Source: Hirsutella rhossiliensis (taxonomy: Eukaryota > Ascomycota > Sordariomycetes > Hypocreales > Ophiocordycipitaceae). Taken from it: DNA of 64,000 nt. A program made the position numbers and the translations under genes. The stretch is from NCBI RefSeq assembly GCF_020360975.1, contig NW_025408672.1:1798001-1862000 (forward strand), given 5' to 3'. Shown here piece by piece: positions 1 through 64,000 of the stretch (position 1 is the stretch's first letter; every line of letters begins with the position of its first letter). The notes below the pieces were generated by a model that was not told the origin of the DNA, ran no database searches, and saw nothing but the letters and a program-made list of their open reading frames with translations.

Positions 1-11
1 CGACCGGTGAG

Positions 12-41
12 CCTTCTTCCCGCGAACCTTCTTCCCGCGAG
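12..41. repeat. 15-bp tandem repeat, two copies
   Basis: Two adjacent copies of a 15-base unit beginning CCTTCTTCCCGCGA (12-26 and 27-41) differ only at the last base. Confidence 0.8.
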
Positions 42-1263
42 ACTTCTTTTTGCCGCTCCGCGGGGCGGACATGCAACTGCCCATTTTGGTGGGCGCGAAA
101 ACGACTTGTCGAGGATCCTGTAGGGGGTATCTTGCAATGGACTCGGAGGGTACGTCGTCTCCTTGGACTTGGGAAAATCTGGGGCGTCCAGAAGCAGAAC
201 GGGAAGCGAGGGTTCCAAGTCGAATTTATACTGGCGGAAACAGACATCTTGGGGCTGTCGAGAGATAACACGAGGGCGACGCGGATTACTGAATGGGTGT
301 CGGAGGCGTGCAGCCTGGAGGAGTCTGATGTTCAGTCAAGGGCAACTCGTTCTGGACTTCATTAAGGCCAGGTTCAGGCACAGTCAGAGTCACAGTTCAC
401 CGGCACGCCGAGCTCTACCGAGGAGCTGTAGCCACAAAGAATGTTTGCTCGCCAAATTCATGCCATCAGCAGAGCACGCTGATTGTACGGAACGACGGAG
501 CAGCTGGTTGTGCGAGGCCATCCATGGGTGAATTTCGAGCGGTCGAGGCAAGTCGAGGCTTTGTCTCCGTGTCCGGTTGAGCGAAACAGGCCTGGAACTG
601 CTTGTCGGAAGCAGGGGAGCTCGACGGGAACAGCGTCGTAACACGGCCGAGGCACAATGCATTTCCGAGAATTGTTGTTGGTAGAGCATCACCATGGCCT
701 TTCTTCTCCTGTGACGAGGGGCCCAAATTTTTGGGAGCTTTGCTGTTGTAGACCAGACCACCATGACGGCCTTGCTCCCTCTGTGACGAGCCGCTGGCTG
801 AGACGGGGGATGGGGAGAGGGAGGTGAAGGACTGTAGCTGAGCGGGACGTGGCAAGGAAAACTGGCGTTCGATTCTTGCTCCCATGTGGACAGACTGCGG
901 CGACGCTTGCTGGAGGCCGGGCAGCAGGGGCTCAGGACGGCAACGCACCGTCGCCCACGTGCTGGCCATGGATGGTGATTTACCGTGCAGTGCAGCGCAG
1001 TGCCGCGGCCAATCACCAAGAGGTTGCGGGTCGATGGTTTCTCTTGCGAGGCAAAGGTGGGAGGGAGAGGCTTGGAGGAGGAGGACGACAAAGTCAGGTG
1101 ACTGCCCTTGGCGGCTGCTAACCCGCATCAGGGGTCTTTAGCGTCCCCTCCCCCGCACTCGAGCCTCTGTTGCCCCGTCGAAATGGGCCGTCACCGCCCA
1201 CTTTGCTCTCACCCCGGCCCAAGCGTCACGAGGATAAGCGAAGACAAGCGAGCCGAGCACGCG

Positions 1264-1299
1264 TTGGACGAGTGGTTGGACGAGTGGGTGGACGAGTGG
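1264..1299. repeat. 12-bp minisatellite, three copies
   Basis: Three consecutive copies of TTGGACGAGTGG, with T to G at the first base of the third copy. No coding context is recognised. Confidence 0.8.
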
Positions 1300-1860
1300 G
1301 TGTGCATGACCGGGTCCTTGCGACGGCCACGTCCCGCCATGGTATCGGCTCGACTTGGCGGCTGCTCAGGCTGGGCGATGCCATCATCACATTGTGGATG
1401 CGCCAGAGACGAGTGTTTCCGTCTCACCATTTGTGATCAAGGTTAACTAACTTGTTCACCTTTATTCACCCTGCCATCCACTCAACAGGACCCTGCTGCG
1501 GGTCGTCCACGTGGGTCCCAAGACACGGGGTGGTTTGCCGCACCGGCACGTGAAAACTGAGACAAATCAGGCCTGCCGCTCGGCTGCCCAGGTTGGGTAG
1601 AGCAGAAGCATCATGACCAGCCAGGACGTGTCTGCACCCCGGCCGTTTCTCTGCGGGGAGCCAATGAACGGGGTGGGGGCTGTTGGTTCTGGTGTCTGCC
1701 GACGGGCACTGCCAACGATTTGGCCCTACAGTACCGGGCATACAGTGTGCTTGCCGGCTTCCATCTGCAGTGATACCGTGGTATGCGTGCGGGCAGAGAC
1801 CCTCTGGCGGGCCACGAACCCAGCCTCGCCGTCCTGTGCCGTCCCGTCCGCATGCAAGCA

Positions 1861-2030
1861 TCGTCAGGCTGAGCGGCGGCGGCGTCTGACTGTGAACATG
1901 AAAAGCGCTCGACCAACGGCGACGGCCATCTCCGGCTGGGAAATTGTCAGGTTGAGAGCGGCGACGGCGTTTGACTGTAAACATGAAAAGCGCTCGACTA
2001 ACAGCGCCGGCCTTCTCCGGCTGGGAATCG
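1861..2030. repeat. Diverged tandem duplication of about 85 bp
   Basis: The two halves (about 1861-1944 and 1945-2030) share long blocks such as GAACATGAAAAGCGCTCGAC versus TAAACATGAAAAGCGCTCGA and CTCCGGCTGGGAA, with scattered substitutions. This is an old local duplication with no coding function seen. Confidence 0.75.
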
Positions 2031-2453
2031 TCTGGCGGCGTGGGTCTGCCAAGCGTTCTCGACCCTTTTCCCCGGCCTGTTTCGCGGCTTCAGGGCTAGA
2101 AGCACCCTGATCGCCTGGACTCGCGGGGGGGTTTAGGGTCGTCGCCCACTGCGTCCCCATCCCCACAGGGCTCTTTTAGCCCCGAGCTTATCGTCATCCC
2201 CTGTTGGCCACGCATCCAGCAAAACGCCAAGGCCAGGGCTAAGTGGGCCAAGAACCCTCTCAACGACCCTCTCAGCGCCTCTCTCCATCTCGGGTTGGCT
2301 GCAACAATTCAGCACGCCGTGGAACCCGCGCCCGCCAGAAACAACACAAGAGGGGAACGGGCGCCTCTCTCTCCCCATCCTGCTCCTCCTGCTCCTCCTC
2401 CTCCTGCGATATCCTTGAGCCTCGCACCGAGTCAGCCGTCGTGGCCCGGGCTC

Positions 2454-2460
2454 TATATAA
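2454..2460 (+). promoter_or_regulatory. TATA box upstream of the K+/H+ antiporter
   Basis: TATATAA lies about 190 bases before the antiporter ATG at 2654, followed by a CT-rich leader. The spacing suits an ascomycete core promoter with a moderately long 5' UTR. Assignment is by motif and position only. Confidence 0.45.
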
Positions 2461-2653
2461 CTCTCACGCCTCTCCTCCTCTTCACCGTCGACAACTCTTC
2501 ACCGCCTTGCTTCGCTTCGCCTCCATCCTGCCCCCTCGGATTCGACTCCTGGCAGCCTCGCTCTGCTGCTGGCGCCTGGACGCCTCTCCCTCTTCTCACA
2601 ATAGTCGCCGCCGGCCCAGCCTCTCCTGCTCCTCCGCCTCCGCATCCACCACA

Positions 2654-5543
2654 ATGCGGCTCCCACGCATTCTCCGTCTGGCCGCCGCCGTCGCCATGGC
2701 CAGGCTTCTACCCGCCGCCCTCGCAGCCGGAGCAGCCAATGCCACCGACGGGAACAGGGCTACTCCCCAGGGCGGTGTTCTCGAAGGTGCCAACCCGTCC
2801 AAATACGATCCCAGCAACCCCATCATCCTCTTCATCATCCAGGTCTGCCTCATCGTCATTGTCTGCCATGCCCTCCATTGGCCTCTCGCAAAGATTCGAC
2901 AGCCCCGTGTCATCGCAGAGGTTGTCGGCGGCATCATTCTCGGCCCCTCCGTCATGGGCCGAATCCCTGGTTTCCGCGAAGCCATCTTCCCCGCCGCCTC
3001 GCTGCCCAACCTCAATTTAGTCGCCAACCTCGGTCTCGTCCTTTACCTCTTCCTCATCGGCCTCGAGACCGATGTCCGCTTTCTAGCCCGCAACTGGCGC
3101 GTTGCAACTTCGGTCGCCTTTGCCGGCCTCGCCCTTCCCTTTGGCATTGGCTGTGCTCTCGCTTGGGGCGTCTACAACGCCTTTCGCGACGATGGTTCCC
3201 TTGCGCCCATCCGCTTCAGCGTCTACATGCTCTTCATTGGCATTGCCGTCGCCATTACCGTGCGTTTATTCTCGACCCTGATCCTCGTTGTCCACTAGGC
3301 CCTTTTGCTCATCTTCCCCTTCTCCAGGCTTTCCCCGTCTTGTGCCGCATCCTCACCGAACTGAAACTGCTCGACACCTCGGTCGGTGTCATTACGCTCT
3401 CGGCCGGTGTGGCCAACGACGTCGTGGGTAAGTTTGTCACGCACCCCCCCCCATGTCTCCTGTCTCCCACGTGCAAATGCTAACGAATGCGACTCCAGGC
3501 TGGGTGTTGCTGGCGCTCTGCGTCGCCCTCGTCAACGCCGGCACTGGCCTCACCGCCCTCTGGATTCTGCTCTGCTGTCTCGGTTTCATGCTGCTGCTCA
3601 CCTTTGCCGTGAAGCCTGCCTTGATATGGCTCCTCCGCCGCACCGGGAGCATCGAAAATGACCCCTCTCAGAGCGTCATCTCCCTCATCCTCCTCATTGC
3701 CCTCGCCTCCTCCTTCTTCACCGGCATCATCGGCGTCCATCCCATCTTTGGCAGCTTCATGGCCGGCCTCATTCTTCCCCGCGAAAATAGGTTCAACATT
3801 CGCGTCACGGAGAAGCTCGAGGATCTCATCGGTGCAATCTTCCTACCCCTCTACTTCACCCTCTCCGGCCTCAACACGAACTTGGGCCTGCTGGACTCGG
3901 GAACCGCTTGGGGCTACGTCTTTGCCACCACCTTTGCCGCCTTCTTCACCAAGATCATTGGCGCCGCCCTAGCGGCTCGTGCCAATGGGCTGGTGTGGCG
4001 CGAGTCCTTTACCATTGGCGTGCTAATGAGCTGCAAGGGTCTCGTCGAGCTTATTGTGCTGGTGAGTCTTGTTCATTATTCTCAAAAGGAATGTTGAGGA
4101 GAAGGCTGTCCAAACTTTTGGTGTCGTCTTTCTCGCTTTTCAATGCGACGAGTGACCATGAACTGACCGACAATCGCGCAGAATATTGGCCTCCAAGCAA
4201 ATATCCTCAGCACGCGCACTTTCACCATCTTCGTCGTCATGGCGCTCCTCACCACCTTTGCCACGACCCCCATCGTCTCCTACCTCTACCCGCCCTGGTA
4301 CCAGATCAAGATCGCCGCCTGGAAGCGCGGCGAGATTGACTGGGACACGGGCGCGCCCCTCCCTTCTTCCGACTCGGACGACAGCAGCCAGCACAAGTCA
4401 GGCTCTGTGCAGCGGGTGAGTCGCATGCTTGCCTACATTCGCCTCGACAGCATGCCTGCCCTGCTCAACCTCGTGTCCCTCTTTGGCGGGCCCGAGCCGG
4501 CGTCGACGGCGTCGGAGCAGACAACGAAGTCGGCCAACCCCAAGGGCCCTGATGTCTCTGCCGTCTCGACCGACGGCCCCCGGAGACCCGTCTGGGTGCA
4601 CGGCATGCGCCTGCTGCAGCTGACGGACCGCGACTCGTCCGTCATGACGGTGTCGCAGGTGGCCGACTACAGCCGTCATGACCCAGTAGTAAACACGTTC
4701 CGCACCGTCGGCCAGCTCCACAACCTGGCCATGTCGGGCGAGGTGGCCGTCATGCCGGAGGGGCGCTTCGCCGAGGCCCTCGTCAGCAAAGCGGCCACTA
4801 TGGCGTCGGACCTGCTCCTCGTCCCCTGGAGCGAGACGGGCGGCATGGGCGACTCGCCTATCCTGTCGTCGGCCACTGTCGAGGACCGTATGGCGTCGAC
4901 GTACAGCGCCTTTGTCCGGTCCGTCCTCGACTCGCGCGACCGTAACGTCGGCGTCTTCTTCTCCCGAACCGACGATGCCGACGCCGTCGCCTCCGCCTCC
5001 GCAAAGGGGTCTGACCGCGCTCCCCTCTCCCGTAAGCACTCGTTTGGCGTCCAGGGCGACGACGTCCCCGCCGCTGCCCTGCCCACCAAGCCTTACCACA
5101 TCTTCCTCGCCTACTTTGGCGGCCACGACGACAAGCTGGCCCTGCGCCTCGTCCTGCAGCTCTGCGTGCAGTCCAAGGCCACCGCAACCATTGTGCGCGT
5201 CTCGGAGACTTCTCACCTCTTGGAAACGGCCCAGTCCTCGCTCTCGGCCGACACGGCCTCGCGCGTCAAGTTCGAGACGACTTCGGGCCCCACCACGGTC
5301 GAGGACCTGTTGCAGCTCGCCCAGCCTGCGTCCGGGCGGCCGCACACGCCCGGCCCCAAGGCCTCGACCCTCGTCGTGGTCGGCCGTGGCAGCGGCGCCC
5401 AGCTCGACCAGGGCAAGGCCGGTCGCGCGGCGCGCGAAGACCTCGTCGGCTGCCTCGGCCGCGTCGCGGGCCACTTTGTCGCCGGCGGCTTGCGGGCAGA
5501 CTTGCTCGTCGTGCAGGCCAAGCAGAGCGCCGAGGCGAGCTAA
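2654..5543 (+). CDS. kha1: K+/H+ antiporter, Kha1-like (CPA2 family)
   Basis: The spliced product is 876 aa from exons 2654-3259, 3328-3427, 3499-4061 and 4182-5543, all introns GT..AG and in frame. Members exchange monovalent cations for protons in Golgi or endosomal membranes, and yeast Kha1 has almost the same length. A hydrophobic N-terminus (about residues 1-30) is followed by the multi-helix Na+/H+ exchanger domain (about 55-450). It contains conserved-looking stretches such as RVIAEVVGGIILGPSVMG and VGVITLSAGVANDVVG, the latter carrying the aspartate of the ion site. The hydrophilic C-terminal half (about 480-876) resembles the UspA-like cytosolic part of this family. The ATG at 2654 is the first after the TATA box and leader. 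It converges on the phosphate transporter gene. Confidence 0.9.
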
Positions 5544-6036
5544 TTCGCTAATGATCAACGGATGTTTGTTGTATCATGACGGGACAGGCTCTACCATGTA
5601 TGCTTTGCATGGTGCCCTCCTGTTCCCTTGCCTGTATACTCTCCCTCCGGTCCCGGAGGATTGGCGTAAAACGGCTCGGGCTGTTCACTTTACGGGTTTT
5701 TTTTTTGCATGGCGTTGCCAATTCAATCTTTTGATATTATACCACAAGTGGATTTATAGTGGCGAAGATGACATTACCGCCCTTGATCATAAAAGATACA
5801 TACATGTATGAGATAATACTGCGACGTCTGGTCAACAGATGAAATGAGTGCCCTGATACTCCCCAAGGTGCCTTGCCCTTGATCAAAGCTGTGTGTCCCG
5901 AAACTCCTGGATTTGGGGGTTTCCTCAAGCCATGTCCGCCCACCCAATCGTCTTATGACGTCTGCTTAAGCACCGCATCATCAACTTTTTTTTCTTTTTC
6001 TTATTTTCCCTCGCTCTACACTTTCTAGGCGTCTCG
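5544..6036. other. Convergent 3' intergenic region
   Basis: This lies between the stops of the antiporter and the phosphate transporter. T-rich stretches (about 5698-5706 and 5988-6005) and a small ATACATGTAT palindrome near 5800 fit 3' UTRs and poly(A) regions. No gene is seen. Confidence 0.5.
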
Positions 6037-7960
6037 TCACGCAGTCTTTGCAGACCCCTCGTCGTTATCACCGCTAGTCTGTCCCCGAGTTATGACGGCG
6101 GGCGAGGAGTGCTGAGCAGCGTAGTCATCCTCGCCGTTGAGCTCCTCGAGGGTCCTGCGGGCAGTCTCGGGGATGAGCAGGGTGGTGAAGCAGCCGAGCA
6201 GCATGAAGAGGGCGTAGATCTGAAGAACGTGGTTCATCCACGGTGAAGGGTTGGCCTTTGTTGCGCCGCGGGTGCGCAGCGTGGAGATGGCGCCCTGGCC
6301 TATAATGGAACCAATCTTGCCCGAGGCGGCCGAGATGCCGTGTGAGGTGGAGCGGTACCGGGTCGGGAAGACCTCGCCGGGCACGATGAAAGTGGTGGTG
6401 TTCGGGCCTGTCGACATGTGTTAGAGACAGACACGGAGAAGACGGTTCCTCGGTTGAGTTGGGGGTAAAATCATGACTAACCAAAATTGAAGAAGAACTG
6501 GGCGAGCACATAAATGGCCAGCAGACCATTGGAGGAAAGGCTGTTGTACGCAAAGCCCATGGCAATGAAGAGAACAGTCAGGATGATGAAGCCGCCCATC
6601 TGGATCTTCTTGCGGCCAAGGATGTCAATTGTACCGACAGACACCCAGTAGCCCGGCACGGCACCGGCAAGGACAATGACGAGGTTTCCGACGGCTGTCT
6701 TGTACAGGAAATCGTAGACGCTGTTTGTGTTCTTGGTCGAGTACCCAATGACGCCGAGAATGGTACCGTTATTCAACGAGAGACCATAAAAGGCGACATC
6801 GAGGCAGAACCATGAGCCGGCGGTGCCCAGGAGGAGAGAAAAGTTCTTGAGCTTGCCGTAGTGGCGGAAGAAGTCGGTCCAACTGGCCTTGGGGACCTCG
6901 AGCTTGTTCTTGGCGACGGCATTGGTGACGACACGGGTCACGGCGTCGGGCTCTCCTTCGGGCTTGCCCGACATGTACGCCTTGACATCGTCCTGGGCTT
7001 TTTCGACGTCTCGAGCCACGTCAAAGGTGTACCGAGGGGTCTCGGGGATGGTCAAGCGGACTGTTGGAGATGGTCAGTAAGCGGCAGGTGGCACGGGGCA
7101 GTGAAAACGACTGACAATAGAGGGCTATGCAGGCAGGAACGGCACCGATGCCAATGAGAGTCCGCCACATCTTGTCGACGGCAATGCGGCAGTCTCCGTC
7201 ACATTGAGCAACGGTGGGGGCGGGCTCGAGGTGCGACTTGAAGCCGAGGGTGACGAATAGCATGACCAAGGCAGCGCCGAGCTGGCCCAGCCCCTGCATA
7301 GCGAAGACGGCCGCCATCATGGCGCCTCTCCATTTTGTCGTGGCAAACCTGTTGAATAGCGGTGGTCAGGATACGTTGGTGTGTATGACAACAAGGGGGG
7401 ACAACATACTCGGAAGTTATTATGGAAGACAGTGGGTAATCGCCGCCGATGCCGATGCCCATGATGACGCGCCAGAAGATGATGAGGCCGATGATGTCGC
7501 ATGCAGGAGAGCCGCTGGTTAATGCTTGACCGACAGTGGCAAAGATGATGACGATGAGCTCGAGGCCGTAGATGCGCTTACGGCCGACGACATCTGCGAG
7601 ATAACCAAAACCCAACTGGCCGACTACAGTGCCGGCAGAGGTGGCAAGCTTGATGGCGTTGTCAGAGTTGGCGGGCATGACCCCTGAGCCGGGGTAGTAG
7701 ACGATGCCGAGCATGATGGTCAAGAGTGAGGCAGTGAAGATGTCGTACGAGTCGGTGAAGAAGCCGACGCCGGCGACGACGCAAGCACGGACGTGGTACC
7801 AGCCAAAAGGGGCCTTGTCTATCTCGGCGAGAGCCAGGCGGCGGCGCTCATTGACGTCGGCGACGTGGGCGAAGTCATTGTGAAAGTTGTGATAGGCGCT
7901 GTTGCCGCCAGAAGTTTTGGCGACGACGGCCGGGGGTGGGCCTGATTCGAGAAGGGCCAT
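6037..7960 (-). CDS. pho84: Inorganic phosphate:H+ symporter, Pho84-like
   Basis: Minus-strand exons 7960-7410, 7348-7116, 7060-6482 and 6407-6037 give 577 aa, the usual length for the family. This is a plasma-membrane major facilitator that takes up phosphate with protons. Visible hallmarks are GFFTDSYDIF in helix 1, GRKRIYG in the loop after helix 3, the phosphate-symporter signature GIGIGGDYPLSS, EFATTKWRGAMMAAVFAMQG across the first splice junction, a hydrophilic central loop (about residues 265-320) and SGKIGSIIGQG near the C-terminus. The start is the only upstream in-frame ATG. The second intron donor (GTCAGT) is slightly unusual but restores the family motif. The divergent promoter contains CACGTG sites of the type bound by Pho4/NUC-1 factors. 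Confidence 0.95.
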
Positions 7961-8995
7961 GGAAGACGCAGAAGGCCTTTGCCGTCAAGGATGAAGGGCG
8001 TCTCTGGCAGTCGGGGGACGAAGGGCGTTTCCGGCAGTTGGGGGATGAAGAGCGGCAGGATCAAGCGATGAAGCAAGAGGAGGGAAGAAAGGGCCGGGAG
8101 CACGACCGTCAACAACAGAGCAGAGGACGGGAGGAGAGAGAAAGAGGCGAGGAGGGAGGGGAGGGCCAAGTAAGACGGACAAGAATCATCTAAGCAGTCA
8201 TTGTCCCCCCGGGGCAAGAAATTAACGTTTGCGGTGGCAGAGGCATTTCCTCGACGAGTAACGCCACAGGCAGGCTGACGCGAGAGGGCCATGTTTGCCG
8301 AGGCAAAGACGGCAAGCCGGCAGGCGTTGGGAGCTGGATCCTTTGCGGCGGCGAGGCGGAAGCAACGGCGCGCAGAGTCTCTCGATGCTTCAATCTGGAG
8401 GTTGAGGACGGGCCAATCAGATGGGGCGGCCAAGACACGGGGTTTGTTGCTTGGCGCTCCGAGCTTTGTGCGGACCCTGGTCATGGGCCGGGGGCCCCGT
8501 TGGTTAGCACCGAGATGCACCAATGGTGGTGGGTGGGCGAGCCATACAGACTCTCGGCGTCGAGCTCCATCCTTTTGGAGCGCTATAGATTGGGGATGCG
8601 TGCGGTCAGTAGAGAGCCTGATTCGTCTCCGGCTCGGTGGGCCGGGCGGCGACTGGTCCATGGAGTGCTGCGCATTTAGGGACCATATCGGGCGAGGATC
8701 CTTTGGATGGGAGAGGTGGTGCACATGCCACGGATAGAGCGGAGGCTTTTGCTGGTGTCGTGGCGGGAGGATCCGGCGATGCAGAAAAAGGCTTGAGTTG
8801 GCCGAGGCGACGAGGGCCTGGGGGGGGTACGAATACGGTGGCATCCGTACGGTACCTAAGTACTGTACTCTGTAGGTAGGCTCCGGTAGTGCCTTGGGCA
8901 GCCAGATTAGATAACACAGACGATGAAGACATCGGCAAGAACAAAGCCTAGCTGCTCCTGCTTGCCAAGAGTCTGCTCCGGTGGGACGGGACGAG

Positions 8996-9001
8996 CACGT
9001 G
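8996..9001. promoter_or_regulatory. CACGTG site in phosphate-transporter promoter
   Basis: A palindromic CACGTG in context GCACGTGG lies about 1 kb upstream of the transporter and 420 bases upstream of the divergent gene. Pho4 of yeast and NUC-1 of Neurospora bind this core to induce phosphate genes. Function here is inferred. Confidence 0.35.
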
Positions 9002-9232
9002 GCCCGTTCCTGCAACCTCTTTAGCCGTACGCTTTGCTATACGGTTAATAAAGCAAAGGCATACGGTAGCAAGTCCAAAACTCAACCTGGTCGCCACCGC
9101 AGAGGCTGCAGCCGCTGTGGAGAATTGCCATTTTTTCACTCATTTTCTTACAAAAGCCAGCCGCTGTCTGCACGAATCTGTGCAGTAAGTTACAAAGAAC
9201 CTGCCAAGTGCCTGTGCCGCGTACCGTTGGTA

Positions 9233-9238
9233 CACGTG
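9233..9238. promoter_or_regulatory. Second CACGTG site in the divergent promoter
   Basis: CACGTG in context TACACGTGCC lies about 190 bases upstream of the GNAT-like gene start. It may serve that gene, the transporter, or neither. Confidence 0.3.
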
Positions 9239-9420
9239 CCAGGGTCTCTCCCCTTTGCAACCCACCCCCCAGTGGCTGAATTGCCCACTCACTCCATCGA
9301 AGCCAGACCTCTTATTTCCGTCGCGTCTTCCAAGCACACTTTACGCGCCATTGCCATGTCCAGCCGCTTCTCCCACGAGCATCGACGCTTCCCTCCTCAT
9401 TCTCACCTCAGCCCGGCATC

Positions 9421-10209
9421 ATGACCTCAACGTCTCCGGCCCGCGGCTACACTGCCAACTCTGACGCAGCTCCCGACCCGCCGCCGCCGCTGTCGTTCGA
9501 GGTCGTCTCCTCCTCCGCCGACAAGCGCGAAGCCCTGCGCCTCGTTGCCGATGCCATTGCCCAGCAGCGCCAGGTCGCCTCCCTGGCCATCATCTTCCAC
9601 CCCCTCTGCTTCGTCGCCCTCGCCGCCGCCTGCACCCTCGCCTGGCGCCACAACTCGCGCGACCTCGGCTCCGCCCTCATGGCCGTCTCGGGCCTCGTCA
9701 TGGCCTACCTGGCCGCCGTACGCCTCTACACGTCGCCCTTCCTGAGGCTTGCCGAGACTTTTCACTGCGATTCCTTCCTCGCCGCACCTCAGGGCCAGCA
9801 GGATCTTGTCCTCGCCGCCCGCTTCGGCAGCGACATCATCGGCACCTTGGTATTGCGTCTGCCGCAACGCCCTGCCGCTGAGGGCGGGCAGCCTTCCTCC
9901 AAGGTCAACGCGGGCGGCGGCGGCGGCCTCATCCGTGCGTGGACAACCATGCTCAGGTACCGCAACAAGAGCATCGGCGCGGATCTGCTGCGCTTCGCCG
10001 TGGCCGTCACCCGCAGCGCATGCGGCGACGATGCTCCCGTTGCCTTTGACCCGGATCACGCCAACAGCCCCCTCCCGCTGTTGCGCATATTCACCCGGCC
10101 GTTCAGGAGGCGGGACGAAAAGGCGGCCAAGGCGCTGGAACATGCGCTCAGAGACTGCGACGCAGGGCAGGGTCGCTTTGCACGAGGAGTTACCACGGAC
10201 GGATCATGA
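9421..10209 (+). CDS. Membrane-anchored GNAT-like acetyltransferase, uncharacterised
   Basis: This is an uninterrupted 262-aa frame starting with an ATG at 9421. A Pro-rich N-terminus (about 1-30) precedes two hydrophobic segments (about 52-74 and 83-105), giving a helical hairpin in a membrane. The rest looks like a GNAT fold: LVLAARFGSDIIGTLVLRLP resembles the central strands, and a later segment around RYRNKSIGADLLRFAV resembles the acetyl-CoA motif A (R-x-K/N-x-I-G-x-x-LL). It also matches the general layout of small membrane-tethered N-acetyltransferases. The substrate is unknown, and a Gly run (about residues 165-170) interrupts the domain. It converges on the hemerythrin-like gene with only 101 bases between stops. 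Confidence 0.6.
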   Translation: MTSTSPARGYTANSDAAPDPPPPLSFEVVSSSADKREALRLVADAIAQQRQVASLAIIFHPLCFVALAAACTLAWRHNSRDLGSALMAVSGLVMAYLAAVRLYTSPFLRLAETFHCDSFLAAPQGQQDLVLAARFGSDIIGTLVLRLPQRPAAEGGQPSSKVNAGGGGGLIRAWTTMLRYRNKSIGADLLRFAVAVTRSACGDDAPVAFDPDHANSPLPLLRIFTRPFRRRDEKAAKALEHALRDCDAGQGRFARGVTTDGS

Positions 10210-10310
10210 AATATGACTCGGGCCGTTGAAGCAGCCTCCATACGATTATAAACGAGTCGAATCGATGGCAAGATTTCTTGGGCGAGTTCTTGCACCGCTG
10301 CCCAAGAGGG

Positions 10311-11360
10311 CTACAACTCCGACTTGATTTTCCCATCCCCCGCCGCCAGCGCATGCAGTTCCCGCGGCCGCCCGTGCGCATCGCAGCTCGCAAACCGCCA
10401 CCAGCCACCGTGCACCGCGCCCACGACGTTGACCATGGCCCAGCGAATGGGCCGGGGCATGGGCGGCCAGTTCATCCACATGCCCTTCTCCGCCGTGCGG
10501 TCCGCGTTGAGCAGGAAAAAGGGCAAGACGTCGGTGACGCCAGCCTTGCGCACCGTGTTCTTGCCCCAGTCCTTGAGCGTCGCCGACGCCACGGCGCCCT
10601 CGAACGAGTCCCGCACGGGCGCCTTGGCGTGCGTCGCCATGTCGGCCATGACGGAGACTTCGTGGTGGAGGTGATGCTCGAGGGTGGGGTGTAGCTCGTC
10701 CAGAATCTCGAGCAGGGCGGTGGGAGTAAGGGCCGTGACATTCGAGAGGGAGCCGAGATAGCCGTCCAGCTTGTTGAGCCCATTGAGCAGGGTTTCTTGC
10801 GGCGCGGTGTCAGCGGCGTCGATGGCTCACATGCTCGGCGTTGAACGACACAGCAAAGGGGGAGGGGAGAAAGGGCTTCATACCGTGCTCCTCGGGCACG
10901 TCTTTCCAGATCTTGGTGTCGCTGAGCATGGACCTCATCTCGGGAAACAGAACCTTCTCTTCATCATCGTGGTGGCTCTTGATGAACCGCAGCCACGTCC
11001 TCGTATAGCCCACAAAGTCAGCCTTGTCCTCGTCGCGCACATGCGGCACCTGCAGCCGGATCGAGTTGTAGCCACGTATGAGCGAGTTGTGCAGCAGCGC
11101 CATGTGCGTTGCCGAGGTGGTCAGCAGATCGTCCTTGGGGGCGCCGGTGTCAGCGTCAGCTTCCCCGCCGTGTTCCCTGTCTTCGCTCATCGCCGTCATC
11201 TTCTCACCTTGCCGGATTCAAACTGCGGCGTCGGGACCAGCTTCATCGGCCCGTCGGCCCACTGCGACGTCGGCGCCCGCGTCTCATACACGAGCGGCGA
11301 CTTGCGCATCAGCATGCCGCCGCCAAGCACGAGCGCACCGACGATGGAGATCCACGACAT
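10311..11360 (-). CDS. Hemerythrin-like (HHE) domain protein
   Basis: Exons 11360-11208, 11133-10884 and 10795-10311 give 295 aa. Family members bind a di-iron centre through His and carboxylate ligands and are linked to oxygen, iron or nitric-oxide sensing. Candidate ligands visible are HNSLIRGYNSI (first His), HHDDEEKVLFPE, PEEHETLL across the second junction, and HHLHHE. The N-terminal exon encodes a short hydrophobic segment (MSWISIVGALVLGGGML) that could anchor or target the protein. The 74-base first intron was placed so that FESGK joins DDLLTTSATH in phase. A shorter alternative would start at an ATG at about 11199. The substrate or partner is unknown. Confidence 0.8.
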
Positions 11361-11902
11361 GGCTGCGGTGCTAACGGGGCTCTATGTGAGGCGTGTCGAT
11401 GACTTGGAGGAGGAAACAGAGTGTGTTGAAGTGTCGCGGATGAATGCTGCCTCTTCCTTCTCCGAAACCATTCATGCACGCAGTCCGGCCATTAGTAAAC
11501 GCATCACTTGATTGGGTGCTGCATGTCTCTGATTTAGTGGGGAGAAATGGGGGAACGCGGAATGGGCGGAGGTTTTAATCAGATAGATCCGAGATCTATA
11601 TTTGCCCATCTATTGCACTAGAGCCTATTCCCTAGGCCCGAGCTGAGCTGCAACGAAGCCTCCTCGGAGCACTCCTCGGAGCACTCTACCCTACTTGCTT
11701 GCTAGCATCGACATCTATCATCTAGCATATCTCGCCGTACCTGGTTCACACGATCTGGAGGATATGGCCATCCCCTGAACCGGGGTCAAGCGCGCCGGAC
11801 CAGCCATACATCAATATAGCCACCCATGGATCCTGTACACGAAGCCGCAATAACAGATTGTGATGCCTCGACCGACAAAGTCCCGCGAGCGCACCTTGTC
11901 CC
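11361..11902. other. Intergenic region
   Basis: This lies between the start of the hemerythrin-like gene and the stop of the zinc transporter. Apart from a 12-bp tandem repeat, nothing is recognised. Confidence 0.5.
11661..11684. repeat. 12-bp tandem repeat, two copies
   Basis: TCCTCGGAGCAC occurs twice in tandem. Confidence 0.8.
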
Positions 11903-13391
11903 TCAAGCAAAAGCACCGACCAGGGCCATGAGCAGCGCACCGCCAACCACGGCGAGAAAGGCATGCAGCCGCTTGCGCCCCTTGAGGACCGTGTAGCTCT
12001 TCTCCGTCAAAAAATCCTCAGCCAGCAGCTGCACCAGTCCGGCGTAGAGCAGCAGGCCTGACGACACGGCGTTCATAAAGCCGACGACGAGCAGGCCGCC
12101 CATCGAAGCCGGGTCGTACATTTTGTGCACCACCAGGCCAATTGCCTGGCCGAGGGGCGTCGTCACGCCGTACGCGAGCACCATCAGCCACGGCCGGAAA
12201 GAGTTGCGGGGGAACTGAATGGCCGCGATGCGGCTGCCGAGGGCCAAGCCCTCAAAAGACTGGTGGAAGCTAATGGCCACCAGGAAGACCACAAATGCCG
12301 GGCCGGTGGCGACGGAAACCGCCATGCCGATGAAGACGCTGTGAAAGAGAATGCCCGCCTCTAGGAGAAGGCACTGCAGCATCTGGCGCTTCTGCTCATC
12401 TGGTGTACGTGTGGGTAGGTCGTGGCCAGCCGTGACCGCCCGTTCATCCGGTTTGAGGGACGAGTATGGATCGGCCCGACGGGGACGAGTTGGAGCGGGG
12501 TCCAGCTCATCCATGTCTAGATCCGAGTCTGAGTAGCCGTCGTCGAGTCCAGCCTGGCTCGAAGGCTTTGAAATCCGTGGCGGCGGAGCAATGGTAGGTG
12601 TGGACTCGGGCAGGGGAGAAGCGCCTGCGACGAGACCTTGCGTAGCTTCCAGGTCGTCGAGGGAGATGTGGGCCGGCCGATGACTGTTCCCCCTTCTCTC
12701 GGATAGGCCGTTGGTGTTGGCATCGAGGTCAACGTCGTGGAAGCGTCCGTTGCTGCTGGCCCCGTCGTCGTCGTCATCGTCGAAGTAATCGTGCGCGTGA
12801 GAGTGGGAATGACCGGCACCCCGCGCCGTCAAGTACGATTCGACGGCGACGACGACGATGGCGGACACCATGGCGACGAGGCCGGGGAGAGGTTTATATC
12901 CATGGCTGAAGAAGTAGGGCAGGCAAGGATCGGTGAGGGACTCGAAGGCCGTCGGGAGGAGGTGGACAAAAGCCGTGGCGAGCAGGACGCCAGTGCCGAC
13001 ATGCTGGCAGTAGAAGATGATGAGTCGTTGTCGCTTGCCCGTCGCCGTGCGCCGCGATATTAGGGGCAAGCCGCAGGCTGTGAGTCAAAGTGTGTCAGTC
13101 ACGAGCCTTCGTGTGGGCGACTCTCGTCAAAGAAGGCATACCGAGCGTGCTCAGGGTCAGGATGAGGAGGAGGGCGAAGACGTGGGCGACGGTATCGTAC
13201 CATCCTTTGGGCCGCGATCCGCACTGGGGCTTGGCGGTCTCTTCCTCGCGGCGCCGTAGCTCCTGGAGCAGCAGGCTCGTGGGGATGGACGACCAGCTTG
13301 CGTCTGCAGGGGCCCGAATTAGTTGCATCTCCAGAGGGAAGGGGTTTGCGCTCTTGCCGTTACCTCTGGTCGCCACGTCGTAGCCGCCCAT
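11903..13391 (-). CDS. ZIP-family zinc/iron transporter
   Basis: Exons 13391-13364, 13303-13142 and 13077-11903 encode 454 aa. ZIP carriers bring Zn2+ (or Fe2+) into the cytosol. TM1 lies at the second junction (LILTLSTLACGLPLISRR) and TM2 follows (VGTGVLLATAFVHLLP). A metal-binding variable loop contains HSHSHAHDYF and an Asp run. TM4/TM5 carry HSVFIGM and HQSFEGLALG, the latter being the family signature with its His and Glu ligands. The start is the first ATG of exon 1 (MGGYDVATR), because the longer upstream frame has no ATG. The 60-base first intron keeps frame and could be missed, but it has a good donor, CTAAT branch and CAG acceptor. Confidence 0.9.
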
Positions 13392-14691
13392 TGCGGATGC
13401 CGTTAACGGAGTGGCTGCCTCGGGTCGGCGTGAGGGCCAGTCAATGTCATGACGCGAGAGAGTGGGAGGTTTTGAGAGTCGACTGTCGATGCGTGTCCGC
13501 AAACAAGGCCGCGTGTTAGCTGTTGTAATAAAGAGGTACGAAGAATGTACAAAGTACGAAACACCGTTGCTAGAACGGTGGCGGTGCAGCTCCGGGGTGT
13601 GGGGTGTCTCTGCTTCTGCTGAGCGCCTAACCTTCGGCTGCTTTACAGGCGCTGTTCTTCACCCGTTGATGACAAAGACGGATAAGATTCCATCAGGCTT
13701 CACGTTTGGTGAGCGAGTTAGCTCTCAAACTCGCGCCCCCTTTTATTTCCTTTCAGGCCAGCTGCCATGCAGCTCAACCTTCAACTTGCGCCTTGTCTCT
13801 GGAAGCGAAAGTATTGGATAATCCTTAGATGAAAGATACAGCATTATACTGTACTCTCTCAAGAAGGCATGGCCATTGTCGCCACCCTGAGAGTCTGCCA
13901 TTGGCAAGTTGCATTACTCGATAGCCTCTATAGCTACTCGGGTGTGTCTCGGGCACTGCACGGGAGCAGCTCACATTGTAGGCGAGGGCTCGTGTCCGGG
14001 AAACACAGGGACCAAGAACAGAGAGAGGGGAGGGTCATTCTCTGCAAACACCAGGTGGGCGACCGTATATTACTGTAGTATGTGAGCACGTTCAAGGATG
14101 TTGGTGACAAAAAGACCGCATTCGCTCGTAAACACAAGCTCCTGAAGTAAACTACCGCTTCCCTCCGCCAGGTTGACCCCGATGGTCCACGACCCCAGCC
14201 GACATCGACTTAGCCAAGCACGTCGTACGAAGCCATCGCCACCAGGTGCTGCTCCAGGAGATGCACATGACAGACAACGATGCTTCAGAGAAGGGGGTAA
14301 TAGGCGAGGTCATCGAATTAGGAACTGCTGCGTAGCTATACAGGAAATGGCACCATGCTTCAGAAATAGGAGTGATGGATGAAGCCATCGAGCCGTGGGA
14401 CTACTTCAGCGCCAGGAGTGATGGATGAAGCCATCGACACTGAGTGCCCCTGCGCGGCTGCGGGTGGTGGAGCAACTACACCTCTTGAAGTTGGGAGTAT
14501 CGACTGAAGTGCGTGTGCTTGCCTCCCTGACTGGAGGAACAGAGAGCTACCCCTTTGACTCCAAAGGAAGAAAAGGACATGGACAATCACCTTCTTCGTA
14601 CGTCGACAGTAACTTTCATTACATCGTGCCTTGACAGCGCCTGCCACTTGTACATGTCCAGTGTAAGTAGAGTCTCGCCTCCTCCCACAAA
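13392..14691. other. Intergenic region with a 24-bp direct repeat
   Basis: These 1.3 kb span the zinc-transporter promoter and the Sti1 3' region. No gene is recognised. The frame running into 14360-14690 is read-through of the last Sti1 intron and beyond, not coding. Confidence 0.5.
14368..14437. repeat. 24-bp direct repeat, period 46
   Basis: A perfect 24-base word beginning AGGAGTGATGGATGAAG occurs at 14368-14391 and 14414-14437, downstream of Sti1. Confidence 0.8.
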
Positions 14692-16609
14692 CTAACGGCC
14701 GACGCGAATAACGCCGGCGGCAATCAGCTTCTGGATCTTGGTGCGTACTCCGGGGTTCCGCATGTGCTCCTGCAGAGCCTTGGGATCCGATTGTGCTTGC
14801 TGCAGGATGGACTGCATGACGGGATCTTGCATGAGGCTCATGAGCTAGGTGAAGGAAACTGTCAGCACTCAAACACGACGGAGACGACAAGCCCCGGGCG
14901 ACACTTACTTCGGGGTCCTTCATTAGCCTCTCCCTCGTCTGCTCCTCGGTTTCGCTATCGCGCGCAGAGTACATGGCCCCGAACGCCTTTTGCTGCTGCT
15001 GCTCAATCTCCCGGGCGTTGGCACCCTTGTGGTGCTCCTGGTCGACCTGCTGTGCCTCGGTGCAGGCGTCGACACACTCCGAGTACTTGCGCATGCCAAA
15101 GTAGGCCTGTGCCTTGCGGATGTAGGCCCGGATAAAGGTGGGGTCGCGCTTGATGGCCGCGTCGCAGTCCTCGAGCGCGCTGGGGAACTCAAACAGCTTG
15201 ATAAAGGCGGCCGCCCGGTTGCTGTAGCCGCGGGGGTCCTCGGGGGCCCGTTTGGTCATTTCCGAGTAGGCGGCAACCGCCCCGGGAAAGTCCATCTCCT
15301 TGAACTTCTTGTTGCCCTCCTCGCGCGCCTCCTCGGCCTTGGCCGGGTCAACGTATGCCTTTTTGGCGGCTTCGACGTTGGTGCGCTCGGCGGCGCGGAG
15401 CTTGTTCAGGACGTCGGGAGTACGGTGCTCGGTCAGCGACCGGTTGTAGTTTTCGATGGCTAGGGCCATGTCTCCCTTCTTCTCATGCGCGCTGCCGATC
15501 CGGGCGTAGCTCTTGGCGATGAGCTTGAAGTCAGCGTAGATCTGGCGGCCCTCGTCGATGGCCTTGGTGCACGCCTCAATGCACTTGTCGTAGTCGCCCT
15601 TTTCATAGTAGGCAGCCCCGAGGTTGTTGAGGTAGGTAATGTCGTGGAAAATGTCCCAAGCCTTGGTGTAATGCTCGATGGCCTCGTCAAACTGGCGCTT
15701 CTTGTACTTTTCAGTGCCCAGGGCCTTTTCCTTGTCAGCCTCTTCCTTTTTCCTCTTCTTCTCGAGGGCCTCCTCGTCGAGCTCTTCGAGCTGGGGCTCG
15801 GGCTCGGGAGCCTTCTTTGCAGGGGCGGGCTTGGCGGGCTCTGACGGCGCGTCGGGCATGGCCGTGTCTTGGGCAGAGAAATCGTTCTCGCGCACGTCCA
15901 TATCCACGCCCATCATTACGCCGAGCACCTGAATCATCCTCGGGTCGGTGAAGAGCTCCTGAGTGTTTTTGGGGTTCTGTTGGATTTGCTGCAGCTTGGC
16001 CATGAAGGAAGGATCGGCCAGAAGGGCACTCGTCTTGGGGTTCGAGGCAAGCTTTTGAATCAGGTTGGGGTCACTGAACATTTGTCCCAAGCCGCCCGAG
16101 GGGTCTCCTCCTGGTCCTCCTGGCAGGTGCAAGTCAGCACGCCAAGTTTCGGCATATGGAGAGCGGGCATATCAAACCTTCTTCTTGCTGGATCGCCTTC
16201 TGAACCGAGGCCAGGCCGCTCTTGAGCTGCGCATTGCTGGCGTCATGCTTCAGACCCTCTTCGTAGGCATCGTTTGCACCGAGCAGGTCACCCTGGCCGT
16301 GCAGCGCAGCACCCTTGCGGCCCCAGCCCTTGGCCCAGTCGGGCTTGATCTCGGTCGTCTTCTCGGCATCCTTTAGGGCATTGTCCCACTCTTTCTTGGA
16401 AGCGTACGCGGCGGATCGGTTGCTGTAGAGGATGTGATTGTCGGGCTGTATCGCAATGGCCTGGGTGAACTTGTCGCTGTAAGTAGGGTCAGTCAAGCTC
16501 GCGGGGCACAGGCATGTTGAAGGGGCGGCGAGGTGTACATGGCATCGTCAAAGTTCTTGTCGGCAATGGCCTTGTTGCCCAGAGCTTTGAGCTCGTCTGC
16601 GGAAGCCAT
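14692..16609 (-). CDS. sti1: Hsp70/Hsp90 organising co-chaperone Sti1 (HOP)
   Basis: Exons 16609-16539, 16476-16178, 16119-14909 and 14844-14692 encode 577 aa, the typical Sti1 length. The protein bridges Hsp70 and Hsp90 in the cytosol. Domain order is complete: TPR1 (about 1-115, starting MASADELKALGNKAIA), DP1 (about 130-190, DPNLIQKLASNPKTSALL), a charged linker, TPR2A (about 255-370), TPR2B (about 385-500, EEGNKKFKEMDFPGAVAAYS) and DP2 with the conserved C-terminus ending AAGVIRVGR. The last exon was found by splicing GTAAGT to CTAG, which restores ELMSLMQDPVMQ. A heat-shock element lies upstream. Confidence 0.97.
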
Positions 16610-17024
16610 GTCAGGCGCTCCAGCGAATACTCGTCGTCGGATCTCGGTGGCACTGGCAAGTGGTCGTTGCGGAAGGGGGTATCGGTCAGTCGCGCACTTG
16701 GACACGAGATGGATGGGCTTCTGCAGGCTGAAGAAAGGGCGGGATGAAAATGGAGGCTTTTCCTGTGTAGAAAAGAGTTTCCGAGGCCAAGACTGCTTTT
16801 CTAGAACTCACGGTTCCTTTGCTGTTGGTGTTAGCCGCTAGGTAGCTCGTGGTGGGGAAAACAGGTGCAAGCGCCGCCTTCTAGCTCCTTCGATGGGGGT
16901 CTTGTCTTGGCCCTCAGTCTCCAACTTTGATTGGCCAGAGCTTCAGCGGCTTTAGCACCAGCAAATAACGACACTCACCCAGGTCCTACACCTAATTACA
17001 ACACTGCTGTATTGCTCCGATCGT
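16610..17024. other. Sti1 promoter / Ntr2 3' region
   Basis: A 415-base gap between the Sti1 start and the stop of the next minus-strand gene. It holds a candidate heat-shock element and nothing else recognised. Confidence 0.5.
16799..16806. promoter_or_regulatory. Heat-shock element upstream of Sti1
   Basis: TTCTAGAA (TTC-nn-GAA) sits about 190 bases upstream of the Sti1 ATG, with a further GGTTCC a few bases on. Sti1 is an Hsf1 target in yeast, so a functional role is plausible. Only the motif and position are seen. Confidence 0.45.
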
Positions 17025-18518
17025 CTATATGCCTTGAGTTTCATCCATCTCGACGTCCTCCGCCTCGCCATCCGCATTTGGCCGCCCAGGCGTTGTTCCC
17101 AGGCTTTCCAAGCCCCGTTCGCCCACCAATTCGGCACTTTGTCCATCTCCATTGATCTTGAGACCTTCGCTTTTGCCCTTGCCCATGGCCTCCTGGTATT
17201 TCCTCCCCGTCTCATCCAGCAGAGCTTGCACTTGGCCTTCTCTCTTCGCAATATCCTCCTTTTCGCGCCTCAGCTGCTCCACCCTCGCATGCTTGGAATT
17301 GATGTCGCTTTCCATCGTCTTGAGAGTGGCCTGCAGCCGGGCTAGGCATTCCGCGAGGCCCGGGAGTGGTGTAATCTTTGGCGGCACTTGCAGAAGCCCT
17401 TCGACAGCCTTCTTCTTGGGCTTTTTCAGGCCGTCCATGCCCGCCTTGGTTTGCGCGGCCTCGTAGGCGATTCGCCTCTCGGCATCACTGTCCGATGAAG
17501 CGTCTGAGCTGTGTCCCTCGGCGGCAGAGATGAGGTCTGCCATCTGTTGGCGCTCCTGCTTCCGCCGTGATCTTTGCGCCCGCCTCCCCAGCGATAAGCC
17601 GCCATCTTCGACAAAGTCGTCGAATCCCTCTCCAAGGTCCTCGTCCTCCGCCAGCAGCCGGGTATCGTCCTTCTTCTTATGCCCAAGATCGTCGTCGTCC
17701 TCAACTGAGAGGAAATCCTTTTCCTTGGCCATCCTTGCTCGCCGCTCTTTTTTCGCGCGTATTTCGGCCTCGGATAATATTCGAGTGCCGGACTCCACGG
17801 TCGCCGCGGCGGGCGAGTCGACGATGAGGGCGCCCTCGAGTTCTGAGGCGTCCAGTTCCATCTCGTCGGTATCGTCTATGTGCAAGGTCGAGATGTCGCG
17901 CGGCGTACTCGGTGTCGAAGATTGTAGTTCATGCAGGTACTCTTTGCTGTATTTTGGCTTCTCGTCGTCGTCTTGGAACAGCCGAGAAGGGAGCCCCCGA
18001 AGATACATGCCGCGCTTTGCCGCGCTCTTCTCCGCTGCCCTTTGACCTAATGGCCCCTTCTGTGGGGTGCTGACTTCGTCGGCGTCGGCATCTTCTGAGT
18101 CGGCAGCGTCAATGCCAAAGGAGAGCCTTGACCTGGTAGTCTTTTTCTTGTGCTTCAACGAGGCTGACCGGCCAACGCTCGGTCGAATAACCACTGGCGC
18201 ACCGCCGTCGTCCGCAGCCCCAGCACCGCCATCACCTCCACCAGGTCCACGATCGTCGGTATGATTCAAGCTGTTGCGCAAGCCAGACTGTCGGAAAGGT
18301 CTTCGTCCGGACCTCGAGCCAAAGAGCGGTTTGGGGGGTTCTATCGAGTGTCAGTCAGCCTGTCTTGTAGCCATCAACAAAGGTCGCTAGATGAGGTTTG
18401 GGCACCTACCATCCATGCTGGAGCTGTGTTTTGACGTTGAAGACACATCTCCCTCCGCTTCATCCTCGTCTGGCACGCTGATTACGCGCGCTCGACGCTT
18501 TGATGCAGATGGTATCAT
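17025..18518 (-). CDS. ntr2: Ntr2-like spliceosome disassembly factor (NTR2 domain)
   Basis: Exons 18518-18410 and 18340-17025 encode 474 aa. Ntr2 partners Ntr1 and the helicase Prp43 to release the intron-lariat spliceosome in the nucleus. The N-terminus is basic (MIPSASKRRARVISVPDEDE). The centre has the family-like PKYSKEYLHELQSSTPSTP and an acidic stretch (EDEDLGEGFDDFVEDGG). The C-terminal third is a predicted coiled coil (from LARLQATLKTMESDINSKH to about residue 420). The start at 18518 is the first ATG, since upstream frame codons include only GTG. Family assignment rests on the overall pattern, not a single catalytic motif. Confidence 0.75.
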
Positions 18519-18722
18519 CTTGGGGGTGGATTGTTGAACTTCTTTCCGCACCTTGACATTGCTGGGCGGGAAATGCCGACATGACGTGCACTGCCTTATC
18601 TTATCGGCACGTGACTTTGATTTTTCCTCGTCTCCAGCCAGCGTCACGCCTCGCGTTCGAGCGACAGCTTCGGGATACCTGTTTGCAGCTCGACACCATT
18701 CTCATCACTCTGCCTGCTCATC
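18519..18722. promoter_or_regulatory. 204-bp bidirectional promoter of Ntr2 and SmG
   Basis: Only 204 bases separate the divergent ATGs of two splicing genes. A CACGTGAC element, of the type bound by Cbf1-like bHLH factors, lies at 18608-18615. Shared regulation is inferred from spacing and function. Confidence 0.5.
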
Positions 18723-19245
18723 ATGGCGCCTCCCCAACCCGAGCTCAAGAAGGTATGACTCACCTGAATCGCTTACTCTTCTGTATCTCGTTTCGTTCTC
18801 TGTTTTCCCAGAGAAGTATCAGCATCGTCAGGCGCTGATCCACTGCGTTACTATCCGGGCGTCGCTAACATTTGCCCCAGTACCTCGACAAGAGACTGTT
18901 TGTGCAGTTGAACGGCAGCCGAAAAGTTACCGGAACCCTACGTGGCTACGATGTAAGAAAGATGCAACCGCAATAATGCCCCGGTGCGAAATGGCGGTTG
19001 ACGCTGACGCCCATAGGTCTTCCTAAACATTGTCCTCGACGACGCCTTGGAAGAATTTGACGGCGGAGACAAGATCAAGCTCGGCATGGTGGTTCGTGCT
19101 CCTTTCTCAAGGCGGGAAAATTACCAGTGACAGCGGAAGGCAGGGCTGATTGAGATAACAGGTCATCCGAGGCAACTCGGTCGTGATGCTCGAGGCCATG
19201 GAAAGAATCGGCGGTGACGATCGGCAACAGCACCACCATCGATGA
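18723..19245 (+). CDS. smx2: Small nuclear ribonucleoprotein G (SmG)
   Basis: Four tiny exons (18723-18752, 18881-18952, 19017-19091, 19162-19245) give 86 aa, too fragmented for ORF calling. SmG is one of the seven Sm proteins forming the ring on U1, U2, U4 and U5 snRNA. The Sm1 motif (KRLFVQLNGSRKVTGTLRGYD, split here as KRLFVQLNGS and RKVTGTLRGYD) is followed by VFLNIVLDDALEEF. The Sm2 motif is KLGMVVIRGNSVVMLEAMER, with the RGN hallmark. The C-terminus ends in an unusual HHH-containing tail. All three introns are phase 0 with GT..AG ends. Confidence 0.95.
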
Positions 19246-19389
19246 CGCGCGAATCGACTTGAAGGTGAACGATGGACTACGGGGCTCGGCTTGGCGTTTG
19301 GAACTGGATGACGCGGCTTTTGGACCACGCAAATGTTGTTTTTGCTAGATTGGACTGGGACTGTTTCCACCACGGGCTAGGGGCAGCAT

Positions 19390-20002
19390 TCATGAGCCTG
19401 ACTTGGCCCAGCACTTTTCATCATACCAATCCAGCATTCTGCCGCCATATGCCTCTTGCCAACCCGATATGCCCCCCTTCAAGACTGCGGCAATCATGGT
19501 CAATTCGCCCATCTCGTCACAATAATCCTGCATCCAGCCAGCACACCTCGGGCCGCGACCGGTTGAGCTCCCTGCGCCTGATCAGCTTGCGTGACAGAGG
19601 GGGGTGCTTCGAGACGGGTGAGTGAGTGGGCACGTGAGCACGTGCGTGTCCGTGTGTGCGTGTGATTGGGAATGCTTGCTGCTTCGGATTCTCACCGCAG
19701 TAAAAGATGATGGTCTTGACGCCAGCCTGCTTACAGAGCTGATAGACAACCGGGCGCGTCTGATAAAAGGACTGGGCGGGCAGATTGATGGACGACGCCA
19801 GCGTCCCGCCCTCCCAGTCGGTCCTGCGCACGTCGACGAGGAGGAAGCTTCGATGCCGCCGCGCGTCGAGGTTCGACTGGCTCTCGAGCAGCTGCATCAC
19901 GTCGGCCGGCTCGAGACGGCGGCACGAGGCCTTGGGCTCCGGCAGCGAGGCCCACCACGGCGGCGAGTCCGCCTGCTGCTCAGCACCGGCCGCTGTCGAC
20001 AT
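19390..20002 (-). CDS. Rhodanese-fold CDC25/Acr2-like phosphatase or arsenate reductase
   Basis: Exons 20002-19696 and 19571-19390 encode 162 aa. The first exon carries the rhodanese strand-helix elements SFLLVDVRRTDWEGG and SINLPAQSF. Splicing GTGAGA to GCGCAG joins KTIIFYCG to SSTGRGPRC, creating the active-site loop C-G-S-S-T-G-R (C-x5-R) of the CDC25/Acr2/Ibp1 group. Such small proteins act as phosphatases or arsenate reductases, and the two cannot be separated by eye. The 124-base intron contains TG/CA repeats. It converges on SmG with 144 bases between stops. Confidence 0.85.
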
Positions 20003-20860
20003 CGTTGGCCGGCTCTGGATAGGAGTGGAAGAGGGAGAAAGCAGGCGAGAGAGAAAAGGAGGACCTGCTAGTGGTTTCTGGCAGGCTGGCGCTAAACGGT
20101 AGCAAAGGGGTAATCGCGGTGGAAGCTCGCAAGCAAGCCCCTATGCCCTCTCACCCATTGACCCTCAGCCTGCAAAGGGGGGCAAACCAATATATAGCGC
20201 GCCCGCGCCCTTCCGCGCAACCCATCGGATCGCCGTCACCGTGCGCCTTGCGTTATGTGTGCAAAGTATGTCCCTCCCGGATGTCGGTGTGTGCTTGCGA
20301 CTCCAGCCCTGGCTCCAACAGCACAGCACGCGTGCATATCACACAATGGCCACATACAGTTAATAAATCGAGCCGGTACCTCTAGCCATGTATCCCGGCA
20401 TGCAATCGCGCTACTGTACATGCGACGAGCTACCGGCCCATCTTGCAGGAGGCGGTACCGCCGGAGACTTAATAACGCGCGTTGACGCATGCATGAGGTG
20501 TAAGTGAGGTTGACAGGGAGAAAAAGCAACGGTGGCCGGCATCAACCACCTATCAGTTCAGCAAGTCATGAAAAAAAAATGCAGAATAATTCAATTTCGC
20601 GCCGATTGCGGCTTCAAGTCGCCGTCAAGACGACAGCAAAGGCCAATTATCGACGTCCGATATTCGCAGAGTCCGGCATAAGGGGTGCCGCTGTGAGCAT
20701 CGAGTAAAGCACTAGATCGCGCAGCTACCCTGTAAACGACGGGACTTTTTCCGCCATCTCCCAAACACCTCCCGTTCGTCCACCCGCGCACACATGCTCC
20801 GTACGTCCAACTATTATTACGCCCGACGCCATCATGCCCCAGTCCAGTCTCCATCTCGCC
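20003..20860. other. Intergenic region
   Basis: This is the promoter side of the phosphatase and 3' side of the transcription factor. A CTATATAG-like TATA sequence occurs near 20190-20197. No gene is recognised. Confidence 0.45.
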
Positions 20861-23470
20861 TCACTGCTCCACCGTTCCCATCGAGTTCATAATGACCGCG
20901 CCCCAGTCCAGGTAGCCATCAAACCACACAGTCGGGTCTATGCCGTCGAGCAAGTCGCTTGTCCATGGCGTGCTGCCCAAGAAGTTCTGTATCTGCGTCT
21001 GATCTTGGGCCAGACTGCCCGCCTGGACATTCGCCAGGCCACCCATCCCACCATCCCCAACCTGCCGGGGATCCGGGCCTCGCCATGGGCCGAGGCCTGC
21101 CGCATTGCTGCCGTCCACATCGCTCGAGCTGTTCTCTCGGTTGGACGCCTCGGCCCCCGCCGAAACCAGCTCTGCCCACCGCTCGAGCTTCACACGCGTG
21201 ATGCGTATCTTGAGCGCGCTGAAGCTCCAGATGTTGTTGTCCATCTTGCCCGACTCAGCTGACGTTGTCTGGAACGACGAGTTGACCTGTTCCAGCCGGC
21301 TGCAGATGGCGGACAGGATTTCAGGTATGTTGACTGTCAGCCCGGGCTGCGTCTGGAGCTGGGATTGCAAGGCGCCGACCGCGGCAGGCAGCCCCGGCTC
21401 TGTCTCGGGAACGGCTTGAAACCGCCCGTCGCACCGGCGGTACGTGGGCGATGCTCCGGCACCTGAACCATCTGGCGGTGGCTGGTGATCAGCAGCGTAT
21501 ACAGGCATATTCGAGGTCCCTGCGCCCGCGCCGCCGCACCCCGGCATGGGCGTGCCCCCCTGGTACATGGTCCTGGGCGTCGCCAGCTTGGCCCAGCGGC
21601 CGAGCATGGTGAGTCCGTATACGAGCTGCGATGCGATTGCCGCCGGCTGGCGATAGTATGTCGACACCGGGACGGATAGCCAGTTGTCGAACCACGCTCT
21701 CAGAGCGGAGCTGGTCCGATAGATCTTGTCGAGAGCGGTCCCGGCGCCGACGGTCCCCACGGTCAGAGATTCCGAAAGTTGGTTAATCAGTTTCATGTCA
21801 GCCAAGGGCGGTTCGTATAACCGAAGGGTTGCCGTGTTGATGTATATTTGCATCGTGCCTGGGAGGGTCGGGAGTCAGCGCAGTATTCGGGAGCATCCCA
21901 CGCTGGGGAGCAACTCACTGTCCATCTTGATTTCTCGTGGGAGATTGTCGTGGATCCTGTCCAGCTCATTCTGCAACGCAAAGATGTATGCTGATTTGGG
22001 GGCCGTGGGGATTCCACGAATATCTTCCGACGTTTCGCTCCTTAGATTTTGCTCGTGGATTCGCTCCGTGAGATGCTGGACCTTGACGAGAAACACGAGT
22101 ATCGTGTCTGTTTCGTACTCTCTGCTCTCCTCGAGGTCTTTGACGCACTCCCTGAGATAGGGGGAATATCGCATCGACTCTATTTTCCCAAATGTTGTTG
22201 CCGTGCTGTTTGGTGGCGTTGGCAATTGCAGCAGATCAAATAAGGGGACAACCTGTTCACTTACGTCGATGACACGAACCACACGGCCGCCAGAGCCCTT
22301 CTCTCCTCATTGACGCGTCCCGGAGGCTCTACCGGCCTGGGTTCCATGAGACTTGCCTGCTCGCGGAGGACAGGAGGCCGGTTGAGGCCCAGCTCCGCAA
22401 CGAGACTCATGGCCAACATGATGAGATTGTTCATCTGGGCGTGCATGAAACAGTGATACTGGTACCAACCCAACATGACAATGATGCCCTGCACAAGGTC
22501 CAGTGATCGCTCCGAGCGCATGAGAACATGGTCCGAGATATGGGACATCAGGTGGCACATCTGGGCTCGCATGGACCTCAGGCTGCGGAAGGAGGCTACC
22601 ATGCGGATGGCGGACATGAGGAACGGCCGACTCGAGTGCAGAGAGGCGGCCGAGCACGTGGGCGGGACGATGACAAAGGGATAGACGGGCTGCATCTCAT
22701 TACGGTAGAGGTCGAGGAGGACGTCGTCCGAGTCTGGCGGAGGAGGAGCATCGCCGCTGCCGGGGCGACAAATGCAGGCCGGGATCGCATGAGAGTTGTA
22801 GGACTCTGGAATGGCCCAGGATGCATGCTCGGGCTGGTGAGAGACGGTCGAGCTCGCCGACGGCGTCTCTCGGCGTGACGGCGGAAGGTCGAGCGATGCG
22901 CCATTGCTAGGTGGGTGGTGCACGGGTCTGCCGGGGTTGAGCTCGCCCGACGCTTGCAGGAGATTGACGAGTCCATTCAGTCTTTCTTCGATTTGCGCGG
23001 TTCGACTGCATCATGGCGGATTAGCCTGAGTGCCTTGCCCTTTCAGCCACTCGATCCGACCTCGCCTGGGCCTCTCCGAGGTCAAGAGGGATGCTCTCCC
23101 GACGGCCCGACGGGGAGACTTACGATGGCTTGGATTGCCTCTTCTTGCGCACGCGATGTACCTGATCCGCGCAGTCCTTGAGCAGCCGTTGGCAGCTAGT
23201 TAGAGGTTGGGTTAGTCAAGGTTTCATTCTGCGGGAGTCGCGGGTCTCGAGACGTCGTGTACTCTGTTCTTGGCACGACGTCACAGGCCAGGCTTGATGA
23301 AACACCGAAAAGGGCCTCAACCTCACTCACCGGTCGCATTTGGCGCCGGGGGCGCTGTCTGATCGGATGCATTTTGCTTTTGCTGAAGCGCAGGCGGCGC
23401 AGGCGGCGCCCCATTTGGCCGTCGGCAATTTGTGCGTCCCCGCCGTCCTGCTCTGCATTGTGTCCGACAT
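20861..23470 (-). CDS. Zn(II)2Cys6 fungal transcription factor
   Basis: Exons 23470-23331, 23195-23124, 23005-22265, 22205-21919 and 21858-20861 encode 745 aa. The DNA-binding zinc cluster spans the first junction: CAACASAKAKC, a PG-containing loop, then CDR joined to CQRLLKDC and the basic RKKRQSKPS. A short dimerisation-like helix follows (IEERLNGLVNLLQAS). The middle homology region (about 190-480) includes FHS-free helices typical of fungal_trans and SMRYSPYLREC, restored by the fourth exon. The tail is low-complexity and acidic, a likely activation region. The ATG at 23470 is the first in frame. Targets are unknown. Confidence 0.9.
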
Positions 23471-24558
23471 GGGCCCATCAGCGCCACATGGCGACGCATG
23501 CACGCTGTCGCTCAAGGGAGATCAAGTCCGCCGGCCTTTTCTTCGCGGGAGAGAGTCAAGAGGGAGGGAGGGCGCGCGGGCGAGGTTGATCGAGGTCGTG
23601 CACGCCTCGACAGCCGAGGACGGAGTTTGCGCAGTCCGACCAGCCGGGAAAGACCGCCGTCGCCTGATTTGTGGCCGCTGCCGCCTCTGATTGGCGCCTG
23701 CCGTTGAAAACCGGAGAATTCTGACAAACAAATTTGCCGCCCCGTACGGATACTGTAATTACAGTAGGCCTCAGGCGGACGAGGTCCTGTTCCTAGCGGG
23801 GTCTCGTCGCAATAACCGCCAGGGCCACCACCCAGCCCCGAGCCAGTTACGTACCGATTTGATTAGCCTAATGATGGGTATGACTACGTATGAGACGGGG
23901 TGGGCCTAACAATACATAACAGGGCTTAACAATAGTAATTACAGCAATATTAAGTCTTTACTTATTACTGGGATGGCTGCTCGTAGCAGAGGTGCGAGAG
24001 AGAGACTCGGTTGGCAATACAACACGGTGCTGGAGCTTGAACGCAATAAGGCGGCGTTGGGGGCTCAACCTGGTGACCGGCAGTCGCGCGATTGGGGACG
24101 ACGATGAGCCACGAATATATATACATAATATACATATATATGCCGGGCTAGACTGCTACTTCGACAAGCTCAAGAAAGGGAAGGTATCAGAGGCTCAGTG
24201 ATTGAGAAGCACTTGCGGAACATTGAGAGCCCTGGGGGCATCCTTGCTCAGATTGAGACCCTCGCCCCAGCGGAGGAGGCACGAACGTCGGAAACGTGGG
24301 CCAGAGTATTGACTCAGCTAGAACGACACTGAAAGATAGAGAATGCCAAGGACACCACCCAATTCGGTCGCTGACGTCCACCATATATACGAATGACCCA
24401 ACAGCCACGTTGAAAATAAATTCGTACCATGGCTCCAGGCATTCTTATTGCAGCCAGAGTAGCAGCAACAACGAGTCGCTGAAAAATCCAATGTGTTACA
24501 ATCCGATCCGCTGTCTCCAAGCGCCCGGTCTCGCTCCTTAGAGGCTGGGGTCAGGGAG
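23471..24558. other. Intergenic region, partly AT-rich
   Basis: About 1.1 kb without a recognised gene. An AT-richer section (about 23880-23970) and TATATATA-type runs (about 24115-24140) stand out from the GC-rich surroundings. Confidence 0.5.
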
Positions 24559-25044
24559 TCACAAACCAGACGGCAGCCTCCTCACAATCGCCTCTGTCAG
24601 CCCATAAACACTGTCCACCATTTCAACCCCAAATTTCTTGCACACAATCTGCACGTTCCCCCTCTTCCAGTATCCCTCAGGACAGACAACGATGGCCTTC
24701 CCCGGAATTCGCGCCCAGATCCCAAACTCGAGCAAACTGACGGGCGCCTGGGTAGCCGGGTGGAAGTAAACAACGACAATGTCAGCCTTGTCCTGCTTGT
24801 CGAGCTCCCACTCCACCTGCTCGCGGTAAGGAGCAAATTCGATGTCCTCGCGCCAGGAGCTGTCCCAATCAGCGCGGTACGGATTGTATATTGTGACAGG
24901 CACGTCGGAGAGGGAGCTGGATAGGGTCTCGCGCCAGTCGCTCGTGTCCACTTTGCCCGTGGTGCCGGCAAGGAAGACGGACTTGACGCCGCGAGGGGTT
25001 TCGTGTGAAGGCGCGTAGATGACCTGGTTCCGCGCCTGAGCCAT
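24559..25044 (-). CDS. Nucleoside 2-deoxyribosyltransferase-like protein
   Basis: A single-exon frame of 161 aa from the ATG at 25044; the upstream extension lacks a good start. It resembles the deoxyribosyltransferase-like family (Nuc_deoxyri_tr2). Visible are KSVFLAGTTG at the first strand, TSDWRETL, VTIYNPYRADWDSSW, WELDKQDKADIVVVYF and PVSLLEFGIWAR, the last two marking the nucleotide-binding and active-site side. The length matches small stand-alone members. The exact nucleoside substrate is unknown, and many fungal members are uncharacterised. Confidence 0.8.
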   Translation of the reverse strand: MAQARNQVIYAPSHETPRGVKSVFLAGTTGKVDTSDWRETLSSSLSDVPVTIYNPYRADWDSSWREDIEFAPYREQVEWELDKQDKADIVVVYFHPATQAPVSLLEFGIWARIPGKAIVVCPEGYWKRGNVQIVCKKFGVEMVDSVYGLTEAIVRRLPSGL

Positions 25045-25665
25045 TCTAAAGGACGAAAGGGTATTGTTGAAAGTTGCTTGAAGAAAGAAAGAATGAAAGA
25101 GAGGACAGGGACGACGCGCTCGGAACATCAACCAACCAGGAAGGTCGCCGTCCTGATTGTCAGCTGAGGCAGACTTTCCTCCAACTTGAGCAAAGCGGGG
25201 GTCCACGGACAGCCTTCAACGTTGTCGTCGGGCGCTAATGATGGCCAGTTGGGTTGGCTCCATTTTGAGCTGCGATTTTAAAGGTAGTCATCATCTCTGG
25301 TCCAATGCACGGGACGGGCCGCCGAGGGAAACAAGGCTAATTACTCACTAGAATAGCTAAAACTGCCGGCGGCTAAGGACGGCTTGCGATTCATAAAAAT
25401 ACGGCCACAACAGGGTCGGATCTTTCCGATCCGACATGCGGCACCCCCTCAACCCTCAGCCCTTGTTAGCTACTCCGTACTGTAGGTAGATACGGTACGT
25501 TTGCCATATAACTGTTACGTGTACCTTGCCAATTGGCCAAGAGATCTCTACCAGTAGCAGCCTCGGTCGAACATCCCGACATTGCAATTTCTATGATGGC
25601 AATGCTCCACTGAACAAGGGCTTGGTGCTAGGGCCCTCATATCCAAGGCCCAAACTACCATCAGG
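25045..25665. other. Intergenic region left of the decayed island
   Basis: This is the promoter side of the deoxyribosyltransferase-like gene, then sequence where homology to the aldo/keto reductase relic is lost. No intact gene is seen. Confidence 0.5.
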
Positions 25666-25822
25666 GGCAGTGTCCCACTATCAAAGAGTCAATATGATGT
25701 TGAACGGTAGAGCGAAGGACATACAGTGTTTATGCCGCTATCGTACGCATGCTTTAATAGCGCAAGTCCCTTCAAACGTGTTAGCTCATGGGAAAGGCGC
25801 TGCAGCGGAGATGCACATATTA

Positions 25823-25868
25823 CCATGCCCCACCCCCCTTTCGGTAACACCCACCTTTCGGTAGCGCA
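25823..25868 (+). repeat. Left terminal inverted repeat of the Fot1-like element
   Basis: This 46-base repeat starts CCATGCCCCACCCCCCTTTC. Within it, CCTTTCGGTA occurs twice about 19 bases apart, a likely transposase-binding direct repeat. Confidence 0.95.
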
Positions 25869-26117
25869 ATTGAAAAATTCTCCACCAAAAGTCTACCATT
25901 TGAACTACATGAAATATGATCAGAACTTAACATTATAAACACAAAAATTATCATTCCGTAGAGAAATGGACGCTCTTATATGTACCGGCGCTTTTTACCA
26001 TTCGCCCGGATCTGGTGGTGACTGGAAGGGCTTCAGGTGCCACCTTGACTTCAATCACTGAAGCTGTCTCCACCTCTGAGACCGCCTCCTCCTCTGTGTC
26101 AGAATTCAGCACAACGG

Positions 26118-27748
26118 CTATCTCTTGGCTTTTAATTTGGGAATGGCTTCCTCAGCCACCAAAGCTTCACTGAGAGTCATGAACCGTCTGTTCGGGTTCG
26201 GAATTGCTCTCCTCTTCTTGCCTCTCTGCAGCCGGGCCACTTCTTCCTCTAGCTTCGCGATTCTGTTGCTGTGCTCGGCAAGCGTCTGTTCTTGGGCTTC
26301 AAAGCCTCTAGCTATCACGGCGTATCGTCTCCGGGTGCCAGGAGTCTTGTTCTTTCCGAAATCGCGAATCTGGCGGCTGTTTCTTGGCGTATCATCAGAA
26401 CCCAAAATGGCGCGGACTTTGGAGACGTCTCTACAATGTCCGCGTGAATTTCTGGATGCCGCAATGCCTTGGATCGTGAGATCGGCCAATTCCCAGTGAC
26501 CCTCCAGCCGGACAATATATTCTTTGCCGTCATTCCAACCTCGCGCGCTTTAGCATATGCCCGTATAAAATTGACCTTATGAACAGGCGCAGAATCGGTC
26601 AAACAGGTCAATTTCTGAAGTTCTTTCCGGTAAGCTGCCTTGGAGGCATTGAATACACCGTTATCTAACGGCTGGAGGCCATGAGAGCAGTGGGCAGGAA
26701 GGTAACAGCAATAAACGTTGTTCAAAAGCATGTGGCCATCCATGCATCCTGGTCTCGGTTAACAGTAATTCCTACAGAGGTGGATAAAGAAACGCACCGT
26801 TGCATGACTTCCATGTCCATCTAATATGATCAGTCTAGCATCTGAGGCATCGGCTGGTCGCGTCTGGGGCAAATAGACCCTCTCAAGCCACTCAATAGCG
26901 ATATGGTTGTCCGTCCATCCGTTGGGCGACGTTATGTAATGCCAGTCGGCTATTTTGCCGAATTCCGTCAAGAACCACTGTTTCTGAAGCTCTTTGCCCT
27001 TAAAGATAATGCCAGGGGTAAGGACACGGCCGTCCGCGGTGATAGCTTCAATAAATGAGGTCCAGTTGCGGGACTGTGGCCCTTTCAGAAGGGCCTTCCG
27101 TTTTGGGTCTGCACTCCCAACCACAAGACTATCCAAACCTGGCAAAAGAGTCTGGTTAGTAAAAGTAATGAAAGACAAGCCAAATACTCACCAAAGCCAG
27201 ACATAATACCGCCTTCGTCAACATTCACGGTATTTTCTGGTTTAATCCATCCATACTCCTTTTCCCTGATATCGAAGAACCAGTGAACCGCCCGAGGCGT
27301 AAAAGCATTAAATCGGTTAGCTTCCTGACGTCTCCCACGCTTGTTCTTGATGTCCGGATGGCGATTGATGAATTTAGAGACCCAGTTGCGCCCACTGTCC
27401 GCTCGTTGTTCAGTTGCTTTATAAGAGCCTCCACACATGCGCGGATCTGACTGTGGGAGGAGCATAGCCGAGAGACTCTTGGCGGAGGATCCAAGAAACC
27501 AAGCGAGCTTCCTGAGACTTACTCAAGAGTTGACGAGGCTGGATCTGATCAGCCAGGGCTACCTGGCCTTTGAGTCTGTCGGAAATAGACTGCTGAGGTA
27601 TGTCATACTTTTGGGCGGCGCGGTACTGCGACAAGCCGTTTTTTGTGACATCAATTATCGCATTAGCCATAATATCCTCCGTATAAATACTCGAGGCCGC
27701 TTTAAGGTCATTTTGGTCATGTGGTGGAGGAATAACGAGAAGAATCAT
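26118..27748 (-). pseudogene. Pogo/Fot1-type transposase, frameshifted
   Basis: From the ATG at 27748 the domains run in order: a Psq-type helix-turn-helix (GLSQYRAAQKYDIPQQSISD), a CENP-B/Tc5-type DNA-binding part (NWVSKFINRHPDI) and a DDE domain. The acidic residues are NVDEGG, LIILDGHGSH and LQPLDNGVF, i.e. D, D, D. A Lys/Arg-rich coiled-coil tail follows. Two probable introns are seen (27191-27139 and 26796-26749). The frame breaks at about 27475, 27425, 26725 and 26440. Each break is corrected by one missing base, so the copy cannot make transposase. Confidence 0.85.
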
Positions 27749-27960
27749 CGTCAGGAGGCGGAAGGAGATTAGGGGGTTGGATGGTAATTTCGCGTGCAAG
27801 GTACGCACAGGCCGCAGACCCCTGTACAAACATTCAACCATCGAAAAGTAGAATTCAATCAATCCACTATCTACTCCAAGTGACGGCTTGTGAATATCTT
27901 CAAAGCTGGCTGGAATCCGTGTAAGTGAAATTGATGGTTTTTGGTGGGGATATTTTCTAA

Positions 27961-28006
27961 TGCGCTACCGAAAGGTGGGTGTTACCGAAAGGGGGGTGGG
28001 GCATGG
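27961..28006 (-). repeat. Right terminal inverted repeat of the Fot1-like element
   Basis: This is the exact reverse complement of the left repeat over 46 bases. Confidence 0.95.
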
Positions 28007-28180
28007 TACTCTTTCTTCGTCTAAAACCCAGGGAAACCATTGAGGGCTGCCAAGATGGAGGCCACCGAGTATGGGATTTGAGACGCGCAATCCGCTGTTG
28101 CCCAATCTGCGGTGCTCTACTTTTGTTCGTGATATCGACTGGCGCAGAGAGTCGGGCACCTTTGATAACGCCTTGGCCAT

Positions 28181-28985
28181 TTCAGCGTAATAATCTGAAT
28201 AGAGAACAAGATTGGCTGCGACGAGGAAAGAGCCCGTGTCCAGTCAGATCCTAGTAGCCCGAGGGTCTTATTGTTCGCATTCGCATGTGCTCCTTATCGT
28301 GTGCGCACACTATATGAACCTTTGAGAGGGATTGGCGATCTTTGTGAGGATTTTACTCGGCACAAGCGCTCGGCACAAGCGTTGGCAAAATAGCTGCATC
28401 TTGTTGGTTGTAATGCCAAGACCCACGGAGGTTGACGACTTTGCTGGGTAAGTATGCCGTCTGTGTATGCCGTCAACAGACGGCATAATTTGAAAGTGAC
28501 TAAAACGTCTTCGGCATGCGGTGGAAGGACAAAGCAGGTAGCGGAAACTGCAAACGGCCAAGGGTCACTGTTACTGAGTGTCCAGGCCCATGTTGCTTGA
28601 ACTATGTCTCTAAGTTGGTAGTGGCTGTTGTACGGAGTAGTACGGGGCTCAAAGGCTCGGGCTAAACGAACAAGCCACATTCCCGACAAAAACAGAGAGA
28701 ATCACTACGGACCCTTGCTTTCGTCGGAATGTAAAGCTAGCTACGGAGTAAATGGCGGCAGTTCGAAGTTGCGGGTTCGGCGGGGAGCTGTAGTACTCCG
28801 TCCCCTATCCTAGACGTCCTATATTGCCGCTTATTAACGAGGATGCATTTGCCATTGTCTCAAACTTGCTGCTATATATACTGGAGACATCTGCGCCCGC
28901 TAATTTGGGACTAGGAGGATAGCGAAGTGGTCAGTCTTCAACGGATTACAGAGCTTCGCCGACGCCCTTGCGCTTGGCACGAACA
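28181..28985. other. Intergenic region,acyltransferase-pseudogene promoter side
   Basis: This contains a perfect 11-bp hairpin (28453-28487) and a TATATATA box at 28873-28880, about 105 bases before the acyltransferase ATG. No gene is recognised. Confidence 0.5.
28453..28487. repeat. 11-bp perfect inverted repeat
   Basis: TATGCCGTCTG at 28453-28463 pairs with its reverse complement at 28477-28487 over a 13-base loop, which itself repeats TATGCCGTC in direct orientation. Confidence 0.8.
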
Positions 28986-30532
28986 ATGACGACTCCTTTG
29001 GCAACGGAAACGCGGCTACTGCTGGAAAATATAGTGACAACCTCGCCAAATGGCCAAGTGCAACTTCATGATGACGTGTTCCCCGTCCATCTGGCCGATG
29101 GCGCCACTCTCTACCGGGTCATGTTTTCGACGGTACTGCAGTTCAACGATGTGCTCGACGCTGGAAAACTGCAAAACGCTTTCTCCAGGTTGCTTGACAT
29201 CGGACACTGGAGAAAACTAGGTGGTCGGCTTAAGATGAAGGTAAAGACTCTCGAAAGCAGCGTTTGTCCACGACGGACAAGACGAGGTGCTGAACTGACC
29301 CTAACAGGAGAATGGAGATCTCGAGGTTCACGTTCCAACCCGCTTTACTGCTGAACGACCGGCCATGCTATATGCATACGAGAACTTCGAGAGCAATATT
29401 GCCGAGCACCCGTTGGCGCCCGAGCTGCCTCAGTCAGCCGACACCCTATCAATCGACTCGGTGGAAGAGGTACAACACTTCATCAGAGGGCCAACGTTTC
29501 CAACCACATTCAACGAAATGATAGATCAAGGTGCACCGCAGCTACTGGTCAAAATCACAGCCTTTTTCGATGCCACGCTTTTGGCAATTACCGCGCCACA
29601 TGTTACTTGGGACGGTTTTGGCTTCTCGAGTTTCTTGCAAGCCCTCCAACTTATTCTAGCTGGGAGGGAGGACGAAGTTCCGCCTATGCTCGGATCGCGA
29701 CACGACATGCTCGTAGAAATGGCAAGCCGGTATAGCGACAACAAAGTGGACAAGGAAGCTCCGCAAGGGGAGCAACAACAGCAATCCATGCCGCAGGAAC
29801 CGCGGAGCTACAACAGTCTGTGCAGCAAGAGCCCCCTCGCGAGGAGCCTCTCGCGCCGCGTAGGATGATCATTCGGGAGCAACTCTTCTCGAAACTGCGA
29901 GGTCGTCTTGAAAACGAGGATGCCGTTGCCCAGTATTATAGCAATATCGATTTACTTCTGGCATGGGTGATTCGACACGTGGCAAGAGCAGAGCCGACTC
30001 CGCGTCAAATGACAACCTTCAACTGCCTGAATGCCCGATATTGTTTCCCACATTTGACCGATAGACAAGGAGTTTACACGCAGAATATGGTTTTCCCAGT
30101 CTTCAACGACATACCGGCCCAGACTGCAATAGGCCCTATAGGGCCGATCATTACATCTCAGCTCTGCTGTATTGCTGAGAATTGCGCGCCAGAGCAGGCC
30201 GTATACAGTTTGATCAATTTTCTCCAATTCATCAAGAGCAGCGTTGGCTCGCTCGAATTCCTCCCAAGCGACTCGGTCACGATATTTATCAACAACTTGA
30301 GTATGGTGGGGGCAGGTTTCGATATTGACTTTAGTTCAGCAATGAAGCAGCAAGGGGACAAGACAAGTTCCGAGGAGCAATTCGCCAGGAACAGCACTAT
30401 GCTACTACTCCGCTAATGAATGGCCCGGATCACTTCGGTCCATATTCCTCAAGGGGCAGGACCATAGCAGCAATTATCGGATGGAAGCAAACCTTCCAAC
30501 ACGGGCTTGGATTTCCATGCAAGAAGAGTTGA
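28986..30532 (+). pseudogene. Trichothecene-3-O-acetyltransferase-like acyltransferase, frameshifted
   Basis: Exon 28986-29240 and the exon from 29308 read as a BAHD-type acyltransferase (transferase family) with the active-site motif HVTWD (H-x3-D) in ITAPHVTWDGFGF, followed by GREDEVPPMLGSRHD. The frame is lost in a Gln/Glu-rich stretch (about 29736-29860), resumes as APRRMIIREQLFSKL, and is lost again near 30340-30386. There the third frame continues with ATTPLMNGPDHFGPYSSRGR, a typical C-terminal motif. The first break could conceivably be a weak intron (29746-29816), but the second has no splice signals. The DFGWG-type structural motif is not recognisable. It probably belonged to a secondary-metabolite cluster. 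Confidence 0.75.
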
Positions 30533-31684
30533 AAGGCATATCACGCATTTGGAAGGATACGAGACGGTGGCTTTTCTGGAGCCAAAAGCTTGATATGTAG
30601 CTGGTAATGAAGATTTATTGTCTCCCTGCTCCTACCAAACCTCTGTACATGCAGGCGGTTAATTCACTGGCCTAGAACGCAGGGACTAATGACCTCTCGG
30701 CGTGACAAGACTGGACAATCCAGATAATGCCCAAAAAGTTTGCTTCAAGGACACAAAGTATATATAGTCAAATATGTTCTTCTAAAAGCTTAGCTTACTG
30801 AACCACGAGTCTAAGTCAAACAGGGCATGTAACGCCCTGTATATCGGGCAGGCCACACACCACACCGACATCACCGCCGAACCCTGACCCCCTAGTAGCT
30901 TCAACAACAATAGAAATCCACACCTGTCCAACAAAGCAAGCAGGCAGGCGCGTTTGAGGCCTCTGCAGGCGAGGATTCTCAAGTACAAATAGACCAATCA
31001 AGTCCTTCAAGTCCTCAATTCTGATGCCCGCTTGCCCCTATGTGATTTCTGTAAAAACCGCGTTCAAAGTCTCACCCCACTCCATTGAACATGCGTTATT
31101 TGACAGGTTATCATTTAGTTTAGTTTATTCAAAAACAAGCCGTGCGCGGCCCTGGAGCAGATACGCCAATCACCTTGAAGCATAGGCCTTGCCAGCCAAG
31201 CACATTTCTGCGTTTGAAACTAAGTTGAAAACGCGGTATTTTTGCCGGCTTGCCTGCTATGCCGTTTCCCGCGATGAAGAAGACGTGATAGCGACAGAGT
31301 TTCGGCAGATATGTAGGCCCCGTTTCTAGCCCGTGTGAATCATCGAACTGGAACCGGAGATTTGAGGATAGCGGAATAGCCATGTACGTGCTCGGTTATC
31401 ATAGAAAACGGTGCTTGCCATGGAAAATGATTCCGACGAAAACATGCGAAACTTTACGGCAGTTGCGACGGCATCGTAAATTTTATCACTCTTGATATGC
31501 GTCTGATTTGCATGCTCAAAAAGTGTGAAGATGCTGCCAAAGCTAGTCATTAGACAGAACATGGTGCCGGGTCTGTCTACTTTCGCCACAAAATCGAGAC
31601 CTCTTGTTTGTTTCCGACGCAACTCATTCTATCTTGTTTCTCCAGCCCCACGATCCACATCGTTGGCGACTGGGAATTGATGCC
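30533..31684. other. Gene-free part of the decayed island
   Basis: Possible further relic sequence follows the acyltransferase pseudogene. On the minus strand 31129-31622 holds two open frames (including FRYPQISGSSSMIHTG) with no family I recognise and no clear ATG start. Otherwise nothing is seen. Confidence 0.4.
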
Positions 31685-33326
31685 ATGTCTCTCGACGCTG
31701 TCAACGTCTCTGTGCCATCAGTTGGGCATTATCTCTTGGGCAAAACTGACGTCTTATCTCGGGTTGGAACGGCTGCGTCCGAGTGCACGGCATTGGCAGT
31801 CAAGCAGTGTATCCACGATGTCATCAGCCACCAGGCTCGGGCGCGCCCAAACGCGCCGGCTTTGTGTGCATGGGACGGCGAGCTCACGTACGGGGAACTA
31901 GACGACCTCTCATCACGCTTGGCAGGCCACATTGCCGGGCTCGGTGTCGGGCCCGAGGTGGTGGTTCCGCTTTGTTTCGAGAAGTCGCTGTGGACTACAG
32001 TGGCCATGCTTGGCGTGCTCAAGGCCGGCGGCGCTTTCGTGCTACTCGACCCAGGCTTGCCCGAGAGGCGGCTTGAAAAGCTCTGCCAGCAGATGCACGC
32101 CACAATAGCCATAACGTCGACGCAGTGCAAGGGGTGACTATCGGGCTTCACAAAGCACACGGCGGTACTGGACAAGTCGTTCCTGCAACAGTTGGCATCG
32201 ACATCGACCACGTCATCAGTGTTGGCCAAAGCACAGCCGACCAACGCTGCCTACATCATGTTCACCTCTGGCAGCTCTGGGGAGCCAAAGGGGTGCGTCA
32301 TCGAACACCGCTCCTACTGCACATCTGCCATGGCCAACGGGCCTGTCATTGGCCTGGACAGGGAGTCTCGCTCTCTACAGTTCAGCTCCTACAGCTTTGC
32401 GGGGGCCGTGGTGGAGATGCTCATGACCCTGATGCACGGCGGCTGCGTCTGTGTCGTGGCGGAGGAAGACCGTGGTAGCCATCTCGATAGGGCCGTTCGC
32501 CGGCTGGGTGCCAATTGGGCAGCCCGATAATTTATCTATGGCCTTTATTGAATCGCCAGCCTGGAGGGTCGCCCTTGGCCCTTGCGCATTAGGGACACGA
32601 TTTTATAAGACTGGAGACTTGGGTGTAAAAGCAAGCGACGAGTCGACCGAGATCTTGGGCAGGAGAGATACCCAAGTCAAGCTACGAGGCCAGCGCATCG
32701 AGATTGGAGAGATTGAACACCAAGCAAGACAGGCCGCACCCGACATCATCAACGTGGCTGTCGAGATGACTGAACTTCAAGGAAAAGGTCCCGGCTTGAT
32801 AGGCTTCTTCGTGCCGAGAGCCCGCCCAGATATGGGCGCAACGGACGCGCAAACGAGGACCACGATTCAGACGATCCGGACCAGACTGGAAAAAGTGTTG
32901 CCACATTACATGGTCCCGTCTGCCCTGATACCCATACCGAGCCTACCATTAAAGGCATCGGGCAAGGTGGACCGGAGGCGGCTGCGCGAGATGGGGTCGG
33001 CTCTATCGGCGCAGCAACCCACGGAACTGCCGGTTGCCGAAGAACTACTGCGGCAGCCAAAGACGACAGACGAGCGCCGCCTGAGAGACTTGTGGGCACA
33101 GGTTCTAAAGATTGAGGCCGACGCCATTGGCGTACATGATAGCTTCTTCAGGCTTGGCGGAAACTCCATTGCCGTGATGAAGTTGGTCGCAGCAGCACGC
33201 AGGGCCGGGACTACCATTGCCGTAGCCGACGTCTTCCAGAACCCCGTCCTTGAGGCACAAGCCCGAGCACTTACAAGCGTTTGCAAAACTCCAGGGCGTG
33301 AAGGGCTGCAGTCACAGGCGTCATAA
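31685..33326 (+). pseudogene. NRPS adenylation-thiolation fragment with stop and internal deletion
   Basis: From the ATG at 31685 the frame reads as the start of a fungal NRPS adenylation domain: CIHDVISHQARARPNAPALC, ELTYGELDDLSSRLA and LKAGGAFVLLDP. An in-frame TGA at 32135-32137 interrupts it. The same frame then resumes with the AMP-binding core YIMFTSGSSGEPKG and SLQFSSYSFAGAVVEML. Near 32520-32545 the frame changes and about 130-150 residues expected between A4 and A7 are absent. The text resumes at AFIESPAW, YKTGDLG and GRRDTQVKLRGQRIEIGE, and ends with a thiolation domain (FFRLGGNSIAVMKLV, Ser attachment site). No condensation domain is seen. It cannot encode a working synthetase. Confidence 0.85.
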
Positions 33327-34213
33327 AGGCTGTGAGGACCAATGTTGTTTATTGCTAAACTAACGACAGGAGAAAGGAACGATCACATTCGAGGGCGATG
33401 CTACACATTTCTTGCTTAGTTCTAGATACATAGATAACACGAAACTTGAAAGTAACTGTCTAGGACAGTCCTGTTCCAAAATAAACGGCGGGCCCCTAAG
33501 CTTGGTTCCGTAATAAAACGGCCGTCTTGCTTGTCAATAAAAGGGGTAGGCATGCCATAATCGCTTAGTATTTGCTATCTTATAAATATATATAAGGACT
33601 ATCGAGAAAGGCTCGTAGAGCTTGCATAAATGCCACTAGGCTAGGCCCTTGTTGGTTGGTTGATTGGTCGTAGACCAAACTGTCCCTTATATATGTGTTC
33701 AATTGATAAGTCTGTCGCTTGGTCAATTTCGTTATCTATTGTCACACACTGTCGCCCTCAGGGTGTGTCTGGTAACGCGACCACTGCTTTTGCCCATTCG
33801 GGCCCAGACTCGTACAGTATGCTATATAAAAAGATAAAAAGGGATGCTTTATCTAGCTGTAGCGTGCCCGTGCCTTGTAAGATATAATACACGGCTAGAG
33901 CCCGGGCTAACTATTATTCTGTAGCACCTACTAGCTAGGAGTCACCTAACTTATAGTATAGGGGAAGGCAGGCTTATGCTTGCATAGAAGCCTTTCACCC
34001 GTACGTCACGTGCAAGGCCCACAAGTGGTGGCCACACCGCTTGTGGGTCCTGCCTTCCCATGATCACTGCATCTTGGATCTGACACATCGCGGAAAAAAG
34101 TCTGGCTTGCACCTTCGGTCATCCACCACTTTTTCGATCAATTAATCTCGACATCGACCTCAACGCTTTCGAATCAACGTCTCCAATCGCAAGAAAACAC
34201 CAACATCGTCACG
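33327..34213. other. Intergenic region with AT-rich stretch and foldback
   Basis: About 33540-33960 is AT-rich with many TA steps, unlike the surrounding coding DNA and possibly mutated repeat DNA. A nested inverted repeat lies just before the argininosuccinate synthase copy. No gene is seen. Confidence 0.5.
33962..34059. repeat. Nested inverted repeat upstream of the argininosuccinate synthase copy
   Basis: Outer arms GGGAAGGCAGG (33962-33972) and its reverse complement (34049-34059) enclose inner arms CCCACAAG (34018-34025) and CTTGTGGG (34040-34047). A CACGTG lies between (34007-34012). It could be a MITE remnant or a promoter structure. Confidence 0.6.
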
Positions 34214-37200
34214 ATGGCCGGCACCAAGGGCAAGGTCTGCTTAGCGTGAGTCTGCCCCTCCCCCGCCATTGTGGAATCATCGAGCTATTTCTCCCGGCAT
34301 TGAGGTCATTGGCACCTTTTGTTGAAACATTGAGCTGATCAAGGTCGTCAGCTATTCCGGCGGACTCGACACGAGCACAATCTTGGCATGGTTGCTAGAG
34401 CAGCAATACGAAGTTGTGTTAGTATTTACAATTCCGGTTGCAGCTGAGCCTCGCGCTGCTGAACCTGTCATACTGACTGCTTGCAAGCTGCTATTTGGCC
34501 AATGTTGGCCAGGAAGAAGACTGGGCTTCGGTGGAGAAGAAGGGTGAATCACCTCTCCCACATATTTATCGGGAACGCCTGTGCTGACATTCCGCGCGCA
34601 GCTCTCCAGATCGGAGCCACCAAGAGTATGACCCAAGCACGCCGAGACCTTGCCATCGTGAGAATATTGCTGAACCTGAACGAATCTGATAGTGATCATC
34701 GATGACCTTCGCAAGGTTTTCGTCGAGTAAGTTGGATTGATAGCACGGTTGTGACATACTGACATCAATACAGCGAATTGTGCTGGAAGGCTGTGCAATG
34801 CGTTCGTCAATCCCACTCGATCCGATACATTTTCTGCGACTAACACGAAGTTTCTAGAATGCTGTGTACGAGGACCAGTATCTCCTGGGTTAGTTTGGTA
34901 TGTTCTCAAGCATTTGAGTAGAGGCTAATGGGATATCAGGTACCAGCTTGGCTCGCCCTGTCATCGCCCGCGGAATGATGAAGGCCGCCGAAAAGGAGGG
35001 GTTCGTCCATTCTGCTTGGAGTTGCTTGAAACCAGCTCGCGTTAACACGAAAATTGCTCCAGTTGCGATTTCGTTTCGCATGGTTGCGTAAGTATTAACT
35101 TACTGAGTATTCACTCCCTGTCCAAGTTGATATGCTGATTGTAATCATAGACCGGCAAGGGGTGGGTTATACCCTTGACGATCCTGAATAATGCAGCTAA
35201 CATCCTACTCAGCAATGATCAAGTTCGCTTTGAGGCACGTACTTTCCCCCCTTCCCTTCCTACCGCAGGTTCCTTCTGGATACCTTCTCTAAGAGATGCC
35301 GTCGCCTTGCCACATTGCCCCGGATGTCTGATGACCTCTTTCTCGACGACTGAGATCCACTCAAAGACGAATATCGTGCCTGAAACGCTTGGAAGACAGC
35401 ACCATTAAACGTGTCCGGAAAAGACGCCAAGTCGACCATGCCATGGTTGTCGCCAAAGAAAGAAGGCCAACTGCTGAAACAACCTGCGTCTAAACTCGAA
35501 CCCTTCACGGGCCCAGTGGCTTGTTGGGGTCGGGCATCAGTTTTGGTTTGAATTTGACGTTCCGTCTACGCCTTCTCTCGTGTTCAACACTGTTCGTGGG
35601 CAATGTGGCGGCTGGTCGGCTCTTGCAGGGAACCTGTCCCCGGATGCCCAAACAACTGAAGTGATTTGTTCTTGAGATACTAACTTGAGCAGTTAGCCTA
35701 TTTGACTATTAATCCCGCCATCAAGGTCATCGCCCCATGGTACGACTGCCAACTTCTTCCAATTACGAATTTCCAAGTACAGACTGATAAGTGTTTGCAC
35801 AGGCGTGACCCTCTTTTCTATCAGCGTTTCCAGGTTAGTTCTGTCAATATCCGTTTTCTGAAGATTTACTGACATACTTCTCAGGGACGCAACGACCTCC
35901 TTGACTACGCGGCTGAAAAGTGTATTTATAAGGCAGATTTTCTTTTTTTCATTCGGAACATGCTAAGTTCTCCCAGGTATCCCAGTGACCTCGACACGCG
36001 CGAAGCCGGTTAGTTTTTACAACGCCAAGAAGGAGACAAAAGTTGCTGATAGAACAACAGTACTCAATGGACGATAACTTGGCTCACTGCTCTTACGAGG
36101 TATTTAGGGACCAGTGAGTGTCCTATCCCTACATAGCTGACGGGTGCAGGCCGGCATGCTCGAAGACCCCAACACCACCCCACCTGAAGACATGTGGTAA
36201 GTTGTGACACGTTCTGAATGATGGACACTTGGCTTGCTAATTGCAAAGTGTAGGACGCGCACTGTCAGCCCTCTCAAGGCCCCCGACACTCCACTCGACA
36301 TCACCGTCCACTTCGACAAGGGCATTCCCGTCAAAGTCGTCACTCCCCAGCAGACCGTCACTGATTCCCTTGAGCTGTTCACTCTGCTCAATGCTCTTGG
36401 CAAGGAGCATGGTGTCGGCCGCATCGTGAGTTTCCTCAGGCACGATAAGCTCCGAACGCTCTGACTGACATTTGACGACAGGATATTGTCGAGAACAGGT
36501 ATACGAGGCGTTCTTACAAATCAAATAAGGCCTATAAGCGCTAATTTTATGCGATTGTTAGGTTCATAGGCCTTAAGAGCCGTGGTTGCTGGACGTTTTC
36601 TGTTTCAAAAAGGGCCCTTTACGATTGCTAACATGCTTGCAGACGACTCCCCATGCATGAGTATCCTTCGCCTTGCTCACATTTCGATCGAGGGCCTGTA
36701 AGTCGCACGGTGCGTTCACACGGGTGTTACTGGTACTGATAGTTCCAGTGTCCTTGACGGTCGTGTCCGCTCTCTGCGTGACAACTTAAGCAAGCAGTGG
36801 TCTGAGCTGCTCTATAATGGGCTCTACTTTTCGCCCGAAAGAGCGTTTTTGCAGCGTAAGCCGTTCTGTTCGGCAAATGGAAGACTTGGCTAACCTGACT
36901 ACAGCGAGTCTTGACTTCTCTCAGCAGCGGGTATGGTGAAGAGCCAGCAATGGAAGCTTGCATGATCTGACTGAGTTTCCCAGGTCAACGGCGAGGTTCG
37001 CCTCCGTCTGTACAAGGGCAGCGCCTACGTTCTGGGTCGCACTTCCCAGGAGAAGCTGTACTCCGAAGAGGACGCCTCCATGGATTCGCTCACCACCTTC
37101 GACCCCTCCGAGACCGTGAGTCATGTTCGGGAGTGCTTCAGTGAAGACGAGTTGCTGACAACATCTTGTACAGTCTGGTTTCATTACCATCAACGCTATC

Positions 37201-37307
37201 CGCCTCAAGAAGGTAATCGACCCATCGGTTCTTGCGATGCTGAGACAGAGATGCTAACTCAACCAAGTACGGCCTGCAGATGGCCGAGGCTGGCGTCGAG
37301 CTCTAGG
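34214..37307 (+). pseudogene. Argininosuccinate synthase copy split into 26 exons, apparently decaying
   Basis: The exons together encode about 412 codons, the normal size of argininosuccinate synthase, which joins citrulline and aspartate in arginine synthesis. Exons include 34214-34245, 34352-34417, 34488-34543, 34602-34625, 34693-34726, 34774-34801, 34858-34888, 34940-35000, 35063-35087, 35151-35161 (11 nt), 35213-35234, 35693-35739, 35803-35833, 35885-35919, 35977-36008, 36061-36099, 36150-36196, 36254-36425, 36482-36498, 36562-36590, 36643-36697, 36749-36855, 36905-36930, 36984-37115, 37174-37212 and 37269-37307. Conserved parts are seen: the ATP-pyrophosphatase loop AYSGGLDTS, LANVGQEEDW, GTSLARPVIA, GNDQVRFE, GRNDLLDYAAEK and VENRFIGLKSRGC. 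Defects: intron 11 is 458 bases with a GC donor (GCACGT), exons 14/15 do not join in frame, and intron 20 starts GG. All other joins keep frame with GT..AG. Confidence 0.85.
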
Positions 37308-38173
37308 TGGGCATCTCTAAGGCACTCTGGGGCAAGGAAGGAAAATTGGTTGAAAAGTCAGACAGAATACGAATTGAAATCCAATGGAGTTCTTGATCCG
37401 CAGCCAAAAGTCCGCTGAAGTCTCCGAGGGGCTACGTGACCGTCCGATTCTCAAGACCCCCCCAACCCTACAGAAGTGCACTGTCAAGAAGCGCTCTGCC
37501 AAACATGGATCTCCCACATGGACGATGGTTAACATCTGCAATCAGTTGACCCAGCGAATAGGCAAATACAGGGGATTTTCTAACCATCGAAGATTCTTGC
37601 AAAATTGCTATCAATGCTAAGTCTATCAAGATAGTGGAAACCCACTTCCAGGCATCACATGTGAAGCCATTTACGGCTGACCCATGATCTCTCCCCCTTC
37701 GGTTTTGCCCGGCCCAACATATGGGATCCAGTATATTCGATCACGTGGACAAGCCAACCTTCCGTACTCAGTGAATTCGTATAAATGTGTCCGTATGTAA
37801 ACTACTGGTGACAGGTCAAGCTTAGCTCTCCAAACCATGCCTCGCCTCTCCACCCCAATGTAAACCTTAAACTTTTGCATACTACTAGAGTAAAGCATCA
37901 CTTGGGGTTAGGTATCTGGGGTGGCTATCCGTATATCGAGCCGGAATTGGAGCATTAGTCCAGCACACTCGGCAATGGTCCCTTACTCAAGTCTTGACAT
38001 CGACTGCTTTGCAGCATCAGAAGGGGGTGTAACAAACAAAAAGAAAGACCTGCTACCAACGCCATGTATCGATAAAACATCAATATGGTACACCACCAAA
38101 CCATGTCCATCCACACCCTCACACAGCTCCCATCGTCTGCCGCACCCCGAGCCGAGGTCAGGCCAGGCCGCGG
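37308..38173. other. Intergenic region
   Basis: This lies between the argininosuccinate synthase copy and the Vps3844-type gene, both ending here. Nothing is recognised. Confidence 0.5.
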
Positions 38174-39382
38174 CTACTTGGCTCTCGAAACACCGGCGCC
38201 AATCACGCCCGGCAGCTTCTCCTGCCCGATCCCGAACAGCATCGAGATGGACAGCCACAGGATGCCGACAAGGGCAAGTGTGAAGCCGGCAAAGAGCCAA
38301 AAGGCAACACTGACGTCCTGCTTCGCACAGCGCGGTCCGGCCCAGTGGATCAGGCCGCCAGCCTCGCTCCGCGTGCTCAGGCAGTGGCACGCAAAGCACT
38401 TGGTGCCGGCATCCTTCACATCGGGTCCGGCGTATCGGTCCAGGCATGAGCCGTGCTCAGAGCAGTTACCCGTTGCCTTGATGCAGCTGTCTTCAGAGGC
38501 GAAGCAGGATGCGATGCGGGCCCCGGGGGCGTATAGAATCAGGTTCTCGGCCACGGATGAGGTTGGTGCTACGGGGCGCGCGGTTTTGTCCAGCGACGTC
38601 ATGACCTGCTCGGCTTGGCGGCGACGCAGTTCTCGAGGCTGATCGGACCAGGGTCTGGAGTTTGCAGTCGGAGGTAGGAGAACCAGTGTCGTCTCCAACT
38701 CGCCAATCTTGGCAAGCTTAGAGAGCTGGTCAAGTCTCTGCACGACTTTGCTGACAATATCGGAATTCTGCAGAAACAACCATCGTCAGTTGAACCTCTC
38801 GTAGACGACTCGAGCTGCGGAAACTCAATGTTCCCATACCTTGTTGACATCAAACTTTGCAAAGGCAGCTCGCCTCCCCTTCCAGCAACCCTCGAGCGGG
38901 TTGGCGACCTGCTGCATGTCACAATCGCCTGCGTTCGTTGCGCCCGTGCCGACCAGGTCAACCTTGACCAGTTCATCATGGGCTTTGGCCGAGGGCGGTT
39001 CCGGGATTGTAAATGCCGGCCTCGTCCCGAGCGCACGCCCCAAGTCTTTGATCTGCTCCTCCGACATTCCATCCAGCATCATCACCAGCTGGCTTGGCTC
39101 GCCGTTGTCATCGTCGGCGAACAGTGGCGGGGAGGCCTTTCCGAACCGGTTCAACGCAGAAACAGCCTCTGCAATGTCGGCCTGCTCGTCGGCGTCGCGG
39201 AGGGACGGGCCTTGGCTCCTGGGTGCCAGCCGCTGTAGCAGAACGAGGCGTGCTAGGGCAGGCGAGAGGGAGGGGGTCGATGAAGAGGCCTCGCGAGCCG
39301 GCACAAGGTAAACCTGGGCAGCGGGTTGAGCAGCAACGGCCAGGCCGCAGGAGGCCGCGATAAGCCCAGCGCAGAGCTTCAT
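38174..39382 (-). CDS. Vps3844/DUF3844 ER-type membrane protein
   Basis: Exons 39382-38840 and 38767-38174 encode 378 aa. It starts with a signal peptide (MKLCAGLIAASCGLAVAA) and has a long lumenal part. A Cys-rich EGF-like C-terminal domain follows: NCSEHGSCLDRYAG, KCFACHCL, HWAGPRCAKQDVSVAFW. Then come one membrane helix (about 335-358, LFAGFTLALVGILWLSISML) and the family-like tail LPGVIGAGVSRAK. This is the DUF3844 pattern of fungal vacuolar-sorting-associated Vps3844 proteins. Its molecular role is not established. The single 72-base intron is phase 0. It is divergent from the mitochondrial-protein gene. Confidence 0.85.
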
Positions 39383-40057
39383 GACGGCGGTTTGATTTAT
39401 GAAGCGTCACCCACTCGCGCTGATGGTTGCGTTAGGGGCGACCACGTCGACGGGCAAAGTGGGCATGTGCCGGATCCCGGAAGCACAATACTCCGAGCCT
39501 CTGTCCGCACCCACCGCTCACCACTTACGCAGCCTTGCTACGGATATCCAGCAGCGCACACGGCTCTGACTATCCAGCACACAAAAGTGGAGAAAGTGTG
39601 GCAAGTGCATCTAAAACGGAAAGGCGCATGATAAAGTAGCTAGTACTTAGTACTTTAGAACTCTTAGCTTTCTTATTTTATATAAAATCTTTCAAAAGCT
39701 TCAAATAGAGCTAGTTAGTTTTTACGCGCTTAGGTTAGGATTACGGCTAGCTTAGAGCCTAGATTCAGCTATATAAATATTTAATTTATAATGTTTAAAA
39801 AGTAAATTGGTAAGGCTGCTTAAGTCCTCTCAATCTCCTTGCGCCACAGGCTCCACACCTTTTGTGTGCCGGATAATAGTCAGCGCCGTGTGCTGGCTAG
39901 TCGGGCCCCAAATGAGTGGACATTTCATCTTTCGGTACCATCCTGGCGGGTGAGGTGCCATCATCCCTGGTTATTGCTTTTCCCGCGTTGCACCAGCGGC
40001 CTCTTTATCTCGACTCTCGCTGTCCATCTCCCGACCGAGGGGCGGCAACAATACGGC
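39383..40057. other. Divergent promoter region with AT-rich block
   Basis: A markedly AT-rich block (about 39625-39830, with TAGCTAG, TATATAA and TTTATAAT runs) lies in the middle of an otherwise GC-rich promoter region. No gene is seen. Confidence 0.55.
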
Positions 40058-41456
40058 ATGCTGCGTCGCTGGTCGATCGCCCCGAGGCGTGCCTTCGCCG
40101 CATCCCTCCCCGTCGCGAGGCCAAGGATAGCCGCCCGACCTGTCGCTGCCCCGAGAAGAAACATTTCACTCTTGCCATGGAGACGAAATCGCGCGCCCAC
40201 GCAGCCGCCGCTCCCAGTCTATTTCTCCAGGGGCGGTCCCGTTCTTCGGCCCGGTAACTGGAAAGGGCCACTTGGGTATGCTCGATGAACGCCAGGAGCA
40301 GGACTGATGCTGACTGGACCAGCCGAGTGCTCTTTGCACTTGTGGCATACACCGTGTGCTGGCAAATCTACGTGTCCGTCGTCTTCGACCCGCTCCTCGA
40401 CTGGGCAGACACCGAATGGAACGCTCTGTCGGAAGAGGAAAAGGACGAGGTGGACCAGGCGGCAGACCCAGACGAGCCGATCCTGTTTCTTCCCTTTCCA
40501 TTCATGACAAAACTGGTCGAGCAGCCGCCGTACAAAGGCTCGGATCCCGAGTGGTCAACGTTCATCGCCGTCAGCAAAGACCAGCAACTTCAGAAAGACA
40601 TCAAGCGTATGCTACCCGTGTGTCCCGCGTTTACCGGCGTTGTGCTCATGATATACCGCAGGCGGCCTAGCTGAGACGATACGAAGCGCCGCGGCGAAAA
40701 ACCCCCAATACATCAAGGCACTTGGGGGCCACGATATCAAACTCAGAAAATATTGGCTCGACATCCTCTACCCTCCTCGACCTCCCCCGAAGCACTACAT
40801 GTCTGGGTGAGCCACGCTCATGGAGTCTTATTCAAGTTCTGAGCTAATGGTCGACAAGGATCATCGTCTTCGACGACGGCATTTACTGGGGAGACCGACC
40901 CATCGACTCTGCGACGGCCGGCAGCCTGAGCATGGCTCTGTACCCGAAGGCTGTTGCTGCCGCCGTGTGGTCCTTTGGAAACTCCCTGGTCAAGCAGACT
41001 GCGCATGACGTCGCCAATGCTCTCAGGTTGAACCCACCCACGCCACCGCCAGAAGCAACAGACCCACAACATGTTGTGCTGCAGACAGACGCCAACCGTG
41101 TCTTTGAGGCATCCGTCAGGTCTGAGGCATCGACCGGGTCGACAGCTTCCTCTATTCAGCCCGCGGGCGACGAAAGATTGCGCAACACGTCCAGCAGCGA
41201 GGGCTCAGGGGACCCGCGCATCCAGGCTGCCCTGCATGCGGCCAGTGGCGCTCTCGTCAAAAACTGGCAGCAGGCTCCACCGCTTCCAAATCGAGGCTGT
41301 ATTCGCGTGGATGGCATGGTGGAAATTTACGGCGACACGGCTATCCTATGCGTCTACGTCTTGGCCTCGTACGATCCGAAGCTGAAGAAGTACGTGGGCA
41401 TCCAAACCGGCCTGAAGCATCTGGCTCAGCTCAAGCAGAGGCCTGCGAGCGGGTAA
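40058..41456 (+). CDS. Conserved fungal mitochondrial membrane protein, function unknown
   Basis: Exons 40058-40275, 40323-40606, 40662-40806 and 40859-41456 encode 414 aa. The first about 50 residues are rich in Arg, Ala and Ser with no acidic residue (MLRRWSIAPRRAFAASLP), a classic mitochondrial presequence. One hydrophobic helix follows (about 73-93, FALVAYTVCWQIYVSVVF). The mature part has an acidic segment (SEEEKDEVDQAADPDEP), then LPFPFMTKLVEQPPYKGSDP and LRKYWLDILYPPRPPP. I recall similar ascomycete hypotheticals but no known function. The Ser/Thr-rich region (about 270-320) is probably disordered. Confidence 0.8.
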
Positions 41457-42048
41457 TGGCCGGGGCGTCTAAGGATTCAGGGGTGCTTTCCTTTTCCCCT
41501 TTTTTGGGATTGCCGCGGCTTCCGAGAGGAATTGTATATACCCTTGATTGTTTGGCACGGCTGGCTTGGCGTTTGGGAGACTCTATCTAGTTCAAAACCA
41601 CAGTGAACCTCATTTGGAGCGCTGATTTAAACCACAAATCAAGAGGTCTCGTTAGAGCTGCGGTGCCTTGAGCTACCGTTGGTCTAAAAGAGGCCCCGTT
41701 CGCTGTACCGCCAGCGCGGCAACGCTACACGCAAAACAAAGATGTACCATTCCCGCACGATGCGTCCTATCCGCCGGCAATCATACATACATGTCCGCTC
41801 TCCAGAAATCAGGGTCCCGTGTTACCTTGCAACAATCAGGGTCATCCACATAAACGCCCCTCCCGCACACATCCAGCCGGTTCCCCTGGCTCTCAGCCTC
41901 GGAAGCCATGCACCTCCCAGGTGGTCCACCCTTTCCGAGACATGTATCCACAAGAACCTCGATGGCACATATAGGAAAAAGCGCCAAAAGCAGGCAAACT
42001 ATCCGACTAATCCGCAGACTGTACACACCCGTGCCCTGGGGAGAGAAG
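41457..42048. other. Convergent 3' intergenic region
   Basis: This lies between two converging stops. Nothing beyond probable 3' UTR sequence is recognised. Confidence 0.5.
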
Positions 42049-44535
42049 TCAAGTCCTCATCAAGTTGGCAAAGACGGTAAACACCTCAAGCTCCGCCTCG
42101 GGCCCATTTTGCTCGCGCTCGCTGCGCGGAATGGCGGCAATGAGATGGGCCTCGATGACGTTGATTCCCGGGTGCAAGACGACCTCGAAAGCCCTCTCTT
42201 GCTGCTGCTGGTTCGGGAGCGGATGCAAGCACGGCTTGAGGGGCTGCTTGTTAATAAGGACCCAGAGGCTGTACTGCCGCTCGTAGAGAAAGTCGGGCAG
42301 CTTGAGCATGATGAAGACGCGGTTGTAGTGCGGCGCCAGACTGACCGTGGCCGACTGCTGCGGCTGCTGGGGGTCCGGAAGAACGGTTAGAACGTTGGAA
42401 TGCTCGACCTGCATGTTTGGATGCAGCTGAAGGCGCAGCCGCGAAATGAGGGCGTCGTTGATTCCTAGTCGCGGTCAGCGAGGGCACATAGCGCTCACTC
42501 AAGAGACGGTTAACATACCCTTTCCATCCCTGCGAAGTCGCTTCTGCTCCACGTGGCCATTAAGCATCGGCTGGATCTCAACAGGTTGAGGTTGAAACTG
42601 AGGTTGAGGTTGAGGTTGAGGTTGAGGTTGAGGTTGAGGTTGAGGTTGAGGTTGGATGACAGGACCCGGAGGCCGCACCGCTACGGGGATGATCCCAGGA
42701 ATCGGCGCAGGGACCGCTGGAGACATGCGGGCGCTGTCTTCCATCTTAAGGCCGGGCTGAGTCGAAGGGCTGGGAGACGGGGCCGACGCCGAGATACTGC
42801 GCGCCGCCTCCAAGCGGCCAGAGACGCGCGTCGCGCCGTTCAACCCAGCAGCGGGAGAGGCGGTCGACTGCGCTGGGTTCGGGGCGGGAGAGTCCATGGA
42901 GCCTCCTCGCCCACCCACGTGGATGGTGATCTTCTTTGACGAGCTTGGCACTTCGGACGCTTGGCCCACCTTCAGCTTGATCTTGGGCTGCGTCGGCTCT
43001 GGTACCACGGCTCGTGCCTTTTTCAAATGCTCATTAAACGCTTTCTAGAGGAGTGTTAGCGTGAGAGACCGTTTGCTGGACACGCAGGCTACTTGCCTCG
43101 AGTTCCTGTCCCAACTCGTAGATTTCACTCCCTTCCTCGTTGTAGTAGTACGCGTTTGTCCACAGAAGCTTGGACTTTTCCTCAAAGGCCGCCCAGTGCT
43201 TAAACTCGCTCACGCCAGTTGCATCATGACGGCCATGGACACCCTTGACCATCTTCTGGAGCTTCTTGAGGGATAGCGGGTCCGTAACCACGCGATAATA
43301 GTCCCTCAAGGCTCGAGGTGGCAGGTTGTGAAAGGGCTCGAAATAAGCCTCGAACCTGTGATGGTGTTAGGCAGGGGACGACTCAAGACGGAAACAGCAA
43401 GAGGCTGATGAGGAACCCTACTCTGGCTCGTTGTAGCGAAGAAGCTCCTCGACAATCTTCTCCTGAGCTTGCTGGAAACTTAACCCCTTGTAGGGGACGT
43501 TCTCATACTGGTGATCCAGCCGGGCTGGAGTCGTCGACTGGCGCGGGCTCGGATCGACTTGCGGGGCCGAATTGTGAGCGATGCGGCCGGATTCTCTGCG
43601 TTTGAGGACGATAGAGCGCCTTCTCGAGGTGCGACTCGCTGCTTGCTCCCCTTCTTTGTTTCCTGCGGCAGCGTCGGTTTGAGCCTCGTACCCGGCCTGC
43701 TCGGCCTCCTCGGCCTCGGCGTCTTCTTCTTGTTCTTCTTCTGGTTCTTTTTCACCGTCTTCCTCGCCCTCGCCCTCACCCTCACCGTCTTCTTCCTCGC
43801 CCTCGGCGTCCTCATCCTCGCCTTCCTCGTTGCCCTCTTCGGGCGGCAAGGGAGTGGGCTGTGCCTGATAGCCGCGCGTGCTATAGGCCGGGTTTGTCTT
43901 GGTCATGTAGTTGCTCAAGGCCTTTCGCACACGCTCGGCGTCATCGAAGACGGGAGAGGACCGCGGATAGAATTCTTTTGCATTGGCAATCATTCTCTTG
44001 AAGTAGCTTTCGAGCTCCGCGAGGGTCCGAAAGTCGCCCTTGCTCAATTTGTCCTCGACAATCTCGAGTGAAATGGGCATTCGCGTTCGCTTGTAGTAGT
44101 CTTGGTTGCCTTCCCGCGGAAGGAGTTTCTCGAAGTAGGTTGCGACCAGTCGTCCGCTAAAGGAAGATGCAAGTCAGAGGAGGCCAAGGTGCCAATCGAG
44201 ATGGGATTCATACCTCTTGTCTGCCGTGCGCCGTATCTGCTCTAAAAATTTCATGCCATACGCGGTAGTCGATTCCTGCGACTCGCCCTTGGAGAGGTCA
44301 AACTCCTGCCACCAGTCTTGGTCAGTGAACGCGTCTCGTCAGGGGCGACAACATTGGACTGGGAATATCCAGTCGGCGCCACATGCAACCACGACACGAA
44401 GCACAAGAGTCGAGAGGTGCTTCGTCCCGGAATATAGAAAGGCGGGCAGCTTACCGCTAGCTTGCGTCGCTTGGAGGAGCGGTCGTCGGGGTCCGACGTC
44501 GCAGTGCCATTGGCCTTGCGTTTGGAGTCCATCAT
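42049..44535 (-). CDS. Rsc4-like tandem bromodomain chromatin-remodelling subunit
   Basis: Exons 44535-44455, 44305-44214, 44156-43422, 43355-43097, 43044-42519 and 42464-42049 encode 702 aa. Bromodomain 1 (about 55-145) includes YYKRTRMPISLEIVEDKL and RMIANAKEFYPRSSPVFDDA. A very acidic linker follows (about 165-205). Bromodomain 2 (about 305-395) includes LRDYYRVVTDPLSLKKLQKM and WTNAYYYNEEGSEIYELGQE. A C-terminal beta-rich region (about 565-702) resembles the tail of Rsc4. Rsc4 reads acetylated histone H3 within the RSC remodeller. Exon 4 ends in a GC donor (GCAAGT), a bona fide GC-AG intron. A Gln-Pro run lies at about 525-550. Alternative: another bromodomain subunit of the same complex. 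Confidence 0.85.
42583..42654. repeat. 6-bp coding minisatellite (Gln-Pro repeat)
   Basis: Nine perfect AGGTTG units (42601-42654) preceded by two more units and one degenerate unit encode (Gln-Pro)n on the minus strand inside the Rsc4-like gene. Confidence 0.9.
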
Positions 44536-45590
44536 GGAGGCGTTGGACAGAGTCGCGGCGTCTGGCGCATCACATGCTATGGGGCCTCTGTAGGCGCGAC
44601 GTCGGCTTCGAGGCGCAATGGGCCGTCGTCTCGCCAGTCGCAAAGGAGACGCTGAGGGACGGTTGACGACGCGTGCTAGGGGGGTGGAGGGAGGGAGCCT
44701 CGGTCGCGTTGGTGCTGGCGCTGGGGCATTCACGGCGGGTAGCGCGGTGAATTTGATGCAGCAAGCGACGACAACGACGAGATGACTTGTCGATGAGCCC
44801 TTCCGACGGCGCCCGGGAGGCCGCAGCTTTCAGCAGAATGCTTTTGCAGGAGACCAGGGCAATTTTGCTGGTGAGTTGCAGCGTTCAGCATTTTCAAGTG
44901 GAACTGGGAGTCTGGGTACGTACACTAAGCTGCCAGGTAGCCCATTTCTACACCATGCCCGATTCGGAAGCAGGCACGACTCCACACGGCAGGACTCCAG
45001 GCGCCTTGCCTGCACGTGTCTGCTAGAACTGCCACCATTTATTTGGGCAGTTTGAAGGCCTGTATAGTTCGACAATGCTTTCTATTATTCCAGGGGTGGG
45101 ATAAAAACAAAAATCGCTTCTCGTCTTCATTACGAAGACTGGTCATCTCGTCCTGACTTTGGTGACAGAGTGGCTTCCTCTGCACCTTGAAGGTTTTGCC
45201 GCTAACAAGGTCAACACCGCGGATCAATAATCGGCTAACCGGATTCTCTCAGACGACTTACGCATCACCAGATAGGCGCTGTCCTGGGTGATGATCGCTG
45301 GACCAGAGACGGGAGGTATTTCACCGCGACACCGCAGGTGCCTCCACCGGCCCAAAGTACTAACCCAGTCATCCATCAACTTTGCACATTCAGCGACTGC
45401 ACTCCAGCCCTTGGCGGCACCTCATCTCGATATCAAGGTACCTAAGGTAGTAAGTCGTCGTGACCGGTCGGTCAACCCCACAGGTACAGTACGTAGGTAC
45501 CTAAGTACCTAGAAAGGTACCTATCATCATCCAACCATCACTTCGACCCGTCGTCATCTTTCAGCCCCGCCAACGTCCCATCAACTCGCA
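44536..45590. other. Divergent promoter region (bromodomain gene / Maf gene)
   Basis: About 1 kb without a recognised gene. Next to the Maf gene it holds three copies of GGTACCTA. Confidence 0.5.
45437..45523. promoter_or_regulatory. Three GGTACCTA elements upstream of the Maf gene
   Basis: The 8-mer occurs at 45437-45444, 45496-45503 and 45516-45523, with a related AAGTACCT between, 68-154 bases before the ATG. The same 8-mer is at 8851-8858. A shared regulatory element is possible. Confidence 0.4.
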
Positions 45591-46476
45591 ATGACAGACT
45601 CCAAGATTCCTGCCGACGCTCCTCCGGAGTACGCTGCGGCCACCGCAGAGCATGGCCCCGGGCCCCGTCCCGCCGGTCCCGTCCGCCGGCTCGTACAACC
45701 TCTCGACATTCCCATACTCAAGCATCTCAACTCGAAACGAGTCGTTCTTGCATCTGCATCCCCTCGGCGGAAAGCTCTGCTGCAACAAGTGAGGGCCTGC
45801 AGTCGGTGCCGTGCCTCATGTCATGGTGCTGACATTCGCTCCGCAGATGGGCCTGACTAGTCTGGAAATCACGCCGTCGACCAAGCCCGAAGACCTGGAC
45901 AAGACGGCCTACGGCCCTTGGGAATACGTTGCCGAAACTGCCCGTCGAAAGTGCCTCGACGTCTACGCCGTTTGCCTCGAGACTCAGCTGGCCTCGATAC
46001 CCGACCCCGACCTCGTCATCGCCGCCGATACCGTCATCGTAACCCGCGACGGGCGCACGCTGGAAAAGCCACGCAGCGAGGCCGATCATATTAGGATGCT
46101 GAAGCACCTGCGGGACACGGAGATGCACAGGGTCCTGACGGCCGTCTCGGTGCTTGCCCCCAGAGAGGATGCGCAACATCCCGGCTACTGCATAACCAGC
46201 CACACCGAGGAGACCAAGGTTTACTTTTGGGGCGAAGAAAACGGGCTGCCAGACGACGTGATTGAGTCATACGTCAAGACCCGAGAGGGTGTAGACAAGG
46301 CCGGTGGCTACGCGGTGCAGGGCATCGGCGGCATGCTGCTGGTCCGCAAGATTGAGGGGAGCGTGGACAATGTCGTCGGGCTGCCCGTCAGGCGATGCCT
46401 GTCCATGGCGGAGAAGGTGATATTTCGGCAAGACGTTGATGACTTTGACGAGCAGCTTTCTGGCGGAGACGATTGA
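45591..46476 (+). CDS. Maf-family nucleoside-triphosphate pyrophosphatase
   Basis: Exons 45591-45788 and 45847-46476 encode 275 aa, longer than bacterial Maf (about 200) because of an N-terminal extension of about 45 residues rich in Ala and Pro. Maf enzymes hydrolyse non-canonical or excess dTTP/UTP to monophosphates. Signature pieces are VVLASASPRRKALLQQ at the first strand, DLVIAADTVIV with the catalytic Asp, LEKPRSEADHIRMLKHL, TSHTEETKVYF and REGVDKAGGYAVQGIGG. The 58-base intron is phase 0. Fungal homologues are related to the N-terminal half of human ASMTL. Confidence 0.92.
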
Positions 46477-47137
46477 GCGAGAAGCCGGTCATATGCGCTT
46501 TTGCAAGTGTGATACATGGCGGCGAGATTTGAAAGCGTTGCATGGCATGGCCGCCCGTTGGATTGAATGGATAGATGCAGGCTCTCGTCTGTTAACTGCA
46601 TGTGGGCTCGCAAACCGTGTCCCTGATGAGACGAGAAACAACGCGCTTGCAGTAACTGGCCGGTCTGAGCAACAGGACGTGCAAGAAGCATCTCATGACA
46701 CCGGCAAGAAGCGGGCGCTTTCATCGTAGAGTGGGAAGTAGCGTCGGCGCAAAGGCCCAATCGAGTCCTAAAGAGCGAGGCCTATGCTCTGAAATAGGCC
46801 GCTGCTTGCGAGGGGTGAGACAGGAGGGCCGCTGGCTGCAGGAACCGCGAAGATAGGCCGCGCCAATGCAGGGACCCAGGATGGAGGTGGCGGTGGTGTT
46901 TGCGCCCAGCAGAAAAAAAAACTAAAAAGTCTGGGGCACTTTCCGCGCACTTTATTCGACGGCGTGTAACGAGCTCTGCAAGCAGCCAAGGCCAAGAGCA
47001 GACGAAGCATGTGATTGCCGTCATTTTCATCGTCGCATCCCCCATCATGTGTCTACACACATGTATGCTCTGCGCGCACAACTCTGTCCGTCTGCAACCC
47101 AGCCGCATCTCACGGCCCTGCATCTGAAGCGCTAGCG
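46477..47137. other. Intergenic region
   Basis: A gap between two plus-strand genes; the downstream part is the promoter of the bHLH gene. Nothing else is recognised. Confidence 0.5.
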
Positions 47138-47587
47138 ATGACGTCCGTCAACAACAACGAGACGTCGCCTGGAGACGGCGGCGGCCTTGGCGCTGATGAG
47201 AAGCCACGCCTCACCGAGGAAGAGAAGAAGCAGAACCACATCGCGTCAGGTACGCACGGCCTTTCCCTCCTGTGCTTCCATCCCATCTCTACTCCGACCT
47301 TGGGTCATGTGTGCTGAGCAGCGGCTTCGGCGGCAGAGCAAAAGCGGCGACAGGCCATCCGCGAAGGCTTCGACCGCCTGACGGAGCTCGTGCCGGGTCT
47401 CGAGGGCCAGGGCCGCTCCGAAGGCCTCGTGCTCAAACGCACCGTCGAGTTTATGCGCCAGAAGCTCGAGGAGCGCCGCGCCATGATTGAGCGCATCGAA
47501 AAGGCCGGCGGCCGCGTCGACGACAGGCTCAAAAAGTGCCGTGTCCCCGCCCCTCGAGCCGAGCTTAGCTGGAAACTGACCTGCTGA
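47138..47587 (+). CDS. Ino4-like bHLH transcription factor
   Basis: Exons 47138-47249 and 47337-47587 encode 120 aa. The basic helix-loop-helix is nearly the whole protein: EEEKKQNHIASEQKRRQAIR (basic region and helix 1), the loop GLEGQGRSEG, and helix 2 VLKRTVEFMRQKLEERRAM. The pattern is that of the Ino4 group, which in yeast pairs with Ino2 to switch on phospholipid genes. The acceptor at 47336 gives the conserved NHIASEQKRR. An acceptor at 47321 would add five residues in frame. An alternative donor in the last codons (GTGTCC, about 47544) could replace the C-terminus with a longer tail to 47896. Confidence 0.8.
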
Positions 47588-48041
47588 ACTACTGTAGACC
47601 CGTCGCTGAACAGAGCAAACACAGTCGCGGCAAAGGTTGAGCCGTCGTCGAGCCTCGGGTTGGCTCCCATTATCTCAGCGCCATCGCATCCGATTGCGCG
47701 ACGCGTCGCGAATGACAGACGCGAACCGCGCTCTTCGGCAGACGGCCACTACGTCTTGCATCTCCACGGCCTCGTCGGGGCATGTGGGTACGATGCCTCG
47801 GCTGAACCTGGCCGGTTGTCCATCGCGTCTTGCTGTGCCCCGTTGCACAAGACCGCGACAACGGGGTTGCTGCCACCGCCCAAACCTCGGTTCTAGAAAC
47901 GGGGCAGCAAGGGAGTGGTGATGAAACCAGGGCATCGCTTAGAAGTAACAGTACATGGGCAAGACTACTTGATACAGTATTCTGGAACACGACATTCAGG
48001 AGAGCTTCGTGGTTCGGGTTCGAGGGCGGTGCCCGGGTCGA
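47588..48041. other. Convergent 3' intergenic region
   Basis: This is probable 3' UTR of the bHLH gene, or its alternative last exon. An open frame continues to about 47896 without recognisable domains. Confidence 0.4.
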
Positions 48042-49481
48042 CTATTGGAACTTGTCTGTCATGTCGCGCATTCTCTCAAGCATCTCCGCAGGGCTCAGCC
48101 GCTCCCTGCCCAGACTGACTTGCCTGTTCTCTACATCCTGTTCCCCCACAACCAGAAGCTGGCTGTATCCGTTCGTCCGTGCCTCTCTGATTTTGGAGCC
48201 CAGTGACCTTGGCGTAGAGTCCACGTCTACTGCAAAGCCGGTGGGATGGGCCAGCTCGGGCGAGCTCGTACGCTGGATTCCGACAAGCATGTCGCGGACC
48301 TGCTCAGCCCAATCCACCACCGGCTGTGAGGTGTTTACTGTCAAGATGATGGCTTGCCTAGGATTCAACCAAAAGGGCCATTTGCCGTTGTATGACTCAA
48401 TGAGAAGAGCCATCAGCCGTTCGACCGAGCCGAGCACGGCCCGATGGATCATGACGGGCCGCACAGAGCCGTATTCAGCGAGCTGCGCGGGGTCGTCGGT
48501 TGTCTCGCCTCTTGCCTCTAACTCGGGAGCCGGGGCCTGGTATTCGAGCTCGAAGCGCTTGGGCAGCTGGAAGTCGAGCTGAATCGTCGCCGTCTGGTGC
48601 TCCTTGCCGTCCGAGTCCTTGAGGATGACGTCGATCTTGGGCCCGTAAAACGCCCCGTCTCCGTCATTGACGCTCCACTCCATGCCTGAAGCCTCGAGAG
48701 CCCGCCTCAGGCTGTCCTCGGCACGATTCCACTCGTCCTCAGTGCCGATGAAGTGGTCCTTCGGGCGGGTAGATAGTGCTAATCGGTAGCTCACTCCCAG
48801 GCGTAAGACGTTGTAGACAACCTTGACAAAGTCAAGTGTCTTTTTGATTTCCTCTTCGACCTGGCACGGCCGGCAGAAAATGTGGCCGTCGTCCTGGTGA
48901 AAGCGGCGGACTCGCGTCAGACCGGACAGAGAGCCGGAGGGTTCGTTTCGATGCACGGGACTGAAGTCTGCGTATCGCAAGGGAAGATCTCGGTAGCTGT
49001 GCAGCTTGGACTTGAAGATGAGGCAGTGGCCCGGGCAGTTCATCGGCTTCAGCCCGTAATCACCATCGGCCTCATCCTCTTCCCCGACACCAGGACAGCT
49101 CCCTGGACGATTCTCGGTGTTGGCCGTGACGGAGTACATGTCGTCGGCGTAGTTCTCCAAGTGGCCCGACTTGGCCCACAGGGATTTTTTGTAGATTATC
49201 GGAGTAATGACCTCCTGGAAGCCATAGCGGACGTACTGCTTGCGCAGAAAGTCAACGAGTCGATTGAAGATGCGAGTTCCGTTGGGGAGGAATATGGGCG
49301 AGCCCGGGCTGTAGACGGAGGTGATGAAGATTTCCTGCTGCAAGCCAAGCTTTCGGTGATCGGGAGGCTCGACTTTGTCGGGCCCCTGGCCGGTATAGCG
49401 GCGGCGGGAGAGGCACGCCGGGCAGTTCCAGGGCACCGGCGACAAGGCCCGGACGGCCGCCGCAGCTCGTGGGCGGATCAT
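48042..49481 (-). CDS. mst1: Mitochondrial threonyl-tRNA synthetase
   Basis: An intronless 479-aa frame from the ATG at 49481; the upstream extension has only a TTG start. It charges mitochondrial tRNA-Thr. The N-terminus is Arg/Ala-rich (MIRPRAAAAVRAL), a mitochondrial presequence. Class II motifs are visible: motif 1 region FQEVITPIIYKKSLW, zinc-binding Cys in MNCPGHCLIF, motif 2 in RVRRFHQDDGHIFC, and motif 3 in GSVERLMALLIE. The anticodon-binding domain occupies the last about 110 residues. There is no N2 editing domain, as in fungal mitochondrial enzymes, which matches the short length. Confidence 0.95.
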   Translation of the reverse strand: MIRPRAAAAVRALSPVPWNCPACLSRRRYTGQGPDKVEPPDHRKLGLQQEIFITSVYSPGSPIFLPNGTRIFNRLVDFLRKQYVRYGFQEVITPIIYKKSLWAKSGHLENYADDMYSVTANTENRPGSCPGVGEEDEADGDYGLKPMNCPGHCLIFKSKLHSYRDLPLRYADFSPVHRNEPSGSLSGLTRVRRFHQDDGHIFCRPCQVEEEIKKTLDFVKVVYNVLRLGVSYRLALSTRPKDHFIGTEDEWNRAEDSLRRALEASGMEWSVNDGDGAFYGPKIDVILKDSDGKEHQTATIQLDFQLPKRFELEYQAPAPELEARGETTDDPAQLAEYGSVRPVMIHRAVLGSVERLMALLIESYNGKWPFWLNPRQAIILTVNTSQPVVDWAEQVRDMLVGIQRTSSPELAHPTGFAVDVDSTPRSLGSKIREARTNGYSQLLVVGEQDVENRQVSLGRERLSPAEMLERMRDMTDKFQ

Positions 49482-50022
49482 GGCGGGCGCGCTCGTCAAT
49501 TGATGTTTTTTTTCCAAGCTTGGGATGAAGCTCCCCAGGCCGTCGTAGGTCCCTTCTAAATCCGGAATAGCCCACTACAGTTGGTACAAAATACAGTGCG
49601 CAGGGGTCTTTCTGGGCTGGGTCGATGATAGCCACCTATCCTACGCCTGTTGCTGCAAAAAGTCGGCATCATCCTTGGCTATGCGCCGATTCTGACCGCC
49701 TGGTGGACCCGGGATGAACGGAGATAAACTTGTTCGATCCTCATCGACCACCAGCCGGCAGTCTCGCAAATGTTCAAAAGAACGCCGTGCCCCTCCACTG
49801 ATTCCGCCGCCGCGCCCCACTGTCAACACCACCTACACAACCCCGCGAAAGTTTCCCCCCGCCGCATCTTGCCTCAGCGATTCTCCATCCCGCTTTGCCC
49901 ACCATCTGCACGGCAAAACCGGCGCCTTGCTCTGGGCCGCGTAACGAGAGCTTCCCCTGCGCTGCTCGGGGGCTGTGACTCGTCGATACGCGTCTTGCGT
50001 TCGCTGCTAAGCGCTGGTTACC
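49482..50022. other. Divergent promoter region (mst1 / kap120)
   Basis: 541 bases between divergent starts, with pyrimidine-rich leaders. No gene is recognised. Confidence 0.5.
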
Positions 50023-53000
50023 ATGAGCTTCGCCATCGAAGTGCCCGGAGAGGCGAACCCGTTGAACTTCGAGTCTCTGTGCCGCACCTTGGCCGCCGCC
50101 ACCTCCCATGATCACGCACGTCGGCAAGCCGCGGGCAAGCAGCTCACTGCTTGGGAGCATCAGCCGGGCTACTACTCTTCGTTGCAGGTATGAGAAGCTT
50201 GGCCTCTCCCGACGTCGCTCGTCGCAACCTGACCTTGCCCTGCAGGATGTCTACCTCGACAGGGCCCTCCCGACAGACGTGCGCTTCCTCGCCGTCATCC
50301 AGCTCAAGAATGGCATCGACAAGTACTGGAGGGTCCTCAACCAGCCCAGGCAAGTCCTCAAGATGGACGAGAAATTCCGCATTCGCGAGCGGCTGTTTCA
50401 AGGCACCATCGACGAGCCCGACAAGAGCTTGGCGCTGCACAATGCGCTTGTCGTGGGCAAGGTAGTCAGGCTCGAGTTTCCCGCGACTTGGCCCGATGCC
50501 ATCTCCAGCATGATCGAAATGCTGCGTTCACACAAGGACGGCAATCAGCAGCATCTGTCCGGCGCGCTCCAAATACTTTTGCGGGTTACCAAAGAGCTCA
50601 TCACGGCGCGTTTGAAACGCGTCCAGGAGTCCTTTTACCGCGCGACGCCCGAGCTTCTATTCGTCCTCTGTGAAATCTATTCGGCGAAGTCGACTCTTTG
50701 GACCGACTTTCTATCCAGCGGCCAAGGAAACGAAGCTGAAGCCAACCTGGCCATGCGCAACTCTCTCCTGTCCATCAAGATACTCCGACGACTTCTCGTC
50801 ACCGTCTACGATGCATCTTCTGACGACAATACTGTCGGGCAATTTTGGGCCTCATCACAGTCTCAGTTCGGTCAGCTTCTGGCCTTTGCCAACCAGGACT
50901 CGGCGTACTCGGCCCAGTATCACGACATTATTGGCAAGCACCTCATCCAGCTCACCAAGCTTCACGTCAACATGGCTCAGATGCAGCCTGTCAGCTTCTC
51001 TACCCTCCCAAACTCACTGTCCCTCGTCCACGCCTACTGGGACCTGGTATCCAAGTTCGCCGGCGTCTTTGACGAATCCGGTGGGATCCGACAAGGCTCC
51101 GGCGACTCGGGCACCGCGAAGGCAAAGGTCGAGGGCCCTCTGCTAGAGAGGCTGGCACTGCGGGGTCTCCTTCTCCTGCGTGCCTGCGTCAGGATTGCTT
51201 TTCAAGGCGTACAGACGTTCAAGTATCAAACGAGTGCATTCAAGGCCCGCCAGGAACAGGCCAAGGTCACCGTCAAGACGGAACTCTTCAAGGATGATTT
51301 CGTCATCCAAATGGTCAACTGCATCATCACCCATCTCTTCGTGTTTCGCAGGGCGGACCTTGAGGCTTGGGAAGAAGACCCGGAGGACTGGGAGCAGCAA
51401 GAACAGAGCGAGGGCAACGCGTACGAGTGGGAGGTGCGCCCGTGTGCAGAGAAGCTGTTTCTCGACTTGCTCACAAACTTCAAGTCCCTCCTCATCCCGC
51501 CTCTTCTGGCGTACTTCCAGACTGCGCAGGACGCACAGGCCGAAATCGCCACCAAGGAGGCCGTGTACACGGCCATGGGACTGTCAGCTGCCCACGTCTT
51601 CACTGTCTTTGACTTTGATGCCGTGTTGGCGTCGACAATTGTGCACGATGCGCAGCAGCAGGGACGCCTCTACAAGGTGCTGCGACGGAGAATTGCGATT
51701 CTCATCAGCCAATGGGCTCCCGTCAAGATGACTGATGCCGGGCGGCCTCTCGCGTACCAAATCTTTCAGCATTTCCTGAACCCAAACGACCAGACGAACG
51801 ACTTGGTGGTGAGGATCACGGCTGCCAGGCAGCTCAGATGGATCGTAGATGAGCTTGGCTTTCAGATTGAGCCTTTCTTGCCTTATACCTCGGATATACT
51901 GGCGCAGCTGATTCAGCTGATCCAAAGTATCGACGTCGACGAAACCAAGTTGGCCATTCTCGAGTCGGTCCGGATCTTGGTCACGCGTATGGAGGATCAG
52001 GGAGCACAGTTCGGCGACCAGCTCATGTCTGCTCTACCTGGGGTGTGGCAGAGTTCCGGGGCTGAGGACTACATGATTAAACAGGCCGTCATCGCCATCT
52101 TCGCCGCCCTCGTCATGAGCATGGGAAGTGACGCCCAGCGATACCAAGGCTTCATGGTTCCATTGTTGGCTGAGGCGGCCAGGCCCGGGTCTGACCTCCA
52201 CCTCCCCCTTATCGACGAGTCGCTCGAGCTGTGGAACGCAATCCTGATGCAGAGCAACGCTCCTCTCGGTCCAGAGGTCATAGAGCTGGCGGGCTTGGCG
52301 CTTCCGCTGCTTGAATACGCAACCGAGACGGCATCCCAGGCGTTGAGCGTCATCGAGTCCTACATACTCATGGCCCCGGAAGCGATGCTGGAGGACAAGC
52401 TGCGAAGCTCAACCCTTTCGGCGCTGTCAGGCACCATGGACGCGAAAAGCCGAGATCAGGTACGAGTCGGCACGGCCTGCGTGGAATACCTCATCCGAGC
52501 CGCAGCTGAGCTCGGGGGCGCAAGCGGAGTCTCGGTCGTCATCCAGGACATGCTTGCGACGGGGTTCTTGAACAAGATATTGTCCAGCTTGCAGGATTCT
52601 TGGGACTCACGCCAGACTACCGGGCCAAACAGAAAGGTTAGTAGACTTAACATCATCACAGAAAGTGACTATTTTGCCATTTTGGCTCGCCTGGCCCTGG
52701 CCGAGCCGAGCCTCTTTGTGCAGATGCTCTCCACGGTCGGTAAACTGGAGCAAGTCTGGGCCTGGCTCTCTTCGGAATGGTTCGGACATCTCTTCTCCTT
52801 GGACAAGGTTGAACGACAGAAACTATACCTGCTGGGACTCACGCGACTGCTCGAGCTTCCATCACCGATGCACGAGCTCGTTCTGGGGAAGCTCCAGGAC
52901 TACTTGGCCATGTGGAACACGGTCATTAGGGATCTCCAAGACGGGGAGGCGAATGGGACGGATACGCTCCTCAGGCGCGAGCCCGAGGACACGGAATATG

Positions 53001-53206
53001 ATACCCCAAAGACTGTGAGGGCGAGGCAGATGCAGGACGAGGACCCGGTGTACTCTGTCCGCGTTTTTGGCTTCGTGGCTCCCAGGCTGCAGGAGCTGGT
53101 GACGCGAGTGGGAGGCGAGGCGGCCTTTGAGGAGCACTGGGCCGTGAACGTGGACTCGGAAGTGCTGATGGGCTTTAGGGCCATTGCCCGCTCAGCCCAA
53201 TACTAG
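50023..53206 (+). CDS. kap120: Karyopherin-beta nuclear transport receptor, Kap120/importin-11-like
   Basis: Exons 50023-50187 and 50245-53206 (first coding base after the acceptor at 50246) encode 1,041 aa, close to yeast Kap120. It carries cargo such as 60S-assembly factors through nuclear pores with Ran-GTP. The importin-beta N-terminal domain spans the junction: RRQAAGKQLTAWEHQPGYYS then DVYLDRALPTDVRFLAVIQL and KNGIDKYWR. The remainder is all-helical HEAT-like repeats, for example FLPYTSDILAQLIQLIQSID. The 58-base intron is phase 0. A GTTAG...CAG stretch at about 52636-52661 is coding, not an intron. Confidence 0.92.
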
Positions 53207-53504
53207 TGAGGAGGCGGTTGTAGCAGATAGCATGATTGACGACGCAGGATGACTGGACGCAAGGATAGACATGTTTTGCATGGACATATACAGAATACAT
53301 GTTGGCGGTTGCAAGATGGACCTGGCAGAGATGGCAGTCTGCTTACAAGGGGCGTGTTGCAGCGGCGTAGGTGCGAATGGACTCCCGATTCATGGTGGAT
53401 AACCGTGTCCGCCATGTTGCCATTTCTTGCTGGGTGGCGCTGCCGGCCCGAGGACCACGGCAGGTCGTTGGACGCCTTGATCGTCTTAGTCGCGTTAAGA
53501 TGGA

Positions 53505-54723
53505 TCATAACCGGCTTTGGTCATCCTGTGGAATCTTGACGACAACCTTGCCCCAAGTCCCCCGTGCTCCCAGCGCCATGAGCGCGTCCTTGACCCTCTC
53601 CAAGCCGACAAACTCGTCGTCGGTGTAGACGGTGCCCTTCAACTTGCCCTCGGCGACCAGCTGCATGATTTCTTTCCAGACGACGGGGATCATGGCCCTT
53701 TGGTTGGCCGAGTAGGCACCCCAGTGGATGCCGACGAGGGAGATGTTCTTGAGCAGCACCTTGTTCATGGCCACCTTTTCGATGTTGCCGGCGGCGAAGC
53801 CGACGACGAGGATGCGACCGTTCCAGGCGGTGCATTTTGTCGACTTGTCGACGAGGCCGACAGGGTCATAGACAATGTCGACGCCGCGCTTGCTAGGGGT
53901 CAGGGCCTTGACCTTGGCGGGCCAGTCGGCGTCGGTGTAGGGAAGGACGTGGTCAGCGCCATAGGCCTTGGCGACTTCAAGTTTGCGGGGCGTCGAGGCC
54001 GTTGCGATTACGGTGGCGCCGAAGGCTTTGGCGACTTTGGGTTCTTTGTGAGTTTGGGCGCTCAGGAAGCACCGCCGTGAGTGGATGAACGGCTCGCTCA
54101 CTCACCTTGTACGGCAGCGAGGCCAACTCCCCCGGCAGCGGCGTGGACAAGCACATGATCACCACGCTTGACATTCGCCCTGACGACCAAGGCGGCGTAG
54201 CTGGTCGGGGCCGTGATGAAGAGGCCGGCAGCCTCCTGAAAGGACCAGCCGGCGGGCACGGGCAGCAGGGCGGCCTCGACGGCGCAGAGCTTGGTGGCAA
54301 AGGCGCCCTGAGCGGCGCCGAAGACGCGGGCGCCGGGCCGGAACTTGGGCGGTTGCGATGGGTTGCGCGGCGCGGAGATGACGGTGCCTGCGAACTCGGC
54401 GCCGGCGACCCAGGGGAAGGCTTGGGATGGCCCTGTTAGCCAGGCAGGGGCTGTGTGTAGATACTAGATTGTAGAAAGACGCACGGGGCTGGGTCTGGTA
54501 GCGTCCCTGGACCTGGAGAATGTCAAAGAAGTTTGCTGCCGAGGCGTGGACTTGGATGAGGTATTGGTCGTCGTTGGGAACCGGGTCGGGCAGCTCGGAG
54601 ACTTGAAGGCCTTCGGGACCCTGTTCACGAACGAGACGAATCAGCATCTGATTCTGCGCTTGCAACGAGGGATGGGGATGGATTCACTACGTCGAGGTAT
54701 TGCTTGATTTGGATTCCTCGCAT
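53505..54723 (-). CDS. Zinc-independent MDR / quinone-oxidoreductase-like protein
   Basis: Exons 54723-54691, 54620-54485, 54432-54106 and 54034-53505 encode 341 aa. The tiny first exon gives MRGIQIKQYLD, joined to GPEGLQVSELPDPVPNDDQY. The GroES-like fold contains HASAANFFDILQVQGRY and FPWVAGAEFAGTV. The Rossmann part has VLVHAAAGGVGLAAVQVAKA, the NADPH loop, spliced across the third junction. No zinc ligands of classic alcohol dehydrogenases are seen, fitting NADPH:quinone reductases of the MDR superfamily. The substrate is unknown. It is divergent from the sterol reductase by 294 bases. Confidence 0.88.
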
Positions 54724-55017
54724 GGTGGATGGAACTGCACTGCTTCAGGAGGAACCAAAGTTGGATGTGTGAGGAACTGGGTACGGAGTACCGTATGTAT
54801 GGTGGAGATGACGGCGGTGGTGATGACACTTGGGCCGAGGCACTGGACCGGAGACGGGGATTAATTACAGGCGGGCCGGCTTGCACGTGCCGTCACCTGA
54901 TGCGCCCACTTACAGTACTTGGTCGCAGGCCTGTCGCCCCCGAGATGAGGGCACACATTTATCGTCGCTCATTAATATTTTCCGTGACCCCTTCGACTGC
55001 CTCTGCTCTCGCCAGAC

Positions 55018-56597
55018 ATGCGTGCAAGACACGGAAGTCCGCCTGCTGCTGGCGCTGCCATGCCGGCCAGCGGGGACAAGGACAGCGGATCGACCACGGC
55101 AACCAAGTTCACGGATGGCGCGTCGGATGAGTTCGAGTTTGGTGGCTCGGCTGGCGCTGCTCTGCTGATGACGGGCTTCCCCTTGCTCATGTGGTACATG
55201 TGGATAGGGGCGACATACTATCATGGCCATCTTCCTCTGCCCGAGGCCAACCAGAGCTGGGCCGACTTTGGCCGTCACCTGGTTCACCTGGTCCACGAGG
55301 GCGCCTATCCCACCGCCAAGGCCTGGGCCATCTACTGGACGTTCTTCATCTTGGAGGCCCTCATGTACTGCTATATGCCCGGCGTCTCCAACTACGGCCG
55401 GCCACTGAGACACGAAGGCGGCAAGCGGCTTCCCTATTACTGCTCCGCATACTGCAGCTTCTATGCGACGCTCGCCATCGCGGCCGTCTTGCACCTCACC
55501 CGTGTATTCCCCTTGTACACGCTCATTGACGAGTTCGGGTCCATCATGACCGTCGCCATCCTCTCGGGATTTCTCAACAGCTTCATCGTCTACGTCCAAG
55601 CTCTCGTGCGCGGCCGCACCCATAGACTCACGGGCCACCCCATATACGACTTCTTCATGGGCGCCGAGCTGAATCCCCGCATTGGCATCTTGGACTTTAA
55701 GATGTTCTACGAGGTGCGCATCCCGTGGTTCATCCTGTTCCTCATCACCTGCTCCGTGGCTGCTCGCCAGTACGAGACGTACGGCTACGTCTCGGCCGAG
55801 GTCGTCTTCCTAGCCGGCGCGCACTTTTTATACACCAACGCCTGTGCCAAAGCCGAGCAGATGATCATTACGAGCTGGTGAGAAATGGAAGCCATATAGC
55901 AACAGTCAAAGTCGAAGCTGACGCCGGCCTAGGGATATGTATTTTGAAAAGCTGGGCTTCCTGCTCACCTTTTGGAACATGGCCGGCGTGCCCTTTACGT
56001 ATTGCCACTGCGCTCTGTACCTGGCCAACCATGACCCGGCCGAATACCACTGGAACCCGTTCGCCCTGACAGCGCTCGCTGTTGTCTATCTTTTCATGTA
56101 CTGGATGTGGGACAGTGCCAACGGTCAGAAGAACGCATTCCGCCACAAGGAAAAGGGCCAGCTCATCAAGCGCAACACCTTTCCTCAAGTGCCGTGGCAG
56201 ATCATCGAAAACCCAAAGACCATCAAGACGGATACCGGCGATCACATCATGGTCGACGGCTGGTTTGCTTACATCCGAAAGCCAAACTATGTCCCTGACA
56301 TGTTCTTCTCCATGTCGTGGGGTCTGATCACCGGATTCAAGTACGTGTCTACGTGTCCAGACCCGTACAAAGGCTGATTGTCTGCTACCAGGAGCCCCTT
56401 CCCTTGGTTTTACTTTGTTTTCTTCATGGTCATGATTATCCATCGCACAAGGAGAGATATTATCAGATGCCGGAGAAAGTACGGCGAGGCTTGGAAACGC
56501 TATGAGAGAGAAGTCCCGTACATATTCATCCCGGTAAGTGCATCGTGGCAATCGAGGACGAGAAGAAATGCTAACAGGCTTGAAGTATGTCATCTAA
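55018..56597 (+). CDS. erg4: C-24(28) sterol reductase Erg4
   Basis: Exons 55018-55877, 55933-56340, 56392-56533 and a 12-nt last exon 56586-56597 encode 473 aa. Erg4 performs the final ergosterol step in the ER, reducing the C24(28) double bond with NADPH. Membrane helices alternate with conserved stretches: [57 protein letters not shown] and [20 protein letters not shown] across the second junction. The spliced terminus PYVI restores the family ending. The alternative start is the Met at residue 15 (55060). Confidence 0.95.
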
Positions 56598-56963
56598 TTG
56601 GAATGAATACGTTGTGTCCGAGCACGTGCAACTGCGGCTCACCGCGGGGGAGGAATCTGAGTGCCTGGAGCTCCTACGGCATCATGACGGTCTACAACTA
56701 ATTAGTGTTTAGCCAAGCTGCATTTCGACTGCAGGAGATTTCCCAGTGTTCAAGGAGGTAGCATTGGTTCATCCGCAGGGCTAGCCATGGGTTGTCTGAT
56801 GACGCATGTTAGCCTAGTGCATGCACGTCACTTCAAGGCCGATTTTAACTTGACGAGACCGTCATGCTCCTCAGTACACTATGAAAACAGTCTATATCTA
56901 TTCCTCAAAGCGAGATGTATCTAAATATGAAGTCATGCGTACGCCTCCACTCTACCTCATCCT
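56598..56963. other. Convergent 3' intergenic region
   Basis: This lies between the Erg4 and P450 stops; nothing beyond probable 3' UTRs is recognised. Confidence 0.5.
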
Positions 56964-58752
56964 TCACGACCGTACCGGGTGGCACCACGCATGCAAGTGC
57001 CTCCTTGGATAGTACGCCGCGATGCACTCCCGCCACTCCATATCCTCGGGCGTCGTGCCGTCGATGGCCAGATCGAAGCGCCGAATCATGGTTGCAAAGG
57101 CAATGTACAGCTCGGCCCAGGCTAGATTTACGCCGAAGCACATGCGCGGCCCTCGACTGAAGGGCACGAGCCAGTGGTCCAGGTCTTTCCTGTGACCGGG
57201 GGTTCCTTGCTCCCCGGCCTCTGCTTGGTCTCGGCCCTCCAGCCACCGCTCCGGCCTGAAGTCAAGGACGTCGTCGCCCCAGACCTCGGCGGACTGGTGC
57301 ACGTGCAGGATTGCCATGCCGACTGCCGCGCCGCCGGGGATCTGTTGGCCCGCTATCGTTGCGCCGCCGGGGGGGACGATGCGCGTCAGCGACACGCCCG
57401 AGGGGATAAAGCGCAGGGACTCCTTGATGGTGGCCGTTAGGAGCGGGAGGGCCTCGAGATCCTTGAGGGACGGCGGCGTGTCGAGGTCCGGCCAGACGGG
57501 AACAAGTTCGCGCCTCAGCCGCGCGACGAGGTCGGGATTTTGCATCGTGTGCCAGTGGCCCATGAGCAGCGTGTCAGCCACCGTGTTGGCGCCCGCAAAT
57601 ATCAGCGTGAAGCCCTCGTCGTGCAAGGCCGTCATGTTGGGCACCGCCTTGCTCCGGTACGCCTGCGGGTCCAGCATGCGGTGGAAGATGGTCTGGTGGG
57701 ACGCGTCGTCGAGCTTCGACGGGCACTGCAGCACGACGCGCAGCTGCTGCTGGATGAGGTCGCGGACCTGGTACAGCCGCGGGGCCAGCCGCTCGGCATC
57801 GGGCAGGACGCGCATAACCAGACTCGGGGGCACGGCGTAGATGAGGTTACGGATCAGGGGGAAGTTCTTCAGCACCGGCAGCATGGGCAGGCTGGCGTCC
57901 ATGGCCAGGATAAGGGGGTCTCGGAACGCCGGCGCGGCCAGCGCGTTGACGCAGTTGCCGAAGGTGAAGCACATGATGGTGTCGAGCGTGTAGGAGCGGA
58001 ACGCGTAGAGCAGGTCGATGGAGCTTTGCGTTGCGTCGGCCCTTGCGATGGAAGATGCAAGGCGCGTGGCCTGTGATGTGTGACGACGGGTAAGTAAGTT
58101 GTGATAAATGGGGGGAGTATATTGCCAGAATGCCGCCAACATAGGCAGCGAAGGGCGTCATGGACACTGACATTTTGCCAGACGAGGTGCTCGAGGCTCT
58201 GGATAGCCTTCTTGGAAAAGATGGGCAGCAGCACCTCCCTGCGTTCCTTGGCCTGGCTATACTTTAGAAATACAAAGGATCCGGTCTTGACTCCGGGGGT
58301 TCGGTAGAGACCCGGATCCTTGTCCCATCGTTTGCTCCCGTGGTAGATGTCGTGGAATGCACCTGGGTTTCCAAAATGGAGCTGTATATCCATATCAGCC
58401 ACATCGGAATCCGGACAAGGGAGCATATACTGCCAAGTATAAATCATAGAAATCACTCACCTCGTTCGGAGCAATGCGAACAATGTCACCTGGTAACCAT
58501 GTTAGAGGCTGCTGTTCGGCTTCGTTCTTAACGCCCCACCTTACCGTATCGTCTGTGAAGATCAAAGAGCTCCTGGGCCAGTGTCTCCCGCTTGATGACC
58601 TCCTTGTAAGCCTTCCAACCCGACGTTGCCCCAGCCAGCAAGGGCCCGGGGAACTTTCGCAGCGGGTGGAGGAAAACGTTGTATAGAACCCGGTACAAGA
58701 CCAAAAGAGCTGCAACAGCTAGCCCTGCCGGCCACAGTGGTATTGTTGCCAT
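56964..58752 (-). CDS. Cytochrome P450, trichodiene-oxygenase-like (E-class group I)
   Basis: Exons 58752-58545, 58489-58461, 58381-58172 and 58070-56964 encode 517 aa. It has an N-terminal anchor (about 5-28), the hinge LRKFPGPLLAG, and IVRIAPNELHFGNPGAFHDI across the 29-nt second exon. The I-helix is FAGANTVADT, the K-helix ESLRF (E-x-x-R), the meander FRPERWLEG, and the heme loop FSRGPRMCFG with the iron-ligand Cys. These are complete P450 hallmarks, so the enzyme looks functional. The sequence style recalls the CYP58/CYP65-type fungal families that oxidise terpenoids, but the substrate cannot be told. It is divergent from a second P450. Confidence 0.9.
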
Positions 58753-59435
58753 TGTGTTTTATAAATTATGTTCTGTGCCTACGAAGCCAACAGTGATAGG
58801 GAAACAGGAGCTTAAGTACAGGATTCTCGAGGAAACGCGAGAAACCTCGGAACTTGGGCGATGAGTCTTTTACGTCCGTCTCGTGCCCCCGCTCAATGAC
58901 AACCAGGCTGCCATCATCATATCAAGGGCATCGTGCTATCTCTGTGATGGGGGCCGTACGAATCCTACTTCCGGACAACAACCCTTATGGAGCCGCACTA
59001 CGGAGTTGAAAGGAGTAGGAATAGCAACGTTGCCCAAGTTGGCGCACGTGGCCAAACCCAGGGGGTGGTCAGCCCGGGGGCAAGCACCCTACGCCGACGC
59101 CCGTGGCCCCGAGATAGAGGCTTCACCCCCTATATCAGGCGGCAGGGGGGTATAAGATTACGAATGTATTAAGGCCTCCATGGTATCTCCTATAGGAAAA
59201 GCTTAACAGCCGGCATATAATGCCTCATTGGTCATGGAAGGTCACTAGTATATATAAATACGGCACCTTGCCCGATAGCTAGTTAATAACTTAATAAGGA
59301 GACGTGCGTCGTTGATTGTATCTACGTGCGTCGAACCACTGCTCGAGATCCTCTTCCTTCACCTTACGCGAATGCCATCGGAGGCAGTTGTCAAAGCTCC
59401 AAACTAGGAAATCCCACCATGATAAGTACGTGATT
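58753..59435. other. Divergent promoter between two P450 genes
   Basis: 683 bases shared by two divergent P450 genes. A TATATATAAATA element (about 59250-59261) lies about 175 bases upstream of the plus-strand gene. Confidence 0.5.
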
Positions 59436-61102
59436 ATGTTGATCCAAGCGGTTATTTTGTCTCTGCTGATTGCAGGGCTCGTTTACCTTGCATCCATTCT
59501 CTGGCGCTTGCCAAGAGCTGCAACGAACGCGTCTCCTAACCCGCCTGTTCATTCTTCCTGGATCCCCTTCTTGGGTCACATTTTCGGCATTGCAACCAAG
59601 GGCTCTAATTTATACCTTTCATCACTATGGTGCGTAGAACGTGGTCCTGTCGATCATGCCTCCCAACTCACACAAATGAGCCCCAGTGCAATCCAACGCT
59701 CGCCAATAGCAACTCTGAAGCTTCCTGGACAGGACATACACTTGATTCACCCACGAGACGTAGCCAGCGTCAAGCAATTCACGGGCATGCGCCACTTGAG
59801 TTTAATGGCTGTATTCCATGTTGCTGTCGGGCCGGCCATGGGCCTCGGACCTGCGAGTGAGAAATTCCTCACGGACCCTGATACGGGTGGTTTTAAACGC
59901 GGCCTATCCAAGCTGTTCAACGGCGAGCTGAGGAGCCTGCGGAATCTTCAGAAGTATGCCTCGCAGCTGGAGCAGAAAGTTGATGAATACTGGGGCGAGA
60001 CTTTTACAGGGCAAGATCCGGTGCTTAGAACCGGACTTGGGGCGTGGCTCTTTGATCTGCTTTCACGCTCCATGGGCGCCGTGTTTTGGGGCCAAGAAGG
60101 ACCGTTCGAAGACGAACTCTTCCGTCAACATCTGAGGTCAGCAGCCCCCTCGGTGGGCAATCTTGGACGTCACGCATCTAAACTGCCCGTGATTCGCACA
60201 GGCTGTTTATTCAAAACCTGGAGACGTTGCGCAATCCGATCACGCCGCTTATACCATCCCAGCTCTTCTCGGCGCGGGAATACGTGCGCAACAAGATTAC
60301 CCAGTCCGCGCACGGCAAGGCTTACGGACACCAGGGGGCAACGCTCTTTGAACGACTTGCTCTTCTCTACGAGTCCCTCGAGATCCCCCAAGAGGGCTTC
60401 TCCGACTGTCATCTGGTGGCTATTGTCGGGCTCATGTCCAACGTTATAAACATTGTGTCATGGGCCTTTTGCCATATCGTGGCCGACGCGGAACTCATGG
60501 CGTGTCTGCTGGCAGAACTCGAGAAGGTGGCCGGCGAGCCATCTTCCCCCAACCTGGTCCTCGACGCTGACCAAATCCGAACATGCTGCCCGCTTCTAGT
60601 GGCAACCTGGTACGAGCTCCTGCGCGTGTATGGGGACTCTCCCGTTGCACGCGGGGTGAATGAGGATTGTCTCTTCGACAACAAATACCAACTCAGCAAG
60701 GGGTCCATGATCATGACTCCCATCCATCTACTCAACTTTGATATGGACGTATGGGGAGGAGACGCCGCCGCATTCCGGCCCCGTCGCTTTCTCCAGGATG
60801 GCGGCCAGGTAAATGCGGAGCTGGTGAAGCACCTCAACGTCTTTGGCCTCCCTGGCATGCACCAGTGCCCCGGGCGATATCTCGGACTGACCCTGACGCT
60901 TGCGGTTTTGGCCAAGACACTCCTGAGCTTCGACATCACCCCCATACCCGGCGATGCTCTCGCACAAGGAACCGTACCTAAGCGAAAAGAGACTATGCTG
61001 GGACTGCCGGCTATGAGTCGAGACCCTGATGTTATTGTAAGACGTCGCGGGAAGACGCAAACTGTGCACATCGTTTTCGATAATGTGAGACCTGGCTGGT
61101 AG
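59436..61102 (+). CDS. Cytochrome P450, CYP7/CYP8-like (E-class group IV)
   Basis: Exons 59436-60136 and 60202-61102 encode 533 aa. The ATG at 59436 gives a clean anchor helix (LIQAVILSLLIAGLVYLASI). Then come VHSSWIPFLGHIFGIATKG (proline-rich hinge region), an I-helix without the usual acid-Thr pair (LMSNVINIVSWAFCHI, as in CYP7/CYP8), ELLRVYG (E-x-x-R), FRPRRFL and FGLPGMHQCPGRYLG. In the heme loop the Phe is one residue further from the Cys than in the usual F-x-x-G-x-H-x-C. A rival start at 59420 with an intron inside the anchor is possible but would remove the helix. The substrate is unknown, perhaps a sterol or terpenoid. Confidence 0.85.
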
Positions 61103-62970
61103 AAAGCACAAAGCTTGGGATAGGAGCCTTGTCTCCTGTCGATAGCCTAAAATACCCGGTGTGATCAGAGCTGCCTACGGTAGAGGCTCCATACGGCGCC
61201 GTCGTGTCGACGCTCCACTAATACGAGGCTGCAGAGGGTCACGTCAAATCAGACCCTTTGCCGATGGTCGATCGTGGGTACTACGGGATTCTCCAGCGGG
61301 CCTTGCAATTGTGATTCCTCGTCCCGGAGGAACTGCATATCACCGAGTGTATAATCGCAGAATGTTGTCGGGGCAACTGACTCCGCTAGGGCGGGGCCGG
61401 TGCCGGAAGACGCCGCTCCGGACCCGGGTCCACCATGTCGGGCGTGACATTCAGCCCCTGCTTCTCCGGATGTCCTTATCCGTGAAATATCCTCCGCCTT
61501 GACTTTCAATACGAACAAGCAATACACCCAGATGGTCCATCACCCCACCATCAAATGGCTTTCCATTTGCTCTGCTGCAAACACACGCACACGGACGAAT
61601 GCAAACCGACTTTTGCCTCATCTCTGGCCATCAGATTCTATCCGTAGAATACAGAAACTTACAAGACGTCGAGGTCCTAAAGCCTCAACCCCGGTCGGAC
61701 CCGGGGCCGCAGACGACGCTAGGTAATATTCCGAATGTTCTCCGACCAAGACTCTGCGACCCACAGCTTCTATCCATACCCCCCCCCCCTGCCTGAAGGA
61801 GTCGTTTCCACACGGTTTGCGCCTAGGCCGAGTCGCCGAGTCGCCTTCAGTCGGTTATCAGGAATTACTTGGTTTGAAATACATCGTCATCATTGCTGAC
61901 GGTAAGCTTACGTACGATAAACTGAAGGCACGATAAACTCAAGGCGCGATAAACTCAGCTATAACCCTTGTTCAAAGCACAAAAAAGGCTCAGGGTCGCA
62001 GCAGGCTTTTAGCTGCATGGCCGAGGACCCAAGACTCCAGTCCTGGGTTTTCCAATGGCAACTAGCCCTTTCCAAGCCGCAGTCCCGACGTCCCATCAGA
62101 CACGCAGGCCCAACTCCGGTTGCGACCCCAGGGCACAAGTCTTCCCCGAGGTCTCGCCTATATCTATCACCGCTGCCACTACAGGCCACTGTTTTGGATT
62201 TGAAGTAGCCACGGCTCGCTTCCCCGCCGAATAAATACGGCTTCGGGACCGGAAGAAAGGCAGAGAGAGAGAGCAAGAATCCGAGACAGAGAGAAGCAGG
62301 AAGATCACTAGCCAAGACCGAGTGAGTCTAAGCGGACATGTCGGCTTCAACGTGCCTGCGTCTACTATACCTCAGCTCACTTCCAAGCTTGAAACTAGGA
62401 GGGAATAATCGTCCTCACGCAACGAGCAGTTCAAAGGAAGTGACCATCATTGGACACCAACCACGCAAGCCCATCGACGGGAGGAAATATAGTTTGATCC
62501 TTCGTCCAGAAAGGGGAACATGGGCGTATATGCCGATGCAGTGGACGGCTTGTAGGCACCAACACTCCCTAGTGAGCGTCCGCTAGTATAGGAAGGAAAT
62601 AGACGGAAGAGGCGAAAAGGAATTTTCCAACAAGAAGCAGCATTTAACCAGTATGCCCTTTTCTCGGGGGAGATCTGGTAGCTCATGCCATCGTCGTCGA
62701 TAGGACATTGGCTTCTTCCCCTCTCACCACCAATGGCTCGTCCAAGTTCAGCATCAATGGATTAGCACTTCCGGATGAATCCAGACTTTCGAGGAAGATC
62801 GCTATAACGGGATTGACGATATTCCTCTAGCGCTGCTGGACATGCAATGAGTGAGAATCAGTCATGAACATAAACTACAAAGAGTGTTTACAACTAAAAC
62901 GTGCAAGCTCCATCGACGAGCACGGCATTATTTCTACCAAGTCATGATGTCTATCCTTCATTCTAGCTGC
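61103..62970. other. Gene-poor region with 16-bp repeats
   Basis: About 1.9 kb without a recognisable gene on either strand. Open frames are short and domain-free. It contains a 16-bp tandem repeat and GA-rich runs (about 62255-62300). Confidence 0.55.
61915..61962. repeat. 16-bp tandem repeat, about 2.6 copies
   Basis: The units CGATAAACTGAAGGCA and CGATAAACTCAAGGCG, then a partial third, lie head to tail. Confidence 0.85.
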
Positions 62971-64000
62971 TCACCACTGCGGATGCGGGCTCGAGCAAGC
63001 CTCGCTATGGTGTCGACCGCCCCCCTCCGACGTCACCTCCCACGGCTCGCATCTGGTCTGGCTCATGGCCTCGGTGCCGACGGAGCCGTCGACGCTCGAG
63101 ATGTGCACCTGCTTCTGCACGATGATACCGCGGCTGACCTTTGTGTCTGCGGGCGTGCCGCGCGAGGGGCCCCGGCTGGTGCCGAAGACGCGCGGCGCGA
63201 TGCGCATCAGGATCAGGCGCAGCGTCGGCAGACAGGTGCAGATGAGGCCGATGTCGATCTCAATCGTCGACCACCAGGCCACGCTCCACTGCTCCCAGGT
63301 CGGGTTCCATGAGATGGCAAAGTGGATGAGGGATTGAAGCCGCAGGATGGACACGATGGTGTCGCTACCAGGAAAAGGCGGTCAGCGCGTCCAACAAAGC
63401 CATCGGGGCAGACTCACAAGGCCCCCGTCAAAAACATGATGATGACGCCAGTCTTCTTCTTCCAGTGAAGATCGAGCCCGCGCACCTGGCTCAGCGGAAT
63501 GGCAATGAGCCAAAAGTTCATGGCGATGTTGATCCCCCCGTGCACCCAGGCCAGCACGTGGATGTCGATGCACGTCCCCGCCTCGGGCGTGACATACATG
63601 TTCCAGTAGAAGCGGACGGGCGAGCACTGGAAGATGGCCGTCAGGACCGACGCGATGCCGATGATGACGTTGACGACGGCTGTGACCCACAGCACCTGGC
63701 GGATGCGGGTGCCGGGGAAGATGGAGAGGTAGAAGAAGCACATGGCAATCTTGATCATGGCAATCATGCTGACGTAGAAGATTTCCAGCAGGTAGAAGAA
63801 GAGGACAAAGTCGGTCACCGTCTCGGCCCGCAGCGTCCACACGTCCTTGCCGATGCCGTGGCGCGACAGGCCCTGTACGTTGAGCGCCGTGCACGGGATG
63901 CCCACCGCCAGCGAAGACAGGATGATCCAGTCGTCGATGCCGATGCGGCCCCGGCTGTACTTGAAGACCATGCGGATGCCGACGACGACACAGGTGACGG
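62971..64000 (-). CDS. PTH11-like seven-helix membrane protein (fungal rhodopsin-like domain), 5' end outside window
   Basis: Visible exons 64000-63418 and 63364-62971 (stop at 62971) are joined through a 53-base intron (FLTGA to FDTIVSIL). Seven hydrophobic segments are seen, the first partly cut off by the window edge: VTCVVVGIR, DDWIILSSLAVGIPCTAL, DFVLFFYLLEIFYVSM, VLWVTAVVNVIIGIASVL, VHGGINIAMNFWLIAIPL, VIIMFLTGAF and IEIDIGLICTCLPTLRLIL. The IDDW after helix 1 and the QC/C pair outside the membrane are typical of PTH11-type receptors. Ligand and signalling partner are unknown. The C-terminal tail is short and hydrophilic. An ATG at 63971 would cut off helix 1, so the true start lies beyond 64000. 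Confidence 0.8.

Follow-up and report, generated by a model that had tools for sequence, protein, structure and literature searches.

The closest precedent for the gene described here is the histone gene H4E of Pezizomycotina, which carries seven introns in about 100 codons and includes exons of 16, 18 and 21 nt (PMC10878826). According to the same account, its layout is unlike that of its sister gene and strikingly conserved in Pezizomycotina, the gene is patchily present, and the database model is wrong for A. nidulans; its authors propose a duplication via cDNA followed by the acquisition of new introns (PMC10878826). Among Fusarium core genes (n = 226), the mean is 2.5 introns per gene and the maximum 15; the Fusarium CTP synthetase gene is an intron-rich example, with 15 introns whose positions are conserved (PMC5677156). 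Very short exons that annotation misses are described in Hypocreales for Trichoderma Xlr2 (micro-exons, PMC11121469) and for Fusarium CYP621A (an exon of 1 nt, PMC12940212). Stwintrons (PMC5639578) and the single-nucleotide intron shift are associated with intron positions that are near but not identical between related genes, and introner-like elements offer a route to many new introns (PMC4457414).

Here we describe a gene for argininosuccinate synthase (ASS) of the nematode-killing fungus Hirsutella rhossiliensis. It lies in a stretch of 64,000 nt of contig NW_025408672.1, called the window below. Like H4E, it is a dense-intron paralogue with tiny exons and a patchy presence (PMC10878826), but it encodes a metabolic enzyme of 412 codons, it has 25 introns, and the other ASS copy of the genome is also intron-rich (12 introns). 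It shares with the Fusarium CTP synthetase gene (PMC5677156) the character of a Hypocreales housekeeping gene with many introns, which are fewer there. As in Xlr2 (PMC11121469) and CYP621A (PMC12940212), its shortest exons escape annotation; the micro-exons of the two ASS copies, however, are 11 nt (window) and 5 nt (second copy) long and are needed for the TGKGNDQ motif. Among the literature matches listed, no title or abstract opening reports an intron-dense fungal ASS.

Exons, introns and splice signals of the window gene

Splicing confirms the original prediction, made from the sequence alone, of an ASS of about 412 codons in 26 exons and 25 introns. The start had been placed correctly; the end had been put at 37307, and the stop codon ends one base inside, at 37306. 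The coding sequence of 1239 nt, distributed over a genomic span of 3093 nt, comprises 412 ASS codons and the stop, and has no internal stop. Exon sizes range from 11 to 172 nt with a median of 35.5 nt, the smallest being 11, 17 and 22 nt (Table 1). Introns of 47-70 nt make up 23 of the 25, the exceptions being intron 1 (106 nt) and intron 11 (458 nt). With about 20 introns per kb of coding sequence the density is extreme, and the prediction was right to call it exceptional: the 226 Fusarium core genes have a mean of 2.5 and a maximum of 15 introns per gene (PMC5677156).

Table 1. The window ASS gene and the second ASS copy of H. rhossiliensis. Positions are those of the window unless a contig is given.
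Feature	Position	Strand	Remarks
ASS gene, start codon to stop	34214..37306	+	26 exons, 412 aa
Exon 1, 32 nt	34214..34245	+	
Exon 2, 66 nt	34352..34417	+	exact skip in Epichloe bromicola model P0030
Exon 3, 56 nt	34488..34543	+	
Exon 4, 24 nt	34602..34625	+	
Exon 5, 34 nt	34693..34726	+	P0058 skips exons 5+6
Exon 6, 28 nt	34774..34801	+	P0058 skips exons 5+6
Exon 7, 31 nt	34858..34888	+	
Exon 8, 61 nt	34940..35000	+	
Exon 9, 25 nt	35063..35087	+	P0042, P0044 skip exons 9+10
Exon 10, 11-nt micro-exon	35151..35161	+	encodes TGK and part of G in TGKGNDQ
Intron 10, 51 nt	35162..35212	+	read as coding in H. rhossiliensis GenBank protein P0009
Exon 11, 22 nt	35213..35234	+	
Intron 11, 458 nt, GC-AG	35235..35692	+	sole genome match is itself
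Exon 12, 47 nt	35693..35739	+	
Exon 13, 31 nt	35803..35833	+	
Exon 14, 37 nt	35885..35921	+	last base opens Cys169 codon
Exon 15, 32 nt	35977..36008	+	
Exon 16, 39 nt	36061..36099	+	exact skip in 7/14 listed Claviceps models
Exon 17, 47 nt	36150..36196	+	
Exon 18, 172 nt, largest	36254..36425	+	
Exon 19, 17 nt	36482..36498	+	
Exon 20, 29 nt	36562..36590	+	
Intron 20, 52 nt, GG donor (GGACGT)	36591..36642	+	
Exon 21, 55 nt	36643..36697	+	
Exon 22, 107 nt	36749..36855	+	
Exon 23, 26 nt	36905..36930	+	
Exon 24, 132 nt	36984..37115	+	
Exon 25, 39 nt	37174..37212	+	exact skip in Claviceps africana model P0041
Exon 26, 39 nt, including stop	37268..37306	+	
Second ASS copy	within L003, G000:C2:5860500-5868500	-	13 exons, 12 introns, 412 intact codons

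The donor is GT in 23 of the 25 introns, GC in intron 11 and GG in intron 20, and the acceptor is AG throughout. Close to their 3' ends, 22 of the 25 introns have a CTRAY branch motif, compared with 8% of random GT..AG stretches of the same window. In their ends, branch motif and length, the introns match the spliceosomal U2 type of Pezizomycotina. A strict intron consensus, whose exact finds include 14 of the 25 introns, has 15 matches in the 3.1 kb of the ASS gene and at most 6 in stretches of the window outside this gene; in 200 kb sampled from contig C2 it has at most 9 (median 2), and this maximum falls within a block of 33% GC. For the prediction's statement that the other genes of the window have 0-5 introns, the density of this consensus served as the check. 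Such ordinary short introns would each be excised individually through intron definition, and because they would then be recognised as units, even exons of 11-30 nt could be joined.

The prediction saw no common core sequence among the introns, and the all-against-all comparison of the 25 bears this out. The longest exact match is 12 nt, the best local core score is 11 against maxima of 9-12 in 20 shuffles, and the mean core score is 5.9 against 5.6 in shuffled sequences. Intron 11, the one intron that was searched against the whole genome, has no second copy there. An origin from introners or introner-like elements (PMC4457414) was considered and rejected, as the 25 introns have no common core and intron 11 is without a second genomic copy. 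Unlike in stwintrons (PMC5639578), no nested intron was recognised when introns 11 and 20 were inspected by eye.

Relatives of the protein and the probable sharing of introns

Judged by its sequence, the product of the gene is an ordinary ASS. The match to 2nz2_A, an ASS of solved structure, has E = 2.2e-140 over residues 3-402 of 412; the homologues of the spliced protein carry PF00764 and PF20979; and the SGGLDTS and TGKGNDQ motifs are in place. The KSRGxY motif (KSRGCY) is encoded only if the splicing of intron 20 uses the GG donor. Full-length alignments to relatives are far beyond chance, and the annotated 412-aa proteins of Claviceps, Dactylonectria and Thelonectria align end-to-end at 94-96% identity. 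The GenBank protein of H. rhossiliensis itself (P0009) equals the splice save for two choices: intron 10 is kept as coding, and the GG donor is avoided. Complete ORFs are also found on six contigs of 1360-1564 nt, three of them at 93-94% and three at 85-87% identity to the spliced protein. Because the window gene spans 3093 nt we take these contigs to be transcripts; they could in principle be intronless genes, and further entries from the same source sit on longer contigs.

Two trees of chosen rows place the window protein in a Sordariomycete clade. In the larger, with 104 rows (two plus 102 that were picked from 240 proteins by name and a length of 380-440), this clade has 33 rows and an SH-aLRT of 100; in the smaller, with 58 rows, it has 18 rows and support of 100/100. 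The trees contain no basidiomycete sequence. The clade consists of Hypocreales (Claviceps, Epichloe, Nectriaceae), Colletotrichum and Xylariales. The closest relatives are those of Claviceps, Epichloe, Dactylonectria, Neonectria and Thelonectria, followed by Colletotrichum and Xylariales.

Gene finders stumble over tiny exons, and therefore the faults of annotated proteins can mark introns. As a proxy for the introns of relatives, the indel breakpoints of their annotated proteins were set against the intron positions of the window gene, P0009 being excluded from the counts. The 64 relatives have 52 distinct breakpoints, of which 23 are no more than one residue away from a window intron (the models, coming from related species, are not independent); the expected number is 6.3, and 20,000 rotations never gave as many as observed. 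The other 29 have no match. Of the 25 window introns, 19 are matched by one or more of these breakpoints. Among 25 distinct internal deletions of at least 3 aa, both ends fall at window introns in 6, one end in 15 and neither in 4. Among the skips exact at both ends, those of Colletotrichum concern exons 5-6 (Colletotrichum fructicola), exons 9-10 (two models) and exons 10-11 (Colletotrichum spaethianum), those of Claviceps exon 16 (half of the listed models) and exon 25 (Claviceps africana), and that of Epichloe bromicola exon 2; the micro-exon, exon 10, is skipped together with a neighbour in P0042, P0044 and P0064. At intron 9, two Colletotrichum proteins (P0051 and P0057) contain inserted residues, the first being Val and the last Gln, as in a retained phase-0 intron of the form GT..CAG. 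From these faults we infer that the relatives hold the actual introns of the window gene. A search of viral contigs for the DNA of relatives found none.

The counts also show how frequently the public models for this gene are in error: an internal indel of at least 3 aa is present in 32 of the 64 listed window-type proteins. The same holds for 42 of the 119 proteins listed for the second copy, and for 4 of 54 from sister Pezizomycotina, where the reference P0063 is one of the 54 and a stricter edge filter lists 2 proteins.

The original prediction offered a transfer from an intron-rich lineage, for example basidiomycetes, as one source of the introns, and named a Hypocreales clade sharing them as the finding that would speak against it. 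For this genome a transfer is not supported, and such a clade is what the trees and, by proxy, the breakpoints point to. A recent transfer into Hirsutella is thus very improbable, the protein being nested among Hypocreales at 94-96% identity. What could still suggest it is the location of the gene, in a lower-GC stretch that also harbours a broken piece of an NRPS gene and a DDE transposon; the exons of the gene, however, have 56% GC and its introns 47%, so that the low GC is accounted for by the introns together with the degraded neighbours. From 24 to 38 kb of the window, seven 2-kb blocks are at 50-53% GC, and the others are at 55-62% except one of 52%. The truncated NRPS remnant (31547-33326) retains the start and the C-terminal part of an AMP-binding domain and a PP-binding domain, in different frames. 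Fragments of DDE_1 and HTH_psq transposase, flanked by inverted repeats seen by eye, lie at about 25822-28009 and presumably belong to a pogo/Fot1-like element. Together, the broken NRPS, the transposon and the lower GC fit an accessory setting.

Two observations concern the surroundings more generally. An ORF resembling nucleoside 2-deoxyribosyltransferase (PF15891, E 2e-38) is located at 24562-25215 on the minus strand of the window. Three sampled 10-kb blocks of contig C2 (L013, L020, L030) are at 32-37% GC, compared with 50-62% in the 2-kb blocks of the window, pointing to AT-rich tracts in the 82-Mb genome.

The second copy and the origin of the intron density

The second ASS copy encodes a protein identical to the H. 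rhossiliensis record P0121. It has a micro-exon of 5 nt (AACGA), which encodes Asn-Asp of GKGNDQ. At the site of this micro-exon, 10 of the 119 relatives listed are without exactly NDQ, which may mean that the micro-exon is widespread and frequently overlooked by annotation. Eight ORFs of the second type (P0213, P0214, P0216-P0220 and P0224), each of 384 aa and on contigs of 1438-1760 nt, have their breakpoint at residue 29 of the second copy and are without the N-terminal part, which perhaps reflects retained early introns or another start.

The two copies have no identical intron position in common, though 6 of the 12 second-copy introns lie 1-3 nt from a window intron. As in H4E, a dense-intron paralogue thus has positions unlike those of its sister gene. 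With the limit of 3 nt, which was set after seeing the data, 1.5 near positions are expected, and 27 of 20,000 random sets have as many as observed. Near but non-identical positions are also what relates this pair to the stwintrons (PMC5639578) and shifted introns; they represent either recurring insertion sites or introns that have slid. Breakpoints of the second type fall at second-type introns in 13 of 41 cases (2.3 expected). Window-type breakpoints, when set against the second-copy introns, match in 10 of 52 cases (3.0 expected, none of 20,000 rotations as high); this excess arises because half of those introns adjoin window introns, and the comparison is not a clean negative control.

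By combining these observations, it is possible to propose how the dense layout came about. Most probably (we would put it at roughly 70%), the gene belongs to an old Sordariomycete ASS type whose layout results from intron gain in the ancestor of the type and was then kept by descent. Gain in that ancestor, rather than retention, would have built up the density of about 20 introns per kb, and the layout would then have remained static and been passed down, as has been proposed for histone H4E. The burst of intron gain envisaged by the prediction is plausible, but in the ancestor of the family and not in this species.

Alternatively, all 25 introns may descend from an intron-rich fungal ancestor, having been kept in this type and lost elsewhere. 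An ancestor of that kind, with loss prevailing over gain, is argued for in PMC8476143, and the six second-copy introns 1-3 nt from window introns could be slid homologues. We nevertheless regard retention as improbable. The second copy has no identical intron position, and annotation faults are few in the listed sister Pezizomycotina (4/54 against 32/64), suggesting that their genes are simpler. Furthermore, PMC8476143 likens its own ancestral estimate to the animal ancestor with 8.8 introns per kb, a density that the window gene exceeds more than twofold.

A more improbable course of events is that the ancestor of the Sordariomycete family acquired the gene together with its introns from an unsampled intron-rich lineage. 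The patchy distribution could be explained in this way: in the matches listed, Claviceps and Epichloe appear with the window type, and Metarhizium, Beauveria and most Fusarium matches with others. An AU test of 38 rows does not reject a position of the family outside the rest of the sampled Pezizomycotina (p = 0.23) or a grouping of the family with the second-copy type (p = 0.30). The best tree (58 rows), however, places the family within Pezizomycotina, weakly (84/77), and the best 120 matches include no named basidiomycete. Also against such an acquisition are the 55 listed non-family matches at 68-75% identity; those that bear names we take, judging by the name, to be Pezizomycotina.

The distribution suggests, in addition, that the window type is probably the only ASS, and so the arginine enzyme, of Claviceps, Epichloe and Colletotrichum, because none of these genera is named among the best 120 matches to each of the two other ASS types, both lists including entries without names.

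Odd donors and the state of the H. rhossiliensis copy

The original prediction mentioned neither the GG donor, nor the GC donor, nor the second ASS copy with its 12 introns. At intron 20, an in-frame GT just upstream of the GG donor would swap Gly-Cys-Tyr for Asp, and the next GT downstream (36595) adds 4 nt to exon 20 and shifts the frame. The Tyr that is lost with the upstream GT aligns with what we take to be the citrulline-binding Tyr282 of the human enzyme (numbered by hand). The detour from Gly-Cys-Tyr to Asp is annotated in P0009, P0015, P0038 and P0048, that is, also in three other species: Neonectria punicea, Fusarium sarcochroum and a Colletotrichum. Since these three are annotated with the same detour, a non-GT donor at intron 20 may be a trait of the family; in 58 of 65 window-type proteins the sequence here is KSRGCY or KSRGAY, with DSP or DAP after it. 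At intron 11, the Neonectria model P0015 misses exactly the four residues before the intron, as expected if gene finding takes no account of GC donors; GC-AG introns go unrecognised by Augustus (PMC5677156).

The GG donor raises the question whether the H. rhossiliensis copy has become a very young pseudogene, in which correct splicing is blocked and the second ASS, with its 412 intact codons, covers the need. Such a loss would be compatible with the proposed history of the family. It is suggested by the two alternative donors, one of which loses Gly-Cys-Tyr and the other the reading frame, by the broken neighbouring genes, and by Cys169, which is peculiar to the window copy and is Gly in all 18 relatives of 412 aa. 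We consider it possible but rather unlikely. The 26 exons are without a stop or frameshift, and the protein shows little decay, as just 7 of its 412 residues are shared by at most one of those 18 relatives; moreover, the detour in three other species argues that the odd donor may belong to the family. In our preferred reading of an old ASS type kept by descent, the window gene would be active in H. rhossiliensis.

Tentatively, and at less than even odds for the statement as a whole, the observations may be joined further. One Sordariomycete ASS type would have undergone extreme gain, to 25 introns in 1.24 kb, and kept them across Hypocreales, Glomerellales and Xylariales. The GC donor of intron 11 and the GG or other non-GT donor of intron 20 would be traits of this family, and the sister type would have gained introns, or had them slide, 1-3 nt away, so that the pair would document introns that were inserted repeatedly at the same sites or that slid around them.

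The origin of new introns, and the reason why a handful of genes accumulate them, is still an open question. Here, in an intron-poor group, a housekeeping enzyme has 25 short introns that are apparently fixed in several orders. Together with its 12-intron sister, the window gene provides a compact case in which insertion hot spots can be set against intron sliding.
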